This document shows, in pieces, positions 1 through 64,000 of a DNA stretch of 64,000 nucleotides (positions within the stretch are counted from its first letter, which is position 1; the number at the start of each line of letters is the position of its first letter). The notes beneath the pieces are model-generated. The model had not been told where the DNA came from and did not search any database. It was given only the letters and a program-made list of their open reading frames with translations. The DNA comes from Streptomyces formicae (GTDB taxonomy: Bacteria; Actinomycetota; Actinomycetes; Streptomycetales; Streptomycetaceae), in assembly GCF_002556545.1 (NCBI RefSeq), contig NZ_CP022685.1, positions 310,001 through 374,000 of the forward strand, in the 5' to 3' direction. A program made the position numbers and the translations under genes.

Positions 1-793
1 TGAGGATCCAGATCATGTCGAACGCCTTGAGGCTGTTCACGATGGCCATGCCGACCACCACGACGGACACCGCGCGCAGTTGGGGCAGGGTGATGTACCG
101 GAACATCCGCCAGCCGCTCGCGCCGTCGAGTTCGGCGGCCTCGACGGTCTCGCGCGGGATGGCCCGCAGGCCGATCGCGAAGAGGACCACGTTCAGGCCC
201 GTCGCCTGCCAGGTGCTCGCGACGATCATCGAGAGCGTGTTCTGCGGCCACTCCAGGAGCCAGGGCTGCGCCAAGCCGTCGAGGCCGACGCCGCGCAGCA
301 CCTGGTTGACCGCCCCTTCGGAGGTCAGCATGAAGTTCCACAGGACGGCGGTGGCGGCGCCCGAGATCGCGAAGGGCAGCACGATGACCAGTTGGGCGAT
401 CCGGCCGCACCGCATGCGGTGCGTGGCGACGGCGATCAGGAGCCCGGCGAGCACGGGGAGCAGCAGCGTCCCGGCCACCCACATCAGCGTGTTGAGCAGC
501 GACCTGCCGAAGATCGGGTCGTCGGCGAGCCGCGTGTAGTTGTCGAACCCGGTGAAACTGCTGGTGAAGCCGTTGTCCTCGAAGAAGCTGCCGTACACGC
601 TGCGGAAGAACGGATAGACGAGCAGCACGCCGACAAAGGCGAACGCGGGCAACGCCCAGGGCAGCGCGGCGAGCGGGCCGCCGAGCCTGCCGCCGCCCGT
701 CTTGGCGGCCTGGTGCGGGGTGCGCACGGGCACCCTGCGTCGTACGTGTGTCGGCTTCGCCGCGCCGTGTGCCGGTGTCGCGGTTCCCGTCAT
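1..793 (-). CDS. Carbohydrate ABC transporter permease (MalF type), 3' part cut by window edge
   Basis: Membrane permease of a binding-protein-dependent sugar importer. Reading the minus strand from ATG at 793 gives about 264 residues before the window ends. After a basic N-terminal tail (about 35 residues) there is a hydrophobic segment (LPWALPAFAFVGVLLVYPFF), further membrane segments, and near the end the EAA loop (EAAELDGASGWRMFRYITLP) that docks on the ATPase subunit. These features define the MalF/UgpA-type family, usually about 300 residues, so only the last membrane segment or two should be missing. The start overlaps the stop of the upstream solute-binding protein by four bases (ATGA), so the two are translationally coupled. 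A second permease probably follows outside the window. The substrate cannot be read from this part. Confidence 0.93.
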   Translation of the reverse strand, partial: MTGTATPAHGAAKPTHVRRRVPVRTPHQAAKTGGGRLGGPLAALPWALPAFAFVGVLLVYPFFRSVYGSFFEDNGFTSSFTGFDNYTRLADDPIFGRSLLNTLMWVAGTLLLPVLAGLLIAVATHRMRCGRIAQLVIVLPFAISGAATAVLWNFMLTSEGAVNQVLRGVGLDGLAQPWLLEWPQNTLSMIVASTWQATGLNVVLFAIGLRAIPRETVEAAELDGASGWRMFRYITLPQLRAVSVVVVGMAIVNSLKAFDMIWIL

Positions 794-2076
794 GACTGCT
801 CCGCCTCCCGCCACACCTTCCACGCCTCGTCCGCGCGGCCCTGCATCGTGCGCAGGGTCGAGCGGTACGAGGAGGGGTTCAGGAGGAATCCCGCGAGGTC
901 GTCGACGGTCGCCTCGACGAGTTCGGGCGGGCCCTGTTCCCAGAACCGGTTGAGCAGCCACAGCTTGTCGCCGCGCACCTTCTTCGCGAGGCCCGCGATG
1001 ACGGGGTTGGCGGCCTTGACCTTCGGGTTGGGGCAGCCGTCCTGGAGGGCGCCGGAGAAGGCCCGCATGACCGCGGGGTGCAGCCAGGCCCCGGTGGCCT
1101 CGACGGCCTCGTCGTGGTCGGCTCCCTTGACGGTGGCGACGAGCGCGCTGGACTCGAAGATGACGCTGGGCCTGGCCTTCGGGTCCGCCATCGGCAGGAC
1201 GAACGCGCCGACGTTCTCGCCCGGCTTGCCGCCCGCGCCCGCGAGCGTGGAGCCGAGCCAGGTGCCGCAGGCCACCATGCCCACCGTGCCGCGCACCAGG
1301 GCGGCCGCCGCGTCGGTGTGGCTCAGGTCCATGGGGGTGAACCAGTCCTTGTCGAAGAAGGAGGCGATGGTGCGCAGGGCGCGTTCGGCGCGCGGGTCGG
1401 TGTACCGCTCGCGGCCGTTCATCAAGTCCTGGTAGAACCGCGGGTCCTGACGGCTGAGGACCTCCTGGAACCAGATGAAGGAGGGCCAGCGGTCGGCGGC
1501 GGTGCCGTGCAGCGGTGTGATGCCCGCCTTCTTCAGGCGGGCGCAGGCGGTGAGGAAGCCGTCCCAGGTCCCGGGGGGCTTGATGTCGTGTGCGCGGAAG
1601 ACCTGGGGGTTGTAGAACATCACCCAGTACGCGAGGTTCATCGGCAGGCCGTAGACCCGTCGGTGGTAGGTGAACGCGCCCCGCAGCGAGGGGTCCACCC
1701 AGCCTTTGGCGACGGCGTCGTCCCACTGGTGCGTCAGGTCCTCGATGCCGCCGGTGCGGGCCAGGTCCTGCAGCCGGTAGCCCGACCAGTACTTGAGCAT
1801 GTCCGGCGTCTTGTTGGTCCGCAGCGAGGACCGGACGATCTGCTCGAACGACTCCAGGGACGGGTTGACCTCGGGGACCAGTTGCAGCGACGCGACCCTC
1901 TTCATGGCCGCGCCCGCGGCGGCCATGGGCTTCTCCCAGGGGAGGCTGTCGCCGAGCACGGCGACCTTGCCGGGGGGCTGTCCCGCCGCGGTGCCGCAGG
2001 CCGTGGCGAGCGCTCCGGCCGCGGCGGCCACGAGCAGGGTGCGGCGGTCCATCGACGGGTGACGACTACCTGACAT
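790..2076 (-). CDS. Extracellular sugar-binding lipoprotein of ABC importer
   Basis: Family 1 extracellular solute-binding protein that delivers a sugar or oligosaccharide to the downstream permease. The 428-residue frame opens with a Tat-like twin arginine (MDRRTLLVAAA from residue 9) and a hydrophobic stretch ending in LATAC, where Cys27 would be lipidated; Leu sits at -4 rather than -3, so the lipobox is not ideal. The body has the typical periplasmic-fold features, including SGYRLQDLARTGGIEDLT and the NLAYWVMFYNPQVF block. ATG at 2076 and an internal ATG at residue 9 are both possible starts; the second gives a more standard signal peptide. A LacI-like inverted repeat lies 31 bases upstream. 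The substrate is unknown. Confidence 0.92.
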   Translation of the reverse strand: MSGSRHPSMDRRTLLVAAAAGALATACGTAAGQPPGKVAVLGDSLPWEKPMAAAGAAMKRVASLQLVPEVNPSLESFEQIVRSSLRTNKTPDMLKYWSGYRLQDLARTGGIEDLTHQWDDAVAKGWVDPSLRGAFTYHRRVYGLPMNLAYWVMFYNPQVFRAHDIKPPGTWDGFLTACARLKKAGITPLHGTAADRWPSFIWFQEVLSRQDPRFYQDLMNGRERYTDPRAERALRTIASFFDKDWFTPMDLSHTDAAAALVRGTVGMVACGTWLGSTLAGAGGKPGENVGAFVLPMADPKARPSVIFESSALVATVKGADHDEAVEATGAWLHPAVMRAFSGALQDGCPNPKVKAANPVIAGLAKKVRGDKLWLLNRFWEQGPPELVEATVDDLAGFLLNPSSYRSTLRTMQGRADEAWKVWREAEQS

Positions 2077-2106
2077 GGATGACTCCCTCAGGTGTGCCTC
2101 AGCCCG

Positions 2107-2122
2107 GTGTTAGCGTTACCAC
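2107..2122. promoter_or_regulatory. LacI-type operator candidate upstream of the sugar ABC operon
   Basis: The 16 bases GTGTTAGCGTTACCAC form an imperfect dyad around a central CG (GTG..TA / TA..CAC, five of seven arm positions match). Size, central CG and position 31 bases before the start of the binding-protein gene fit LacI-family operators that control Streptomyces sugar importers. No LacI gene is in view, so the regulator would lie left of the window. Inference from pattern only. Confidence 0.4.
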
Positions 2123-2183
2123 GGGCGTCTTGGAGCTTCGGGGCGCACGCGCGGGATGTCAATGGGGCGCGGGGAAACGGGCT

Positions 2184-2720
2184 TTACGCCGTGGCCTTCG
2201 CGGCCTCCCGGTTCGCGCGGTGTCTGCGGACCGCGTCGCGGTTGGCGCACCGCTGGGAGCAGTAGCGCTGCCGTCCGGTGCGTGAGGTGTCGGCGAAGAC
2301 CGTGGTGCACTCGGTGACGTCGCAGCGCCGCAGCCGGTGCATGCCGCGCCCGGCCAGGTGGAGGGCGGTGCCGACGGCGAAGAGCGAGAACAGCAGGGCG
2401 CCGAGCGGCTGGCGGTCGTCGCGGTAGTGCAGGTGCCAGCCGCTGCCCGCGTGGTCGGTCAGGCGCGGATGGGCGGCGGCCTCGGCCAGCATCGCGTTGA
2501 CCAGGTCGGCGCGCTCGCCCTCCTCGGTGGCGTCGACGACCCTCTCCCAGGCGTCCAGGGCGGTCCTCGTGCGGTCGAGGTCCCGGGCCGTGACGGGGTG
2601 TTCGAGTGTCAGGCCCGCGGCGCGGCAGCGGTCCGCGAGCTCGTCGGCGCTCTCCGGAGGCCGGTTGGTGAGGTCGGCTGCCAGGTTCACGGCATCTTCG
2701 CCGTAAGGGTTGAGATGCAT
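2184..2720 (-). CDS. CGNR zinc finger / ABATE domain regulator
   Basis: 178 residues. The N-terminal two-thirds resembles the ABATE (putative stress-induced transcription regulator) domain. The C-terminus carries a treble-clef-like zinc finger: RRCDVTEC, then RQRYCSQRCANRDAVRRHR, giving C-x4-C and C-x3-C ligand pairs around residues 130-160; the family CGNR signature is CANR here. Such proteins are thought to be DNA-binding regulators, but targets are generally unknown. ATG at 2720 is preceded by TAATGG four bases upstream on the minus strand and by no Shine-Dalgarno, so the transcript may be leaderless. It is divergent from a GNAT gene only 26 bases away, so both promoters must overlap. Confidence 0.85.
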   Translation of the reverse strand: MHLNPYGEDAVNLAADLTNRPPESADELADRCRAAGLTLEHPVTARDLDRTRTALDAWERVVDATEEGERADLVNAMLAEAAAHPRLTDHAGSGWHLHYRDDRQPLGALLFSLFAVGTALHLAGRGMHRLRRCDVTECTTVFADTSRTGRQRYCSQRCANRDAVRRHRANREAAKATA

Positions 2721-2746
2721 AAGACCATTACAGCAGGCTCATCCTC

Positions 2747-3262
2747 ATGACACAGCACATCGCAGGGCACACCGCTCCACGCACCGCCCCTCACTCCCCC
2801 GTACGACCGGCCGGGGAGCACGACATCGCGGAGCTCGTACGTCTTCGGGCGCTGCTCTTCGAGACGCTCGAAGGGGACTTCTTCACCTCCTCGTCCACGG
2901 GTGTCGACTGGCGGCATTCCCTCGCCACGCTCCTGAAGGAACAGCTCGCGGCGGACACCGTGCGGATCCTCGTCGTCGACGGCGACGACGGCCTCGCCGC
3001 CTGCGGATTCGGCTTCGTCGAGCAGCGGCTCCCCGGCCCCAACAGGCCCAACGGCCTCAGCGGCCATGTGACCGGTGTGGTCACCGATCCGGCGTTCCGG
3101 CGGCGCGGGCACAGCCGGGCGATCATGCGGGGGCTGCTCGACTGGTTCCGGGACCGCGAGGTGCCGCGCGTGGACCTGTACGCGTCGCACGACGGCGAAC
3201 CGCTCTACCGCGCGCTCGGCTTCGTCCCGCACCCCGATCCCGCCCTGTGCGGACGGCCGTGA
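2747..3262 (+). CDS. GNAT family N-acetyltransferase
   Basis: 171-residue single GNAT domain. The acetyl-CoA binding motif A is visible as VTGVVTDPAFRRRGHSRAIM (about residues 105-124: the beta4 strand, then R-x-x-G-H in place of the more common R-x-x-G-x-G/A), followed by the C-terminal LYASHDGEPLYRALGF block of small-molecule acetyltransferases. The substrate cannot be inferred. No ribosome-binding site is seen before ATG at 2747, and the 26-base gap to the divergent CGNR gene leaves little room for a leader. An MFS transporter starts 46 bases downstream on the same strand and is probably co-transcribed. Confidence 0.88.
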   Translation: MTQHIAGHTAPRTAPHSPVRPAGEHDIAELVRLRALLFETLEGDFFTSSSTGVDWRHSLATLLKEQLAADTVRILVVDGDDGLAACGFGFVEQRLPGPNRPNGLSGHVTGVVTDPAFRRRGHSRAIMRGLLDWFRDREVPRVDLYASHDGEPLYRALGFVPHPDPALCGRP

Positions 3263-3308
3263 AACGGCGTCCTGTGCGGGGCCGCGCCGCCCGGCGGGCG
3301 GGGTGCGG

Positions 3309-4580
3309 ATGAGCGCGGACACGCTGGTGCACCGCGCCGCCCACTACCGGTGGGTGATCCTCGGGATCGCCACGTTCGCCCAGGCCACGTCGGCGTTCTT
3401 CGTGCAGGGCATCGGGGCGATGGGCGTCCAGCTGCGGCGCGATCTGGACCTGAGCACCGCCGAGTTGGGGCTCCTGCTCTCGGCCGCCCAGCTGGTCCCG
3501 CTGATCGGGCTTCCGGTGGCCGGCGAGCTCCTCGACCGCTTCGGCGAGCGCCGGGTCGTCGGCGCGGGTGCCTGCCTGATCGCGGTGGCGCTGTGCGCGG
3601 GCGGCGCGGCGCCCGGGTACGTCTCGTTGCTGCTGGTCCTCCTGGTGGTCGGCGCGGGGTACAGCACCGCCCAGCCCGGTGGCAGCAAGGCGGTGGCGTC
3701 CTGGTTCGACGCGTCCCGGCGGGGCGTCGCGATGGGGGTACGACAGGCGGGGCTGCCGCTCGGCGGCGCCCTCTCGGCGGCCGTACTGCCCCTCGTCGCC
3801 GGGGCGTTCGGCTGGCGCGCGGCGCTGGTGACCGGCGGGCTCGTCGCGCTGCTCGGCGGCGCGGTCTTCCTTGCCTGGTACCGGCCCCCGCCCGCTGACG
3901 CGCTCGCCGACGGCCGCTCCGCGCCGCACGCCCCGAGCGCACCGCGCGTCACGGTCGGGGCGCGGCTCGCCGCCCGTCTCGCGATGCTCCGCGAACCGTC
4001 CATGGTGCGGATCATGCTGGCGGGTACGAGTCTGATCTCCGCGCAGTGCGGTGTGCTCGTCCTGACCGTGCTGTACCTCCACGACACGACGTCGCTGGGA
4101 GCCGGTGCGGCGGCGCTGGTCCTGGTGGCGGCGCAGGCGGCGGGCGTCGCCGGGCGCGTCTGCCTCGCGGCGTGGAGCGACCGCGCCGCGTCCGGGCGGC
4201 AGGGGACCGTGATGACCTGCATGGCCGCGGTGATCGTCGGAATGGCGGCGCTGATGACGCCACTCGGGCAATCCCTCGTGGCGGCCTGCCTGTTGTTCGT
4301 CTGGCTCGGGTTCTTCGGCTACGGCTGGTACGGGCCCTGGGTCGCCCATGTCGCCGAGTCGGCGCCGCCGGGCAGGACGGGGTTCGTCATCGGGCTCGCC
4401 ATGTCCGTCAACCAGATCGCCATCGTCGTGATGCCGCCCACGCTCGGCCTGCTCAGGGACGTCACGCACAGCTTCGCTCCGGCCTGGGGCCTGCTCTCCG
4501 CGCTGACCGCCATCGCACTGACGGTCACGGTCGTCATGGAGCGAACTTCCCGTCCGGGGCAAGCGCCTCGATCTCCTTGA
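3309..4580 (+). CDS. MFS transporter, 12 transmembrane segments
   Basis: 423-residue major facilitator permease. It starts at ATG 3309 (MSADTLVHRAAHYRWVILGI), after which alternating hydrophobic segments run to the C-terminus. Loop 2-3 carries motif A as GELLDRFGERRVVGAG, with the conserved Asp-Arg and Gly. The glycine-rich segment near residue 150 (AMGVRQAGLPLGGALSAAV) resembles the antiporter motif region. The direction and cargo are not evident; it may act with the upstream GNAT. Its 3' end overlaps the convergent AadA-like gene by 47 bases, so the last 15 codons are double-coding. Confidence 0.9.
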   Translation: MSADTLVHRAAHYRWVILGIATFAQATSAFFVQGIGAMGVQLRRDLDLSTAELGLLLSAAQLVPLIGLPVAGELLDRFGERRVVGAGACLIAVALCAGGAAPGYVSLLLVLLVVGAGYSTAQPGGSKAVASWFDASRRGVAMGVRQAGLPLGGALSAAVLPLVAGAFGWRAALVTGGLVALLGGAVFLAWYRPPPADALADGRSAPHAPSAPRVTVGARLAARLAMLREPSMVRIMLAGTSLISAQCGVLVLTVLYLHDTTSLGAGAAALVLVAAQAAGVAGRVCLAAWSDRAASGRQGTVMTCMAAVIVGMAALMTPLGQSLVAACLLFVWLGFFGYGWYGPWVAHVAESAPPGRTGFVIGLAMSVNQIAIVVMPPTLGLLRDVTHSFAPAWGLLSALTAIALTVTVVMERTSRPGQAPRSP

Positions 4581-5310
4581 CGACGTACGCGGCGTGCGGC
4601 GCCACCTGCGGCAGCAGGTCGTCCCAGCGCTCCTCCTCGTCCCCCAGATAGACGGCGCGGGCGCGCGCGAGCACGGGCCGGTGCTCGGCGGGAAGGCGCT
4701 CCAGGGCCCAATCGGCCGCCGCGTCCTTGGACTTGATGTCCCCGGTCGCCAGGGTCGTCCAGATCCGGGCGAGGGTCAGCAGGACGTTGCGGGTGTCGGT
4801 GTCGAGTTCGGCGAGCAGTTCGGGGATGCCTGAGGTCATCGCGCGGGTGAGGTCGGCGGCAGGTACCGGGTCGAGCACGTCGTCCGGCGCGGGACCGAAC
4901 AGCGACGCACGGCCCGCGAGCACCATCGTGACCAGGAGTGCGAGGTCGGGGCCTGGCCCCGGCTCGGGCGTCCCGCCGCGCAGATAGGTGTCGCGGAGCC
5001 ATTCGCCGTACTGGAATTCGCACCGGGGCGGGTACGTCCAGGGGCGGATGTCGTCCTGCACGACGACGGTCAGCTCGACCGGCCGCAGGGGCGTGCCGTG
5101 GTCCGGGTGGCCGGAGACCGCGAGCAGCCCTTCGGTGAGGGCGCGGCGCAGGGAGGCCGTCGTCGGGTGCCGCACGACGGCGAGCACGTCGATGTCGCTG
5201 TGCGGGCGCAGGCCGCCGAGCACGGCGGATCCGTGCAGGTAGGCGCCGATGAGGCCGACCGGTTCGAGCACCTCACGGACCAGGCGTACGACGTCGTCGG
5301 TCTGGGTCAC
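4534..5310 (-). CDS. AadA-like aminoglycoside (3'') nucleotidyltransferase
   Basis: 258-residue nucleotidyltransferase of the ANT(3'')-I / AadA type, which adenylylates streptomycin and spectinomycin. The catalytic block HGSAVLGGLRPHSDIDVLAVV (G27-S28 and metal-binding D39/D41) is followed by RPVELTVVV with the expected catalytic Glu, and by PWTYPPRCEFQYGEWLR, which matches the AadA family closely. The C-terminal helical domain (DUF4111-like) is complete. I chose GTG at 5310 because it gives the family length (about 260); the frame stays open for 63 further codons upstream but these look like intergenic sequence. The drug range is inferred from family, not tested. It overlaps the convergent MFS gene at its 3' end. 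Confidence 0.85.
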   Translation of the reverse strand: MTQTDDVVRLVREVLEPVGLIGAYLHGSAVLGGLRPHSDIDVLAVVRHPTTASLRRALTEGLLAVSGHPDHGTPLRPVELTVVVQDDIRPWTYPPRCEFQYGEWLRDTYLRGGTPEPGPGPDLALLVTMVLAGRASLFGPAPDDVLDPVPAADLTRAMTSGIPELLAELDTDTRNVLLTLARIWTTLATGDIKSKDAAADWALERLPAEHRPVLARARAVYLGDEEERWDDLLPQVAPHAAYVVKEIEALAPDGKFAP

Positions 5311-5416
5311 TGCCACTCCAAGTCGAGGTGCTTTCGCGGGGATTTCGGGTCGTTCCCGCAGAGAGACGAGCAGTTTCTCATCCACAACAGCCGTCCCACG
5401 AACATCACTTGAAGGC

Positions 5417-5454
5417 TTGACGGAGATCAGACAACGCGTAAGGTCTAGGCCAAT
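5417..5454 (+). promoter_or_regulatory. LPMO promoter with overlapping DasR-type (dre-like) site
   Basis: A housekeeping-type promoter is visible as TTGACG (5417-5422), a 16-base spacer and TAAGGT (5439-5444). The -10 box overlaps TAAGGTCTAGGCCAAT (5439-5454). This matches the DasR-responsive element consensus ACTGGTCTAGACCACT at 11 of 16 positions, including the GGTCTAG core and CCA arm. DasR represses chitin and N-acetylglucosamine genes in Streptomyces, and the gene 62 bases downstream is a chitin-type LPMO, so the site fits its context. Confidence 0.6.
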
Positions 5455-5515
5455 GAGTCGACCGAGGCGCCCGGTTGTCTCTGCCCTCGTCCCCCCCACC
5501 CCAGAGGAAGCAGAG

Positions 5516-6031
5516 ATGATTTCACAGCGGAAGCTGGCTGCCGTCGTCGGCGCGGGATTCGCGCCCGTTCTCGTCCTCGCCTCGGTCGCCCCGGCCGGCG
5601 CGCACGGTTACGTCTCCACACCGCCGAGCCGTCAGGCGCAGTGCGCGGCGGGCACCGTGTCGTGCGGCGAGATCACCCATGAGCCACAGAGCGTCGAGGG
5701 CCCCAAGGGGCAGACCACCTGTAGCGGAGGCAATGAGCGGTTCGCCGAGCTCGACGACGACAGCAAGGGCTGGCGGACCACCGATGTCGGCTCCTCCCAG
5801 GAGTTCAGCTGGAAGCTGACGGCACGTCACAGCACCAGCACCTGGCAGTACTTCGTCGGCGGCAACAAGATCGCCGAAGTCGACGACGGGGGCGCCCAGC
5901 CGGGTTCGACCGTCACGCACACCGTCGACTTCGGCGGACTCAAGGGCAAGCAGAAGGTGCTCGCGGTGTGGAACATCGCCGACACCACCAACGCCTTCTA
6001 CGCCTGCATCGATGTGAACATCACCGGCTGA
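5516..6031 (+). CDS. Secreted AA10 lytic polysaccharide monooxygenase, single domain
   Basis: 171 residues; a copper enzyme that cleaves crystalline chitin (or cellulose) oxidatively outside the cell. The signal peptide (MISQRKLAAVVGAGFAPVLV...) ends PAGA before His30, which becomes the N-terminal His of the copper histidine brace (HGYVSTPPSRQ). The second brace His is probably His105 in LTARHSTSTWQYF, and the C-terminal WNIADTTNAFYACIDV block carries the conserved axial-site Phe. The mature protein is about 142 residues with no binding module, like the small Streptomyces LPMO10 enzymes. Start ATG 5516 has GAGGAAG upstream. The promoter carries a DasR-like site, and a strong terminator follows. 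Confidence 0.93.
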   Translation: MISQRKLAAVVGAGFAPVLVLASVAPAGAHGYVSTPPSRQAQCAAGTVSCGEITHEPQSVEGPKGQTTCSGGNERFAELDDDSKGWRTTDVGSSQEFSWKLTARHSTSTWQYFVGGNKIAEVDDGGAQPGSTVTHTVDFGGLKGKQKVLAVWNIADTTNAFYACIDVNITG

Positions 6032-6074
6032 CACCCACCCGAATCGCCGGTCCACACCGACCCGCAGGACCACA

Positions 6075-6118
6075 CCCGACCCGCAGGACCACACACGGTC
6101 CTGCGGGTCGGGCCTTTT
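6075..6118. terminator. Bidirectional intrinsic terminator between LPMO and LAL genes
   Basis: A perfect 16-bp stem (6075-6090 with 6097-6112) around a six-base ACACAC loop, followed by CCTTTTCC. It lies 43 bases after the LPMO stop and just past the stop of the convergent LAL gene at 6128, so it can serve both. The left arm sequence is partly duplicated just upstream (GACCCGCAGGACCACACC), giving an alternative pairing partner. Confidence 0.85.
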
Positions 6119-6127
6119 CCGCCGGGG

Positions 6128-9091
6128 TCACCCCTCATCGACCGCGTCGTCGAGCAGTACGGTCGAGGCGAGTTCGCTCAGTGCCGCGCGGCTCGGCCTG
6201 CCCGTCTTGAGGATGAGGCTCGCCACGTGCTTCTCGACGGTGCGCGGTGAGATGTAGAGGCGGTCGGCGATGTCCCGGTTGGCGGGGCGGGGCGCCATCA
6301 GCCGGAACACCTCGTACTCCCGGACCGTCACACCGAGCTGGCGCAGCGGACGCGGCACCAGGTCGGCGCCCCTGCGCCGCTGGCGCACGGGCACGCCGTT
6401 CTTGCGCAGCAGACCTCGGCAGGCGCCCGCCACCGCGGGAACCGACGCCTGGTGGAAGTACTCCTCGGCCCGGTGCAGCCACACGGTCGGCTCGCCCCAG
6501 CCGTCCCGGTGGGCGGCCTCCGCGACGAGCCTCAGGCCGAGGTGGTACGCCACGGGGAACGGCGACGCGACGTTCCGGGCCGCTCGCAGGACCGCCATCG
6601 CCTCGTCGCCGTGGCCGCTCCTGCCGAGCAGGACCGCGCGGGCGAGCAGGACGAAGTGGCGGTTCCAGCGGAGCTGGGCGAGGGGGGCTTCGTCGTCCCC
6701 CTCCCCGGTGAGCGTCTGCGCGTCCTCGCTCAACGCGTCGAGCAGGTACAGGAGTCCGTGCCGCCCGTCCAGCGCGTGGCCCGCGCCGACCGCGCCCGGC
6801 GCGGCGATGCGGGCCAGCTCCTGGTGGGCCCTCGGCCGGTCCTCCTCCAGGAGCGCGCAGAACGTCCTGGCGAGTCCGGTGGTGAGCGTGGCCAGCGGCG
6901 AACGGTCGCCGTCCCAGCGGTGGAACTCGGCGACGGCCTGTTCCATACGCGCCCGCTTGCCCCGGTGCGCGGCGAGCACGGCGTCGGCGGCGAGCAGATG
7001 CCTGGCCCGGTCGGCGTCGCGCTGCCCGGCCCCCCGGGTCCAGCAGTCGTGGATGAGCTGGGCCGCGGTGCCGAACCTGCCGCTGAGCACCAGCCACAGC
7101 GCGAGGTCCGCCTCGGCGGCGCCGCCGATGTCCCCCGCGCCGATCCTGGCCGCCTCGCGCCGCGCGTGTTCGAGCCGCGCCACGTCCCCTTCGGTGAGCC
7201 AGTCGTCACCGCCGAGCCGGAACAGCGCGCGCAGCCGCCAGAACGGCATGCCGTGCCGTTCGGCGATGGTGCGGACGCGATCGAAGCAGCCGGTCGACTC
7301 CGCCACGTCACGGGTCCTGGCCAGCACGCCGAGCACGTCCCACGCCTGGCAGGCCGCTTCCGGGTTCCCCGCGCGTTCGGCGGCCGCCGCGGCCTTCCGC
7401 GCGCGCTCCTCCTCCCCCTCCGAGACCGCTCCCGACTGCAGGGCGAGAGCGGCGGCGGCCGCGTCGACGGCGCCGTCCGCGTCGGCGCCGCTCCCCAACA
7501 GGCGGCGCCCTTCGCTGAGTTGAGCGAGCGCCTCGGCCGTCCTGCCGGTCACGGAGGCGGCCCGCGCGAGGCGCACGTGCAGCGCGGCCGCGCGTTCAGG
7601 ACCGGCCGCGGCGGGGCACACGCCGTCCACCGCCCCCGCGAGGTCCCACGCGCGTTCGCCCTCGCCCGCCTCGGTCAGCGCGGCCAGGAGCGAGTCCAGG
7701 ACGTGGGCGTACAGCGGGACGCGCCGGGGGTCCGAGGGCGCCGCGTCGGCCGCCGCGTCCTGCCCCGCGAGGAGGGAACGGGCGAGGTCGAGCGCGTCGG
7801 CCGCGTCCGCAGCGGCCCCGTGCGCGAGGGCACGGGACCCGGCCCGGGCGTACAGCCCGGCCGCGGTGTCCCGCTCGCCCGCCGTCTCCCACAGGCGCGC
7901 CGCCACCAGGCACCAGTCGGCGGGGAGTTGGGGGTGCAGGTCGGCCACGGCACCGGCGCAGTCGCGGGCGATCCGTGCCTGTTCCTTCGGGGCGAGCGTG
8001 CGCAGCAGGGCCCGCGCCGTCAGCGGGTGCCGGAACGCGAACCAGTCGGGCGCGGGCTCGGCCGCGCCGATCAGGCCGCCGGCGAGGGCGGCGTGCAGAT
8101 GGCCGAGCGCCTCGTCGTCGGCCATCCCGGTGGCCGCCTGCACCACCGGCGCGGGAAAGCGGGTGCCGACCACCGCCGCGGCCGCGAGCAGCTCCCTGCC
8201 GCGAGGGCCGAGCCGGTCCACGCGCCGCGCGACACCGGCGACCAGCGCGTCGGGCACGGACACGGCGCGGGGCCGCCCGGAAAGTCGCCAGCCGTCGGCT
8301 TCGTACCCGAGCAGCCCCTCGTCGACCATGTGGGTCAGCAACTCCCGTGCGACCCAGGGGTTGCCGTCGCTCCGCTCCCAGATCAGGTCGACCAGGCCGT
8401 CGGGTAACTCCTCGGGCCCCGTCGAGAGTTGACCGGCGACCAGTGCCCGCACGTCGGACCTGCCGAGCCGGTCGAGAGCGATCAGGGTGCCGCTGTCGCG
8501 CCGGGCAAGGGCGCGGGCCAACTCCAGGGCCTGGCACGGTTCGTCGCGCAGGGTGAGCAGGAGGGTGACCGGCTCGCGGGCGATGTTGTCGGCGAGGAAC
8601 TCGACGAGCGCGGGGGTGCCGGCGTCCGCGTCGTGCAGATCCTCCAGGACCACCAGACAGCCGCCGTCGCGACCCGCCTCCGCCACCGCGCGCAGCACGG
8701 CCTCACCGAGGACGACGAGCGAGGCGGCGCAGGACGTGGCGTCGCGCGAGGGCTCCGGCTCGCACAGCGCTGTCAGCCCGGCGAGCGCCGTCCCGCACAG
8801 TCCCGCCGCCTCGAGGCCGAGCCGCCGGTCGCGGGAGAGTTCGAGCAGGGCCTCGGTGAGCGGCCTGCACGGCACGCGCTGGCCGATCGCGCTGGCCCGC
8901 CCCCGCAGGACCCGCATCCCTCGCGCCGCCGCCCGCTCCGCGACCTCAGCGGCCAGCCTCGACTTGCCGACCCCGTCCTCGCCCGTGAGGAGGACGGCCC
9001 GTCCCGCACCGGCGCGGGCGGCGGCCAACGCCCTTTCCAGCGCGCCGAGTTCCCGTTCCCGCCCGATGATCGATGTCCGGTGTGTGTCCAT
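6128..9091 (-). CDS. LAL-type LuxR family transcriptional regulator with AAA/ATPase domain
   Basis: 987 residues, typical size for the large ATP-binding LuxR (LAL/MalT-like) regulators. The N-terminus carries IGRERELGALERAL and the Walker A motif GEDGVGKS (about residues 37-44); a Walker B-like LVVLEDLHDAD follows near residue 145. The middle is alanine-rich and helical, probably TPR-like. The C-terminal 70 residues are a LuxR helix-turn-helix: TVREYEVFRLMAPRPANRDIADRLYISPRTVEKHV. It is divergent from two very short ORFs and a TPR gene at 9.3-11.8 kb, which are its most obvious targets; control of the lanthipeptide cluster 4 kb away is possible but not shown. Confidence 0.93.
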   Translation of the reverse strand: MDTHRTSIIGRERELGALERALAAARAGAGRAVLLTGEDGVGKSRLAAEVAERAAARGMRVLRGRASAIGQRVPCRPLTEALLELSRDRRLGLEAAGLCGTALAGLTALCEPEPSRDATSCAASLVVLGEAVLRAVAEAGRDGGCLVVLEDLHDADAGTPALVEFLADNIAREPVTLLLTLRDEPCQALELARALARRDSGTLIALDRLGRSDVRALVAGQLSTGPEELPDGLVDLIWERSDGNPWVARELLTHMVDEGLLGYEADGWRLSGRPRAVSVPDALVAGVARRVDRLGPRGRELLAAAAVVGTRFPAPVVQAATGMADDEALGHLHAALAGGLIGAAEPAPDWFAFRHPLTARALLRTLAPKEQARIARDCAGAVADLHPQLPADWCLVAARLWETAGERDTAAGLYARAGSRALAHGAAADAADALDLARSLLAGQDAAADAAPSDPRRVPLYAHVLDSLLAALTEAGEGERAWDLAGAVDGVCPAAAGPERAAALHVRLARAASVTGRTAEALAQLSEGRRLLGSGADADGAVDAAAAALALQSGAVSEGEEERARKAAAAAERAGNPEAACQAWDVLGVLARTRDVAESTGCFDRVRTIAERHGMPFWRLRALFRLGGDDWLTEGDVARLEHARREAARIGAGDIGGAAEADLALWLVLSGRFGTAAQLIHDCWTRGAGQRDADRARHLLAADAVLAAHRGKRARMEQAVAEFHRWDGDRSPLATLTTGLARTFCALLEEDRPRAHQELARIAAPGAVGAGHALDGRHGLLYLLDALSEDAQTLTGEGDDEAPLAQLRWNRHFVLLARAVLLGRSGHGDEAMAVLRAARNVASPFPVAYHLGLRLVAEAAHRDGWGEPTVWLHRAEEYFHQASVPAVAGACRGLLRKNGVPVRQRRRGADLVPRPLRQLGVTVREYEVFRLMAPRPANRDIADRLYISPRTVEKHVASLILKTGRPSRAALSELASTVLLDDAVDEG

Positions 9092-9371
9092 GGCGTCCTG
9101 CCCCCCGTGCTCATGCCACTACGACCCTCGTCCGAGCCGCATCCGCGCCCGGACGCCTTTGAGGGGATACGGGTGAAGACGCCCGCGCGTTCAGCGATTC
9201 CGGGATTTCCGACAGCGATTCCCACCGGGGCGACCGGTGGAGGTCGGCGGTCCGGTCGACCTGGGGAATCCGGGGGTCGGGCCCCCATGTCGCGGGGCGT
9301 CGCGCCCCACCACTGTTGCGGCGGCGGGCCTCTCCCGGAGGCCGTCCGTGAACACGAAAGGGACTCCCGTC

Positions 9372-9452
9372 ATGAAGCTGATCACTCCGCACCGACCGGG
9401 CAGCGCGATCCGGCTCAGCTCGTACGCCGCGTACGTCCTGCCCCTGCCCTGA
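9372..9452 (+). CDS. 26-residue peptide of unknown function (leader or precursor candidate)
   Basis: Short ORF starting at ATG 9372 with AAAGGGA eight bases upstream. It begins MKLITPHRPGS and ends SSYAAYVLPLP. In-frame GTG at 9348 would add eight residues. Third codon positions are almost all G or C (about 22 of 25), as in real genes here, which argues against chance. It lies in the gap between the divergent LAL regulator and the TPR gene. I do not recognise the family; the C-terminal YVLPLP tail has no Cys and no tagging or modification enzyme is adjacent. It could be a translated regulatory leader of the TPR gene, a signalling peptide or a RiPP precursor. Confidence 0.45.
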   Translation: MKLITPHRPGSAIRLSSYAAYVLPLP

Positions 9453-9520
9453 GCGGGGCGCCGGGCGCCGGGCGCCGCGGCGGGCCCCGGCACCCCGTCT
9501 CCCCAGGAGGCACCTGGCGC

Positions 9521-9610
9521 ATGCGCGACCACTCGCACCTCATCGGTGCGGAACCCGGCAACAGGACTCACGTCAGATCAGGACAGGACAGGACAGGACC
9601 AGCGGGATGA
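9521..9610 (+). CDS. 29-residue ORF translationally coupled to the TPR gene
   Basis: ATG at 9521 follows AGGAGG by ten bases. The ORF reads MRDHSHLIGAEPGNRT and onward to ...DRTGPAG, and its TGA (9608-9610) overlaps the ATG of the TPR gene (ATGA). The arrangement suggests a coupling ORF that brings ribosomes to the next start, which itself has no good Shine-Dalgarno. The product shows no recognisable motif, and a short direct repeat (ACAGG three times) encodes its end. It may be only a translated leader. Confidence 0.35.
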   Translation: MRDHSHLIGAEPGNRTHVRSGQDRTGPAG

Positions 9611-11751
9611 GCACGACGAGCACACACGTGTGGCTCACCGGACCGGAACCGGCATCGGAACCCTTGCCCCAGTCACCACCGCAGCCGCGGCCGCGACGAG
9701 AACCGCGGCAGCCCACACCGGCCCCGGAGCCGGACATCACGGTCGACTGCCACCGGCGGCTGCGCGGCCCCTACACCGGAGCGGGGGGCCTGCTGCGCGC
9801 CCTGCTCCCCCACATACGCCGGGAACAGCCGGAGTTGCCCGACCGGCACCGCGTGGAGATCCACGCCGTCGCGCCCGAGCTGCGCGGCCTGGTCGCCGAC
9901 CCGCCCTCGACGCTCACCGACCGCGCGGCTCCCGCCGAGCGGACCCGGCTGCATCCGCGCACGCGCACGCGGCGCCTGGCGCACGGCATCGTGGAGCTGC
10001 TCCTCTCCTACGTCACGGCGGCGGACCTCACGCGGCCGCTGGTCCTCGGCTTCACGCGGGTCGGCGAGGCGGACCCGGCCGACCAGGAGTTCCTCGCGCT
10101 GCTGCTGCGCCGCGCGGAACCCGGGCGGATCACCCTCGTCGTACACACGCGGGACGCCGAACCGGAGCTCCTCGAGCAGGAGTTGGCGTCGGCACTGCGC
10201 CAGTACGCGACCCACCGGGCACTGCCCGCCGCCCCGCCCCGGCGCTTTCCGCACCGGACCCACCCGTACGCCCTCGTGCGCGCCTTCGTCACGAGTGACG
10301 GCACGTCGGTCGATCCCGCCGAGTCGGCCGCGTACGAGAGGGCCGACCGCCACGTCCGCGCGCGCCTGCACGACGCGCGCGCCGCCGAGCTCCACGCACG
10401 GGTGGAGCAGGGAGGGGTGACGCTCGGGCTGGGGGCGCTCCCCTACCACCTGGAACGCGGCAGCGATCCCGCGGCGGCGGCGCCTGTGCTCGCGGCCGCT
10501 GCCGAGGACACGCTCGCGATGGGCTGCTACCACGCGCTCCTCGACCTCGCGCGGCGCGCGCAGGCCGTCACACCCGAGGACGCCCCCCTCAGCACGGAGC
10601 TCTCCCTGCACACCAAGGTCACCACGGCACTGGCCCTGTTGGGCGAGACGGGCGAAGCGGAGCGGCTGCACCTACGGATGCGCGAGCGCTACTCCAACCC
10701 GCTGGTGCGGTTGCTCGGCGACTACGCCCTGGCCATGCTGCACGCCCGCTTCCACCCGCCCGAGCGCCGTGACCTCAGCGCCGCGAAGGCCCTGCTCACC
10801 CGCACGGTCACGCTGGCCTCCCGGCTGCCGGGCACCGAGCAGCGCGCCTTCCACACCGCGTTCCAGGAGAACGGCCTCGCGCTCACCGAGCTGCGCCTGG
10901 GCCGCCCGGCGGACGCGCTGCGCCTGATCGAGAGCGGACTCGACCGGCTGCGACGGCACCTCCCGGACACCGCGCACCTGCTGCACCGTTCGGTCCTGCT
11001 GCGCAACCGGGCCGAGGTGCACGCCGCACTCGGGCGCCTCCACGCGGCTCTCGCCGATCACGACGCCGTCGTCGCGATGGACCCGCACCACCCGGAGCAC
11101 TACTTCGACCGGGCCGACATCCGGCGGCGCCTCGGCGACCCGGCAGGGGCGCTCGCCGACTACGACCGGGCGATCGACCTGGCCCCGCCGTACTGGGAGC
11201 TGTACTTCAACCGCGCCGACCTGCGCCTGGAGTCGGGGGACGCCGAGGGGGCACTCGCCGATCTGCGCCACGCCGCCGCGCTGGAGCCGGACCGGGCCGA
11301 CATCCGGGCGAGCCTGGTGGGGGCGCTGCTCGGGGTCGGAGACCTGCCGGACGCGCGGGCCCAGGTCACCGAGGGGCTGCGGCACCACCCCGACGACGCG
11401 CACCTGTTGTGCGAGCGGGGTCTGATCGCCCTGCGGGAGGGCGCGGACACCTCGGCGCGGGCGGACTTCGACCGGGCGCTCGCGGTCGCCCCCCACCTGG
11501 TGAGCGCGCTCGCGGGCCGCGCCACGCTCGCGTACGCGGCGGGCGACGACGACGCGGCGGTCGCCGACCTCACCCGTGCCATCACCCTGGAACCCACCGA
11601 CCCCGATCTGCTCTACAACCGCGGCTACGCGCATCAGCAGGCAGGCCGCGTGTACGCCGCCCACGCCGACTACACCGCGGCGCTCCGGCTGCCCGGCGCG
11701 GACGTCGTGGAACTGCGGGCGCGGATCGAGGAGTGCGCCCGAAGGCCGTGA
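9607..11751 (+). CDS. Tetratricopeptide repeat protein with unassigned N-terminal domain
   Basis: 714 residues. The first 50 are proline-rich and probably disordered. Residues about 55-290 (from CHRRLRGPYTGAGGLLRALL) form a domain I cannot assign; it has a beta-strand/helix pattern reminiscent of the ATPase part of LAL proteins but no Walker A motif. From about residue 330 on there are repeated 34-residue TPR units, clearest from residue 490: FDRADIRRRLGDPAGALADYDRAIDLAP, then LYFNRADLRLESGD, LLCERGLIALREG and LLYNRGYAHQQAGR blocks. TPRs mediate protein-protein contacts. ATG 9607 overlaps the stop of a 29-residue ORF. Likely a scaffold or signalling partner; the function is unknown. Confidence 0.85.
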   Translation: MSTTSTHVWLTGPEPASEPLPQSPPQPRPRREPRQPTPAPEPDITVDCHRRLRGPYTGAGGLLRALLPHIRREQPELPDRHRVEIHAVAPELRGLVADPPSTLTDRAAPAERTRLHPRTRTRRLAHGIVELLLSYVTAADLTRPLVLGFTRVGEADPADQEFLALLLRRAEPGRITLVVHTRDAEPELLEQELASALRQYATHRALPAAPPRRFPHRTHPYALVRAFVTSDGTSVDPAESAAYERADRHVRARLHDARAAELHARVEQGGVTLGLGALPYHLERGSDPAAAAPVLAAAAEDTLAMGCYHALLDLARRAQAVTPEDAPLSTELSLHTKVTTALALLGETGEAERLHLRMRERYSNPLVRLLGDYALAMLHARFHPPERRDLSAAKALLTRTVTLASRLPGTEQRAFHTAFQENGLALTELRLGRPADALRLIESGLDRLRRHLPDTAHLLHRSVLLRNRAEVHAALGRLHAALADHDAVVAMDPHHPEHYFDRADIRRRLGDPAGALADYDRAIDLAPPYWELYFNRADLRLESGDAEGALADLRHAAALEPDRADIRASLVGALLGVGDLPDARAQVTEGLRHHPDDAHLLCERGLIALREGADTSARADFDRALAVAPHLVSALAGRATLAYAAGDDDAAVADLTRAITLEPTDPDLLYNRGYAHQQAGRVYAAHADYTAALRLPGADVVELRARIEECARRP

Positions 11752-11802
11752 GCCCGCGGAAATCCGGATGCGGACCCGCGGCGCGTGCTGGACACTCCGG
11801 AC

Positions 11803-12711
11803 ATGCCGATCATCGAATCCTCGCCCGGAGTGTCCCTCGCCCACGAGACCTTCGGTGACCCCGGCGATCCGGCCGTCCTGCTCGTCGCGGGCTTCAGCGC
11901 CCAGCTGATCTCCTGGCACGAGGACTTCTGCCGCGCCCTCGCGGCACGCGGCCGCCACGTGATCCGGTACGACAACCGCGACTGCGGCCTGTCCACCCGG
12001 TTCGACGAGCATCCGGTCGACATGGGCGACTTCATCGCCACCGTGAGCGCGGGAGACATCCCGTCCGCGCTCGCGATGGTGCCGTACTCGCTGCGGGACA
12101 TGGCGGACGACGGGCTCGGCCTGCTGACCGCGCTCGGCATCGAGCGGGCGCACGTGGTCGGCTCCTCGATGGGCGGCATGATCGCCCAGACGATGGCGAT
12201 CGCCGACCCCGCGCGGGTGCTCACCCTGACGTCGATGATGTCCTCGACCGGCGAGCCCGAGTACGGCGGGTCGAGCCCCGAGGCCCAGGCGGTGCTCCTC
12301 GGCCCGAAACCCGCCGACCGCGCGGGGTACGTGGCGGCGGCGGAGCGGGAGATGGTGTGGGCCTCACGGCGCTACGGCGACCCCGCCGCGCTGCGCGAGC
12401 TGGCCGCAGCGAGCTACGACCGCGCCCACCATCCGGCCGGGGTCGGGCGGCAGATCGGCGCGATGGTCCTCGGCGGCTCGCGCGCCGACGCCCTGCGCGA
12501 GCTGCGCGTGCCGACCCTGGTGATCCACGGCCTCGACGACACGCTGATCGACCCCAGCGGCGGCGAGCGCACCGCGGATCTCGTGCCCGGAGCGGAGCTC
12601 CTGCTGATCCCCGACATGGGGCACGACCGGCCCCGTGAGCTCTGGCCCGAGCTCATCGACGCCCTGGTGGCCCACACCGGACGAGCCCGGGGAGACGGCG
12701 ACCGCGCCTGA
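11803..12711 (+). CDS. Alpha/beta hydrolase (esterase-type)
   Basis: 302 residues from ATG 11803 (MPIIESSPGVSLAHETFGD); an in-frame GTG at 11785 would add six. The alpha/beta hydrolase fold is clear: the strand VLLVAGFSAQLISWH, the RYDNRDCGLST loop, the nucleophile elbow GSSMGG (Ser about 125), acid HGLDDTLID (Asp) and base DMGHDRP (His). The DNRD-GLST and elbow sequences resemble RdmC/aclacinomycin-methylesterase-type hydrolases, but many such proteins act on unknown esters. It starts 51 bases after the TPR gene and ends 14 bases before the convergent LuxR gene. Confidence 0.88.
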   Translation: MPIIESSPGVSLAHETFGDPGDPAVLLVAGFSAQLISWHEDFCRALAARGRHVIRYDNRDCGLSTRFDEHPVDMGDFIATVSAGDIPSALAMVPYSLRDMADDGLGLLTALGIERAHVVGSSMGGMIAQTMAIADPARVLTLTSMMSSTGEPEYGGSSPEAQAVLLGPKPADRAGYVAAAEREMVWASRRYGDPAALRELAAASYDRAHHPAGVGRQIGAMVLGGSRADALRELRVPTLVIHGLDDTLIDPSGGERTADLVPGAELLLIPDMGHDRPRELWPELIDALVAHTGRARGDGDRA

Positions 12712-12725
12712 TCCGCACCGCTCCT

Positions 12726-13511
12726 TCAGACCCCCGGCAGCAGTCCGACGTCCCGGGCGTGCAGCACCGTGGCGAGGCGGTCGGCCGTGCCGAGCTTGCG
12801 GTACACGTTCTCCAGGTGTTTGTGCGCGGTGCGCGGCGAGATGCCCAGCCTGCGACCGATCGTGTCGGCGGTCAGGGACTGCGCGAGCAGGGTGAGGACC
12901 ACCGTCTCGCGCGGCGTGAGGCCGTAGTCGGCCGCCCTGTCCAGGGTGTCCTCCGGGCCCTCGCCGGGGACCGGCGGCAGCAGGCGGCTCGCGTGCGACA
13001 TGTGGTCGACGACGGCCGCGAGCAGCGGCTGGACCCGCCGTGCAACCTCCAGATCGCGCTCGCCGTACAGCTCGCCCTGCCTGCCGAGGACGATCAGGTG
13101 GCTCGCGCCCGGGGGCGCGGGCAGCGGCAGCGTCATCTGGTGATCCGCCTCGAACGCCTCTTCAAACGTGTGCCGCGCGGCCTCGTCGGGCCAGGACGGC
13201 GCGCCCCTGGCCTGGCGGTCGGTGAGCGGCGACCTGTCGCCCGTGCGCCGGTAGTGGCGCACCAGCGGATGTTCGTGCAGCGACTGGTCCAGGGCGCGCA
13301 TGCGCGGGTCGACCGGGGCCGACGGCGGCGGGCAGGGCACCGGTGTGTCCGGCCAGCCCCGCGACGCGAAGAGGACCTTCGCCGAGCTGTCGAGGACGTC
13401 GCCGAGTTCCGCTCTGACCAGCTCCCAGGGCAGCGTGGACTGACGGCTGTTGAGGATGGCGACGGTCAGGTCGAGCACCCGTTGGTAGTCGTGTGCGGAC
13501 ATGCAGGCCAC
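12726..13511 (-). CDS. LuxR family transcriptional regulator, likely lanthipeptide cluster regulator
   Basis: 261 residues. The C-terminal LuxR helix-turn-helix (about residues 190-255) reads YGLTPRETVVLTLLAQSLTA, then IGRRLGISPRTAHKHLENVY. The N-terminal 180 residues are a sensor-like domain without a recognised phosphoacceptor site (no receiver aspartate pattern) and may bind a ligand. Start GTG 13511 has GGAGGG eight bases upstream; ATG 13502 is an alternative. It is transcribed divergently from the split LanB genes across 174 bases containing two TACGCA repeats, so it is the best candidate for pathway-specific control of the lanthipeptide cluster. Confidence 0.88.
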   Translation of the reverse strand: MACMSAHDYQRVLDLTVAILNSRQSTLPWELVRAELGDVLDSSAKVLFASRGWPDTPVPCPPPSAPVDPRMRALDQSLHEHPLVRHYRRTGDRSPLTDRQARGAPSWPDEAARHTFEEAFEADHQMTLPLPAPPGASHLIVLGRQGELYGERDLEVARRVQPLLAAVVDHMSHASRLLPPVPGEGPEDTLDRAADYGLTPRETVVLTLLAQSLTADTIGRRLGISPRTAHKHLENVYRKLGTADRLATVLHARDVGLLPGV

Positions 13512-13589
13512 GGAAAGCCCCCTCCCTCCGCACTCTCCGGATTAGAGGAGCGGTCCCCGGCCTGTCAAGCGCCGGGACGGTGCGGCCGC

Positions 13590-13605
13590 TACGCAGAGGT
13601 ACGCA
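13590..13605. promoter_or_regulatory. Direct repeat TACGCA-N4-TACGCA in the LuxR/lanB divergent promoter region
   Basis: Two identical TACGCA hexamers start ten bases apart (13590 and 13600), one helical turn, in the 174-base gap between the LuxR gene and the first lanB gene. Spacing by one turn is typical of activator half-sites. The second copy runs into CATATC, which could be part of a -10 region for the lan operon. Position and spacing are observed; the role is inferred. Confidence 0.35.
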
Positions 13606-13685
13606 TATCGCCCACGGCCCGCCCGGCGGCACTCTGACAGGGCGGCCGAGAGCGTGCCGCGTTCCGTCTCGCGGGGGTGAGGGGC

Positions 13686-14600
13686 ATGGACGAGTTCGGC
13701 TGTCTGCGCACGCCGGACATCGTGACGCCGGTCGTGCGGCGCCACCCGGGTGCCTGGCTGCACTTCGGGGTGGCGCCCGCCCGGCGCCGACAGCGCGAGC
13801 TCTACGCCCACCTGCACGACCTGGCCAGGGAGTTGCTCGCCGACGGACGGGCGCAGGAGTTCTTCTTCCTGCACAAGCACCCCGGACTGCGGGTGCGCTG
13901 GCAGACGACGCGGCCCCAACGCCCCGACGTCGAAGGCCTGTTGCGCCAGCGGCTCGTGAGCTGGCAGCAGGAGGGCCTGCTCGAGGCGTGGCACGCCGGA
14001 GTGTACGAACCGGAGGAGTACCTGTTCGGTGGCCCGGTCTCGATGCGCAGCGTCCACCGGGTCTTCACCGCCGACTCGCTGGCCTGGCTCGGCTTCCACA
14101 GCGAGCCGCACGACGGCCCCGCCGGGCGCAAGGACGCGGGAGTGCGCCCGGCGTGGGCCATGTCGCTCCTCATGGTGCGCGCGCTGCTCGACGCGTTGGA
14201 GGTCCTCGGCTGGGAGGACCTCGACGTGTGGGACCGGCTGCGCCGCCAGACGGGGCGCCGGTACGCGGCCGATCTGCGCGCGGCGGGCACGGCGGGCCCC
14301 GCGGCGCAGGTCGGCCGCATCGAGGCCGCGCTGCGCGCCGCGTGGGCGGACCCGGAATCCCTGGCCGCCGCGCTGCCCGACGGCGTGCGACGCCACGCCG
14401 AGGAGTTCCGCGTGGCGGTGGCGCGCGCGGGGGAACGGTGGCTGCGCACGTACTTCACCGCGGGCGACGCGCTCATCGGGCCGCGCGAGGCCGCCGCGTT
14501 CGTCATCGTCTTCCACTGGAACCGGGCGGGTCTCTCCGTGCTGCGCCAGGCGCTCATCGCGGAGGCCCTGACGGCACGTCCCGGAGGGGAGGCGCGGTGA
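13686..14600 (+). CDS. Lanthipeptide dehydratase, elimination domain (split LanB, SpaB_C type)
   Basis: 304 residues; member of the thiopeptide-type bacteriocin biosynthesis / SpaB_C domain family, which removes glutamate from glutamylated Ser/Thr to leave dehydroamino acids. Recognisable blocks: WLHFGVAPARRRQRELYAHL near the N-terminus, EFFFLHKHPGLRVRW (His and Arg of the elimination site, residues about 60-75), and the C-terminal FVIVFHWNRAGLS motif. The length suits a stand-alone elimination domain. Start ATG 13686 lies behind GGGGGTGA. The stop overlaps the GTG of the glutamylation-domain gene (GTGA), so both halves are made together. In class I systems such as nisin these halves are one protein. 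Confidence 0.9.
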   Translation: MDEFGCLRTPDIVTPVVRRHPGAWLHFGVAPARRRQRELYAHLHDLARELLADGRAQEFFFLHKHPGLRVRWQTTRPQRPDVEGLLRQRLVSWQQEGLLEAWHAGVYEPEEYLFGGPVSMRSVHRVFTADSLAWLGFHSEPHDGPAGRKDAGVRPAWAMSLLMVRALLDALEVLGWEDLDVWDRLRRQTGRRYAADLRAAGTAGPAAQVGRIEAALRAAWADPESLAAALPDGVRRHAEEFRVAVARAGERWLRTYFTAGDALIGPREAAAFVIVFHWNRAGLSVLRQALIAEALTARPGGEAR

Positions 14601-17116
14601 CCGGGCCGGAGGCACAGGCCCCGTTCGACGCGGAGCCGCCGAGCAACGACACGGTACTGCTGCGCACGGCGGGGCTTCCGATGCGGCTGTGGTGTGCCGG
14701 GGGCTCCCCGGTACTGTTCCGGCTCATCGCCGAACTGGAGCGCACCGAGGGCGACTTCGCCCGGCTGAGCACGCGGCTCGCCGACGCCGTCGGCGCGATC
14801 CTCGTCCCCGACCCGGCCCTCACGGTCCACGAGCGCCGTCTGGCGCTCTCCGCACGGCGACGGCTGTACCGCGGCAGGCCCCTCCCTGACGCGGACCACC
14901 GGAGGCTCGTCGCCGTCGCCCGGCGCGTGGCGCCCGAGGGCGCCCTGGCCCGGGTGCTCGTGGGCGCCCACGCGTCGGCGACCGAGCTCAAGCGCGCCAG
15001 GATCGCCGTCGGGCGCCGGTACGAGGACGAGAAGCGCCGGCTGGCCCCCGCGGGCCACGCGCTCCTCACCGGCTCCCCCGTCGGCGACCGCGCCGTGCGC
15101 GACGGCTCGCTGCCGGTCGGCATCGAGATCGCCGAACGACTCGCCGCGGGACGTCCCTGGACGGACCGTCAGATGCGCAAGCGCGCGGACTACCTGTGGC
15201 GGATGATCGCCCGCGGCGCGGTGAAGGTGACCCCGCGCGGCTGGCTGGGCCACGTGGCCGTGGTGAGCGTGACGGACGACCCGGCCGCGCCGGACCGCCC
15301 GCTCACGCTCACCGACGACGTGGCGACGGACTGGACGGAGAACATCCAGGAGGGTGCGGGGACGGGGGCGGCCGCGCAGGGCACCGCCGGGAGCGGCGCG
15401 CACCCCCTCGCCGCAAGCCCCCTCACCCCCGCCACCCTGACCCCCGCCACCCGCGTCTCCTTCAACCCGTTCCTGCGCGTGACACCGGACCGCCTGGAGG
15501 CCCTCGCGCTGGAGGTGGGCCACGACACCCTCCTGACCCCCGTGAGCATCCGGCGCACCCCGCTCGTGAACCGCCTGCACGAGCTGCTGCGCGGCGGCGC
15601 GCTGTCCCTGGGCGAGCTCGAGGCCGTGCTGGCCCCGCCGTCCGGCGCCGGGATCCCGCGCCATGTACTGCGTCAATTCCTCCTTCGACTCGATGAGTTG
15701 GGCCTCGTGCAACTGCGGCGGCCCGCCCTGCAGCGGTGGCACGGGTGGCGAGGACCGCTGAGCGCAGCCGGGTCGGACGCGCCGCCCGAGCGCGTCGACG
15801 GCGGCTATCTCGACGTGTACCGCCGTACTCCGCACGCGCTGCGCGCCATCGATCTGGAGATCCTGCGCGCGGCGATCGGGCAGGCCCTGCGCCTGCACGC
15901 GCTGATCGACGAGGACGCGGCGACAGGTCAGGTCACCACCGCGCCCGCCTTCCTGCACGGGCGGGACCGTCCTGTCCTCGACATCCTGCGCGACCGGCTC
16001 ACCGCGCAGGGAGACACCCCGGTGAGCGTGCACGTCCCGGCCGCCGAGTGGCCCGAACCCCGCTCGCCGGGCTCGGGGTACGCCAGGCTCGTCGACTGGC
16101 TGGGCGGCAGGATCGACGCCGCGCCCGGTGCCCGGCGCATCGACATCGACCCGTCGGTGCTCGACCGCTTCGGCGCCCCCGAGGTGCGTACCGACTGGCC
16201 GCTCGACTGCGTCGTACGCCCGTTGCTCGGCCGGAGCTGGGTCCTGGACATCGTCGCGCCCGCCGGGGTGTACGACGCACGTTTCGTCGGCGCCCTGGAG
16301 CGGCTGCACGGGCCGCTGCCGCACGTGGACGCGTACCGCGACTTCCTGCGGCGCCTCGACCGCGAGAGCGGCGTGCCCTCCGTCGAGCTGCTCTTCCCCG
16401 CGCTGTCCCGGTTCGCCGCCAACGCCGTGCGCAGGCCGCTGTACACGAGCGCCTGGACCGGCGACCCCGATCTGCCGGGGTACTGCGAGGGGACATACGG
16501 CGGCCACCCGCGCTTCGTGCCGCTGGACGAACTGAGCGCCCGGTGGACGGGCGGGCGGGTCGTGGTCAGCGACCGGGCGGGGCCCGTCCGTCCGCTCTAC
16601 CACTCGGCCCGCAACGCGCCGCTCCCCTGGGACCAGGTGGCCTCGCTGCTGCTGCGCGACGCGTCGCAGCACGCCGCGCGGCGCCGCAGGCTCCGGCACT
16701 CCCTGACGGCACTGCCCAAACGGGAGTACGTCCCCCGGATCACCGTCGCCGGATCACTCGTGCTGTCCGCCGCACAGTGGCGGCTGCCCGTCACCGCGCT
16801 GCCCCTGAGGGGCGCCGCCGAACTGGAAAGGGCCGGGCAACTGACGCGGCTGCGTGCCCGCTTGGGGCTGCCGCGCTGGGCCTTCCTCTCGGCGGCGCCC
16901 GGCGCGGACTCACCGCTCCCGTGCGATCTGGCGAGCCTGGGGGCGCTGCCCGTCCTGGAGCGGACGGGCGACCTCGCCTTCGTCGCGGGGGCCGCGGCGG
17001 TGGTGGTCGAGGAGATGCTCCCCTCGCCCGCCGAACTGACCGTCGCCGACCTCTCCGACCCCGTCGCCGGGCCCGTGACCGCGGAGCTGCTCGTCCGCCT
17101 CCCCCGGTCCGCGTGA
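14597..17116 (+). CDS. Lanthipeptide dehydratase, tRNA-dependent glutamylation domain (split LanB)
   Basis: 839 residues from GTG 14597, translationally coupled to the preceding elimination-domain gene. It matches the lantibiotic dehydratase N-terminal domain, which transfers Glu from glutamyl-tRNA to Ser/Thr of the precursor. Typical blocks include LRTAGLPMRLW at the N-terminus, TRVSFNPFLRVTPDRLE, SVELLFPALSRFAANAVRRPLYTSAWTG in the second half, and the closing FLSAAPGADSPLPCDL region. A low-complexity Pro/Thr stretch (about residues 255-285) probably forms a surface linker. With LanC nearby and no YcaO or pyridine synthase, this supports a class I lanthipeptide rather than a thiopeptide. 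Confidence 0.92.
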   Translation: MTGPEAQAPFDAEPPSNDTVLLRTAGLPMRLWCAGGSPVLFRLIAELERTEGDFARLSTRLADAVGAILVPDPALTVHERRLALSARRRLYRGRPLPDADHRRLVAVARRVAPEGALARVLVGAHASATELKRARIAVGRRYEDEKRRLAPAGHALLTGSPVGDRAVRDGSLPVGIEIAERLAAGRPWTDRQMRKRADYLWRMIARGAVKVTPRGWLGHVAVVSVTDDPAAPDRPLTLTDDVATDWTENIQEGAGTGAAAQGTAGSGAHPLAASPLTPATLTPATRVSFNPFLRVTPDRLEALALEVGHDTLLTPVSIRRTPLVNRLHELLRGGALSLGELEAVLAPPSGAGIPRHVLRQFLLRLDELGLVQLRRPALQRWHGWRGPLSAAGSDAPPERVDGGYLDVYRRTPHALRAIDLEILRAAIGQALRLHALIDEDAATGQVTTAPAFLHGRDRPVLDILRDRLTAQGDTPVSVHVPAAEWPEPRSPGSGYARLVDWLGGRIDAAPGARRIDIDPSVLDRFGAPEVRTDWPLDCVVRPLLGRSWVLDIVAPAGVYDARFVGALERLHGPLPHVDAYRDFLRRLDRESGVPSVELLFPALSRFAANAVRRPLYTSAWTGDPDLPGYCEGTYGGHPRFVPLDELSARWTGGRVVVSDRAGPVRPLYHSARNAPLPWDQVASLLLRDASQHAARRRRLRHSLTALPKREYVPRITVAGSLVLSAAQWRLPVTALPLRGAAELERAGQLTRLRARLGLPRWAFLSAAPGADSPLPCDLASLGALPVLERTGDLAFVAGAAAVVVEEMLPSPAELTVADLSDPVAGPVTAELLVRLPRSA

Positions 17117-17131
17117 GCGGATCCCCCGAAC

Positions 17132-17157
17132 GCTGCCACGGCACGACAGGTGGCAGC
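17132..17157 (+). promoter_or_regulatory. Hairpin between lanB and the first precursor gene
   Basis: GCTGCCAC (17132-17139) pairs perfectly with GTGGCAGC (17150-17157) around a ten-base loop, in the 78 bases between the LanB stop and the first precursor start. No T-tract follows, so it is more likely an mRNA processing or stability element separating low-level enzyme from high-level precursor expression than a full terminator. Confidence 0.4.
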
Positions 17158-17194
17158 CCGGCAACTCCCTCGCAGCGGAAGGAGGTGACAGGTG

Positions 17195-17380
17195 ATGGAC
17201 GGTGAGATGACCACCGCCGAGGCGTACGTGGTCCACGAGCTCGACGACGTGGACGCGCTGATCGACCAGCTGGAGACGGAGTTCGACGACTCGCAGCTCC
17301 TCAAGGTCGGCATCGTGGGCACGACCCAGGGGTGCACCCAGGTCGGTGGCTGCACGGGCAGTTGCCCCTGCAACCAGTAA
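17195..17380 (+). CDS. lanA1: Class I lanthipeptide precursor peptide A1
   Basis: 61 residues. The acidic leader (ELDDVDALIDQLETEFDDSQ) is followed by a core-like C-terminus, GTTQGCTQVGGCTGSCPCNQ, with four Cys and five Ser/Thr, so up to four (methyl)lanthionine rings are possible. Start ATG 17195 sits six bases after a near-perfect Shine-Dalgarno (AAGGAGGTGA), as expected for an abundant precursor; GTG 17192 adds one residue. The leader lacks the textbook FNLD box, but FDDSQ could replace it. The cleavage site is unknown. The second gene 37 bases downstream encodes a close paralog with the same GTTQGCT-x4-CTGSCPC-x-Q pattern. Confidence 0.88.
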   Translation: MDGEMTTAEAYVVHELDDVDALIDQLETEFDDSQLLKVGIVGTTQGCTQVGGCTGSCPCNQ

Positions 17381-17417
17381 GCACGTGGTTCCTGTTGACA
17401 GAAAGGAGGTGACAGCT

Positions 17418-17612
17418 ATGGACAACATGACGGACGGCACCGAGGGCTTCGCGCCCGACAGTCTGGACGACGTCGACCATGTGGACGCGCTCATCGACCA
17501 GTTGGAGACGCAGTTCGACGACTCGCAGATCCTCACGGTCGGCATCGTGGGCACCACGCAGGGGTGCACCGCCGCCACGAAGTGCACCGGCTCCTGCCCG
17601 TGCGCCCAGTAA
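17418..17612 (+). CDS. lanA2: Class I lanthipeptide precursor peptide A2
   Basis: 64 residues, a paralog of A1. The leader HVDALIDQLETQFDDSQIL differs little; the core GTTQGCTAATKCTGSCPCAQ keeps all four Cys and GTT, CT, CT and S positions but changes the four-residue loop between the first two Cys (QVGG to AATK) and the penultimate residue (N to A). Start ATG 17418 follows AAAGGAGGTGA. Loop-only divergence with fixed ring-forming residues suggests two related products or a two-component lantibiotic. Tandem hairpin repeats directly follow the stop. Confidence 0.88.
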   Translation: MDNMTDGTEGFAPDSLDDVDHVDALIDQLETQFDDSQILTVGIVGTTQGCTAATKCTGSCPCAQ

Positions 17613-17659
17613 GGACAAGGTGACTTGTCCCTCCGGGGACAGGGTGACTTGTCCCTCCG
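17613..17659 (+). repeat. Two tandem 23-bp hairpin repeats after the lanthipeptide precursors
   Basis: Units at 17613-17635 and 17637-17659 are identical except one base (GGACAAGGTGACTTGTCC versus GGACAGGGTGACTTGTCC, each followed by CTCCG). Each contains an inverted repeat GGACAAG/CTTGTCC with a GTGA loop, perfect in the first copy and with one mismatch in the second. They start one base after the second precursor stop and 160 bases before lanC, so they may stabilise the precursor mRNA or partly terminate it, keeping precursor levels above those of LanC and exporters. Confidence 0.7.
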
Positions 17660-17816
17660 TGCCGGGGTGACCCCGTCGGCCCACGCCGGAGTGGCCGTCC
17701 GTACCTCCCCACCCCGCGTACCACGGGCCGCCGGAGCCGCTCATGCCCGCGGCGCCGGCGGCCCGTTCCTTCGCCCCGCCACCCCATTCGTCAGCACCGC
17801 GAAAGGCCGCCGCCCC

Positions 17817-19031
17817 ATGACCAGCACCCACCCGACACCGGCCCCGGTCCCTCCCCCGGCTCCGGCCGCCGATCCGCCGCGCTCCGCCGCCGTCTCCGCC
17901 CGCGTCCTGACGGCCTTCGCGGACCTCGCTCCCCTGGGCGCGCGGGGCGAGGAGTACAGCGTCGACTTCGGCCCCGCGGTCCTCGCCGCCCTCACCGTCG
18001 CCGCCGACGGACCCCGCACCCCGCCCGCGCCCGCGCCGCGCGCCGTCGCGGCCTGGCTGCGGCAGCTGCGGCAGGGCTGCACCCATCCGGGCCTGTTCGG
18101 CTGGGGCCTTGGCGGCTATCTGCTCGGCCTGCGCACCGCGGCGGCCGCCTGGCCACGGCTCGGCGGGCTCGCGGACACCGCCTACCGGGAACTCGCGGCC
18201 TGCTCGGGGAGGTGGCGCACGGAAGGTCTCGCCTGGTGCGACTACGACCTGGTGACCGGGACGGCGGGCAGCCTCCTCGCCCTCGCCGCGGACCCGGCGT
18301 GCACCCGGCGGGACGTCGCGCACGCGGTGGGGCACCTCACCGCGCTGTGCGCGGACGCCGATCTGCGGCGGCTGCGGGTGGGCCGGTACAAGGACGAGGA
18401 GATGCGCGGCTGGAACCACGACCGGGTCAACTCCGGCGCCGCGCACGGCGCCGCCGGGGTCGCCACCGCCCTGTGCAGGGCGGCCGACGCGACCGGCCTC
18501 ACGCCGGAGATCGCCGCGTCCCTGGAGCACGTGGCGTCCTGGTACCTCACGCGGTACGAGGCGGGAACGCGGTCCGTGGTCACCTGGCCGCCGGCCGGGG
18601 GCCTGACGCATCTGCCGAGCCGCCCCCTGACCTGGTGCTACGGCACGCCGGGGATCGCCTGGGCGCTGTGGGAGACAGGACGGGTCCTCGACGACGCGCC
18701 GCTGCGCGAGTTCGCGCTGCACGCCGCCACCTCCTTCCTGCGCGGATACGACGAGGAGGCCGACCACCCGGATCTGAGCCTCTGTCACGGGCAGGCGGGT
18801 CTCGCCCTGGTGTGCGACGCCTTCCACCGGCACGCGGGCCTCGCCGGGGCCGCCGCGCTGCGCGACCGGCTCGTCGCCCGGCTCCTGGAACGGCTCGACG
18901 AGGTGACGGACCTCGCGGCGCGGGACGGCACGCTGCTGACCGGCGCCACCGGGGCCTGCGCCGCACTGCTCACCCTGGAGTCGGGGGCGTCCGGCGACCG
19001 GTCCTGGCTGGCCGCGTTCGGACTGCGGTGA
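17817..19031 (+). CDS. lanC: LanC lanthionine cyclase
   Basis: 404 residues; zinc enzyme that adds Cys thiols to dehydroamino acids of the precursor to form the thioether rings. The family zinc ligands are present: TWCYGTPG (Cys274) and SLCHGQAG (Cys323, His324). Other LanC blocks are CDYDLVTGTAGSL (about residue 141) and VNSGAAHGAAG (about residue 204), with repeated G-x-x-G loops of the alpha,alpha-barrel. I start at ATG 17817 (MTSTHPTPAPVP); the first 25 residues are proline-rich. The stop overlaps the GTG of the first exporter gene. Confidence 0.93.
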   Translation: MTSTHPTPAPVPPPAPAADPPRSAAVSARVLTAFADLAPLGARGEEYSVDFGPAVLAALTVAADGPRTPPAPAPRAVAAWLRQLRQGCTHPGLFGWGLGGYLLGLRTAAAAWPRLGGLADTAYRELAACSGRWRTEGLAWCDYDLVTGTAGSLLALAADPACTRRDVAHAVGHLTALCADADLRRLRVGRYKDEEMRGWNHDRVNSGAAHGAAGVATALCRAADATGLTPEIAASLEHVASWYLTRYEAGTRSVVTWPPAGGLTHLPSRPLTWCYGTPGIAWALWETGRVLDDAPLREFALHAATSFLRGYDEEADHPDLSLCHGQAGLALVCDAFHRHAGLAGAAALRDRLVARLLERLDEVTDLAARDGTLLTGATGACAALLTLESGASGDRSWLAAFGLR

Positions 19032-20914
19032 CCGGCATGGCGCGGCGGCCGGGGACGCGCGGCACGAGGTGGACGCGGAGGACGGGGCGGACGGGGCAAG
19101 GCCGCGCCGCCTCGCCGGTGGGCGCTCTGCTACGGCTGCTGCCCCGGGCGTCGCTGCCGCTCACCGCCGCACTGACCGCGCTCGCGCTGCTCGACGCGGC
19201 CCTGGCGCCCGCGCTGATGCTGAGCGTCGGTGTCCTCGCGGGGCGGCTGCCCGGGATCGGCGCCGGGCTCGGCACGGCCGCCGGGCACGGTGTCCTGACG
19301 GCGTTCGCCGTGCTGTGCGGCGTCTACGTGGCCGGTCTGCTGGCGGAGCCCGCCATCGAGGTGACCGCGGGACGGCTCGGCAGGCGGGTCACCGCGTGCA
19401 CCGCGCGGCTCGTCATGCGCGGCTCGCTGCGCCCCGCGGGGATCGCCGCCCTGGAGGATCCCTCGGTGGCCGACCGCCTCACCCTCGCGCAGGGGCAGGG
19501 CACGGGCATGCTGCCGGTGGCGCGGGCGGTGACGGCGCTGCCCGCGCTGGTCTCGGCGAGGGCCGCGGGGGCGACATCGGCCGTGCTGCTCATCGGCTTC
19601 CACTGGTGGGCGCCGCTGCCGCTGATCGCCGCCTGGACGGTGTCGGGAATCTGGCGGGACAGGGAGGTGCGGCGCGCGGTGGACGTCCAGGCGGGTTCCA
19701 CGACCGAGCTGCGGCGCGCGGAGTACCTGCGCGCGGTGGCCCTGGACGGCGGGGCCGCCAAGGAGATCCGGGTCTTCGGGCTCTCGCCGTGGCTGGTGGA
19801 CCGGTTCACGCGCGCGTGGCTGGCCGGAGTGGGCAGGGTCGGCGGGAACCGGCGCGGGGCGGCGGTCCGTGACGTGGTCGCGGGCGTGCTGCTGGTCGCC
19901 GCGCACGCGGCGGTCCTCGTGCCGCTGGCCGTCGAGTCCGGGCACGGCGAGGTCGGGGTGGCCCGCACGACCGTGTATCTCCAGGCCGTCGTCGGCACCG
20001 CGGCCCTCGGCTGGCTGGGCGATCTGCAGTGGACGCTGGCCAGGGCGAGCGCCGTCGTACCGCCCGCCCTCGAGGTGGCCGCGCTCCCGGAGCGGGACAC
20101 GGTCGTCAGCGGCGCGCTGCCCGCGGCGGGCCTGCCCGCGTCCGGCATTCGCTTCGAGAAGACGGCCTTCAGGTATCCGGGCGGCCGCCGTCCGGTGTTC
20201 GACGGGCTCGATCTGTGGCTGCCCGCGGGCGGTTCGCTCGCCGTGGTCGGTGCCAACGGCGCGGGCAAGACGACGCTCGTCAAGCTCCTCGCCCGGCTGC
20301 ACGACCCCACGGGGGGACGCGTCACCGTGGACGGCACGGACCTGCGCGACCTCGACGTGTCCGCCTGGCGGCACCAACTCGCCGTGGTCTTCCAGGACTT
20401 CGTCCGCTATGAGCTGCCCGCACGGGACAACGTCGGCTTCGGCGCGGTGCGCGCGCCCCGGGACGACGAGGCCCTCGCGCGCTGCGCGCACCTTGCCGGG
20501 CTCGACCCGGCCGTCGCCGCGCTCGCGCACGGCTGGGACACCCCGCTGTCGCGCCGCTTCACCGACGGCACCGACCTGTCGGGCGGACAGTGGCAGCGGC
20601 TCGCGCTGGCCCGCGCGCTGTACGCGGTGGAGCACGGGGCGCGCGTCCTCGTCCTCGACGAGCCCACCGCCCACCTGGACGTACGCGCCGAGGCCGAGCT
20701 GTACGAGCGGTTCCTCGACCTCACCAGGGGCCTGACCACCGTGCTCATCTCCCACCGGTTCGCGACCGTGCGGCTCGCCGACCGCATCTGCTACGTCGAG
20801 GGCGGCCGCGTCGTCGAACAGGGCGCCCACGACGAGCTCATCGCCCAGGACGGCCGCTACGCCCGGGCGTTCGCCCTGCAGAGTGCCGCGTACGCGGGAG
20901 GAACCCATGCGTGA
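19028..20914 (+). CDS. ABC exporter (TMD-NBD fusion) of lanthipeptide cluster, subunit 1
   Basis: 628 residues from GTG 19028, coupled to lanC (ATG 19037 is an alternative). An Arg/Thr-rich tail is followed by about six transmembrane segments (residues 45-340), then an ATPase domain: Walker A GANGAGKTT (about 408-416), Q-loop VFQDF, signature LSGGQWQR (about 517), Walker B VLVLDEPT and H-loop LISHRFATV. There is no N-terminal C39 peptidase domain, so it exports but does not cleave the leader. It overlaps the second exporter gene by eight bases, and the two probably form a heterodimer. Confidence 0.92.
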   Translation: MTGMARRPGTRGTRWTRRTGRTGQGRAASPVGALLRLLPRASLPLTAALTALALLDAALAPALMLSVGVLAGRLPGIGAGLGTAAGHGVLTAFAVLCGVYVAGLLAEPAIEVTAGRLGRRVTACTARLVMRGSLRPAGIAALEDPSVADRLTLAQGQGTGMLPVARAVTALPALVSARAAGATSAVLLIGFHWWAPLPLIAAWTVSGIWRDREVRRAVDVQAGSTTELRRAEYLRAVALDGGAAKEIRVFGLSPWLVDRFTRAWLAGVGRVGGNRRGAAVRDVVAGVLLVAAHAAVLVPLAVESGHGEVGVARTTVYLQAVVGTAALGWLGDLQWTLARASAVVPPALEVAALPERDTVVSGALPAAGLPASGIRFEKTAFRYPGGRRPVFDGLDLWLPAGGSLAVVGANGAGKTTLVKLLARLHDPTGGRVTVDGTDLRDLDVSAWRHQLAVVFQDFVRYELPARDNVGFGAVRAPRDDEALARCAHLAGLDPAVAALAHGWDTPLSRRFTDGTDLSGGQWQRLALARALYAVEHGARVLVLDEPTAHLDVRAEAELYERFLDLTRGLTTVLISHRFATVRLADRICYVEGGRVVEQGAHDELIAQDGRYARAFALQSAAYAGGTHA

Positions 20915-22748
20915 GCCGCGCGAACCGGCAGGCGTCCCGGAGAGGCCCGGGCGCGCCCTGCTCGACCGGGCCCGTGCCGCGGCCCTCCTGATCGCCACCG
21001 CGTTCCGTGCCGACGCCCGCAGGGCGCTGCTCGTCCTGGTCCTGGCCCCGGTCGTCGGCGGCTGCGGCGTCGTCAGCGGGCTCGCCATCCGCGCGGCCAC
21101 CGACGCCGCGCTGCGCCACGACACTGGGGCCGCCCTGACGGCGGCCGCGCTGCTCGTCGCCGCGGTCGTCACGACGTACTCGGCGGGCGCGTTCGTATCC
21201 GTCCTGCGCATCCATCTCCAACAGCACGTCGGGCTGCTCCTCGACCGGCGCCTGATGGAGCTGACCGGCGGCATCCCCGGCCTCTCCCACCACGAACACC
21301 CCGACTACCTGGACCGCATGGAGCTGCTGCGCACCCACCGCGGCGAGCTCGGCGGGGCCTTCGGCGCCCTGGTGGAGAACCTGCGGGCGCTGTTCGGCCT
21401 CGGCACCACCCTGGGGCTGCTCGGCACGGTCCACCCGGCGCTGCTCGTGCTCCCGCTCTTCGCCCTGCCCACCGTCTTCGCGGCCCACCGCGGCAGCGTC
21501 CTGGTCGGCCGGGCCGAGGGGGCGAGCGCCGAGCAGGAACGGCTGCGGCGCACCCTCCTCGAACTGTCCTGCTCCCCCGCCGCGGCCCGCGAGATACGCG
21601 TCTACGGCCTGGCCGACGAGCTCACCCGGCGCCACGACACCCTCCAGGACGCGGTCCTGCGCGGCCGGAACCGGGCCGAAGCGCGGGCCGCGGTGTGGTC
21701 GGGCGGCGGCTGGCTGGTCTTCGCCGTCGGATACCTGGGCGGCGTCCTGCTCTCCCTGGTCGCGGTGGCGCGGGGCGAGGGCACCCCCGGTGACGTCGTC
21801 CTGACCCTGGTCCTCGGGGCGCAACTCCTCGGCTCCGTCTCCGGTTTGGTCGCGCTCGGCTCGTGGCTCCAGCACGCCCTGCGCGCCGCGGGTCACTTCC
21901 TCTGGCTGTCCGACCACGCGGCGCTCCCGGAGAACTCCCCGAACCGCCCCGGCACCGACCCTGCACCGCCACCGACTCCTGGATCCGAACTCGTCCTGGA
22001 CCACGTGTCGTTCACCTACCCGGGCACGCGGCGTCCGGTCCTGGAGGACGTGTGCCTGCGTGTTCCCGCGGGCACGGTCATCGCGCTCGTCGGGGAGAAC
22101 GGCGCGGGCAAGACCACCCTGGTCAAGCTCCTGTGCCGACTGTACGAGCCGACGTCGGGCACCATCTCGTACGGCGGCCAGGACATCGCCACCCTGGACG
22201 TGAACGCCTGGCGGGCGGGGCTCACCGCGTGCTTCCAGGACTTCCAGCGCTTCGAGCTGACGCTGCGCACCGCCGTCGGGCTCGGCGACCTGCCCCGCGC
22301 CGATGCCGAAGACGCGGTCACCGGGGCGCTCGCCAGGGGCGGCGGCGCGGAACTCCCCGGGCAGCTGCCGCACGGCCTCGACACCCAGCTCGGCCCCGCC
22401 TTCCCTGACGGCGTCGACCTGTCCGCTGGGCAGTGGCAGAAGACCGCGATGAGCCGTACGACGATGCGGGAGCGGCCCGCGCTGCTCGTCCTCGACGAGC
22501 CCGCGGCGAGTCTGGACGCGGCGTCCGAGCACGAGCTGTTCGCCCGCTACACGGACGCGGCCCGCGCCTCCCGCACACCGCCCGTCACGGTCCTCGTCTC
22601 GCACCGCTTCGCGACGGTGCGCGCGGCCGACCTCATCGTGGTGCTCGACGGGCGGGGCGTGCACGAGGTGGGCAGCCACCCGGAGTTGATGGCGCGCGAC
22701 GGGCTCTACGCGGAGCTGTACCGGCTGGGCACGCGCGGGAACTGCTGA
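20907..22748 (+). CDS. ABC exporter (TMD-NBD fusion) of lanthipeptide cluster, subunit 2
   Basis: 613 residues from ATG 20907, behind GGAGGA and overlapping the previous gene. Hydrophobic segments cover residues about 40-310; the ATPase domain has Walker A GENGAGKTT (about 396-404), Q-loop CFQDF, a divergent signature LSAGQWQK (Gly to Ala, Arg to Lys) and Walker B LLVLDEPA. In heterodimeric exporters one signature is often degenerate, which fits a pair with the upstream gene. No peptidase domain. It is the last gene of the lan operon: 156 bases follow before an unrelated lipase gene with its own ribosome-binding site. Confidence 0.92.
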   Translation: MREPREPAGVPERPGRALLDRARAAALLIATAFRADARRALLVLVLAPVVGGCGVVSGLAIRAATDAALRHDTGAALTAAALLVAAVVTTYSAGAFVSVLRIHLQQHVGLLLDRRLMELTGGIPGLSHHEHPDYLDRMELLRTHRGELGGAFGALVENLRALFGLGTTLGLLGTVHPALLVLPLFALPTVFAAHRGSVLVGRAEGASAEQERLRRTLLELSCSPAAAREIRVYGLADELTRRHDTLQDAVLRGRNRAEARAAVWSGGGWLVFAVGYLGGVLLSLVAVARGEGTPGDVVLTLVLGAQLLGSVSGLVALGSWLQHALRAAGHFLWLSDHAALPENSPNRPGTDPAPPPTPGSELVLDHVSFTYPGTRRPVLEDVCLRVPAGTVIALVGENGAGKTTLVKLLCRLYEPTSGTISYGGQDIATLDVNAWRAGLTACFQDFQRFELTLRTAVGLGDLPRADAEDAVTGALARGGGAELPGQLPHGLDTQLGPAFPDGVDLSAGQWQKTAMSRTTMRERPALLVLDEPAASLDAASEHELFARYTDAARASRTPPVTVLVSHRFATVRAADLIVVLDGRGVHEVGSHPELMARDGLYAELYRLGTRGNC

Positions 22749-22904
22749 CCCGGCGGGGGCCGCGGGGCCGAAGGAGCGCTTGTCACCCGGATGCCAATTC
22801 CCAGCACGAGGACACGCATCCTCGGTCGTAGTGAGCGGTTCAGCGGTGAACTAGGGTGCCGGGCCCCGGATCGCTTTCCGATCCCCGCCCGGAGGAGAAC
22901 GCTC

Positions 22905-23786
22905 ATGCGGATGCCCGCACAGCATCGCACCGCGGCGGCGGCCGTCGCCGCCGCCTCGTTGGCCGCTCTCGGCCTCGGCGCGGCACCTGCCACCGCCGAC
23001 ACGGCGGCGCCCTTGAGCTATGTCGCCCTCGGCGACAGCTACAGCGCGGGATCGGGCGTGCTGCCCCTCGACCCCGGCGCGCCCCTGCTGTGCGCCCGCA
23101 CGTCGAAGAACTACCCGCATCTCCTCGCCGCCTCGCTCGGCGCCACGCTCAAGGACGTGACCTGCGGCGGCGCCCAGACCAAGCACTTCATCGAGTCCCA
23201 GTACCCGGGCGTCGCCCCGCAGTTCGACGCGCTGAGCGCCGACACCGACCTGGTGACGCTCACCATCGGCGGCAACGACAACAGCACGTTCATCAACGCG
23301 ATCCTCGCCTGCGGCAGCGCGGGCGTCCTCACGGGCGGGCAGGGCAGCCCCTGCAAGGACGTCCACGGGAACACGTTCAAGGACCAGGTCGAGACGAAGA
23401 CCTATCCGGCGATCAGGACGGCGCTCAACCAGATCAAGGCCAGATCCCCCAAGGCGAAGGTCGCGATCCTCGGCTATCCGTGGATCACTCCGGCGAAGGC
23501 GGTGCCCGGCTGCTTCCTGAAGATGCCGATCGCGCAGGGCGACGTCCCCTATCTCCGCGACCTCCAGGCCACCTTGAACGGCGTGGCCGAGCGGGCCGCG
23601 GCGGAGAGCGGCGCGACCTTCGTCGACATGGCGGCGGCCTCCGACGCGCACGACGCCTGCCGTCCGGCGGACCAGCGGTGGATCGAGCCCGTCCTGTTCG
23701 GCACCAACTTCGTGCCCGTGCACCCGAACGCGGCGGGCGAGGCGGGCATGGCCGCGCGCACGGCCGAGGTCATCGGCCGTCCGTAA
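22905..23786 (+). CDS. Secreted SGNH/GDSL hydrolase (lipase/esterase)
   Basis: 293 residues. The signal peptide (MRMPAQHRTAAAAVAAASLA... to about residue 32, PATADT) directs secretion. SGNH blocks are intact: YVALGDSYSAGSG (nucleophile Ser), TCGGAQTKHF (Gly), LTIGGNDNSTF (Asn) and the C-terminal FVPVHPNAAGEAGM (Asp/His region; His of V-H-P-N). Six Cys are consistent with three disulfides as in Streptomyces GDSL lipases of the S. rimosus lipase / SCO1725 type. Start ATG 22905 follows GGAGGAG. The substrate is likely lipid esters. Confidence 0.92.
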   Translation: MRMPAQHRTAAAAVAAASLAALGLGAAPATADTAAPLSYVALGDSYSAGSGVLPLDPGAPLLCARTSKNYPHLLAASLGATLKDVTCGGAQTKHFIESQYPGVAPQFDALSADTDLVTLTIGGNDNSTFINAILACGSAGVLTGGQGSPCKDVHGNTFKDQVETKTYPAIRTALNQIKARSPKAKVAILGYPWITPAKAVPGCFLKMPIAQGDVPYLRDLQATLNGVAERAAAESGATFVDMAAASDAHDACRPADQRWIEPVLFGTNFVPVHPNAAGEAGMAARTAEVIGRP

Positions 23787-23854
23787 CGCGCGCCACCGGC
23801 CCGGCCCGGGGTCCTGCCGAAGGGTCCGCCCGGTGCGGCTGCGATCCTTGATCC

Positions 23855-24727
23855 GTGAACGGCATCAAGTGGCGTACCCGCACAAACCGCTCCGCGCGGT
23901 CCCTTCGAGCAGGCGTCGGCGGCGCGCTGCTCCTCTCCCTGCTCACCGCGTGCTCGTCCGACGGGTCCGGTGGTTCCGACGAGGCGAGCGCCTCCGCGGG
24001 CGCGGTCCGGCAACCGCCCGTGAACGCGCCCTTCGACTACCAGTTGGGCGGCCCCTACCCACCCCCCGCGAAGGTGCGCGCCGTCTCGCGCGACCGCACC
24101 GCGGACCCCGTGCCGGGCCACTACAACATCTGTTACGTCAACGCCTTCCAGGCCCAGCCCGGCGCCGACGCCGCGCGCTGGTGGCAGCGCGAGCACCCCG
24201 ACCTGATCCTGCGGGACGACGACGGCGATCCCGTCGTCGACGAGGACTGGCAGGAGCCGCTGCTCGACATCTCCACGAAGAAGAAGCGCGCGGCGCTCGC
24301 CGAGATCGTCGGCCTGTGGATCGAGGGCTGCGGCACGGCGGGATTCGACGCGGTGGAGCCCGACAACCTCGACTCCTACGAGCGCTCCGACGACCTGCTG
24401 ACCAAGGACGACGCGGCGGCCTTCGCCCGGCTGCTCGCCGAGCGCGCGCACGCCGAGGGCCTGGCCATCGCGCAGAAGAACACCACCGATCTGATCGGCG
24501 AGCACCACGCGATCGGCTTCGACTTCGCCGTCACCGAGGAGTGCGCGCACTACAAGGAGTGCCCGGACTACGAGAAGGCGTACGACGGCAAGGTCTTCGA
24601 CATCGAGTACACGACGAAGGACTTCGACGCCGCCTGCCGCAAGTGGGGCGAGAAGCTCTCGATCACCCTGCGCGACCGTGACGTGAGCGCCGAGGGCGAG
24701 GACGGATACGTGTACCGGCACTGCTGA
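23855..24727 (+). CDS. Lipoprotein, endo-alpha-1,4-polygalactosaminidase-like (GH114)
   Basis: 290 residues from GTG 23855. A basic N-terminus and hydrophobic segment end at the lipobox LLTAC (Cys33), followed by a Ser/Gly/Asp-rich linker. The catalytic domain matches the GH114 TIM-barrel family: GHYNICYVNAFQAQPG, LLDISTKKKRAALAEIV, GFDAVEPDNLDSY (acidic active-site residues), GLAIAQKNTTDL and DFAVTEECAHYKEC. GH114 members cleave galactosamine-rich polysaccharides, but many actinobacterial members are untested. It stands alone between a lipase and a methyltransferase gene. Confidence 0.87.
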   Translation: MNGIKWRTRTNRSARSLRAGVGGALLLSLLTACSSDGSGGSDEASASAGAVRQPPVNAPFDYQLGGPYPPPAKVRAVSRDRTADPVPGHYNICYVNAFQAQPGADAARWWQREHPDLILRDDDGDPVVDEDWQEPLLDISTKKKRAALAEIVGLWIEGCGTAGFDAVEPDNLDSYERSDDLLTKDDAAAFARLLAERAHAEGLAIAQKNTTDLIGEHHAIGFDFAVTEECAHYKECPDYEKAYDGKVFDIEYTTKDFDAACRKWGEKLSITLRDRDVSAEGEDGYVYRHC

Positions 24728-24782
24728 GCGGCCGCCGGATATTCGGGCGCGTCCACCCGGCAGCGGACGGTACGGTCGCCGG

Positions 24783-25523
24783 ATGGCTGATGACGACGGT
24801 TACTTCGGAGAGAGCACCGCGGCCACCTACGAGGACTTCGTGGCGCACCGGTTCAGCCCGGAGGTGGTGGGCCCGGCGGTCGATGTGCTCGCCGGGCTCG
24901 CCGGTGACGGGCAGGCCGTCGAATTCGGCGTCGGGACCGGCCGGATCGCGCTGCCGCTGGCCGCACGCGGGGTCCCGGTGCACGGCATCGACATGTCCAG
25001 GGCCATGGTGGCCAGACTGCGGGCGAAGCCGGGCGGCGACGCGGTGGGCGTGACGATCGGCGACTTCGCGACGTCCCGGGTGGCGGGCGCCTTCTCCGTC
25101 GCCTACCTGGTCTTCAACACCATCAACTGCCTGACGACGCAGGACGCCCAGGTGGCCTGCTTCCACAACGCCGCCGGCCATCTGCTGCCCGGCGGCACCT
25201 TCGTGGTGGAAACGGGGATCCCCGAACTCCGCAAGCTGCCCCCGGGGCAGACCGCCGTGCCGTTCCACATCAGCCCGACGCAGTGGGGGTTCGACACCTA
25301 TGACGTCGCCACGCAGGCGATGACGTCGCACTTCGTCACGCTCGTCGACGGGCGGGCCGAGCACTCCTCCACACCCTTCCGGTACGTGTGGCCCGCCGAG
25401 CTCGACCTGATGGCCCGTCTCGCCGGACTGCGGCTGCGCCACCGCTGGGCGGACTGGTCGCGGGCCCCCTTCACCGCCGAGAGCGGCGGGCACGTCTCGG
25501 TCTGGGAGAAGCCGACCGACTGA
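24783..25523 (+). CDS. Class I SAM-dependent methyltransferase
   Basis: 246 residues. Motif I VEFGVGTGRIALPLAARG (about residues 40-57) binds SAM, followed by the acidic HGIDMS at the end of beta2 and the post-motif GDFATSRVAGAFSVAYLVFNTINCL. The AFSVAYLVFNTINCL stretch is characteristic of the small-molecule Methyltransf_25/11 type. No substrate clue. ATG 24783. The gene ends 15 bases before the convergent PTS operon. Confidence 0.88.
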   Translation: MADDDGYFGESTAATYEDFVAHRFSPEVVGPAVDVLAGLAGDGQAVEFGVGTGRIALPLAARGVPVHGIDMSRAMVARLRAKPGGDAVGVTIGDFATSRVAGAFSVAYLVFNTINCLTTQDAQVACFHNAAGHLLPGGTFVVETGIPELRKLPPGQTAVPFHISPTQWGFDTYDVATQAMTSHFVTLVDGRAEHSSTPFRYVWPAELDLMARLAGLRLRHRWADWSRAPFTAESGGHVSVWEKPTD

Positions 25524-25538
25524 CGCGCCCGCCCGCGC

Positions 25539-27119
25539 TCAGCCCCTGTCGCCGTCCGGCGGCGGGGGCGGCGCCGGTGCCCCGCGCGGCGGCGCGATCT
25601 TCGCGTACGTCACCGGGGCTCCCTCGGCCCCGGTGCCCGCGGCGGCCGGGGTGAGCGTCTCGACGGGCCCCAGCAGCGCGTCGCGCCTGGCACCCGGGTC
25701 CCAGCCCGTCTCCACGACCCGTTTCTGCACGACGATCGCGCCGAGCAGGATGACCGCGCCGATCAGCAGCATCAAGACGATGCCGACCGCGTCGCCCGCC
25801 TTGGCGGAGTACCCGATGAGCGTGCCGAACCAGCCGAAGTCGGCGTCTCCGAAAGTGGTGTTCTCCTCGCCGAAGGCGCCGAGGACCTTCAGGAGCAGCG
25901 CGGGCAGGAACGTGATCAGGACGCCGTTGACGAACGCGCCGAGCGCCGCGCCGCGGCGGCCGCCCGTCGCGTTGCCGTAGACACCCGCGGCGCCGCCGGT
26001 GAAGAAGTGCGGGACCAGGCCGGGCAGGACGAGCGCCAGCCCGAAGGCGGGGTGAAAGACCCAGGCGAGCAGTCCGAGGCTGATCAGACCGCCGACGAAG
26101 CTGGAGATGAAGCCGATGAGGACGGCGTTCTGGGCGTACGGGAAGACGATCGGGGCGTCGAGGGAGGGGACGGCGCCGGGTACGAGCTTGCGCGCGATGC
26201 CCTGGAAGGCGGGGACCAGTTCGCCGAGGATCGTCCGAACTCCGAAGAGGATCACGGCGACCGCGATGCCGAACTGGAGGCCCTGCATCACGGACTGCAT
26301 CACGTAGTCGCCGACGCCGCTCGCGCCCGCGGCGCCGCCCTCGCCGAACGCCTTGAACGCCGCTTCCTTGCCGACCTTGGCGAGGAAGACGAGCGACATG
26401 ATCAGGTAGATGAGGACCATGGACAGGGCGGTCGCGACCATCGAGTCGCGCAGGAAGCGCAGCCCTTCGGGCAGGTTCATCTCCTCGGTGCTGCGGCTGC
26501 GGCGGCCCACCAGCTGTCCGGTGGCGCCCGCCGCGATGTATCCGGCCGTGCCGAAGTGGCCGATCGCCACGCTGTCGTTGCCGGTGACGCGCTTGGTCCA
26601 GGGGTGCGCGAAGGCGGGCATGGCCACAAGGAGGATGCCGAGCAGCACGCCGCCGACCACCACGACGATCCACGAGGGCTGGCCCGCGATGGCGAGCACC
26701 ATGGTCAGCAGGGTGGCCATGAACAGCATGTGGTGGCCGGTCAGGAAGACGTAGCGCAGTGGTGTGAAGCGGGCCAGGAGCAGGCTGATGGCGAAGCCGA
26801 GGATCATCAGCCAGGCGACGCGGGCGCCGTACTGCTCCTGTGCGATGCCGACGATGGCCTCGTTGGTGGGGATCACGCCGTGCGCCCCGGTGGCGCCCTG
26901 GATCATCTCGCCGAGCGGGGCGAGGGCGCCGACGACGAGCGTGGCGCCCGCCCCGATGAGGAGGAAGCCGAGCGTCGCCTTGATGGCGCCGCCGACGACC
27001 TGTCCCGCCGACTTCTTCAGGGCGATGAGCCCCGCGGCGGTGATGAGGCCGATGAGGTACGCGGGTTGGCTGAGGATCTCGTTGACGAGAAACTCGGCGA
27101 TCGACACGAGCCAGTCCAT
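25539..27119 (-). CDS. ulaA: PTS ascorbate-type transporter, IIC component (UlaA/SgaT)
   Basis: 526 residues; membrane channel of a phosphotransferase system of the L-ascorbate (Ula/Sga) family. The N-terminus MDWLVSIAEFLVNEILSQPAYLIGLITAAGL and the blocks GGAIKATLGFLLIGAGA, GVIPTNEAIVGIAQ and FTPLRYVFLTGHHMLFMATL are typical of UlaA. About ten to eleven hydrophobic segments occupy residues 10-465; the last 60 residues are a cytoplasmic Pro/Ala-rich tail, longer than in E. coli UlaA (about 465 residues). It is 25 bases downstream of the fused IIA-IIB gene. The substrate is inferred from family. Confidence 0.9.
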   Translation of the reverse strand: MDWLVSIAEFLVNEILSQPAYLIGLITAAGLIALKKSAGQVVGGAIKATLGFLLIGAGATLVVGALAPLGEMIQGATGAHGVIPTNEAIVGIAQEQYGARVAWLMILGFAISLLLARFTPLRYVFLTGHHMLFMATLLTMVLAIAGQPSWIVVVVGGVLLGILLVAMPAFAHPWTKRVTGNDSVAIGHFGTAGYIAAGATGQLVGRRSRSTEEMNLPEGLRFLRDSMVATALSMVLIYLIMSLVFLAKVGKEAAFKAFGEGGAAGASGVGDYVMQSVMQGLQFGIAVAVILFGVRTILGELVPAFQGIARKLVPGAVPSLDAPIVFPYAQNAVLIGFISSFVGGLISLGLLAWVFHPAFGLALVLPGLVPHFFTGGAAGVYGNATGGRRGAALGAFVNGVLITFLPALLLKVLGAFGEENTTFGDADFGWFGTLIGYSAKAGDAVGIVLMLLIGAVILLGAIVVQKRVVETGWDPGARRDALLGPVETLTPAAAGTGAEGAPVTYAKIAPPRGAPAPPPPPDGDRG

Positions 27120-27144
27120 GGTGGTGTTCTCCTTGCCCGCGCCG

Positions 27145-27933
27145 TCAGACGTCGTAGGTGTCTCTGAGCACGCGGTCGGCCTCCGCCGCGCTGGTGAAGT
27201 CCTCGACGACCTTCACCGGGACGCCGACGTCACCGAGCGTCCGCGCGATCTCCCGCGAGGTGAGGATGGCCACGGCCTCGTTCGCCTTGCCCTTGGCGGA
27301 GATGGTGTCGGTGGCCTCGACGGTGACGTATCTGCCCCAGCCCCAGTGGTCCAGGACGCCTTCAACGGTCTGTTTGAGGAAGAGGCTGGTACCGACACCG
27401 TTGCCGCACACCGTCAGGATCTTGTGCAGCTCGCCGCCACCGCCGCGCGCCGCCGCCTGCGCCGGGGCCCCGGCCTCCTGACCACCCCTCAGGATGGCGT
27501 GCACCGCCTGCGCGGTGGGTGCCTCGCGCAGCGCGCGTGCCGTGTCCTGGTCGGCGAGCAGCCTGGCGAGCGCGCCCATCGCCGCCGTGTGTTCGGACGC
27601 GTCCTTCGCGGCGAGGCCGACGACCAGTTCGACGGGGTCGTTGCTCTCGTGTCCGAACGCGACGGGCCGTGCGAGGCGCACCCACGACATGCCGGTCCGC
27701 AGGACGGCGGGCGAGGGTCTGGCGTGCGCGAAGGCGAGTCCGGGCGCGATGACGATGTAGGGCCCGTTCTGCTCGACGTTCTCGATCATCTCGGCGGTGT
27801 ACGCGTCCGTGGCGGCGCCCGTCGCGACCATCAGGTCACCGGCGCGCCGCACGGCCTCGCGCCAGTCGGCCGCAGGGGCGTCGACGGTCACGGCCGCCAC
27901 GGGGAGGAGTTCGCTCAGCGCTGCCATGACCAT
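27145..27933 (-). CDS. Fused PTS IIA-IIB protein, ascorbate/mannitol type
   Basis: 262 residues with two PTS domains in one chain. Residues about 5-150 form an EIIA (PTS_EIIA_2) domain with the phospho-His in APGLAFAHARPSPAV (His70). After an Ala/Gly-rich linker (about 150-165), residues 168-262 form an EIIB lactose/cellobiose-like domain with the phospho-Cys in ILTVCGNGVGTSLFLK. In E. coli the Ula IIB and IIA are separate proteins in another order. ATG 27933 and 27927 are both possible starts; no clear ribosome-binding site decides. It supplies phosphate to the UlaA-type IIC encoded next. Confidence 0.9.
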   Translation of the reverse strand: MVMAALSELLPVAAVTVDAPAADWREAVRRAGDLMVATGAATDAYTAEMIENVEQNGPYIVIAPGLAFAHARPSPAVLRTGMSWVRLARPVAFGHESNDPVELVVGLAAKDASEHTAAMGALARLLADQDTARALREAPTAQAVHAILRGGQEAGAPAQAAARGGGGELHKILTVCGNGVGTSLFLKQTVEGVLDHWGWGRYVTVEATDTISAKGKANEAVAILTSREIARTLGDVGVPVKVVEDFTSAAEADRVLRDTYDV

Positions 27934-27995
27934 GATTCTCGCGGACGCGCGCCGCTCGGCACGTCCGGGGCGCCGTTCGGGGGCCCGCGTGCCCT

Positions 27996-28520
27996 TCAGC
28001 GGACCGCGTGGACGTCCAGCTCGACGCGGAGACGGCGGCCCGTCATGCCCTTGGCCTTGGTGAGGCCGAACGCGTACCGGTCGACGGTCGCCGTGCCCCG
28101 GACGGCGAGCCGTCGTCCGTCGACCGTGATCGCGTCGACGCTGACCGCGACGGGCCCGGTGACGCCACGGACCGTCAGCTCACCTTCCAGCACGGCCTGC
28201 TGCCCCGCGTACCTGACCCGGTGGCCGCGAAAGTCGATCTCGGGGTGCGTCGCCGTATCGAGGTAGTCGGCGGACCTGACGTGCTCGTCGCGCCGCGCGA
28301 GCCCCGTGTCGAAGGTGTCCGCGCGGATCGCGACGTCCACGGTCGACTCCTCGGCCGCGTCGGCGACGGTGACGGCGCCCCGTGCGACGGCGAAGGTGCC
28401 GCGCACCGGGACCAGGCCGAGGACCGAGCGGGTGCGGAAGCGCACCGCCGATGCCTGCGCGTCGATGACGTACGTACCGGGCTCGGGCGCGCTCAGCGGC
28501 CCTGTCTTCGGTGTGTCCAT
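27996..28520 (-). CDS. YceI family lipid-binding-like protein
   Basis: 174 residues from ATG 28520 (MDTPKTG); ATG 28529 would add three. A single YceI-domain beta-barrel: GTYVIDAQASAVRFRTRSVLG, ADAAEESTVDVAIRADTFDTG, RDEHVRSADYLDTATHPEIDF and LTVRGVTGPVAV are the family blocks. YceI proteins bind polyisoprenoid chains; no signal peptide is visible, so this one is probably cytoplasmic as in many actinobacteria. It is likely a single gene, divergent from the DUF3048 gene. Confidence 0.9.
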   Translation of the reverse strand: MDTPKTGPLSAPEPGTYVIDAQASAVRFRTRSVLGLVPVRGTFAVARGAVTVADAAEESTVDVAIRADTFDTGLARRDEHVRSADYLDTATHPEIDFRGHRVRYAGQQAVLEGELTVRGVTGPVAVSVDAITVDGRRLAVRGTATVDRYAFGLTKAKGMTGRRLRVELDVHAVR

Positions 28521-28766
28521 GCGCTCCATCCTGGGCTCGCGCCGACGGCCGCCGACAGATCCGCATGTCCGCTCCTGGCCGGGACAAATGTCATCGCGCC
28601 CGGGCGAGGGGCCACACGCCGTCGCCCCCGGAAAGAGTGACGCGCGCCGGTTGGATGGCCCCAGTGGTGATTGGCCGGGGGTCTTCGCGAGGTAGTACTG
28701 CGCCTGCCGCACCGCGGCGACGACAGGTTCCCCCGGGGCCGTACGGACACGAATGGAGACGCCGCG

Positions 28767-29759
28767 ATGGCAGCAACGACAAGGCGGGCCGCCCGCAGCA
28801 CCCGGCTCCGCGCGACGGTGCTCGCGCTGGCCGCCACGGCCTCGCTCGCCGTGGGTGCCCCTTCCCACGCGAACGCGCCCGCGCCGGGCGACGCCCCGCC
28901 GCTCCGCGCCACCTCCCCCTTCACCGGCCTGACGGCACCTCAGGGCCGGGTCCTCGCGGTGAAGTTCGACAATGCGCGCGGGGCCCGCCCGCACACCGGC
29001 CTCGACAAGGCGGACATCGTCTATGTGGAGAAGGTCGAGGGCGGCATGAGCCGTCTGATGGGCGTGTACTCCAGCAAGCTGCCCAAGACCGTCGGTCCCG
29101 TGCGCAGCGCGCGCGAGTCCGACATCGAGCTGCTCCGGCAGTTCGGCCACCCCGCCCTCGCCTACTCGGGCGTGCGCAGCTCGCTGCAGAAGGTCCTCAG
29201 GGACTCCCCTCTCTACGCCCGCCCGCACGGCCGCGCCCCCGGCGCCTACTTCCGCAACGGCTACCGGATCGCCCCGCACAACCTCTTCCTGCGCCCCGCC
29301 GCACTGCTGCGCACGGCGCCCCGGGCCTCGCGCCCCACCGACATCGGCTTCCGCTTCGGCCCCGCCCCCAAGGGCGGCACCCCCACCGCGCGGCGCACCG
29401 TCAGATACGCGTCGGCCAGCCACTCCTTCCGCTGGTCGCCCCGGCAGGGCCGCTGGCTCGCGTCCTTCGACGGCGCCCCCGCCCGCAGCACGTCGGGGAC
29501 CAGGCTCGGGGCCAGGACCATCGTGATCCAGTACGTCACCATGCGCCCCTCGCGCTACAAGGACGTCAACGGCGCGGTGACGCCGTACATCGAGACGGTC
29601 GGCAGCGGCAAGGCGCTGGTGCTGCGCGACGGCAAGCGGTACGCCACGCACTGGAAGCGGTCGGCGGCCACCGGGGGCACGTCCTTCACCCTCGCCAACG
29701 GCCGCCGGATGCCGTTCGCGCCCGGGCAGGTCTGGATGGTGTACGCGGACCGGCACTGA
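28767..29759 (+). CDS. Secreted DUF3048 domain protein
   Basis: 330 residues from ATG 28767. A signal peptide (LRATVLALAATASLAVGAPSHANA, about residues 12-35) exports it. Residues 45-325 match DUF3048 (YerB-like): VLAVKFDNARGARPHTGLDKADIVYVEKVEGGMSRLMGVYSS, GPVRSARESDIELL, APHNLF and the C-terminal VWMVYADRH are conserved blocks. B. subtilis YerB is a lipoprotein; this protein has no lipobox. The molecular role of the family is unknown; cell-wall location is inferred. Confidence 0.9.
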   Translation: MAATTRRAARSTRLRATVLALAATASLAVGAPSHANAPAPGDAPPLRATSPFTGLTAPQGRVLAVKFDNARGARPHTGLDKADIVYVEKVEGGMSRLMGVYSSKLPKTVGPVRSARESDIELLRQFGHPALAYSGVRSSLQKVLRDSPLYARPHGRAPGAYFRNGYRIAPHNLFLRPAALLRTAPRASRPTDIGFRFGPAPKGGTPTARRTVRYASASHSFRWSPRQGRWLASFDGAPARSTSGTRLGARTIVIQYVTMRPSRYKDVNGAVTPYIETVGSGKALVLRDGKRYATHWKRSAATGGTSFTLANGRRMPFAPGQVWMVYADRH

Positions 29760-29822
29760 CTCCGGCGCCCTCCTCGTGGCACGCTGGCACGTGCTGGAAG
29801 TGGCACAGCCAGGGGGGCTGCT

Positions 29823-32800
29823 GTGGGACCGCGCAGACTGCTGTCGTTCGGAGACGCGTTGGTGCTGCTCGGCGGGGATCCGCCCACCATGGCGGCCCTT
29901 GACCGGGTGCTCGGCGGAGCGCTCAATCTGGCGACCGGCGGCCTGAGCGGCGAGTTGCTCACCATGCTCGGCGAACGCGGGCGGATCCTCGGCCTCGGCC
30001 GCACGGCCGCCCGTGGCCTCGGCGAACGCCTGGGGCGCGCCGAAGGACGGGCCGACCGGGCCCACGTCCTGGAGGCGGCGCACACCGTCATCGTCGTGCT
30101 CGCCTTCTTCGAGGCCCTGGAGCAGGCGGAACTCCCCGTATCCCTGGGCGACTTGGAGCTGACCCGCCGGGAGCAGCTCACCCTGGCGGGCGATCGGCTC
30201 CCCGCCGACGAGGGATTCGTGCCCACCATGATCCAGGTGGACGCGCCGCGCCCGGCGCCCCACCTCCCCTACGAACACCACATCGCCGAACTCGGCGACT
30301 GGTACCGGTACCTGGCGTACCGCACGCACGACTTCCTGCAAGGACTCGCCGTGTGGCACCAGTTGGACGCCGCCGCTCGCCTGGCTGCGGCGGACACCGT
30401 GCGCGAGGCGGTCCCCCGGGGCGCCGTCGAGCGGTACGAAGCCCTGTACGCACGGCTCGCCACCGAAGCACCCGAATTCCGCTTCTGGTCCGAGCAGGTG
30501 GAGCACCAGGCCACCCGCGCCGAGATGCGCCGCGCCCTCACCGGGCTCGAGGCGCACCTCGCCGCGTCCGCCGCGCTGCGCCGCCAGCCGGTGAACATCG
30601 CCGACGCCCTGTCCCGGGCCCACCGTTCGGCGCTGACCCGTCGTGTCCTGGACGCCGAATCCACCCCTGAGGGGATACGGGTCCCCACGCTGGCCGAGGT
30701 GTATCTGGACCCGGACTTCCGCGTGCGCGCCGTGGACGGGCAGGGCGGCCCGGCGAACGAGGAGTGGTGGGCGGGGACCCCGGTGCGCCAGGACCTCACG
30801 GACTATCTGGCCGGGGCGCTGACCTCGGAGGGATTCACGACGGCCCCGCTGCTGGTGCTCGGGCAGCCGGGAGCGGGCAAGTCGGTGCTCATCCGCATTC
30901 TCGCGGCCCGCCTTCCGGCCGCCGGATTCCTGCCGGTGCGGGTCGCGCTGCGCGACGTACGCGCGGACGACGAGATCCAGGACCAGATCGAACAGGCCAT
31001 CCGTGACACCACCGGGGAGCAGACCACGTGGCCGGACGTGGTGCGGTCCGCGGGCACGGCGATGCCGGTCGTCCTGCTCGACGGCTTCGACGAACTGCTG
31101 CAGACCACGGGGGTGCACCAGAACGACTTCCTGGTCCGGGTGGCCCGGTTCCAGGAACGGGAGCGGGAGCAGGGGCGGCCGGTCCTCGCGGTCGTCACGA
31201 GCCGTACCGCCGTCGCCGACCGGGCCCGCTACCCGGAGGGCACGGTGGCGCTGCGCCTCGAACCCTTCCGTCCTGTGCAGATACAGGCGTGGCTGCGCTA
31301 CTGGAACCTGGCCAACTCCCTGAACTTCGCGGCCATGGGTCTGTCATCGCTCACCTGGGACGAGCTCGAGCCGCACCGGTACCTGGCCGAGCAGCCTCTC
31401 CTCCTCACGATGCTCGCGCTGTACCACGCGGCGGGGAACGACCTGCGCGGCGCCGACGAACGCCCGCTGGACGAGGCCGACATCTACGAGGCGCTCCTCA
31501 GCTCGTTCGCCCGCCGCGAGGTGGGCAAGGACACCAGGGACACGGCCTCGGCCGCCCAGCTGGACGAGCGCGTCGAACACGAGCTGGAGCGGCTCTCGTT
31601 GGTCGCCTTCGCCCTGCACAACCGGCGACGCCAGTGGGTCTCGACCGCCGAACTCGACGACGATCTGGCGGCGCTCGTCGGACGCGCTCCGACCCGGCAG
31701 CACGGGTTCCGCGCCCCGCTGGGGCAGGCCGAAGTCGCCCTGGGGCGCTTCTTCTTCGTCCAGCGCGCGCAGTCGATCCGCGACGGACAGCGGCTCTCCA
31801 CCTACGAGTTCCTGCACGCCACGTTCGGTGAGTACCTGACGGTCCGGCTGACCGTGCAGCTCGTGACCCGGCTCCTCGGCCACCGGCCGGTGCTCTCCAT
31901 GGGCAGCGAACCGGTCAACGACGATCTGCTGTTCACCTTGTTGTCCTTCGCGCCGCTCTCCTCCCGGCAGTTGCTCCGCTTCGCCCGGGCCCGCGTCGGG
32001 CAGCTCCCCGCGGACGAGCGCCGCCGCCTGGCCGAGCTCGTCGTCCGGGTACTCGGCGAGCGGGAACTCCGCGCCGAGCAGCCGCACCCGACGTACCTTC
32101 CCCGGCGGATCCGCACCGCCTCCCGGCACGGGATCTACAGCGCGAACCTGGTGGTCCTGGCCCTGCTGCTCACCGGCGGTACGACGGCCGGCACGCTGTT
32201 CCCAGCTTGGAAGGATCCGGGCAGCGCCTGGCACCGGTACGCGCTGCTGTGGCGGTCGTCGTTCGAGGAGTCGCAGTGGACGGACTTCGCGCTGCCGCTG
32301 ACGGTGCGGCACACGAGGGACGATCGGCGGCGCGACGTGGAGATCACGCTCAGGGACGGCGAGCTGACCGCTCCCGAGCTGGTGGACGGCCACTGGCTCT
32401 ACCGCATCCCGCGGGAGGAGAACGAGGTCTTCTGGCACCGCCCTTACTGGGAGGAGATATGGCACAAGATGGATATCTCGTCCGGGACGAACGACGGGTC
32501 GGCGCTCCAGGCGCTGCGTCCGCTCTTCGAGCACCTGGGGCCGCTGGTCACCCTGTTCAACGGCGGCGGAAGCCACAAGGCCACGTCCGCCGCACACGAT
32601 CTGCTGCGGCTGTGGCTGGACGACGGAGAGGGGACGTCCACGGAGGACCTCGCGGAGCTGTACCGCCGGGTCGGCATGGCCTTCAAGGTCCTCGAACGGA
32701 ACGGCCCGGTCGCCCAGCGCCTCGGTTCGCTGCTGCTCGACCTGCTCGACCGCGACCTGCCCCGCTTCAGCCTGGAGGAAGCCGTCAACGTCATCGTCGG

Positions 32801-32900
32801 GTTGTCCTACCAGGCGGGTACCGAGTTCGGGGACCTGATCCTCCAGCACATCGAGTCCCGCTCTCCCGACCTCTATGAGCGCCTCACCGGCGACCGCTGA
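29823..32900 (+). CDS. NACHT domain NTPase, NLR-like, possible anti-phage defence protein
   Basis: 1025 residues from GTG 29823 (behind AGGGGGG). The N-terminal 300 residues are helical and resemble bacterial NACHT-associated helical (NNH-type) domains. The NACHT core has Walker A LVLGQPGAGKS (about 347-354), Walker B VVLLDGFDELL (about 414-422, with the double acidic D-x-x-D/E of NACHT), sensor-like VVTSRTAV and the LEPFRPVQIQAWL block. The C-terminal 450 residues are mixed helical with no recognised LRR or TPR. Single-gene NACHT proteins defend bacteria against phages, sensing through the C-terminus; here this is inference. The 3' end overlaps the convergent NmrA-like gene by 17 bases. Confidence 0.88.
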   Translation: MGPRRLLSFGDALVLLGGDPPTMAALDRVLGGALNLATGGLSGELLTMLGERGRILGLGRTAARGLGERLGRAEGRADRAHVLEAAHTVIVVLAFFEALEQAELPVSLGDLELTRREQLTLAGDRLPADEGFVPTMIQVDAPRPAPHLPYEHHIAELGDWYRYLAYRTHDFLQGLAVWHQLDAAARLAAADTVREAVPRGAVERYEALYARLATEAPEFRFWSEQVEHQATRAEMRRALTGLEAHLAASAALRRQPVNIADALSRAHRSALTRRVLDAESTPEGIRVPTLAEVYLDPDFRVRAVDGQGGPANEEWWAGTPVRQDLTDYLAGALTSEGFTTAPLLVLGQPGAGKSVLIRILAARLPAAGFLPVRVALRDVRADDEIQDQIEQAIRDTTGEQTTWPDVVRSAGTAMPVVLLDGFDELLQTTGVHQNDFLVRVARFQEREREQGRPVLAVVTSRTAVADRARYPEGTVALRLEPFRPVQIQAWLRYWNLANSLNFAAMGLSSLTWDELEPHRYLAEQPLLLTMLALYHAAGNDLRGADERPLDEADIYEALLSSFARREVGKDTRDTASAAQLDERVEHELERLSLVAFALHNRRRQWVSTAELDDDLAALVGRAPTRQHGFRAPLGQAEVALGRFFFVQRAQSIRDGQRLSTYEFLHATFGEYLTVRLTVQLVTRLLGHRPVLSMGSEPVNDDLLFTLLSFAPLSSRQLLRFARARVGQLPADERRRLAELVVRVLGERELRAEQPHPTYLPRRIRTASRHGIYSANLVVLALLLTGGTTAGTLFPAWKDPGSAWHRYALLWRSSFEESQWTDFALPLTVRHTRDDRRRDVEITLRDGELTAPELVDGHWLYRIPREENEVFWHRPYWEEIWHKMDISSGTNDGSALQALRPLFEHLGPLVTLFNGGGSHKATSAAHDLLRLWLDDGEGTSTEDLAELYRRVGMAFKVLERNGPVAQRLGSLLLDLLDRDLPRFSLEEAVNVIVGLSYQAGTEFGDLILQHIESRSPDLYERLTGDR

Positions 32901-33699
32901 CGGCCCGCGCGTACACCTCCACCGCAGACCGCGGCTCACGGCCGAGCAGCTCCCGCAGGTCGTTGCCCCCGACGGACGTGCCGTCCAGGAACCCCCCGGC
33001 GATCGCCGAGTACGTGCTGAGCAGCATCGGCACCTGGAAGGGCAGCGCCTGGCCCGCCCCGGCGATCGCGGCGCGGGTCTCGCCGAGGCTGCCCGGTTCG
33101 TACGAGCCGCCGGTCGCGGCCGCAAGGTCGGCGCCGCCAAGGGCCTGTTCGCCGACGAGCTCGTAGGTGCGGCCCGCGTGTGCGTCCGGCGCCGTCGCCA
33201 CGCGCACCGCGACCTCCGCGAGGTCCTCGCGGGCCACCGCGGCGAGGCGGCCCGTGCCCAGCGGCGCCGCGATCGTCCCGTCGGGGCCCGGCGCGGCGAT
33301 CGCGGCCAGGAACTCGGCGTACAGGCCGTTGCGCAGCACGGTCCAGCGCAGCGCGGAGGCGCGCAGCCGGCGTTCGGTCCAGCGGTGCGCCAGGGCGTAC
33401 GTCAGGTGGTCGCCGTCACCGCTGAGGCTGGTGTAGACGAGGTGGCGCACCCCCGCCTTCTCCGCTGCGGATATCGCGGCCTCGTGGCGGGCGATGACGG
33501 TGTCGTCCTCGGCGGCCCCCGCGGAGATCATCAGGAGCGTGTCGACGCCGGTGAAGCCCAGGGACGCCGGGTCGTCGAAGTCGATGCGGCGCTCGCCGGG
33601 CGCCGGGTTGCGGGTGCCGAGGACGACGTCGTCGCGGTCGGCGACGCGGGCGGTGACGAGCTTGCCGAGGGCGCCCGTGGCACCGGTGATCATGAGCAT
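32884..33699 (-). CDS. NmrA-like NAD(P)-binding oxidoreductase (QorB type)
   Basis: 271 residues from ATG 33699. Rossmann motif TGATGALG (residues about 5-12), then FTGVDTLLMISAG, AAEKAGVRHLVYTSLSG and the RWTVLRNGLYAEFL substrate block, as in atypical SDR proteins related to quinone oxidoreductase 2 (QorB). The catalytic Tyr-x3-Lys of classical SDRs is absent, as usual for this group. It is divergent from an HxlR regulator 110 bases away, a common pairing in which the regulator controls the reductase in response to quinones or electrophiles. The 3' end overlaps the NACHT gene. Confidence 0.9.
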   Translation of the reverse strand: MLMITGATGALGKLVTARVADRDDVVLGTRNPAPGERRIDFDDPASLGFTGVDTLLMISAGAAEDDTVIARHEAAISAAEKAGVRHLVYTSLSGDGDHLTYALAHRWTERRLRASALRWTVLRNGLYAEFLAAIAAPGPDGTIAAPLGTGRLAAVAREDLAEVAVRVATAPDAHAGRTYELVGEQALGGADLAAATGGSYEPGSLGETRAAIAGAGQALPFQVPMLLSTYSAIAGGFLDGTSVGGNDLRELLGREPRSAVEVYARAVSGRR

Positions 33700-33809
33700 G
33701 GGAAGGTTCCCCCGTGGTGGATGGTTGCGCTGTGGCGGCCCCGCGGATCGGGCGGCGGCTTCGGAACCATCATGATCGGCGGCGCCCGGCCGCATAAGGA
33801 GGCACTTTC

Positions 33810-34241
33810 ATGTCAGCAGGGCACACCGCGGTAACCACCGTCGGCGCGGCGGCCGACGAGCCGGTGATCAGTTGTGAGACGCCGCAGGACGAGTGCGGGG
33901 TCAGGGACGTCCTCGACCGGCTCGGCGACAAGTGGTCGGTGTACGTGGTGGTCGAACTCGCCTCGGGCGTCCTGCGGTTCAAGGAGCTGCAGCGCAGGAT
34001 CCACGGCGGCATATCGCAGCGGATGCTCACCCTCACCGTGCGCCGCCTGGAGCGGGACGGCCTGGTGAAGCGCACGGTGTACCCGACGATTCCGCCGCAG
34101 GTCGAGTACGAGCTCACCGAGATGGGGCACAGCCTCACGCATCTGGTGAAGGCCCTTGCCGACTGGTCGATCGCGCACCGGCCCGCCATCACGGCCGCCC
34201 GCGCCTCCTACGACGAGACCCAGGACGTATCAGCGCCATAG
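33810..34241 (+). CDS. HxlR family winged-helix regulator
   Basis: 143 residues. The HxlR signature is clear: CGVRDVLDRLGDKWSVYVVVEL (Cys at about residue 30, often redox-sensing), RFKELQRRIHGGISQRMLTLTVRRLERDGLV as the recognition region, and YELTEMGHSLTHLVKALADW. ATG 33810 follows AAGGAGG. Divergent from the NmrA-like oxidoreductase, its probable target. A strong terminator follows. Confidence 0.93.
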   Translation: MSAGHTAVTTVGAAADEPVISCETPQDECGVRDVLDRLGDKWSVYVVVELASGVLRFKELQRRIHGGISQRMLTLTVRRLERDGLVKRTVYPTIPPQVEYELTEMGHSLTHLVKALADWSIAHRPAITAARASYDETQDVSAP

Positions 34242-34265
34242 CCGCCAGCGGGCCTGGAAACGGCC

Positions 34266-34314
34266 GAGCGGGCCGAGCGGGACCGCCCCGAAGGGTGTCC
34301 CGCCCGGCCCGCTC
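34266..34314. terminator. Bidirectional terminator between HxlR and MMPL genes
   Basis: An 18-bp stem with one mismatch (34266-34283 with 34297-34314) and a 13-base loop, located between two convergent stops (34241 and 34349). GC-rich stem without a clear T-run, as is common for Streptomyces terminators. Confidence 0.75.
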
Positions 34315-34348
34315 GACGATCACTCGACGCTCAGGGGCCGACGGCGCG

Positions 34349-36565
34349 TCAGCGCACGCTCTCCAACTCCCGTTCCCGCTGGGCACCGGGCGTCATGTCG
34401 TCGCCGAGGTCCTTGTGGAGCTTCTCGCCCTCCACGTCGACGTTCGGCAGGATCTTGTTCAGCCAGCGCGGCAGCCACCAGGCGGACCGGCCGAGCAGGG
34501 CGAGCACCGCGGGCACGATCGCCATGCGGACCACGAAGGCATCGAAGAGGACGGCGATGGCGAGACCGAAGCCCATCATCTTGATCATGTCGTCGTTCTC
34601 CATGATGAAGCCGGAGAAGACGCTCATCATGATGATCGCGGCCGCGGCCACGACCCGGCCGCCGTGCGTGAAGCCGGTGACGACCGACTCCTCGGGGCTC
34701 GCCCCGTGGACGTACGCCTCACGCATCCGCGTGACGAGGAAGACCTCGTAGTCCATCGCGAGACCGAACACCACGCCGATCATGAAGATCGGCATCATGC
34801 TCATGATCGGCCCAGGCTGGTCGACGCCCACGATGTCCGCGAGCCAGCCCCACTGGAAGACCGCGACGACGGCGCCGAGCGCGGCGGCCACCGAGAGCAG
34901 GAAGCCGAGCGCGGCCTTGAGCGGCACGAGGATCGAGCGGAAGACCAGCATCAGGAGCAGGAACGCCAGGCCGACGACCAGGCCGAGGTACGGCAGGAGC
35001 GCGTCGTTCAGGGTCTGCGAGAAGTCGATCGTCATCGCGGTCTGGCCGGTGACGAGGACCTCGGATCCCGTGTCGGTCCCGATGCCGTCGGCGGTCGAAC
35101 GGAGCGACTTGACCAGTTCCTCGGTCTTGTGGTCGCTCGGCCCGGTCTCCGGGATGACGTTCAGGATCGCGGTGTCGCCCGCCTTGTTGGGCTGGGCGGG
35201 CGTGACGGCGGCGACGCCGTCGACCTTGGCGAGCGAGTCGCCGACGGTCTTGGCCGCGGCCGCCACGTCGGCGTCCTTGCTGACGGTGACCATCAGGGGG
35301 CCGTTGAAGCCCGCGCCGAAGGACTCGGACAGCATGTCGTACGCCTTGCGCTGGGTGGTGTCCGGCGCGGAGGTGCCCTCGTCGGGCAGGCCGAGCTCCA
35401 GGCTGGCGGCAGGGACGGCCACGGCGCCGAGGCCGACCACGGCGACGAGCAGGACGGCCAGCGGGTGGCGCAGCACGAAGCGGGACCAGCGAGTGCCGAG
35501 CTTGGGCTTGGCGTTCGGGTCGTTGAGCTCGGAGGCGGACTTCTTGCGGTCCTTGCGGCGCAGCACCTTGCGGCCCGCGAAGCCGAGCAGCGCGGGGATC
35601 ATGGTGAGCGCGATGAGGACGGCGATCACGACGGTGCCCGCCGCGGCGAGGCCCATCTTCGTGAGGATCGGGATGTTGACGACCGCGAGGCCGGAGAGCG
35701 CGACGACGACGGTGAGACCGGCGAACACCACGGCGGAGCCCGCGGTTCCGGTGGCCCGGCCCGCCGCTTCCTCCGGTTCGCGTCCCTCGGCGATCTCCGC
35801 GCGGTAGCGCGAGACGATGAAGAGGGCGTAGTCGATGCCGACGGCGAGGCCGATCATCATCGCGAGGGTCGACGTCGTGCTGGAGAGGTTCAGGACACTG
35901 CCGAGGGCGCCGATGGCGGAGATGCCGATGCCGACGCCGATGATGGCGGTGAGCAGCGGCATGCCCGCGGCGACCAGCGAGCCGAAGGTCACGATGAGGA
36001 CGACCGCGGAGATGGCGATGCCGATGAGTTCGGCGCTGCCGCCCATCTCCTGCTCGGTCATCACCGCGTCGCCGCCGGTCTCGACCGTCAGGCCCGCGTC
36101 ACGGGTCGTGTCGGTGGCCTTCGTCAGCGCGTCGTGCGACTTGTCGGTGAGCTCGGTGGCGGGCACCTTGTAGGTGACCGAGGCGTAGGCGGTGGTGCCG
36201 TCCTTGCTGACGGTCTTCGCCTTGTACGGGTCGTCGACCCCCGCGACCTGCGACCCCTTGCCGATGGTCGAGATCATCTTCTCGACCTCGGTCTTGGACT
36301 TGGCCGAGGTGATCTTCTCGCCCTCGGGGGCCCGTATGACCACGCGGGCGCTCGCGCCTTCGGCGCTGGCGTCGGGGAAGCGCTTCTCCAGGACGTCGAA
36401 GGCCTTCTGGGACTCCGTGCCGGGCATCGAGAAGGTGTCGGCGGGCGGTGCGGGAGCGGCCGAGGCGGCGACACCCGCACCGACGAGCAGCGCTATCCAG
36501 AGCAGCGCCACATAGCGGCGTCGCCGGAAGGCGAGGCGGCCTAGTTTGTACAGGAACGTAGCCAC
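34349..36565 (-). CDS. MMPL family transporter
   Basis: 738 residues from GTG 36565. RND-like MMPL protein with two repeats, each a transmembrane helix, a large external domain and a five-helix bundle; in all about twelve membrane segments. Recognisable blocks: VALLWIALLVGAG at the N-terminus, AMMIGLAVGIDYALFIVSRYRAEIAEG and its counterpart IFMIGVVFGLAMDYEVFLVTRMREAYVHG, with the conserved G-x-x-x-D-Y that carries proton-relay Asp-Tyr pairs. Members export lipids or lipophilic products. No regulator or biosynthetic gene is adjacent, so the cargo is unknown. Confidence 0.93.
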   Translation of the reverse strand: MATFLYKLGRLAFRRRRYVALLWIALLVGAGVAASAAPAPPADTFSMPGTESQKAFDVLEKRFPDASAEGASARVVIRAPEGEKITSAKSKTEVEKMISTIGKGSQVAGVDDPYKAKTVSKDGTTAYASVTYKVPATELTDKSHDALTKATDTTRDAGLTVETGGDAVMTEQEMGGSAELIGIAISAVVLIVTFGSLVAAGMPLLTAIIGVGIGISAIGALGSVLNLSSTTSTLAMMIGLAVGIDYALFIVSRYRAEIAEGREPEEAAGRATGTAGSAVVFAGLTVVVALSGLAVVNIPILTKMGLAAAGTVVIAVLIALTMIPALLGFAGRKVLRRKDRKKSASELNDPNAKPKLGTRWSRFVLRHPLAVLLVAVVGLGAVAVPAASLELGLPDEGTSAPDTTQRKAYDMLSESFGAGFNGPLMVTVSKDADVAAAAKTVGDSLAKVDGVAAVTPAQPNKAGDTAILNVIPETGPSDHKTEELVKSLRSTADGIGTDTGSEVLVTGQTAMTIDFSQTLNDALLPYLGLVVGLAFLLLMLVFRSILVPLKAALGFLLSVAAALGAVVAVFQWGWLADIVGVDQPGPIMSMMPIFMIGVVFGLAMDYEVFLVTRMREAYVHGASPEESVVTGFTHGGRVVAAAAIIMMSVFSGFIMENDDMIKMMGFGLAIAVLFDAFVVRMAIVPAVLALLGRSAWWLPRWLNKILPNVDVEGEKLHKDLGDDMTPGAQRERELESVR

Positions 36566-36852
36566 GGCGAAAGGGACTCCCGTCGGGTTGAGCAGGCAGG
36601 GGCGACCTCCCGGCTGTGCGAACGGTGCACGTCAGGAGGTCCAGCAGGATTCCCCTCAATAGTCACTGCCGATGCGGGACGGGAAGTCAGCCTGCGAGCC
36701 GGAGTCTTGGCCCACGGTCGCTGTACTGCGCCGCGCGGGGTGTCATCCTCCGGGAGGAGAGCGGATCACCCCGTCTAGGCCACAAGGTGCAGGCACGTGT
36801 CAACAGTTTCGTCGTCATGAGTGCGGAATCTTTGGATCCCCTTCACCGCCCG
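36566..36852. other. Intergenic region upstream of the MMPL gene
   Basis: About 290 bases with no convincing ORF, between the MMPL start and the terminator of the epoxide hydrolase gene. It must contain the MMPL promoter on the minus strand, but I see no clear -35/-10 pair. One oddity: the 17 bases at 36568-36584 (CGAAAGGGACTCCCGTC) recur exactly at 9355-9371 in front of the 26-residue peptide. Confidence 0.5.
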
Positions 36853-36886
36853 CCCTCCCGCGGCCCGGTCGGGGGCCGCGGGAGGG
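36853..36886 (-). terminator. Terminator of the epoxide hydrolase gene
   Basis: Perfect 14-bp GC stem (36853-36866 with 36873-36886) with a six-base loop, starting 27 bases beyond the epoxide hydrolase stop. It separates that gene from the MMPL promoter region. Confidence 0.75.
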
Positions 36887-36913
36887 GCCGCCGCCGGGGG
36901 CAGCCCTGAGAGG

Positions 36914-38071
36914 TCAGTCCTCGGACCGCAACGGCCGGAAGAACGCGCGCAGTTCGCGCGCGACCTGCTCGGGCTCCTCGTGCGCCATGAAGTGACCGCC
37001 GTTGCGCGGCGTGCTCCAGTGCCGCAGATCGGTCAGGACCCGCTCGGCCAGGCTCTTCGGGTAGTGCGCGAAGGCCGGTTCATGGCTGAGGGTGACGGCG
37101 CCCGGTACGGTCACGGGCGGCACGGGACGGTTGTGCCGTACGTAGTCGTAGTACTGCCGGAAGGACGAGCCGATGCTGCCGGTGGCCCAGTAGAGCGTGG
37201 CGACGGTCAGGAGGGTGTCCCGGTCCCAGCGGGCCTCCAGGTCGCCGCCGCAGTCGCTCCAGTCGCGGTACTTGTCGCTGATCCAGGCGAGCAGGCCCGC
37301 AGGGGAGTCCCGCAGCGCCGCGGCGATCGTGTCGGGCCGGGTGCACATGATCTCGCTGTAGCCCTGGTCCTCGGCGTCGTACGCGTCGAGGTGGTCGAGG
37401 TAGGCCCGCTCCTCGGCGGTCGGCGGCGCCGCCTCGAAGTCGGCGGAGACCACCGCGGAGGTGATGTGCACACCGGCGACCTGCCCGGGGTACAGCGCGC
37501 CGAGCCACTGCGTCACACCTCCCCCGATGTCCCCGCCGAAGGCGCCGAAACGCCGGTAGCCGAGGTTCTCGGTCATCAGCTCGTGCCAGATCCCGGCGAC
37601 GTGCTCGCGGGTGAACGGCCCCTCCGGCAGCCCGGAGTGGAGGAATCCGGGCAGCGAGGGGACGACCACGTCGAAGGCGTCGGCGGGGTCGCCGCCGTGG
37701 CCGGCCGGGTCGGCGAGCAGCCGGGCGACGGGCAGCATCTCGACGTAGCTGCTGGGCCAGCCGTGGCTCAGGACCAGCGGCAGCGGCGCGGGCGCCCCCT
37801 CGGGACGTACGCCGCGTACGTGGACGAAGTGCACGCGGGTGCCCGCGACGTCGGCGATGTGGTGCTCGAAGCCGTTGAGCAGGTCCTCGGCGGCGCGCCA
37901 GTCGAAGCCGTCGGCCCAGTAGGAGACGAGGTCGCGCAGGTGGTCGGGGTCGGTGCCCGCGGCCCAGTACGTCGGGTCGGACGCGCTGGTGAAGAGGGTG
38001 CGCCGCAGGCGCGCACGCAGGTCGTCCAGGACGTCGTCGGAGACGGAGACCTTGAAGGGCGTGGTGTTCAT
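36914..38071 (-). CDS. Epoxide hydrolase (alpha/beta fold, EHN N-terminal domain)
   Basis: 385 residues from ATG 38071. The N-terminal EHN region (FKVSVSDDVLDDLRARLRRTLF, then SYWADGFDWRAAEDLLNGFEHH) is typical of microsomal-type epoxide hydrolases. Catalytic features: oxyanion motif SHGWPSSY, nucleophile Asp in FGAFGGDIGGGVTQWLG (about residue 184) and base His in RNGGHFMAHEEPE near the C-terminus. Hydrolyses epoxides to diols; the natural substrate is unknown. The 5' region has a 16-codon ORF with a very strong ribosome-binding site and a hairpin, which look like a leader. Confidence 0.9.
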   Translation of the reverse strand: MNTTPFKVSVSDDVLDDLRARLRRTLFTSASDPTYWAAGTDPDHLRDLVSYWADGFDWRAAEDLLNGFEHHIADVAGTRVHFVHVRGVRPEGAPAPLPLVLSHGWPSSYVEMLPVARLLADPAGHGGDPADAFDVVVPSLPGFLHSGLPEGPFTREHVAGIWHELMTENLGYRRFGAFGGDIGGGVTQWLGALYPGQVAGVHITSAVVSADFEAAPPTAEERAYLDHLDAYDAEDQGYSEIMCTRPDTIAAALRDSPAGLLAWISDKYRDWSDCGGDLEARWDRDTLLTVATLYWATGSIGSSFRQYYDYVRHNRPVPPVTVPGAVTLSHEPAFAHYPKSLAERVLTDLRHWSTPRNGGHFMAHEEPEQVARELRAFFRPLRSED

Positions 38072-38096
38072 GGGTGGTTCGGATCCTCTGTTCGGA

Positions 38097-38123
38097 AGTG
38101 CTCGGGTTTACTGCCCGGGCACT
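38097..38123 (-). promoter_or_regulatory. Hairpin in the epoxide hydrolase leader
   Basis: AGTGCCCGGG and CCCGAGCACT (minus strand) pair with one mismatch across a seven-base loop, between the stop of the 16-codon ORF (38143) and the epoxide hydrolase ATG (38071). Its position between leader ORF and gene suits translation-coupled attenuation or a translation switch. No T-run follows. Confidence 0.4.
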
Positions 38124-38142
38124 CCTGAACGGCTGCGGCGGA

Positions 38143-38193
38143 TCAGCCGAGGACAGCAATCGGGAGGGCCCGGAAGGGGGTCTGGTCACGCAT
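38143..38193 (-). CDS. 16-residue leader peptide candidate upstream of epoxide hydrolase
   Basis: ATG at 38193 lies five bases after GAGGAGGTGA, one of the best Shine-Dalgarno sequences in the window. The ORF reads MRDQTPFRALPIAVLG and stops 71 bases before the epoxide hydrolase start. A ribosome-binding site this strong for so short a product suggests a regulatory upstream ORF rather than a functional protein. There is no run of one codon that would reveal the sensed amino acid. The rest of the 338-base gap (38194-38409) has no other feature I can support except the start region of the NAT gene. Confidence 0.45.
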   Translation of the reverse strand: MRDQTPFRALPIAVLG

Positions 38194-38409
38194 CGGGCTC
38201 ACCTCCTCGAAAGGTCTTCGTACCGAGCGGCATCGGCCGCGCGGCGCGTCGTCGGCGACTATATCCACGCCTGTGTCCCGGCGTCACCCGAGTATCGGAA
38301 TCCGCCGAGCGACCGGCACCGCTCGGACGCGGGACCTAGGCCCGATGACGTGGGCCGCGACCGCCCACGGTCCGTCGCCGCGATCCCGTCGCCCCAGCAG
38401 ACTGGTCGC

Positions 38410-39192
38410 ATGCACTCCGGACAGATCGACTCCTATCTGCGGCGCATCGGGGCCGACCGTCCCGCCGCCCCCACCGCACAGGCCCTGCGCGACCTGCACC
38501 TCGCGCATCTGCGCCGCGTCCCCTTCGAGAACCTCTCCCTCCACATCGGCGAGGAGATCGACCTCACCGAGAAGGCGCTCCTGGCGAAGGTCGTCGACGC
38601 CCGCAGGGGCGGCTTCTGCTACGAGCTCAACGGCGCCTTCGGGGCCCTGCTCGGCGCCCTGGGCTTCGACGTCGCGCTCGTCCAGGCCCGGGTGTACGAC
38701 GACGCGGGGCAGCCCGGCATCCCCTACGACCACATGGCGCTGCGCGTGCGCACCGACGACGGCCGCGACTGGCTTGCGGACGTCGGCTTCGGGACGCACA
38801 GCCACCTGCCGCTCGCCTTCGGCGATCGCGGCGAGCAGAGCGACCCCGGCGGCGTCTTCCGGCTCCACGACACCCCGGAGGGCGATCTGCGGGTCGTCAA
38901 GGACGGCAGGCCGCAGTACGTCCTGGAGACCCGCCCGCGCGAGCTCGCCGACTTCCGGGTCGGCGCCTGGTACCACCGCACCTCCCCCGCCTCCCACTTC
39001 ACGCGGTCGCTGGTCTGCTCGCTGCTCACCGACGACGGCCGCGTCACCCTCAGCGGGCGCAAGCTCACCCGCACCGTGGACGGCGAGCGACAGGTCACCG
39101 AGCTGGCCTCCACGGCACAGGTGCTCGCGGCCTACGAGCGGCACTTCGGCGTCCGGCTCGACCGCGAACCGACGCTCGGCGAGACCGGATGA
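38410..39192 (+). CDS. Arylamine N-acetyltransferase
   Basis: 260 residues from ATG 38410, close to the usual 270-280. Acetylates arylamines, hydrazines or amino-hydroxybenzoate-type starters with acetyl-CoA; some family members form amide bonds in macrolactam pathways. The Cys-His-Asp triad is visible: RRGGFCYELNGAFG (Cys about 69), YDHMALRV (His) and LADVGFG (Asp). The N-terminal RVPFENLSLHIGEEIDL block is also characteristic. Divergent from the epoxide hydrolase; followed at 81 bases by a VOC gene. Confidence 0.93.
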   Translation: MHSGQIDSYLRRIGADRPAAPTAQALRDLHLAHLRRVPFENLSLHIGEEIDLTEKALLAKVVDARRGGFCYELNGAFGALLGALGFDVALVQARVYDDAGQPGIPYDHMALRVRTDDGRDWLADVGFGTHSHLPLAFGDRGEQSDPGGVFRLHDTPEGDLRVVKDGRPQYVLETRPRELADFRVGAWYHRTSPASHFTRSLVCSLLTDDGRVTLSGRKLTRTVDGERQVTELASTAQVLAAYERHFGVRLDREPTLGETG

Positions 39193-39273
39193 GATGTGGC
39201 GATGAGTTCCGGGCGGTGCGACGGTCCTAAAGGAGAGCGGACAGGACCGCCGCACCGACGACAGGAGTCAGTC

Positions 39274-39750
39274 ATGCCCCGGATCACGCCCAACCTCTGG
39301 TTCGACACCCAGGCCGAGGACGCCGCCAAGTTCTACGTCTCGGTCTTCCCGAACTCGGAGATCAAGAACACCTCGTACTACGGAGAGGGCAGTCCGCGCC
39401 CTGCGGGCTCCGTCCTGACGGTGGAGTTCGAGCTCGACGGCAACCCGTACCTGGCGCTCAACGGCGGTCCCGAGTTCACCTTCGACGAGGCCGTCTCCTT
39501 CTCGATCGCCTGCGCCGACCAGGACGAGGTCGACTACTACTGGGGCAAGCTCTCCGAAGGCGGCGAGGAGGGGCCCTGCGGGTGGCTGAAGGACCAGTTC
39601 GGGCTGTCCTGGCAGGTCGTGCCCGCGGCCCTGCCCGAGCTCCTCTCGGACCCGGACCCCCAGCGCGCGCAGCGCGCCATGCAGGCGATGTTCGGCATGA
39701 AGAAGCTCGACGTGGCGGCGCTCAGGGCCGCCGCCGACGGCACCGCGTAG
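39274..39750 (+). CDS. VOC family protein (PhnB / 3-demethylubiquinone methyltransferase-like)
   Basis: 158 residues from ATG 39274 behind AGGAG. Sequence blocks ITPNLWFDTQAEDAAKFYVSVF, SVLTVEFELDGNPYLALNGGPEFTFDEAVSF and GWLKDQFGLSWQVVP mark the PhnB-like branch of the vicinal oxygen chelate superfamily. Family members include isomerases, dioxygenases and binding proteins; no specific activity can be assigned. The preceding 80 bases contain no terminator, so it may be co-transcribed with the NAT gene. Confidence 0.9.
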   Translation: MPRITPNLWFDTQAEDAAKFYVSVFPNSEIKNTSYYGEGSPRPAGSVLTVEFELDGNPYLALNGGPEFTFDEAVSFSIACADQDEVDYYWGKLSEGGEEGPCGWLKDQFGLSWQVVPAALPELLSDPDPQRAQRAMQAMFGMKKLDVAALRAAADGTA

Positions 39751-39883
39751 GCAGCCGCGCGCAGCGACCGAATTGGCACACGGCCGCGGCTGGTGATTGG
39801 CCCAGTCGCGGCCGGTGCCGACTGCCTACCGTCGACGCGTCGGACCAGGGGCGGCCACACGGCCGCCGACACCGGGGAGCGTC

Positions 39884-41095
39884 GTGTCGATGCGTATTCT
39901 TCCGCCGCGGGGGGCACCACGCGTGCTCGCCGCCGCGCAGCTGAGCAACTCCGTCGGCGACGGCGCGTACTACGTGGCGTCGGCGCTGTACTTCACCCGT
40001 GTCGTGGGCCTCTCCCCCACCCAGATCGGCCTCGGCCTGACCGTGGCCTGGGCGGTCGGCTCGGTGGCGGGGGTGCCGCTCGGCGCGCTCGCCACCGGTG
40101 TCGCGGTCGGCTCGTTCCTCTTCATCCGCTCCTTCCCGCTGTTCCTCGTCGCCTCGGTCGGATACGCCGTGGCCCAGTGCGGTCTCGCCGCGGCCCGTCA
40201 GGCACTGCTCGCGGGACTCGTGGCCCCCGCCGCCCGTACGGGGGTCCTCGCCCACCTCCAGTCGACGCTCAACGCGGGTCTCGCGGCCGGCGCGGCGATC
40301 GGTGGCCTGGCGCTGCGTTACGACACCGCGGAGGCGTACCGCGCGGTGTTCGCGATGGACGCGGCGAGCTTCCTGCTCTGCGCTGCGGTGCTGCTGCGGC
40401 TGCCCGCGGTGGCGAAGTCCCCGGCCGCGCGCGACGGCGGCGAGCCCCGGCTCGCGGTGCTCCGTGACCGCCCGTACGCGGTGATCACTCTCCTCAACGC
40501 GGTGCTCCTGCTGCGCATGCCGCTGCTCAGCCTGGCGATTCCGCTGTGGGTCGTGGAGCGCACCCACGCACCGGGGTGGCTGGTGTCCGCGCTGTTCGTC
40601 CTCAACACCCTTGCGGTGATGGCCTTTCAGGTCCGGGTGGCCCGCGGCGTCACCGGGCTGCGCACGGCCACCCGCGCCGTGCGCCGCTCCGGTCTCGTCA
40701 TGTGCGCCTCCTGCGCGGTCTTCGCGCTCTCTGCGGCCGGGCTCTCGCCGTGGGCGGCCGCGTCGGTCCTGGTCGCGGGCGCGGTGCTGCAGGTCGTCGC
40801 CGAGACGCAGCAGTCCGCGGGCTCGTGGCAGATCGGCTTCGCGCTGGCTCCCGCCCATCAAGTCGGCCAGTACCAGGGCTTCTTCGGCACGGGCGTACCG
40901 CTCGCCCGCACGCTCGGCCCGCTGCTCCTCAGCTGGCTCCTGCTGGTGTGGGGCGTGCCGGGCTGGCTGCTGCTCGGGGCCGTCTTCCTGGCCGCCTCGC
41001 TGGCCATGGGGCCCGCGGTGCGGTGGGCGGAGCGGGCCGGGGCGGCCCCGGGCCGCGGGCGGAGTGACAGGGTGCGAACCGGCGTCCGAGTCTGA
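39884..41095 (+). CDS. MFS transporter lacking the motif A loop
   Basis: 403 residues from GTG 39884 (ATG 39890 is also possible). Most MFS segments are present, from LAAAQLSNSVGDGAYYVASALYF to the C-terminal TLGPLLLSWLLLVWGV region. Between segments 2 and 3, however, the chain reads AGVPLGALATGVAVGSFLFI: the usual G-x-L-A-D-R-x-G-x-R motif A and the first turn of segment 3 are missing, about 15 residues, with the frame intact. Motif A is needed for gating in most MFS proteins, so the protein may be inactive or unusual. No partner gene suggests a cargo. Confidence 0.82.
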   Translation: MSMRILPPRGAPRVLAAAQLSNSVGDGAYYVASALYFTRVVGLSPTQIGLGLTVAWAVGSVAGVPLGALATGVAVGSFLFIRSFPLFLVASVGYAVAQCGLAAARQALLAGLVAPAARTGVLAHLQSTLNAGLAAGAAIGGLALRYDTAEAYRAVFAMDAASFLLCAAVLLRLPAVAKSPAARDGGEPRLAVLRDRPYAVITLLNAVLLLRMPLLSLAIPLWVVERTHAPGWLVSALFVLNTLAVMAFQVRVARGVTGLRTATRAVRRSGLVMCASCAVFALSAAGLSPWAAASVLVAGAVLQVVAETQQSAGSWQIGFALAPAHQVGQYQGFFGTGVPLARTLGPLLLSWLLLVWGVPGWLLLGAVFLAASLAMGPAVRWAERAGAAPGRGRSDRVRTGVRV

Positions 41096-41151
41096 GGAGA
41101 GCGACACAGCGAAGGGTGATCGATAGGCTCCGCTGTGTGACGAAGGTAATC

Positions 41152-42204
41152 ATGACCGTGCAGCGTTGGCTCCTGGCGCTGATGCTCGGCTGCTACGTCC
41201 TGGCGGGCGTCTTCCCCGCTCCCGGCGAGGCGCTTCGCGCGCTGACGCTGCGGATCCCGGTGGGTACGGCCGAACTGACGCTGCCCATGGTGCTGTTGGC
41301 GGTCATGCTGTTCAACGCCGGTCTGGGGGTGCGCGTCGCCGATCTGCGCGTCGTCCTGTCCCAGCCCTGGCGGCTGACCCTCGGCATCACCGCCAACGCG
41401 CTCCTGCCGCTGGTCCTGCTCCCCTGTGTCGCCCTGGCCCTGCGGGGCTGGCCCGACCCGGCGGAGACGGAAGGTCTCGTGATCGGGCTCATGCTGGTCC
41501 TCGCGATGCCGATCGCGGGCGGCGCGGTCTCCTGGGGACAGAACGCCGGGGGCAACGTCCCGCTGGTCGTCGCGATGGTGATCGGCTCCACGCTGCTCAG
41601 TCCGCTCACCGTCCCCCTCGGCATGCGCCTCGCGGGCCAACTCGTGGGCCCCTACGGCGCGGGCGCCCTGGACGACACCACCACGGTCGACACCATCGCC
41701 AGGACCGGGGCGGGGCTGTTCGCGCTGGTGTCCGTGGTGCTGCCCTGCCTGGTCGGCATCGCCGTGCGGACCGTCCTCAGCGAGGAGCGGGTCCGCAGGA
41801 CCCTGCCCACCATCAAGGCCGTCAACCTGGTCAACATCCTGTCGCTCTGCTACATCAACGCCGCGGGCGCGCTGGGGCAGGCGCTCGCCCACCCCGACCC
41901 CGACCTGCTCGTGGCGGCGGTCGCCCTGTCCGGCGCGGTGTGCTGTCTGACCTTCGTCTGCGGTCGGTGGCTGTCCCGCTGGACGCGGTGCGACCGGCCC
42001 GACGGGATCTCCCTCACCTTCGCCACCGGCATGAACAACAGCAGCGCGGCGGCGGTCCTGGCCGCCGGTTCGTTCTCGCACCGCGCCGCGGTGCTGCTGC
42101 CGATCCTCGCCTACAGCCTGCTCCAGAAGGTGGTGGCGGGGACGGCGGGACGCCCGCCGCGGATCCCGCCCGCCGTCACCGGCGTCGCCCCGGTCCGGGA
42201 GTGA
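41152..42204 (+). CDS. Bile acid:sodium symporter (BASS) family protein
   Basis: 350 residues, about ten membrane segments. BASS-type blocks: VGTAELTLPMVLLAVMLFNAGL, PIAGGAVSWGQNAGGNVPLVVAM (crossover region of the core domain) and GISLTFATGMNNSSAAAVLA (second crossover). These suggest an organic-anion or bile-acid-like symporter; the natural cargo in Streptomyces is unknown. I chose ATG 41152 with GAAGG six bases upstream; GTG 41137 and 41116 would extend it. Its 3' end overlaps the convergent EamA gene by 29 bases. Confidence 0.82.
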   Translation: MTVQRWLLALMLGCYVLAGVFPAPGEALRALTLRIPVGTAELTLPMVLLAVMLFNAGLGVRVADLRVVLSQPWRLTLGITANALLPLVLLPCVALALRGWPDPAETEGLVIGLMLVLAMPIAGGAVSWGQNAGGNVPLVVAMVIGSTLLSPLTVPLGMRLAGQLVGPYGAGALDDTTTVDTIARTGAGLFALVSVVLPCLVGIAVRTVLSEERVRRTLPTIKAVNLVNILSLCYINAAGALGQALAHPDPDLLVAAVALSGAVCCLTFVCGRWLSRWTRCDRPDGISLTFATGMNNSSAAAVLAAGSFSHRAAVLLPILAYSLLQKVVAGTAGRPPRIPPAVTGVAPVRE

Positions 42205-43066
42205 GCAAGGCGCCGCCGCACGCGATGACCACGAGCACCATGGCCAGCCATTGGAGGAGGGTCAACGACTGGCCGAGGACGAGGAGTCCGGCGAGCGCCG
42301 CCGCGGGAGGCGCGAGGCTCATCAGGACGGCGAAGACGGCGGGCCCGATCGTGCGCAGGGCGACGAGTTCCGACGCGGTGGGCACGACCGAGGACAGCAC
42401 GGCCACGGCGAGGACGAGCCAGACGTCCCCGAGTTCCGGCAGGGTCACGTGCCCGAACGACAGGCCCACGGGAACGCTCGCCGTGGCGGCGACCGTCATC
42501 GCGACCGCGAGGCCGTCGAGCCGCTCGAAGCGCGCGCCGGTCCGCGCGCTGAGCTGGATGTAGCAGGCCCACAGCGCGGCGGCGGCCAGTGCGAAGGCCA
42601 CCCCCGCGGGCTCCAGGCCGCTGAAACCGTCCTTGCCGAGCAGGAACACGCCCACGAGGGCCAGCAGCGCCCACAGCGGGTCGGCGGCGCGCCGGGAGCC
42701 GAGCAGCGTGAGCGTCAGCGGACCGAGCAGCTCCAGCGTGACGGTGGGCCCCAGCGGCATGCGCAGGATCGCGAGGTAGAAGCAGCTGTTCCAGGCGCAC
42801 AGGGTCAGACCGAGCAGGCCCGCCACCGCCCAGTCCTCGGCGGTGTGACCCCGCGGGCTCGGACGGCAGATCGCGAGCAGCAGCACCGCGGAGACGGTGA
42901 GGCGCAGGACGAGTACGCCCCAGACGCCCACGCTCGGTATCAGCAGGGCGGCGGCCGCCGACCCGAACTGCACCGCCACGTCGGCACCGAGCAGGAGGGC
43001 CAGGGCACTCGCCCTGCCCCGGACGGGCGTGGCGCGCTCGCTGAAATCGGTGGCGCCCACCGTCAC
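42176..43066 (-). CDS. EamA/RhtA-like drug/metabolite transporter
   Basis: 296 residues from GTG 43066. Two EamA repeats with about ten membrane segments: SALALLLGADVAVQFGSAAAALL, NSCFYLAILRMPLGPTVTLELLGPL and, in the second repeat, LLVLGQSLTLLQWLAMVLVVIACGGAL. The MPLGPTVTLELLGPL motif resembles RhtA threonine/homoserine exporters. The open frame extends further upstream, but that sequence (Cys/Arg-rich) looks intergenic. Export of small metabolites is inferred from family. It separates the BASS gene from the NRPS cluster. Confidence 0.87.
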   Translation of the reverse strand: MTVGATDFSERATPVRGRASALALLLGADVAVQFGSAAAALLIPSVGVWGVLVLRLTVSAVLLLAICRPSPRGHTAEDWAVAGLLGLTLCAWNSCFYLAILRMPLGPTVTLELLGPLTLTLLGSRRAADPLWALLALVGVFLLGKDGFSGLEPAGVAFALAAAALWACYIQLSARTGARFERLDGLAVAMTVAATASVPVGLSFGHVTLPELGDVWLVLAVAVLSSVVPTASELVALRTIGPAVFAVLMSLAPPAAALAGLLVLGQSLTLLQWLAMVLVVIACGGALLTPGPGRRR

Positions 43067-43225
43067 GCCCGCCCGCGCACAAAGACACGCCCGACCGCAC
43101 ACATAGTCACGTCCGTCTCGTTGTTCCGAACCTGCGAGTCGCGGCCTCCGCAAAGGGGAATTCGGTGACGCCTGCGGCTGAGGATGGCATGGACATGTGT
43201 TGGGGCTGATGACACTATCTGACGG

Positions 43226-44533
43226 ATGGTCGACGACAGTAGAAAGCATTCCTCGATCTGGCACAATCGCGAATTCCTGCTCTTATGGAGCGGGCAGACG
43301 GTCAGCGAGATGGGGACGCAGATCACCGTTCTCGCCCTGCCGTTGGTCGCGGTCGTGTTGCTGGATGCCACCCCGTTCCAGGTCGGCCTGTTGGCGGCCG
43401 CGGAGACGAGCGCGTACCTCCTGGTCGCCCTGCCGGCCGGAGCCATCGTGGACCGGGTCGCCAAGCGGCGGCTGATGATCTGGTGCGACATCGGACTGTT
43501 CCTGGTGATCGGCTCGGTGCCCCTGGCCCACGTACTCGACTCCCTGACACTCGTCCACCTCTACGCCGTCGCGCTGGTCTCCAGCGTGCTCTCGGTCTTC
43601 TTCGCGGTCGCCTACCAGGCCTATCTGCCCGCGGTCCTCGAACACAGCCAACTCCTCGACGGCAACGGCAAGATCGCCGCCTCCCGGTCGGTCGCCCAGG
43701 TCGCGGGACCCAGTTCGGGCGCGGGCCTGGTGACGCTGGTCGGTGCCGCGGGGGCGATGGCGGCCGACGCGGTCTCCTTCGCCCTGTCGGCGAGCGCCCT
43801 GTCGGCGATCCGTACCCCCGAGCCGCGCCGCAAGGCCGATCCCGGGCCGCGCCCCACGATGCGGTCGCAGATCCGTGAAGGGCTCGACTACGTCCTGCGC
43901 GACCGCATCCTGCGCAACTCGGTGGCCTTCAACGGCACCGCCAACTTCTTCGTCATCATCGTGGAGACCCTGGGCCCGGTCTTCCTGATCCGCACGCTCG
44001 ACCTGCGCCCCGGCCTGGTCGGCCTGCTCCTCGCGCTGGGGGCCGTCGGCGGCGTCGCGGGCGGTGTGGCGGCACGGCACCTCGCCCGGCGGTTCGGCTC
44101 GGCGCGGATCAGCTGGATCTCGATGACCGTCCTCTCGCTGCCCGGCCTGCTGATCCCGATGGCCGGATCCGGCTGGTGGGTGCTCCTGTTCGGCTTCGGC
44201 TGGATCTCGTGGACCTTCTCCTCCACCGTCGCGGGCATCTCGCTGACCAGTTACCGGCAGGCCGCCTGCCCGCCCGAGCTGCTCGGCCGGGTCAGCGCCG
44301 CCGCACGCTGGATCACCTGGGGCACCCTGCCGGTCGGCGGACTCGTCGGCGGCGGGCTCGCCACCGCATTCGGCGTCCAGACCACGTTGTGGATCGCCGT
44401 CATCGGCGGTTGCTGCGCGGGTCTTTGGCTGTTCTTCTCGCCCTTGCGGGGCATGCGCGACATTCCGCTCAGCGCGCCCGAGCCCGAATCCAGGCCCGAG
44501 GCCGAAACCGAGACCGTGGCCGAAAAGCCGTAG
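43226..44533 (+). CDS. MFS exporter at the left end of the NRPS cluster, with a TTA codon
   Basis: 435 residues. Twelve-segment MFS with motif A-like [15 protein letters not shown] in loop 2-3 and the N-terminal [20 protein letters not shown] typical of enterobactin exporter (EntS)-like and antibiotic efflux MFS proteins. Leu20 is encoded by TTA (43283-43285), a codon that in Streptomyces needs the bldA tRNA. The gene is 37 bases before the NRPS start, so it is probably co-transcribed and exports the product or gives self-resistance. The C-terminus is Glu-rich and cytoplasmic. Confidence 0.92.
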
Positions 44534-44570
44534 GACCGCCGCGTCATACCGTCATCGGATGGGGGAACCA

Positions 44571-47500
44571 ATGATCCCGCTTTCCTATGCCCAACGCCGA
44601 TTGTGGTTTCTGTCCCGACTCGAAGAACACGGCTCCGCCTACAACGTGCCGCTGGCCCTGCGCATCACCGGAAGCCTCGATCGGGATGCGCTGATCCAGG
44701 CATTCACCGACGTCGTCGAGCGGCACGAGGTGCTGCGCACCGGCTATCTGGAAGTCGACGGCGAGCCCTACCAGGAAGTGCGGGACGGCGCGGCGGCCCG
44801 GCCCGTCTTCCTGGTGCGGGAGAGCGACCCGCAGCGGCTGGCCGAGGATCTCGACGCCGCGACGCGCCATGTCTTCGATCTCACCGCCGAACTCGCCACC
44901 CGCTGCTGCCTGTTCGTCCTGAGCGAGACCGATCATGTCCTGCTGGTGCTGTTCCATCACATCGCGGCCGACGGGTGGTCGATCGGGCCGTTGACCCGCG
45001 ATCTCGCGACGGCGTACGAGGCGCGGTGTGCGGGCGGCGAACCGGAGTGGGAGGAGCCGCTGCCCGCGCAGTACGCGGACTACGTGGCGTGGCAGCGGGA
45101 CTTCCTGGGTGATCCGGACGACCAGGACAGCGTCCAGGCACGGCAGTTGCGGTACTGGACCGCCGCCCTGGCCGACCTGCCGCCCGAGTTGGAGCTGCCC
45201 TACGACCGCCCGCGGCCGCCGGTGTCGGCTCACCGTGCGGGCAGCGTCCAGCTCCGGCTCGGCACCGCCGTACAGGCGCGTCTGGTCGCGCTGGCCAAGG
45301 AGAGCCGGGCGACGGTCTTCATGGTGCTGCAGGCCGCCATCGCGACCCTGCTCTCGCGGCTCGGTGCGGGCACCGACATCCCGCTGGGCTCCGCCGTCGC
45401 GGGCCGCTCCGAGGAGGAGTTCGAGGATCTCGTCGGCTTCTTCGTGAACACCGTCGTGCTCCGTGCCGACCTCTCCGGTGACCCGACCTTCCGCGAAGTG
45501 ATCGCCCGGGTGCGCGACACCGACCTGGCGGCGTACGGGCACCAGGACTTGCCGTTCGAGAGGCTGGTGGAGGCGGTCAACCCCGACCGCTCGCTGAACC
45601 GGCACCCGCTCTTCCAGACGATGCTCACCTTCGAGGTCCGGTCCACCGCCGCGTGGCCGCTCGGCGCCACGCGGGCGGCGCCGGTGGAGACGGTGACCAG
45701 TGCCACCAAGTTCGACCTGCTGTTCCAGCTGGAGGAGGAGTACGGTCCGGCCGGAGCGCCCCAGGGCATCCGCTGCGTCGTCGACTACGACACGGAACTG
45801 TTCGACCGCGGCACGGTCGAGGCCATGGCCTCCCGTCTCGTCCGTCTCGTCAACACCGCGGTGGCCGACCCCGACGTCCCCGTCCACGGCATCGATCTGC
45901 TGGACGCCGCCGAACGCCGCAGGCTGCTGACCGAGTGGGGCGGTGCCGGGGACGAGACCCGTCCGAGCGGCGCCGACCCGGCGTCCTCCATCGCCGACGT
46001 CGTGGAGCGCCAGGCGGCGCTCACCCCGGATCTGCCCGCGGTGCGATGCGGCGCCGAAGAGCTCAGCTACGCGGAGCTGAACGCGCGGGCGAACCGGCTC
46101 GCCCGCCGCCTGGTGGCCTTCGGCATAGGGCCCGAGGACGTGGTGGCCGTCGCCGTGGACCGGTCGGTCCACCTGCCCGTCGCACTGCTCGCCGTGGTGA
46201 AGGCGGGCGGTGCCTATCTGCCCGTCGACTTGGACTACCCGGCCGAACGCATCGCGTTCATGCTGACGGACGCCCGTTCGGCGCTGTTGCTCACCACCGG
46301 TTCCGCGCGGGCAGGGCTGCCGGACGTCGACGTGCACGTGTGGCACCTCGACGGGCCCGACGCCGGGGCGCCAGGCGCCGACACCGACCTCACGGACGAC
46401 GACCGCCGTGCCCCGCTGCGGGACCTCCACCCCGTCTACGTCATGTACACCTCCGGATCCACCGGCCGGCCCAAGGGCGTGGTCATCACGCACCGGGCCC
46501 TGATCGACCACATCGCCTGGATCGGCGGGGAGTACCCCGGTGCGCGCGGGGTGGCCCTGCTCCAGTCGTCGATCTCCTTCGACATCTCCGGCACGGCCTT
46601 GTTCACGCCCCTGGCCGTCGGCGGCTGCGTCCTGCTCGCACCGCTGGAGCACGACCCGCAGGTGGAGGCGTGGCTGGCGGACCACCCCTGCACCCTGCTC
46701 TTCGCCACCCCGAGCCACCTGGCGCTGCTCGACGCCCTGCCCCCGGTGTTCGTGCCCACCGACGACCTGCTGCTCGGCGGTGAGCCACTGACCGCGGAGG
46801 CGCTGGAACTGTCACGGCGCAGGCGTCCCGGGGTCCGGTCGCACAACGTCTACGGCCCCACCGAGATCACGGTGACCTGTACCGAGTACCGGATCGAACC
46901 GGGGCAGCGGCTGCCGTCGGGCCAGGTGCCGATCGGCGCCCGCCAGCCGGGCAACCGCCTCTACGTCCTCGACGAACGGCTGCGTCCCGTCCCGGTCGGG
47001 GTGAAGGGCGAGTTGTACGTCGGCGGCACCGGTCTGGGACGCGGCTATCTGCACCGCCCGGGGCTGACCGCAGAGCGGTTCGTGGCCGATCCGTGGGGCC
47101 CGGCGGGATCCCGTATGTACCGCACCGGAGACGTGGTCCGGTGGCGGGCGGACGGCGACATCGAGTTCCTGGGCCGCACCGACGACCAGGTGAAGGTCCG
47201 CGGGTTCCGCATCGAACTGGGCGACGTGGAAGCTGCGTTGGCAAGCCATTCCTCGGTGGCGCGTGCGGTGGTCACCACGTACAGCGCGTCCGCCGGGGAC
47301 GTACGCCTTGTCGGATACGTCGTGCCCGCCGCGGGCGCCCGCCTCGACCTCTCGGAGCTGCGCCGCTTCGCGGAGCGCACCCTGCCGGCCCACATGGTGC
47401 CCTCGGCGTTGGTCGTGGTCGACGAGGTGCCGCTGACCGCCAACGGCAAGGTCGACCGCGGAGCGCTGCCCCGGCCGGAGTTCGGCACGCCGACTGCCGC

Positions 47501-48530
47501 TCGCGCGCCGCGCGGAGCCGCGGAGGAACTGCTGGCCGGTCTCTTCGCCCAAGAGCTCGGGGTGGACACCGTGGGGGCCGACGAGGACTTCTTCCAGATC
47601 GGCGGCCATTCCCTGCTCGCGGCGCGCCTGGTCAGCCGGATCCGGGCGGCCACCGGTCAACAGCTGGGTATCAGGGCGCTGTTCGAGGCGCCCACCGTGG
47701 CGGAGCTCGCGCTGCGGCTGACGGACCGGCGCGGAGAGGGGAAGGCGCTGGAGCACGACGACTTCCGGACCGTGCTGCCGCTGCGCTCGACCGGGGACGG
47801 CCCCGCGCTGTTCTGCGCGCATCCCGGCGGCGGCCTCGCCTGGTGCTATGCCGCGCTGCTCGCCCACGTCCCTCCCGAGCACCCGATCCACGGCGTGCAG
47901 GCGCGCGGCATATCCCCGGTCGGCGAACTACCCGCGAGCGTCGAGGAGATGGCGGCGGAGTACGTCGAGCAGCTCCGGAAGGTCCAGCCTGTCGGGCCCT
48001 ACCACCTCCTGGGCTGGTCGTTCGGCGGCCTCGTCGTCCACGCGATGGCGGTCCTCCTCCAGGAACAGGGGGAAGAGGTGCCGTTGCTGTGCGTCCTCGA
48101 CGGCTACCCCCATGACCTGGGGCCCGGCCCGGAGGACGGCGGCCCCGATCCGACGGCCGACACCGGGGACGCGCTCGCCGCGATCTCCGAGGCCCTGGGG
48201 GTGGACGCGACCGCGCTGGCCCCCGCCGAGCGAGGCGCCGCCCTCGGCCTGACCGAACCTCAACTGGCCGCCATGGTCAGGGTCTTCGAGAACAACCACG
48301 ACCTCGCCAGGGGCTTCGACCCCAAGCCGTTCCGCGGTGCGGTCCTGTTCGTGACCGCGGGTCGCGACCGGGGCGAGGGGCTGCCGTCCGCCGCCGAGGC
48401 CTGGGGGCCGTACGTGGAGGGCCCCATCGAGGACGTGCGGCTCGACTGCACCCATCACCAGTTGCTGTCGGGCGAGCCCGCGCGGGCGGTCGCCGAGCTG
48501 GTCTCCCGGCGACTGCGCGACACCTCCTGA
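44571..48530 (+). CDS. Nonribosomal peptide synthetase, C-A-PCP-TE single module
   Basis: 1319 residues from ATG 44571 (GGGGGAA upstream; ATG 44559 adds four). Condensation domain: [11 protein letters not shown] and the catalytic HHIAADG (His130, Asp134). Adenylation domain: [11 protein letters not shown] (about 626-636), [27 protein letters not shown] and the A10 Lys in [26 protein letters not shown] with phosphopantetheine Ser1014. Thioesterase: GWSFGGL (Ser1150) and CTHHQLLSG (His1295 or 1296). My hand-aligned specificity code is D-I-T-F-L-G-V-V-T-K, which I cannot match to an amino acid. As a C domain comes first, an acyl or aminoacyl donor must arrive from another carrier protein. Confidence 0.95.
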
Positions 48531-48533
48531 CGG

Positions 48534-50633
48534 TCACCGCGCCTCGACGGCGGGCAGCAGCGCCAGGTGTTCGGTCCACACGAGCCGGAACCGCAGCGCG
48601 GTGGAGACGACCGCCTGGCGCAGCCAGTTGCCGCCCGAACGCCCCGACGGCGACTGCTGGTTGCGTACGCCCAGCTTGTTCCCCGCGATGTACTCGATGT
48701 GGAAGTTGACGGCGGCCGGACTGATCCTGCGGCAGGAAGCCAGCGGGCTCAGCCTGCGGACGATCTCGGCGGTGCTGGGGATGGCCATCGTGGCGGGCGC
48801 GCGCAACTGGGGCTCGCACAGGGCGACGAGGACCAGGAAGTACTTGGCCCGGGGGTCCAGGGCGAACGCCGGGTCGGGCCGCGCGGCGGGGTCCGCGTCG
48901 GGGGCGTACGTGGTGGCCGCGTACGCGTTGGCCGGGGTCGGCGCGCTCACGGACAGGTACGTCGACCCCGTGGAGGACGGCAGGCTGATCCTGGCGTGCG
49001 GGAATGGGACCGGCATGTCGAGCCGCCCTGGGGGCACGCAGACGTACTCGCCGCCGCCCTCCTCGTTCTCCACCACGTAGGTGCGGGCCCGGCTGAGGTT
49101 GGTGATGAACCACAGGCCGTCCTCGGCGGCCCTGATCCGTCCCGCGATGGGTTCGCCGGTGGGGTCGTCGACGGAGATGTCGGCAGGGGCGCCGGTCAGG
49201 CCCCGGCCGAAGGTGACCTCCTGGTTGCTGCGCACCTCGACGGTGCCGGTGCCGGTGGCGGTGTCCGCGCCGGGCAGGACGATCCGCAGGTCGGACGACG
49301 TGCCGTTCGTCGAGGCTCCGTCGAGTGGGTCGGGGAGCGGCTCCGGGTCCGGTCGTGGCTCGGGGTCCGAGCGCGGGCCCGGCCCTGAGCGCGGGCCCGG
49401 CCTGCGGTCCGCCGTCAGGCCGATCCGGAGGTGGGAGAGGCCCTGGAGGAAGTTGGACGGGCGCCGCACGGCCTCGCCCTCGACCTCGATCTCCGCGACC
49501 CGTTCGACCGCGGCCGCCAGCACGCACTTCACCTCCAGGCGGGTCAGGGTGGCGCCGACGCAATAGTGGGGGCCGCCGCCGAAGGCGATGTGCGGATTGG
49601 GGCGGCGGTCGAGCCGGAAGGTGTCGGGGTCGGCGAAGACCTTCTCGTCGCGGTTGCAGGAGGGGTACCAGACCGCGACGCGGTCGCCCGCGGCGATCCT
49701 GACGTCGCCGAGCACGGTGTCCTCCGCGGCGGTGCGCAGGGCGTGCAGGGCCGGTGAGGTCCACCGCAGGATCTCCTCGACCGCCGTGTCGATCAGCCCG
49801 GGGTCCTCCCTGAGCCTTCGCCACACGTCGGGCCGACGGGCGAAGACCAGCAGGGCCCCGGCCAGCGCGTGCGAGGTGGTCTCCAGGCCGCCGTTCATCA
49901 GGCCGTCGCAGTTGAGCAGGATCTCGTCGTCGGTCAACGGGACGCCGTCCGGGGCGGCTTGGGCGAGCGCGGAGACGATGTCGTCGCCGGGCTCCTCCCT
50001 GCGCAGGTCGAGCAGGTCCCCGAAGTGGCCGAATATCCGGGTGTGCGCGGCGGTGCGGGCGGCCTCGCCCGCGGGTCCCGGGTCGGAATCGTCGAAGGCT
50101 TCCTCCATCGTGCGGGCCAGCTCGTCCTGGTCCTCATCGGGAACACCGAGGAGGTCGAACAGGGCCCACCGCGGCACCTCGGCGGTGAGTTCGGCGATCG
50201 CGTCGAAGGTCGTGCCGCGGGCGAGGAGGGCGTCCAGGCGTTCTTCGACACGGGCGCCGAGCGTGGGGACCAGGGCGGCGACGGAGCGCGCGTTGAACCA
50301 GGCCTGGTGCACGCCGCGAAGGCGGCGGTGCTCGGCGCCGTCGGAGACGACGAGCATGCGTCCCGCCGCGGCCCGCACGCCCGCGGGGTTGGCCTGGAGG
50401 CGCATCCCCTGGACGGAGACGAAGCTCGTGGGGCGTCTGATCACCTCCGAGCCCTCGGCATGGGTCACGACCGACCAGAAGCCACCGGCCAGCTCCGACT
50501 CCGTCCACGCCACCGGATGCGCCGCGCGCGCCTGCCGCCACATTTCCAGGTGCGTCTCGTCGGTGTACAAGTAGGGGTCGGCGAGGTCCGCGGCAACTCG
50601 GCCGGCCGTCCATCGAGGAGTCCGAATTTTCAT
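48534..50633 (-). CDS. Cytochrome P450 fused to FHA-like and helix-turn-helix-like C-terminal domains
   Basis: 699 residues in one uninterrupted frame from ATG 50633 (AAAGGGA upstream). Residues 1-410 are a complete CYP: I-helix MNGGLETTSH (about 246-255), E-x-x-R as EEILRW (about 286) and haem loop FGGGPHYCVG with Cys358. A Pro/Asp/Arg-rich linker (about 420-450) leads to an FHA-like beta domain (VTFGRG, DISVDDPTG, FITNLSRARTYVVEN; about 465-530), then a C-terminal region (DPRAKYFLVLVALCEP, IPSTAEIVRRLSPLASC, AVNFHIEYIAGNKLG) resembling the winged-helix part of actinobacterial FHA proteins. Oxidises a pathway intermediate by inference; the fused part may tether, sense or regulate. It ends three bases from the convergent NRPS stop. 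Confidence 0.9.
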   Translation of the reverse strand: MKIRTPRWTAGRVAADLADPYLYTDETHLEMWRQARAAHPVAWTESELAGGFWSVVTHAEGSEVIRRPTSFVSVQGMRLQANPAGVRAAAGRMLVVSDGAEHRRLRGVHQAWFNARSVAALVPTLGARVEERLDALLARGTTFDAIAELTAEVPRWALFDLLGVPDEDQDELARTMEEAFDDSDPGPAGEAARTAAHTRIFGHFGDLLDLRREEPGDDIVSALAQAAPDGVPLTDDEILLNCDGLMNGGLETTSHALAGALLVFARRPDVWRRLREDPGLIDTAVEEILRWTSPALHALRTAAEDTVLGDVRIAAGDRVAVWYPSCNRDEKVFADPDTFRLDRRPNPHIAFGGGPHYCVGATLTRLEVKCVLAAAVERVAEIEVEGEAVRRPSNFLQGLSHLRIGLTADRRPGPRSGPGPRSDPEPRPDPEPLPDPLDGASTNGTSSDLRIVLPGADTATGTGTVEVRSNQEVTFGRGLTGAPADISVDDPTGEPIAGRIRAAEDGLWFITNLSRARTYVVENEEGGGEYVCVPPGRLDMPVPFPHARISLPSSTGSTYLSVSAPTPANAYAATTYAPDADPAARPDPAFALDPRAKYFLVLVALCEPQLRAPATMAIPSTAEIVRRLSPLASCRRISPAAVNFHIEYIAGNKLGVRNQQSPSGRSGGNWLRQAVVSTALRFRLVWTEHLALLPAVEAR

Positions 50634-50677
50634 GGTTCCCTTTCTGGAATCCATACGTAGCCTCCGGCTATTCGTAA

Positions 50678-50694
50678 TGGGTACCGGCTACCTA
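50678..50694. promoter_or_regulatory. Inverted repeat in the P450-FHA / aromatic hydroxylase divergent promoter region
   Basis: TGGGTA-CCGGC-TACCTA forms a 6-5-6 inverted repeat with one mismatch, in the 145-base gap between two divergent genes of the NRPS cluster. TATAAC directly adjoins the right arm. It is a good operator candidate for both transcripts; the regulator is unknown, although the helix-turn-helix-like tail of the P450 fusion is one possibility. Confidence 0.35.
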
Positions 50695-50778
50695 TAACCC
50701 TCCAGGGGTGACACTCACTCAGCGACCCGTTAGCCTACGTTGAGCGCTTCAACCATCGTCATCCACCAGGCGGTTCTG

Positions 50779-51654
50779 ATGTTCAAGGAAGCCACCCTTT
50801 ACTCTCCGGTCATCAATAACGAACACGGACGCGTGTCCGTGATCTTCGCGAAGGACCACCCCGGATACCAGGACCGGCCGTATCAGGAGCACCGGGCCCG
50901 CATAGCCGAACTCGCTTTACGGCACAGGAAGGGCGAACCGGCACCCGACATTCCTTATACGGAGGCCGAACACGAGACGTGGCACACGGTGAGCACGGAA
51001 TTGTCCGCCAAGCACCGCGTGCACGCCTGTCGTGAATTCATCGAGGCGAGCGAGCTGCTCGACCTGCGCCACGAACGGCTTCCGCAGCTCAGCGACGTCT
51101 CAGCACGCGTATACCCGCTCACCGGATTCACCTTCGGCCCGGCCGCGGGCCTGGTGGCGCAGCGTGATTTCTACGGCTCGCTGGCCGATCGAAGGTTTCA
51201 GGCGACCCAGTACATACGCCATCCTTCGTTTCCTCGGTTTTCGCCGGAACCGGACATGATCCATGAGGTGGTGGGGCACGGCACACACCTTTCAAGTAAT
51301 CGATGGGCGACGCTGTACGAACTTCTCGGGAAGACGGTTCGCCGTCTTGAGTCCGACGAGGCGGTCAGCCTCGTGTCCCGCGTCTTCTGGTTCACCATCG
51401 AATACGGACTGGTGAAGGAGGACGGCAGGACCAAGGTCTGCGGAGCCAGCCTGCTGTCCTCCTGCGGAGAAATGGACTACTTCCTCGGCGCGGACATCAA
51501 TTCGTTCGACGCTGCGGCCATGGGACGTCAGGGCTACCTGGTGGAGAAATACCAGCCGGTCCTGTTCAGGGCCGAGTCCTTCAACCATTTCGAGGACTTC
51601 CTCAGCGAATTCCTGACCAGCATCGACGACGACAGCGAACTCGTCGCGGCCTAG
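50779..51654 (+). CDS. Pterin-dependent aromatic amino acid hydroxylase, with a TTA codon
   Basis: 291 residues from ATG 50779. Catalytic-domain-only member of the phenylalanine/tryptophan hydroxylase family: the iron site is SPEPDMIHEVVGHGTHL (His162, His167) and FWFTIEYGLVKEDG (Glu208), with the His-to-Glu spacing of bacterial phenylalanine hydroxylase. Other blocks are VYPLTGFTFGPAAGLVAQRDFYGSLADRRFQATQYIRH and GASLLSSCGEMDYFLG. In a biosynthetic cluster such enzymes supply p- or m-tyrosine (the pacidamycin PacX precedent) or hydroxytryptophan; regiochemistry cannot be read here. Leu47 is TTA (50917-50919). The coding GC is lower than that of neighbours. No upstream ribosome-binding site is strong; an in-frame TTG at 50740 is the alternative start. 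Confidence 0.92.
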   Translation: MFKEATLYSPVINNEHGRVSVIFAKDHPGYQDRPYQEHRARIAELALRHRKGEPAPDIPYTEAEHETWHTVSTELSAKHRVHACREFIEASELLDLRHERLPQLSDVSARVYPLTGFTFGPAAGLVAQRDFYGSLADRRFQATQYIRHPSFPRFSPEPDMIHEVVGHGTHLSSNRWATLYELLGKTVRRLESDEAVSLVSRVFWFTIEYGLVKEDGRTKVCGASLLSSCGEMDYFLGADINSFDAAAMGRQGYLVEKYQPVLFRAESFNHFEDFLSEFLTSIDDDSELVAA

Positions 51655-51670
51655 CGGGACCGGGTCCCGG

Positions 51671-51701
51671 CCCGGCCGGTTCACGACCGGCTCCGGCCGG
51701 G
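51671..51701. terminator. Possible bidirectional terminator between hydroxylase and amidohydrolase genes
   Basis: GC-rich interrupted inverted repeat: CCCGGCCGGT pairs with ACCGG and, after a bulge, CCGGCCGGG. It lies just beyond the hydroxylase stop and overlaps the last codons of the convergent amidohydrolase. No T-run, so the call is weak. Confidence 0.35.
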
Positions 51702-52649
51702 GGCCTTCGGTACGACGCCTGCCGGGCGGCTCGCGGGAGCGAGCACCCGGAGCAGGTTCTCGTGGAGCAGCAGCGCGCGGTCGCGCCGAGGGACGCCGTC
51801 GAAGACGGTCGGTCCCTCGACCACCTCGCGCATCGTGCGGCGCAGCCCTCCGGACATCCGCCCGAGCGGCCAGTCCGTACCGAAGATCACCTTGTGGTTG
51901 ATGCCCATCCGGAACAGCCGGTTGAGGTGGTGCGGCCAGCTCGGCAGGGTGGCGGAGCTGGCGAACCCGCCGATGTCCAGGTACACGTTGGGCCGGTGCG
52001 CCGCGAGATAGGCCCCCGTCTCCACGTTGGTCACCCCGGCGTGGCCCAGGACGAAGTCGACACCGGGGAAGTCGCGGGCCGCCTGGTCTATGTGGAGCGG
52101 GTGGGCCAGTTCGGTGTCGAGGGTCGGCACGCTGGGGCCGGTGTGCACGAAGACCGGCAGCGAACGGGCCGCGCAGATCTCGTAGTAGGGATACAGGCTC
52201 CGGTCCGAGGGCGAGTAGCCGCACGGCGGGTAGAGCTTGATGCCGTCGAAGCCGTAGTCGTCCAGGGTCTTCTCGAAGAACCGGAGGTTGCCCGGGCCGT
52301 GGCGGGGGTCGATCCCGATGTAGACCCAGAACCGCCCGGGGTGCCGCAGCCGGATCCGGTGGTGCCGCTCGGCCATCTCCTCGGGGGTCAGCGGGCAGGC
52401 CATCCGGTGGCTGAAGTCGGGCACGAGGAGCACCGATCGGTCGATCCCCGCCCGGTCCATCTCGGCGACCAGGCCGTCGGCGAGGTGGTCCTGGTGCTGC
52501 GCCTGGTAGCCGTCCGCGATCCGGCCGGGGTCCGGCGCGGGGCCTCGTGCGGACAGCCTGCTGTGGACGTTCTCCGCCACGCCCTCCACGAAGGCCGGCG
52601 GGACGAAGTCGGTGGATGCCACATGGCAGTGGCCGTCGTAGACGATCAC
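51681..52649 (-). CDS. Amidohydrolase-2 family enzyme with intact metal site
   Basis: 322 residues from GTG 52649, overlapping the carrier-protein stop (GTGA). TIM-barrel amidohydrolase of the ACMSD / resorcylate decarboxylase branch. Metal and catalytic residues are in place: DGHCH (His7, His9), GIKLYPPCGYSPSD, VFVHTGPS (His), LGHAGVTN (His) and FGTDWPLG (Asp259). Likely a hydrolase or decarboxylase acting on a pathway intermediate. It is closely paralogous to the protein encoded two genes upstream (same KLYPPCGY-PSD-LYPY, ARDFPGVDF-LGH-GVT and AHRPNV-LDI blocks), with a carrier protein gene between them. Last gene of the seven-gene operon. Confidence 0.88.
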   Translation of the reverse strand: MIVYDGHCHVASTDFVPPAFVEGVAENVHSRLSARGPAPDPGRIADGYQAQHQDHLADGLVAEMDRAGIDRSVLLVPDFSHRMACPLTPEEMAERHHRIRLRHPGRFWVYIGIDPRHGPGNLRFFEKTLDDYGFDGIKLYPPCGYSPSDRSLYPYYEICAARSLPVFVHTGPSVPTLDTELAHPLHIDQAARDFPGVDFVLGHAGVTNVETGAYLAAHRPNVYLDIGGFASSATLPSWPHHLNRLFRMGINHKVIFGTDWPLGRMSGGLRRTMREVVEGPTVFDGVPRRDRALLLHENLLRVLAPASRPAGVVPKAPGRSRS

Positions 52650-52897
52650 CGCAAGCAGTGCTCCACCAGGCCCCGGATGCTGACGCCGTCACCCGGCTCG
52701 AAGGTCGAGTAGTCGAACTCCCGGTCGCTGCGCTCCTCCAGGTAGGAGATGAGGCCGACCAGCGCCATCGAGTCGAGCAGACCGGAGTGGGTCAGTTCCG
52801 TATCGGCCTTGAGCTCGGCGACCTCCACCTCCCCCTCGTTCCAGTTCTCCACCCACGCGACGAGATCCTTCTCCACCGCCGAGACGTCCTCGCTCAC
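52646..52897 (-). CDS. Stand-alone acyl/peptidyl carrier protein
   Basis: 83 residues from GTG 52897. The four-helix carrier fold is recognisable by the phosphopantetheine site LTHSGLLDSMALVGLISYLEE (Ser in the D-S-M motif, about residue 41) and the C-terminal FEPGDGVSIRGLVEHCL. It is coupled by GTGA overlaps to amidohydrolases on both sides and lies two genes from an AMP-dependent ligase, which is the likely loading enzyme. It could therefore hold the substrate on which the amidohydrolases, aminotransferase or desaturase act, and deliver it to the NRPS condensation domain. Confidence 0.9.
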   Translation of the reverse strand: MSEDVSAVEKDLVAWVENWNEGEVEVAELKADTELTHSGLLDSMALVGLISYLEERSDREFDYSTFEPGDGVSIRGLVEHCLR

Positions 52898-53916
52898 GGC
52901 CGACCACCCCTTAGCTCCGCGGATTTCCGCCCCATCAGGCGGAGGCTGTTGCCGCTCATGATCATTTTCCGTTCGGCCTCCCGCAGTCCGGCCACGGCCG
53001 GGGCTCCTCGGGAGAACTCCTTCAGCAGTCCCCCGAGCGACTCCGAAAGACGGAAGGACGGCCAGCAGGTACCGAAGAGGATCTTGTGCGAAATCCCGGC
53101 CCTGAAGAGCCGGTTGACATGGGTCTGCCAGCCGTCGGCGCTGAGCACCGAGTGGAACTGGCTGATGTCCAGGTGGACGTTGGGCCGGTGGGCGCAGAGG
53201 TACGCGGCCTCGTCGACGTGCGTGACCCCGCCGTGGCCCAGGATGAAGTCGACGCCGGGGAAGTCCCTGGCCGCCCGGTCCACGAGCAGCGGGCTGCCGA
53301 AGCTGAAGTCCAGCGGCCCCCAGCCGGGACCCGTGTGGGTGAGCACCGGGATGCCGTAGTGGGCGCAGCGCTCGAAGTACGGGTAGAGGCGCGGGTCGCT
53401 CGGCTCGTATCCGCAGGGCGGGTAGAGCTTCATCCCGGAGAATCCGTACTCCGTCACGCACCGCTCGAAGAGGTCGATGCCGTCCTGCCCGCCCCGTGGG
53501 TCCACGCCCCAGAAGACGTGGAACCGGCCCGGGTGACGGCGGTTCACGCGGTCGTGCAGCGCGGCCAGTTCGGGCTGGGACAGCGCGCACTCGGCCGCGT
53601 GCGAGTAGTCGGGCGCCACGAGGAACGCCTGGTCGACGCCCGCCTCGTCCATCTCCGCGACCAGTTGGTCCGCGTCGTCGTCCGCGTACAGGGAGAAGAC
53701 CTGGTTGCGCACGCGGTCGGGGCGGCCACCGAGACCGTAGGCGTCGAGCCGGTGGTGGACGTTGGCGGCCTGGTGCTCGACGAAGGAACGCGGGATGGCG
53801 AGCAGGCTGGCCAGGTTGACCTGCGCGTCGACGATCGGCGGCGCGGCGGGTGCCGTCCCCGGGGCCGGGTCCGGGTTCTGGCGCGCGTCCGGGTTCGGGT
53901 TCGGGTTCGAGGTCAC
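52894..53916 (-). CDS. Amidohydrolase-fold protein with degenerate metal site (pseudoenzyme candidate)
   Basis: 340 residues from GTG 53916, coupled to the ligase gene. The first 27 residues are Asn/Pro/Asp-rich and disordered. The rest aligns with the other amidohydrolase of this operon, but the metal-binding H-x-H is replaced (DAQVN; Gln32 and Asn34 instead of His) and the catalytic Asp of GTDWP becomes Cys284 (GTCWPSF). Later His residues (VLTHTGPG, LGHGGVTH) remain. Loss of three of the five ligands suggests no metal-dependent hydrolysis; a scaffold or regulatory partner of the intact paralog, or a different chemistry using Cys284, are both possible. Confidence 0.87.
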   Translation of the reverse strand: MTSNPNPNPDARQNPDPAPGTAPAAPPIVDAQVNLASLLAIPRSFVEHQAANVHHRLDAYGLGGRPDRVRNQVFSLYADDDADQLVAEMDEAGVDQAFLVAPDYSHAAECALSQPELAALHDRVNRRHPGRFHVFWGVDPRGGQDGIDLFERCVTEYGFSGMKLYPPCGYEPSDPRLYPYFERCAHYGIPVLTHTGPGWGPLDFSFGSPLLVDRAARDFPGVDFILGHGGVTHVDEAAYLCAHRPNVHLDISQFHSVLSADGWQTHVNRLFRAGISHKILFGTCWPSFRLSESLGGLLKEFSRGAPAVAGLREAERKMIMSGNSLRLMGRKSAELRGGRP

Positions 53917-55424
53917 CGGGACTCCGTCCCTTCGGCGGCCGTGCCCGCGCCGCGCACCGTGTCGGCGAAGTGCCGCGCCACCGTGGCCCTGCTCAGCTTC
54001 ATGTTCCCCGTCATGAAGCGTGCGTCGGAGCGCAGTTGCCGCTCGGAGAAGATCACGGATGCGACCCGCTGGTGGGCGTCGAGCCCTCGGTTGACCTCGT
54101 CGACGCGTGCCCGCACCTTGGCGGGCAGGGCGGCGTCCTCGGGATCGGTCGTGGTGATCACGGCGCCGAGCCTGCCGGTGTCGGGGGTGGGCACCACGAT
54201 GATCTCCGCGATTCCCTCCACCCCGGCGAAGTACTCCTCGATCTGCGCGGGGTGCACCTTGCGCCCGTTGCCGAGGACGATCACGTCCTTCTTGCGCCCG
54301 ATGAGCGTGAGGAAGCCGTCGTCGTCGAGTCTCCCGAAGTCGCCCGTGGCGATGCTCCCGTCGGGGCGGTAGGTCTCGTCTGCGCCGTCGTCGGGGACCT
54401 CGAAGTAGCCGCTGCTCTGCGGGAAGGGGCGCTTCAGGATCACCTCGCCGTCGTCGAGGATCCGGACGTGACTGGGGTCGAGGAGCCTGCCGACGGTGCC
54501 GAGCCGGTGCGCTTCCTCGGTGTTCCAGGCCACCATGCCGGTCTCGTTGAGGCCGTAGACCTCCAGGAGCTTCACGTCACGGGCCCAGAACGCCTCCAGC
54601 GTCTCCCTCCTGATGGGCGCCATGCCCGTGATCAGGAAGCGGACGGCGCCGCCCAGGAAGTCCCCGAGGGTGCCCGTGCCGCCGGACTTGAGGTAGACCT
54701 GCAGCATCGTGTCGTAGAAGACCGGCGGGCCGATCAGGAACGTGGGCCGTTCGCTTCTGACCGCCTGGAAGACGCGCTGGTAGGGGGCGAGCGTCAGATC
54801 GGCGCCGAGCCACAGACAGCAGTAGAGGGACAGCCGCTGCTGGTAGTTGGAGAGCGGCAGGAAGACCAGATGACGGTCGCTCGCGGTGAGGCGGTACGTC
54901 TCGATGAACTGGTTGATCACGTACTCGGAGCCCGGGGCGGTGATGTTCAGCCCCTTGAGCTTGCCCGAGGTGCCCGAGGAGTAGACGAGGCTGTGGACGT
55001 GGTCGCGGTCCACGCGTGTCGCGGTGTCGGGCACGACGTCGGGTCCCGGCAGCGCGTCCGGGGCGATCGCCGAGGGGCAGTCGGCCGTGAGGCCGTCGGC
55101 GATCAGCAGGGCGAGCTCGTGCCGGGCGACGAAGGCGGCCGGGTCCGCTATCGCGGTGTCCTCGGGGAAGGCTTTGACCACCGCGCCGCGCATCAGCGTC
55201 GCCAGGTCCCACAGGGCCCAGTCGATGCCGCTGGGCGCGCGGATGCCGACCAAGTGCCCCGGCTCGACCCCGGCGGCCGCCAGTCGCTCCGCGCGCTCGG
55301 TGGCGAGCTCGTGCAGTCGGCTGTACGTGACGACACGCCGCTTGCCCGAGAGGTCGATCTCGGTCAGCCGTGCGTCGGTGTGCTCGCGGTAGCGCTCGCC
55401 GAGCTCCGCGATGTTCATGCTCAC
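53913..55424 (-). CDS. AMP-dependent acyl/aryl ligase, carrier-protein loading candidate
   Basis: 503 residues from GTG 55424 (GGAG five bases upstream; overlaps the previous stop as GTGA). ANL superfamily adenylating enzyme: P-loop SLVYSSGTSGKLKGL (about 165-180), LPLSNYQQRLSLY, YGLNETGMVAWNT (A5), SIATGDFGRLDDDGFL (A7/A8) and LIGRKKDVIVLGNGRKV; the C-terminal catalytic Lys is probably in MTGNMKLSR. The hinge and substrate pocket resemble fatty-acyl/aryl-AMP ligases more than NRPS A domains. It probably activates a carboxylic acid and loads it on the carrier protein two genes downstream. Confidence 0.88.
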   Translation of the reverse strand: MSMNIAELGERYREHTDARLTEIDLSGKRRVVTYSRLHELATERAERLAAAGVEPGHLVGIRAPSGIDWALWDLATLMRGAVVKAFPEDTAIADPAAFVARHELALLIADGLTADCPSAIAPDALPGPDVVPDTATRVDRDHVHSLVYSSGTSGKLKGLNITAPGSEYVINQFIETYRLTASDRHLVFLPLSNYQQRLSLYCCLWLGADLTLAPYQRVFQAVRSERPTFLIGPPVFYDTMLQVYLKSGGTGTLGDFLGGAVRFLITGMAPIRRETLEAFWARDVKLLEVYGLNETGMVAWNTEEAHRLGTVGRLLDPSHVRILDDGEVILKRPFPQSSGYFEVPDDGADETYRPDGSIATGDFGRLDDDGFLTLIGRKKDVIVLGNGRKVHPAQIEEYFAGVEGIAEIIVVPTPDTGRLGAVITTTDPEDAALPAKVRARVDEVNRGLDAHQRVASVIFSERQLRSDARFMTGNMKLSRATVARHFADTVRGAGTAAEGTESR

Positions 55425-57103
55425 GCGTTCTCCAACTCCTTTTCCAGACTGGCCAGCAGATCAGCGAGACGCTCCTGGACGAACAGGGCGATCCGGCCGC
55501 CGAGCATCTCCTCGTAGCCACCGCTGCCGGTGTCCCAGGCGATGTCGACCTCGACGGTGCAGCCGCCGTCGGGCGTCGGAGCCACCACGACGGTGCGGGC
55601 CAGCTCCTGCCACAGCCAGCACGGCTCCGCCCGCAACACGACCCCGTCGTCGTTCAGTTCGACCCGGTCGGACCAGACCACGTCGTCCTGTCCGATCCGG
55701 CCGCCGAAGTCCTCCTCCGACTCCGTCCGGTCGGCCCTGGTGTCCCGGGCGAACGGGTCGAGCAGCCGCGGCCGTTCGTGCAGCAGCCGAAGTACGGCCT
55801 CGGCGGGCCTGGCCAGTGGGACGGTGCGGGTGAGCGGGGACAGCTCCGCCGTCGGGCGCACGCTGCCCCGGGCCGCGTCGGCCTCGGCGAGGACGCCTTC
55901 GAGGACGCCCAGCCCCCGTTCGAGGTCGGCGTCGGAGATGACCAGCGGCGGCTGGACGCGCAGCACCCGGGGGTTGTAGAGCGAGTACGTGGAGGTCACG
56001 CCCTCCTCGATGAGGCGTCCGAGGACGAGTCCGGTCAGGGCCTCGTCCTTCAGCTCGAGGCCGTGCATCATGCCGACGCCGCGGTGCTCCGCGATCACCT
56101 CCGGGTAGCGGTCGGCGACGGCGGAGAGCCGCGCGCCGATCCGCTCCCCCTTGGCGCGGACGTCGGCCAGGAACTCCTCGTCCGACGCGATGGCGATCGT
56201 CTCCAGGCCCGCCCGGCAGGCCAGCGGGTTGCCGCCGAGGCTGGAGCCGAAGGTCGAGGGCAGTTCGCGCAGGACCTCCCAGACCGCCTCGGTGCCCAGC
56301 ACGGCGGACAGGGCGAGCATGCCGCCGCCGAACGCCTTGCCGACGCAGAGCAGGTCCGGGGTGATGCCGTACCGCTGGTAGGCGAAGAAGGTGCCGCAGC
56401 GGCCGAACGCGGTCTGCATCTCGTCGAGTACGAGCAGCGCGCCCGCTTCGGTGCAGAGCCGTCGGACCTCGCGCAGATAGTCCGGCGGCGGCGGGACGAC
56501 TCCGGCCTCCGCCTGGACGGGTTCGAGCAGCACCGCTGCCACGGAGTCGTCCAGGGCCTCGGCCAGGGCGTCGAGATCACCGAAGGGCACCTGCTCGAAT
56601 TCGGCCATGAGCGGGCCGAGGCTGGCCTGGTGTTCGGGCCGGGCGGCGGCGCCGAGCGTGGCGAACGTCTTCCCGTGGAAGCAGCCGAGCGCGCTGATGA
56701 ACCTCGGTCGTCCGGTCGCCGCCCTGGCCAGCTTCAGAGCGTTGTCGATGGTCTCGCCGCCCCCGTTGGCGAGATAGGCGAACGGCAGCTCCTGGTCGGT
56801 GACTTCGGCGAGCCGTTCGGTGAGGCGGATGGACACCTCCTCGAACATGATCTTGCTGCTGTTCAGGACTCCCGATGCGAGCTGATCGCGGAGCGCGCCG
56901 ATGATCCGGGGGTGGGAGTAGCCGAGGGACTGGTTGCCGTACTGGTCGAACATGGCGAGGAAGGACTGCCCCGCGTCGTCGAGGACGGTGGATCCTTTCC
57001 CCACGCCCTGGACACCGCACCCCATGACGAAGGCCATCTTCGCGTAGGTGGGGTGGTTGTGGGCCGCCTTAGCCTCGGCCAGTACCTGCCGGTATGTCCG
57101 CAT
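55421..57103 (-). CDS. Class III aminotransferase fused to a C-terminal SRPBCC-like domain
   Basis: 560 residues, about 130 more than the family norm. Residues 1-410 are a PLP aminotransferase: YLANGGGETIDNALKLARAATG, LLVLDEMQTAFGRCGTFF and the Schiff-base Lys256 in LLCVGKAFGGGM. Residues about 420-560 (LARPAEAVLRLLHERPRLLDPF, DVVWSDRVELNDDGVVLRAEPC, GGCTVEVDIAWDTGSGGYEEML, closing helix FVQERLADLLASLEKEL) have the alternating strands and long C-terminal helix of START/SRPBCC ligand-binding domains. The fused domain could bind the hydrophobic amine acceptor or product. The start overlaps the acyltransferase gene by 35 bases. Confidence 0.88.
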   Translation of the reverse strand: MRTYRQVLAEAKAAHNHPTYAKMAFVMGCGVQGVGKGSTVLDDAGQSFLAMFDQYGNQSLGYSHPRIIGALRDQLASGVLNSSKIMFEEVSIRLTERLAEVTDQELPFAYLANGGGETIDNALKLARAATGRPRFISALGCFHGKTFATLGAAARPEHQASLGPLMAEFEQVPFGDLDALAEALDDSVAAVLLEPVQAEAGVVPPPPDYLREVRRLCTEAGALLVLDEMQTAFGRCGTFFAYQRYGITPDLLCVGKAFGGGMLALSAVLGTEAVWEVLRELPSTFGSSLGGNPLACRAGLETIAIASDEEFLADVRAKGERIGARLSAVADRYPEVIAEHRGVGMMHGLELKDEALTGLVLGRLIEEGVTSTYSLYNPRVLRVQPPLVISDADLERGLGVLEGVLAEADAARGSVRPTAELSPLTRTVPLARPAEAVLRLLHERPRLLDPFARDTRADRTESEEDFGGRIGQDDVVWSDRVELNDDGVVLRAEPCWLWQELARTVVVAPTPDGGCTVEVDIAWDTGSGGYEEMLGGRIALFVQERLADLLASLEKELENA

Positions 57104-57743
57104 ACTCGGAGGATCCCCTCGCGTACTCGTCGAAGTCCTGGAAGAAGTACCTGAGCACCGCGTTGCCTTCGGCGCCCAGCTCCTTGCAGAGGCGCACCGC
57201 CTCCGGCACGTCGAGAGCGGCCACCATGCTCAGCGGTGCGCCGGTGAAGCGGGGGTCCAGGTAGGGACCGTGCACCGGCACGAAGCCGATGCCGGTGTAG
57301 AAGTCGCGCAGCCGCCCCTCGCCGTCGTCGGTGAAGAAGTCGCCCATGATGCACGTCACTTGGTGCGTCCGGACGCTGTGCACCAGCGCCTCGCGCATCA
57401 GCCGCATGCCCACCTTCCGGTTGCGCACGCCCGGCAGCGTCATCAGGTGGCCGAACTCCACGAGGCGGTGCCCGGCGGAGCGCAGCCGGCCGATGTCGGC
57501 CACGTCCTCGCAGGGCAGTCCGGCGGGCGAGTCAGGGACGATCTTTATCGTGCCGATCGCCTCGGATCCGGCGTACGCGAGGAGGTAGTAGGCCCGGGCG
57601 TCGAACTTGTCGAAGGTGTCGGCGGTCTGCGCGGTGTCGGTGAGCCGCTCCTGGTCCCGCACGTACACCGCTTCCCGCAGCCGCAGCACATCCGCGTCCT
57701 CGGCAGGTGTGCGGGCCCTGCGGAAGGTGATGCCCTCGGCCAT
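57069..57743 (-). CDS. GNAT-fold N-acyltransferase, FeeM / N-acyl amino acid synthase-like
   Basis: 224 residues from ATG 57743, behind GGAAGG. The N-terminal DVLRLREAVYVRDQERL and YYLLAYAGSEAIGTIKIVPDS blocks resemble FeeM and autoinducer-synthase (LuxI-like) GNAT proteins, which take acyl groups from acyl-ACP. The central VEFGHLMTLPGVRNRKVGMRLMREALVHS is the acyl-donor binding region, and CIMGDFFTDDGEGRLRDFYTGIGF follows. A role in N-acylating an amine or amino acid of the pathway, possibly from the adjacent carrier protein, is inferred. In-frame codons upstream come from a short repeat and look untranslated. Confidence 0.72.
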   Translation of the reverse strand: MAEGITFRRARTPAEDADVLRLREAVYVRDQERLTDTAQTADTFDKFDARAYYLLAYAGSEAIGTIKIVPDSPAGLPCEDVADIGRLRSAGHRLVEFGHLMTLPGVRNRKVGMRLMREALVHSVRTHQVTCIMGDFFTDDGEGRLRDFYTGIGFVPVHGPYLDPRFTGAPLSMVAALDVPEAVRLCKELGAEGNAVLRYFFQDFDEYARGSSEYADIPAGTGRG

Positions 57744-57755
57744 GGTCCCTTCCTT

Positions 57756-57787
57756 CCGTCCGTCCACGTTCCTCCGTCCGTCCACGT
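57756..57787 (-). repeat. Direct repeat of 14 bp between desaturase and acyltransferase genes
   Basis: CCGTCCGTCCACGT occurs at 57756-57769 and again at 57774-57787 (period 18), filling most of the 51-base spacer between two genes of the operon. It may be a replication slip; it also creates the spurious N-terminal extension of the acyltransferase frame. Confidence 0.6.
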
Positions 57788-57794
57788 GCGGGGG

Positions 57795-58706
57795 CTACTT
57801 GCTGCCGATGAAGCTCCTGAAGTAGGCGAAGTAGCCGGGGTGGTAGTGGCGCAGTCGGTCGCGCACCTCGACATGGAGGTCCGGCAGCCGCTCGATGGGA
57901 AGGTTGGGCATCAGATGGTGCTCGACGTGGAAGTTGTTGCCGTTGGTGTACCAGGTCAGCAGCCAATTGGACTTGATCGTCCGGGTGTTGGCGAACGGCG
58001 AGCGGTCGAGCGTCTCGCAGCGGAAGTGCTCCGGCAGCTCGATCAGGGCGTGCATCGGAGCCGCGACCACCACCATCGGCAGCACCCAGAGCCAGAGGAC
58101 CGCCGGGCTCGCGAACACCACCGAGAGCACGGCCGCGGCGACCAGGGCGGCCACGGCGAGCAGGTGCTCGACCCGGATGCGGCGGGTGTTGACGGCGCTC
58201 TCGCCGTCGAAGTTGCTGCCCCGCAGCGCCTTCCCGACGCCGACGCCGAACTGCCAGTAGTGGTAGGCCATGGTGAAGCGGGCGAACCAGGTCAGCGCGG
58301 TGCCGATCCGGCTGCCGCCATCCCCCGCGCCGTACTGGTCCCCGTAGTCGAAGAACTCCCGGTTCCCCGGGGTGCCGAGGTCGCGGTGGTGGCGCATGTG
58401 GGCCACGCGGTAGGCGGTGTACGAGATCAGCATCGGCAGACCGAGCAGCACGCCCACCACGCGGTTGGCGCGCCGGCCGCGGTAGGCGAGGCCGTGCAGG
58501 GTCTCGTGCTGGAGTTCCGCGGCGTGCGCGAACATGAGCCCGATCAGCAGGACTCCGCACAGCCGCAGTGACAGCTGCGACTGGAGTGCCAGCCAGCATC
58601 CCGCAGCCGTGATCAAGGCGCAGACCAGCACTTTAAGCGTGAATAATCGGCCGCGAATCTCGCCCCGAATTGCGTTTCGCACTTCACGGATGGCTACTGC
58701 ATCCAT
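57795..58706 (-). CDS. Membrane fatty acid desaturase family protein, with a TTA codon
   Basis: 303 residues from ATG 58706. Di-iron membrane desaturase/hydroxylase with the three histidine boxes: HETLHG (H-x3-H), HMRHHRD (H-x2-HH) and HVEHHLMP (H-x2-HH). About four hydrophobic segments lie between them. Substrates in such clusters include acyl chains or aminoacyl groups, often carrier-bound; the next genes include an acyltransferase, ligase and carrier protein. Leu21 is encoded by TTA (58646-58644), so translation of the first gene of the seven-gene operon should depend on bldA. Confidence 0.92.
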   Translation of the reverse strand: MDAVAIREVRNAIRGEIRGRLFTLKVLVCALITAAGCWLALQSQLSLRLCGVLLIGLMFAHAAELQHETLHGLAYRGRRANRVVGVLLGLPMLISYTAYRVAHMRHHRDLGTPGNREFFDYGDQYGAGDGGSRIGTALTWFARFTMAYHYWQFGVGVGKALRGSNFDGESAVNTRRIRVEHLLAVAALVAAAVLSVVFASPAVLWLWVLPMVVVAAPMHALIELPEHFRCETLDRSPFANTRTIKSNWLLTWYTNGNNFHVEHHLMPNLPIERLPDLHVEVRDRLRHYHPGYFAYFRSFIGSK

Positions 58707-59334
58707 CGACGTCCGGGCATCGCACCCCGCCGCTCCGTCCGCTGGGCGTCCCATTAATCCCCCTTATCGACCGACCGCTGTCGGGAGCAATGAAGTGCGG
58801 GGCTGCGGTGGACGACTGCAGCCGTCTGCATGGAAATCGCCACTGCCTCGAGGCAGGGTCCTGTGACGGAGATCTGCTTCATCTCTCCGGCGTTCCGAAT
58901 ACGCTCGAACCGTGTTGCGTCGGGAATCTCTACGGCCAGGACAGCTGTATCTCCGGTGCGCCAGCGGCGCACCCGCATGCCATCTTCATTGCGGTCGGCA
59001 CCCCCAGTCAAGGCCCCCTTTCCGAACTCCGGCATTCCGGTGGTTCGGCACGGGAGCAGGTCCCGAAGTCGGTGCAAAATGGGGCCGATCCGGTGTCTCG
59101 GGCAGGTTCCTGCGGCCCCCGGAAATCATCACTCAGGCATGTATAGTCTACGATTGCCCGAGCCGGATTCGTCACTCTCGGTATACCGAGCGGAATCGGA
59201 ACGCCCCCTGAGGGGCCGTCATACGGTTCCGTCTCTCCCCACGCAAAGCGCATCCGCGGACACCCGTCCCGCATCAAGGACGTCCCCCGTCGCACGACGG
59301 CGGAAGGGGACGTCAACAGCTTGCTGGAGGATTC
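58707..59334. other. Long divergent intergenic region between the desaturase operon and the methyltransferase gene
   Basis: About 630 bases with GC near 60%, clearly below the neighbours, and no ORF with the usual G/C third positions. Short frames exist (for example 58754-59077 on the minus strand) but their codon use matches random sequence. It must hold promoters for two divergent transcripts: ATTAAT near 58753 and TATAGT near 59142 are candidate -10-like boxes. A perfect 14-base palindrome at 59177-59190 is the clearest operator candidate. The region may be a regulatory hub, or a remnant of transferred DNA. Confidence 0.6.
59177..59190. promoter_or_regulatory. Perfect 14-bp palindrome CTCGGTATACCGAG
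   Basis: A perfect two-fold palindrome 145 bases upstream of the methyltransferase start, in the 630-base divergent region. Size and symmetry fit operators of dimeric regulators such as TetR, GntR or MarR types. No such regulator gene is visible in the window; it may lie beyond the right edge. Confidence 0.45.
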
Positions 59335-60357
59335 TTGGCTGCTGAACCATTGCGCGACGTCGGAGCGTTGTTGGACGTCTATCGGCAAGGGCTCGTCTTT
59401 CACAGCCTCTGCGCCGTGACCCGGCTGTCCATCCCCGACCGGATGGCCGACGGCAGACGCGACATCGCCGACCTCGCCGAAGAGACAGGAACGGACGAAG
59501 AGGCCCTGCGGCGGGTGCTCGTGCTCCTCGCGGGCAGCGGGATCGTCGACGTCGACGCGGACCGTGTCGGCGCCGCGCTCACCGAACAGGGCAAGGTGCT
59601 GTGCCGCCGTCACCCCATGTCACTGTGGGCGACGTTCGCCACCTTCGGCATCCCGGACGTCGGCAACGCGCTCACCGAGACCCTCAAGGACGGCGCGCCC
59701 GCCACCCAACACGCCCTGGGCATCGACTTCTGGGAGCACCTGGCGAAGCACCCCGACCAACAGCTGGTCTTCGGCGAGGCGATGGCGGAGCAGGCGCGGT
59801 TGCTGACGCTGCCGTGCGTGCCCCTCCTGGACTGGCCCGCCGACGGCACGGTCGCCGACATCGCCGGCGGCATCGGGGTGCTGCTCGCCGACATCCTGGA
59901 CGAGGCGCCGGACGCGCGGGGCATTCTCGTCGACCAGCCGGAGGTGCTCGGCCGCGCCCGCGCCTATCTGTCGGAGCAGGGCGTGGACGACCGGTGCACG
60001 GTGCGGACCGGCGATCTGTTCGTGCCACCGCCGCGCGCGGACGTCTATGTGCTCTCCCGGGTCCTGCACGACTGGGACGACGACAGCGTGGCCGCGATCC
60101 TCGATGCCGTGCGGCGCGGCGGTGACGACACGGCCGTGCTGCGGATCTTCGAGGACGTCCTGCCGGACGACGCCGTTCCGTCCGCTCTCCAGGGCTGGGC
60201 CGACGTCGCCATGCTCGCCCTCTACCACCGCGCGAAGGAACGGACGCTGCCGGAGTTCCGGCGGCTCCTGGAACGCGGCGGCTGGCGGCTGGAGCGCGTC
60301 GTGCAGGGGCCGCCCGGGATGTGCGTCATCGAAGCACGCCCGCTCGCCGCCCCCTGA
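59335..60357 (+). CDS. O-methyltransferase (acetylserotonin/plant-type, dimerising)
   Basis: 340 residues. I take TTG 59335 as start because GGAGG lies four bases upstream and no ATG or GTG occurs in the first 35 codons. An N-terminal winged-helix dimerisation domain (LVFHSLCAVTRLSIPDRMADGRRDIADLAEETG) precedes a Rossmann domain with SAM motif TVADIAGGIGVLLADIL (about 175) and catalytic VLSRVLHDWDDDSV, as in actinobacterial polyketide/peptide O-methyltransferases. It probably methylates a phenolic or hydroxy group, for instance on the product of the aromatic hydroxylase; this link is inferred from clustering. The next gene is an aminotransferase 80 bases away. Confidence 0.88.
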   Translation: MAAEPLRDVGALLDVYRQGLVFHSLCAVTRLSIPDRMADGRRDIADLAEETGTDEEALRRVLVLLAGSGIVDVDADRVGAALTEQGKVLCRRHPMSLWATFATFGIPDVGNALTETLKDGAPATQHALGIDFWEHLAKHPDQQLVFGEAMAEQARLLTLPCVPLLDWPADGTVADIAGGIGVLLADILDEAPDARGILVDQPEVLGRARAYLSEQGVDDRCTVRTGDLFVPPPRADVYVLSRVLHDWDDDSVAAILDAVRRGGDDTAVLRIFEDVLPDDAVPSALQGWADVAMLALYHRAKERTLPEFRRLLERGGWRLERVVQGPPGMCVIEARPLAAP

Positions 60358-60437
60358 GCGTGGTGAGGCGGAGAACCACCGTAGGGGAACCACGCAGGGG
60401 AACCACCGTCGGCGGACCGCAGACAAGGAGCCAGGCC

Positions 60438-61742
60438 GTGATCGATCGAGACACCTATCCGCTGTGGAACAGCCCGAGCATGAGCGCCTACCTCACCACC
60501 TTGTCCCACGAGAACATGCTGGTCGAGGGCCGCGGCGTGCGGGTGCGCGACGCCGCGGGGCGTTGGTTCCTGGACGCCCGCTCCGGGCTGTGGAACGTCA
60601 CTCTCGGATATGACCACCCGAAGGTGACCGAGGCCATCGAACGGCAGCTGCGCACCCTGCCGTTCGCCAACCTGGTCGGCTACGGACGGCCGGGGGCGAT
60701 CGCCGTGGAGGCCGCCGAGGCGCTGCTCCCCCACCTTCCCGTACACATGAACAAGATCCGTTACTGCAGCAACGGCTCGCAGGCGGTGGAGACCGCGGTA
60801 CTGCTCTCGCGCTTCCTGCACCACAGCGGCGGGGAGAAGGAACGGCTCGCGGTCTTCGGCATGTGGCACGGCTACCACGGCCTCGGCTCGGGTGCGGGCG
60901 CCGTGACCGGCATGTCGTACGTGCACGATCAGTCGGGGCCGCTGCTGCCGGAGGTCCACCACGTCTCCGGTCCCTTCGAGGGCGCGGCCGCCCCCGGCGC
61001 GGGGCTCGAACAGACCATCACCGCGTGCGGTCCCGAGCGGGTGGCCGCGGTGGTCCTCGAACTCGTCGTGGGCGAGGGCGGACACGTCCTCTCCGACGAC
61101 TATCTGCACTCGCTCGAACGGTTCTGCCGCGGCCACGGCATCCACCTGATCGTCGACGAGGTCAGCACGGGCATGGGCCGCACCGGCGCGTTCACCCGCA
61201 CCGAGCAGGTCGGCATCCGCCCCGACATCCTCACCCTGGGCAAGGGGCTGAGCGCCGGGTACGCGCCGTTGTCCGCCGTGGTGCTGTCCGACGAGGTCTC
61301 GGCGCGCCTCTTCGACCTCGACTTCGAGCAGAAGTTCCTGATCGGCTCGACCAACGACGGGCATCCCCTCGGACTCGCCGCGTCGATGGCCGTCATCGAC
61401 ACGCTCGCCGACGGCGGGGTGCTGGAGAACGTCGAGGCCATGGGCGCGCTGCTGCGGCAGGGCCTGGAGGAGGTGGCGGCGCGGCATCCGCAGGTGGCGG
61501 CGGTGCGCGGCGCCGGTCTGATGCAGGCCGTCGAGATGGTGGCGGCGTCACAGGACGGGGCGCTCACGGGCGGCGCGATGGCGGATCATCTGCGGCTGGC
61601 CCTGGAGGAGCGGGGCGTGCTCGTCTCCTCGCTCGCCATGGTCCCCGCCATCATGATCATTCCGCCGTTGGTCGTCACCGCGTCCGACGTCGAGGAGATC
61701 GTGACCACGCTGGACAAGGCACTCGCGGAGATCCGGTACTGA
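60438..61742 (+). CDS. Class III PLP-dependent aminotransferase
   Basis: 434 residues from GTG 60438, with AAGGAG nine bases upstream. Family blocks: FLDARSGLWNVTLGYDHPKV, RYCSNGSQAVETAVLLSRF, GMWHGYHGLGSGAGAVTG, LIVDEVSTGMGRTGAF and the Schiff-base Lys269 in LTLGKGLSAGYAPLS. Resembles omega-aminotransferases of the diaminobutyrate/ornithine type; the WHGYHG block suits beta- or omega-amino substrates. It is the second class III aminotransferase of the cluster and lacks the SRPBCC tail of the first, so the pathway may install two amines. A terminator follows. Confidence 0.92.
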   Translation: MIDRDTYPLWNSPSMSAYLTTLSHENMLVEGRGVRVRDAAGRWFLDARSGLWNVTLGYDHPKVTEAIERQLRTLPFANLVGYGRPGAIAVEAAEALLPHLPVHMNKIRYCSNGSQAVETAVLLSRFLHHSGGEKERLAVFGMWHGYHGLGSGAGAVTGMSYVHDQSGPLLPEVHHVSGPFEGAAAPGAGLEQTITACGPERVAAVVLELVVGEGGHVLSDDYLHSLERFCRGHGIHLIVDEVSTGMGRTGAFTRTEQVGIRPDILTLGKGLSAGYAPLSAVVLSDEVSARLFDLDFEQKFLIGSTNDGHPLGLAASMAVIDTLADGGVLENVEAMGALLRQGLEEVAARHPQVAAVRGAGLMQAVEMVAASQDGALTGGAMADHLRLALEERGVLVSSLAMVPAIMIIPPLVVTASDVEEIVTTLDKALAEIRY

Positions 61743-61765
61743 CCGGCCTCCGCTCAGCCGTACCG

Positions 61766-61809
61766 AAGCGGCCCGGGCCACCGCCTCTCGGCGGTGGCCC
61801 GGGCCGCTT
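61766..61809. terminator. Strong bidirectional terminator between aminotransferase and second NRPS
   Basis: Perfect 20-bp stem (61766-61785 with 61790-61809) with a TCTC loop, between the convergent stops at 61742 and 61821. The most stable hairpin I noticed in the window. Confidence 0.88.
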
Positions 61810-61820
61810 CACGCATACGG

Positions 61821-64000
61821 TCAGGCGTCCGGTCCAGCGGTGATGACCTGGGCCACCACGGCCAGCGCCGACGCGTGCGTCAACTCGTCGTGCGCGCAGT
61901 CGATGTCGTGGCGCGCCAGGCGGCCCCGTACGAAGGGGTCCCAGGACTCGGCGTGCGGAGTCGGCCCGGCGGCCCCGCCCCGCGTGGCCGTGAAGAGCAC
62001 CGCGTCCCCGTCGTAGGGCTCGGGGCGGTGGGCGCTCAGCAGGGCGCTGGTGTGCCGGTACGTCCGTACGAGCGCCGCGACCCTGCTCTCGTCGAACTCC
62101 GCCAGATCGGCCGGGTCCTCGGAGGAGTCACGCAGGGCCTCGGCGGTCCGCGCGATCGTCAGGGGCTCACCTGCGGTGTCCGGCACGGGGCAGTCGAAGC
62201 GGTCGAGGAGTGCGCGCAGCACCTCCTGTTCCGACATGCCGTCACCCGCCGCATCCGGTCCCGCCTGCGCCGGGTAGCCGTCCAGCAGGGCCAGCAACTC
62301 CACCTCCTCCCCCTGCTCCCGCAGCTTCACGGCCATCGCGTGGGCCGCGGGCGCGCCGAAGGACCACCCCAACAGGCGGTAGGGGCCAAAGGGTTGGACG
62401 GTGCGCACGGCATCCAGGTACTGGGCCGCGAGTTCGTCCAGGGTGGCGGGGAGGCCGTCCTCCTCGGTCAGGCTGCGCGCCTGGAGTCCGTACAGGGGGA
62501 TGTCGGCAGGAAGGTGGCCCGCGAGCCGCACGTACACCCAGCTCTGTCCGTCGGCGGGGTGGACACAGAACAGCGGGGTCTTCTTGCCCGTGCCCCGCAG
62601 GGGAACGAGCACGTCGTCGCGGTTGCGTACGACGCCGTCCCCCAGCTGCCGGGCGAGACCGGCCACCGTGGGGCTCGCGAACAGTTCGCCGACCGACAGT
62701 TCCCGGCCCAGCGTGGACCGGATCCTGCCGAGGAGGCGGGTCGCGGAGAGCGAATGCCCGCCCAGGTCGAAGAAGTTGTCGTCGATGTTGACCTGGGGCA
62801 CTTTGAGGATGCGGGCGAAGAGTCCCGCCAGGATCTCCTCGGCCGCGGTGCGCGGCACCTGGTTGCGGTCCGCCGCGGCCGCCGTGGGCGCGGGCAGCGC
62901 GTTGCGGTCCAGTTTGCCGCTGGCGGTCAGCGGCAGTTCGTCCAGGGACACCAGCTGGCTCGGTGTCAGATAGCCGGGCAGCCGGTCGCCGATCTCGGTG
63001 CGTACGGCCGCCGGGTCGAGGCGCCTGCCGGGCTCGGGCACGGCGTAGCCGATCAGCCGACGGTCGCCGGTCTCGTCCTCGATCACCGTCGCCGCGGCCC
63101 GCGCGACGCCCGGCACCTCGCGGATCGCCGCCTCGACCTCCCCGAGCTCGATGCGGTAGCCGCGCAGCGAGACCTGGTCGTCGTTGCGCCCGACGAAGAC
63201 GAGGTCGCCCTCGGGGGTCCAGCGGACCAGGTCGCCCGTGCGGTACATCCGGGAGCCCTCGGGCCCGTAGGGGTCGCGTACGAAGCGTTCCGCGGTCAGT
63301 TCGTCCCGGCCTCGGTAGCCCTGGGTCACCCCTGCCCCCGCCACGTACAGCTCCCCCACGGCCCCGACGGGGACCAGTTCGAGGTGCTCGTCGAGGGCGC
63401 GGACGCGGACGTTGCGCAGGGGCTTGCCGATCGGCGGGGCCTCGGCGTCGGCGGGCGAGAGCGGCAGGCTCATCGCGGTGGAGATGGTGGCCTCGGTGGG
63501 GCCGTAGCCGTTGATCAGCCGGCAGACCGGCGACCAGCGCCTGACGACGTCCGGTGACGACGCCTCGCCCACGATGGTGATGGTGACGCCCGGGGGCAGG
63601 TCGTCCGGCGACATCACCTCGAGCACCGAGGGGGCGAGGACCAGGTCGTTGATGCCCGCCTCGTCGATGATCCTCGCGAGGTCGGGTCCTGGCGCGAGAC
63701 GGTCGCTCGGGGCGATCACCAACGTCCCGCCGACCAGCACCGACTGGGTCATCTCCCCCACCGACGCGTCGAAGCTCGCGGAGGCGAACTGCAGGGTGCG
63801 GCCGCCGGGCCCGGAACCGAGCCGGTCCAGCATGGCTCCGGTGATGTTGACGACGCCCCGGTGCGGCACCACGACGCCCTTGGGGCGCCCGGTGGAGCCG
63901 GAGGTGTAGATCAGATACGCCGGGAGCCCCGGGTCGAAAGGACCGGTGCGCTCGTCGTCGGTGAGGTCGTCCCCGGGCAGTTCGGCGAGCGTCCGCCGCA
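61821..64000 (-). CDS. Nonribosomal peptide synthetase, C-terminal part (A-PCP-TE), cut by window edge
   Basis: About 726 C-terminal residues are visible. The adenylation domain is entered just before [21 protein letters not shown] and continues through [35 protein letters not shown] and the A10 Lys of ASGKLDRN. The PCP is [20 protein letters not shown] thioesterase follows, with [12 protein letters not shown] (Ser) and DCAHDELTH (His). By hand alignment the code is D-A-G-V-T-V-G-I-S-K, which I cannot assign. This is the second thioesterase-ending NRPS of the cluster; upstream modules lie beyond 64000. Two terminal thioesterases imply either two products or one hydrolytic/transfer step between assembly lines. 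Confidence 0.93.

Follow-up and report, generated by a model that had tools for sequence, protein, structure and literature searches.

The window analysed here, a stretch of 64,000 nucleotides spanning positions 310001-374000 of the one contig (9.61 Mb) that makes up the Streptomyces formicae genome, carries on its minus strand a cassette of seven genes coding, in order, for a desaturase-like protein, a FeeM-like GNAT, a class III aminotransferase, an AMP ligase, a degenerate amidohydrolase (hereafter AHdeg), a carrier protein, and an intact amidohydrolase (AHint) (Table 1). Among named organisms, Streptomyces silaceus is the closest relative here. The two flanks of the cassette contain peptide synthetase genes, a P450, and a biopterin-dependent aromatic amino acid hydroxylase, and the Streptomyces cluster that holds the amidohydrolase pair probably builds a peptide-like compound.

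Table 1. Genes of the cassette and codons of the metal-site positions of AHdeg, in window coordinates.
Feature	Position	Strand	Basis and remarks
AHint, PF04909 amidohydrolase	51681..52649	-	H7-C-H9, K138, H169, H203, D259; profile match and alignment
Carrier protein, 83 aa	52646..52897	-	Ser43 in GLLDSM; weak DltC-like match; PF00550 16.4 bits, below cut-off
AHdeg, degenerate PF04909 amidohydrolase paralogue, 340 aa	52894..53916	-	Profile match and alignment
AMP-forming ligase	53913..55424	-	PF00501; presumed charger of the carrier
Class III aminotransferase with ~150 extra C-terminal residues	55421..57103	-	PF00202 match over residues 35-404 of 560
FeeM-like N-acyl amino acid synthase (GNAT)	57069..57785	-	PF21926 57.9 bits, above the cut-off of 27
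Membrane desaturase/hydroxylase family protein	57795..58754	-	PF00487; nearest NCBIfam model GntB, 65.6 against 380 bits, far below cut-off
Gln32 codon of AHdeg	53821..53823	-	First His of HxH in intact relatives; sequence and alignments
Asn34 codon of AHdeg	53815..53817	-	Second His of HxH in intact relatives; His lost in 7/7 AHdeg; sequence and alignments
Lys163 codon of AHdeg, in KLYPPCGY	53428..53430	-	Possible bridging carboxylated lysine (inferred)
His194 codon of AHdeg	53335..53337	-	Putative beta-site ligand in the two-metal scheme; kept in 7/7 AHdeg
His228 codon of AHdeg	53233..53235	-	Putative beta-site ligand in the two-metal scheme; kept in 7/7 AHdeg
Cys284 codon of AHdeg	53065..53067	-	Asp in intact relatives; sequence and alignments

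Several features of the neighbourhood deserve mention in their own right. The additional C-terminal residues of the aminotransferase have no Pfam match, and the matches to this protein in five other cassette loci span them. The biopterin-dependent hydroxylase (window 50740-51654) lies on the opposite strand and adjoins AHint; it is also present in the related stretches of S. silaceus (L001) and S. mashuensis (L003), and gave no match in stretches L002, L034, and L035. The P450 at window 48534-50654 has a C-terminal part of ~290 aa without Pfam match, and in S. mashuensis (L003:13286-15293) the P450 and its C-terminal part fall into adjacent matches read in different frames. Finally, AHdeg starts with an Asn-Pro-rich low-complexity stretch (window 53836-53916) that differs in length and letters among relatives.

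The two amidohydrolases are clear paralogues: in a single comparison, 145 of 305 aligned residues are identical (48%), without any gap and with an E-value of 7e-102, and both AHdeg (130.9 bits) and AHint (122.4 bits) exceed the PF04909 cut-off of 26.4 bits. The D-A-Q-V-N and FGTCWP motifs of AHdeg correspond to D-G-H-C-H and FGTDWP in AHint. A preliminary description of this DNA had already proposed the paralogy, together with the coordinates, the gene order, and the motif letters (Q-V-N for H-x-H and Cys284 for Asp in AHdeg), and all of these agree with our results, the residues being Q32-V-N34 and C284 in AHdeg and H7-C-H9 and D259 in AHint. It had also noted that the genes overlap at GTGA, which is indeed the case in the window for 4 bases at each of the AMP ligase/AHdeg, AHdeg/carrier, and carrier/AHint junctions. 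However, the fixed production ratio of the three proteins that it deduced does not follow from these overlaps, which vary among loci: taking the nearest start codon as the start of each gene, the 4-base overlap occurs in 5/6, 4/6, and 5/6 loci, respectively, and is therefore usual at these junctions, not fixed. As for the carrier, five of the seven available sequences were scored against PF00550 (cut-off 20.8): those of the window (16.4), L001 (14.1), and L034 (19.4) fall below, and those of L003 (21.7) and L035 (21.2) above. The window carrier keeps the serine of GLLDSM despite its low score.

AHdeg was found at seven loci: the window, S. silaceus (L001), S. sp. McG3 (L002), and S. mashuensis (L003), the last three coming from a scan of genome contigs, plus G388, G326, and G1064, which came from genome searches, as did G035, counted once together with S. 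mashuensis. All seven show the order AMP ligase-AHdeg-carrier-AHint, including G1064, which belongs to another family of the same order. The full seven-gene cassette is present at six of them; G1064 shows the last four genes, on a contig that begins inside the ligase gene. The degenerate copy is thus accompanied by the intact copy and the carrier at every locus, which supports the interpretation given in the preliminary description. No AHdeg without AHint was found in the genome samples searched, which overlap with one another, two of them apparently being one and the same draw, and of which four were scored for the best five candidates per genome, an absence to be read within these bounds. 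A scan of viral contigs gave no relative, and plasmid records gave four matches, one of them close (Nonomuraea).

Six letters (His-x-His, the Lys of KLYP or its counterpart, His, His, and Asp) are present in all seven AHint, in seven single-copy amidohydrolases described below, and in 11 outgroup rows. In dihydroorotase, as described in PMC3880350, the ligands of the alpha zinc are two His, one Asp, and a carboxylated lysine that it shares with the beta zinc, whose remaining ligands are two His. By analogy, the six residues of intact PF04909 relatives may hold two metals; this scheme is an extrapolation from letters because the other characterized PF04909 enzymes, dinuclear oxygenases apart, are said to bind one metal or none (PMC10811679).

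AHdeg departs from the six-residue pattern in a specific manner, having lost His34 in 7/7 sequences, Asp in 6/7, and His32 in 5/7, while the presumed beta-site letters Lys163, His194, and His228 are kept in 7/7, so that losses are confined to the alpha-site letters. A metal site wholly destroyed, as originally proposed, is therefore correct for the alpha half of the presumed site but not for the beta half. The lysine corresponding to Lys163 is present in 32/32 alignment rows and in 23 of 26 distant relatives. The losses form a graded series: G1064 has H-x-N and Asp, G326 has H-x-N and Ser, and the other five have Q-x-N (three: the window, L001, and L003, with the beta letters kept) or Q-x-Q (two) and Cys. 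Position 284 is consequently Cys in five, Ser in one, and Asp in one of the seven AHdeg. Cys284 is thus not a conserved trait, which weakens the Cys-based activity that had been suggested, and its role as a family-wide nucleophile is rejected, given Ser in G326 and Asp in G1064. AlphaFold models built from eight sequences have mean pLDDT of 69.7 for AHdeg and 73.4 for AHint.

More widely in PF04909, the six residues are complete in 23 of 26 distant relatives. Of the remaining three, L044 is without the HxH, Lys, and Asp, and L046 and L048 are without the HxH, Lys, and the strand-5 His, with Asp retained. No second copy was found within ~5 kb around two of these three, and the third has one ~4 kb away. 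Ligand loss alone is therefore no sign of a partner.

In a phylogeny of 25 rows, AHdeg (100/99), AHint (97/99), and the single-copy amidohydrolases (100/99) form three distinct clades. The AHdeg and AHint subtrees agree where resolved, with G326 and G1064 outside and the other five sequences together. The two copies thus split before the lineages now holding them. A sister relationship of AHdeg and AHint is weakly supported, both in this tree (79/49) and in an earlier one of 28 rows (82/74), from whose 11 outgroup rows seven were dropped in the 25-row tree to avoid long branches.

The two copies are under similar constraint. Between the window and S. silaceus, AHdeg has dN 0.031 and dS 0.251 (dN/dS ~0.12), and AHint has dN 0.035 and dS 0.261 (~0.13). 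At each of the five distances, no gene of the cassette has a lower dN than these two and the aminotransferase. These comparisons, like those of junctions and of the barrel mouth, were made on six pairs, without G1064. The dN/dS values and the depth of the clade rule out a decaying pseudogene. Continued selection, together with the loss of one half of the presumed metal site and the retention of the other, suggests that AHdeg serves as a helper subunit or has been repurposed as an enzyme.

Constraint extends to the barrel mouth, whose loop limits were set by hand from predicted strands. Among the six pairs, 39 of 63 mouth positions of AHdeg are invariant versus 100 of 239 elsewhere (p 0.007), and the corresponding figures for AHint are 43/63 and 98/239. 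A pocket that binds nothing is expected to relax; since the mouth of AHdeg is conserved, candidate explanations are a single metal at the beta site, a ligand kept in the pocket, or chemistry that uses residue 284. Such conservation would fit ligand binding or catalysis no less than the role of a simple partner. Fixed differences specific to AHdeg are not shown to be in excess at the mouth (4/9, p 0.09).

A ligase, a carrier, and a single intact amidohydrolase, without AHdeg, are present at seven other loci (G265, G171, G024, G991, G1051, G407, and Nonomuraea gerenzanensis; stretches L036, L037, L038, L059, L063, L066, and L067). Their amidohydrolases are 41-45% identical to the two of the window. 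These loci share with the window cassette a related ligase, carrier, and amidohydrolase, but they have one intact copy only, and genes for a relative of Fe-dependent chlorinating enzymes, a second carrier-like protein, and a KASIII-like protein follow the amidohydrolase and replace the desaturase-like, FeeM-like, and aminotransferase genes. A GNAT gene comes next in the five loci whose fetched stretch reaches that far. The ligase-carrier-amidohydrolase module therefore exists without the degenerate copy.

The single-copy locus, which lies at 683-12250 of L038 and is also seen in the other six stretches, has further conserved components. The second carrier-like gene codes for 101 aa, and the locus includes, besides the GNAT, a 318-aa protein without Pfam match. 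The chlorinating enzyme of L038, the sole one tested, scores above the cut-off of TIGR01762. In G171 the halogenase gene (L037:10443-11359) matches as two adjoining pieces in different frames. Asparagine synthetase-like and TauD-like genes lie near the locus in L036, L037, L038, and L063.

The constant company of AHdeg, AHint, and the carrier at 7/7 loci, the constraint on AHdeg, and the existence of a simpler single-copy module together make it plausible that the pair works on a carrier-bound substrate. AHdeg, an old paralogue of AHint, would then have given up hydrolysis, and would most likely form a heteromer with AHint that acts on that substrate, AHdeg being the subunit that is non-catalytic or holds a ligand, a reading to which we assign a probability of about one half. 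Under such a scenario, AHdeg would have lost the alpha half of the presumed two-metal site stepwise, with selection holding the fold and the beta half. The AMP ligase would charge the carrier whose gene separates the two copies, AHint might act on the tethered acid, for instance by removing a protecting acyl group or opening a ring, and the FeeM-like GNAT may transfer the carrier-bound product onto an amine, which the neighbouring peptide synthetases could then employ.

Individual steps of this scheme have parallels. FeeM and the GNATs SbzC and SbzI are described as drawing their acyl groups from a carrier that an adenylating enzyme has charged (PMC6331615), and an amidohydrolase has been proposed to remove an auxiliary leucine (PMC9838390). 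Amidohydrolases have also been proposed to deacetylate carrier-tethered intermediates, as for Pya25/Cgc14 of pyrrolamide antibiotics, although no degenerate twin is mentioned in the excerpts of that source (PMC4047045). In Aquifex, the isolated dihydroorotase subunit, which follows the alpha/beta ligand scheme, is reported to be inactive, and active in complex with aspartate transcarbamoylase (PMC3880350); however, it hydrolyses a cyclic amide in pyrimidine synthesis and its partner is not a paralogue.

The closest precedent for a disabled subunit is AibH1H2, the alpha-aminoisobutyrate hydroxylase of Rhodococcus (PDB 6M1W, 8FUN), described as a heterotetramer of two PF04909 paralogues encoded by neighbouring genes, one catalytic and the other thought to be non-catalytic (PMC7782822, PMC12141560, PMC10401708). 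A similar arrangement, with adjacent PF04909 paralogues of which one would be non-catalytic judging from its residues, is present at all seven AHdeg loci, G1064 keeping the Asp. The two systems nevertheless differ, as AibH1H2 is reported to have the ligand set of the dinuclear oxygenases termed ARO, a Mn/Fe cofactor, a Rieske partner, and a free amino acid as substrate. Moreover, AibH1 is described as keeping a one-metal site (D-x-H, H, E, D), whereas AHdeg is without the alpha-site letters and has a carrier gene between the two copies. Another enzyme of the family, PtmU3, is described as needing no non-catalytic twin (PMC10401708).

Points that weigh against AHdeg being a partner subunit are its conserved barrel mouth, the extrapolated nature of the two-metal scheme, the two ligand-poor distant relatives around which no second copy was found within ~5 kb, the intact single copies that occur without AHdeg at seven loci, and the weakly supported sisterhood of AHdeg and AHint. 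Should the heteromer be real, it would add to AibH1H2 another PF04909 enzyme with a disabled twin, now in natural product assembly, and the surviving intermediates (H-N-D, H-N-S, and Q-N/Q-C) would show how an enzyme may turn into a partner.

A different possibility, which we regard as rather unlikely, is that AHdeg is a separate second enzyme acting on the same carrier-bound chain as AHint, with a single metal bound by the beta-site residues Lys163, His194, and His228, and residue 284 as ligand, acid-base, or nucleophile. The complete retention of the beta letters, QxN for HxH in 3/7 sequences, Cys or Ser at residue 284 in 6/7, and the conserved barrel mouth would all be consistent with such an enzyme. 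E. coli NagA, the GlcNAc-6-P deacetylase, is likewise described as carrying QXN in place of HXH, with its only metal in the beta site (PMC6016474, PMC3880350). However, NagA belongs to another amidohydrolase family and needs the catalytic Asp, which is absent from the window AHdeg and lost in 6/7; in two mycobacterial NagAs the change of this Asp to Ala is reported to have abolished activity (PMC6016474). In addition, Cys284 is not universal, and the carboxylation of Lys163 is putative. Slightly less probable again is the stronger proposal that AHdeg represents a new sort of working amidohydrolase-barrel enzyme, with a lone beta metal and Cys or Ser in place of the catalytic Asp, and that it acts on an acyl chain tethered to the intervening carrier, the pair performing two successive steps on one carrier. 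A lone-metal enzyme of this type would mean new chemistry on a very common fold. Whether AHdeg is a partner subunit or such an enzyme, the cassette is compact and testable.

It is improbable that AHdeg forms no stable complex with AHint and instead docks or chaperones the charged carrier or the ligase. The ligase-AHdeg-carrier-AHint order at 7/7 loci would fit this role, but paralogues that are 48% identical and align without gaps would presumably have a dimer interface in common.

In our literature searches, which for most papers in subscription journals did not reach the text, we found no paper on a carrier-linked amidohydrolase pair. Lastly, AHint as a dinuclear oxygenase that uses O2 in the manner of the ARO enzymes (AibH2, PtmU3, SfbO, LynB7), with AHdeg as an AibH1-like partner, is very improbable, and ARO membership is rejected by the ligand letters: compared with the ligand lists given in PMC7782822 and PMC10127204, the strand-1 D-x-H and the post-strand-8 D-x2-H are absent, and all seven AHint have H-x-H and D-x2-Leu.
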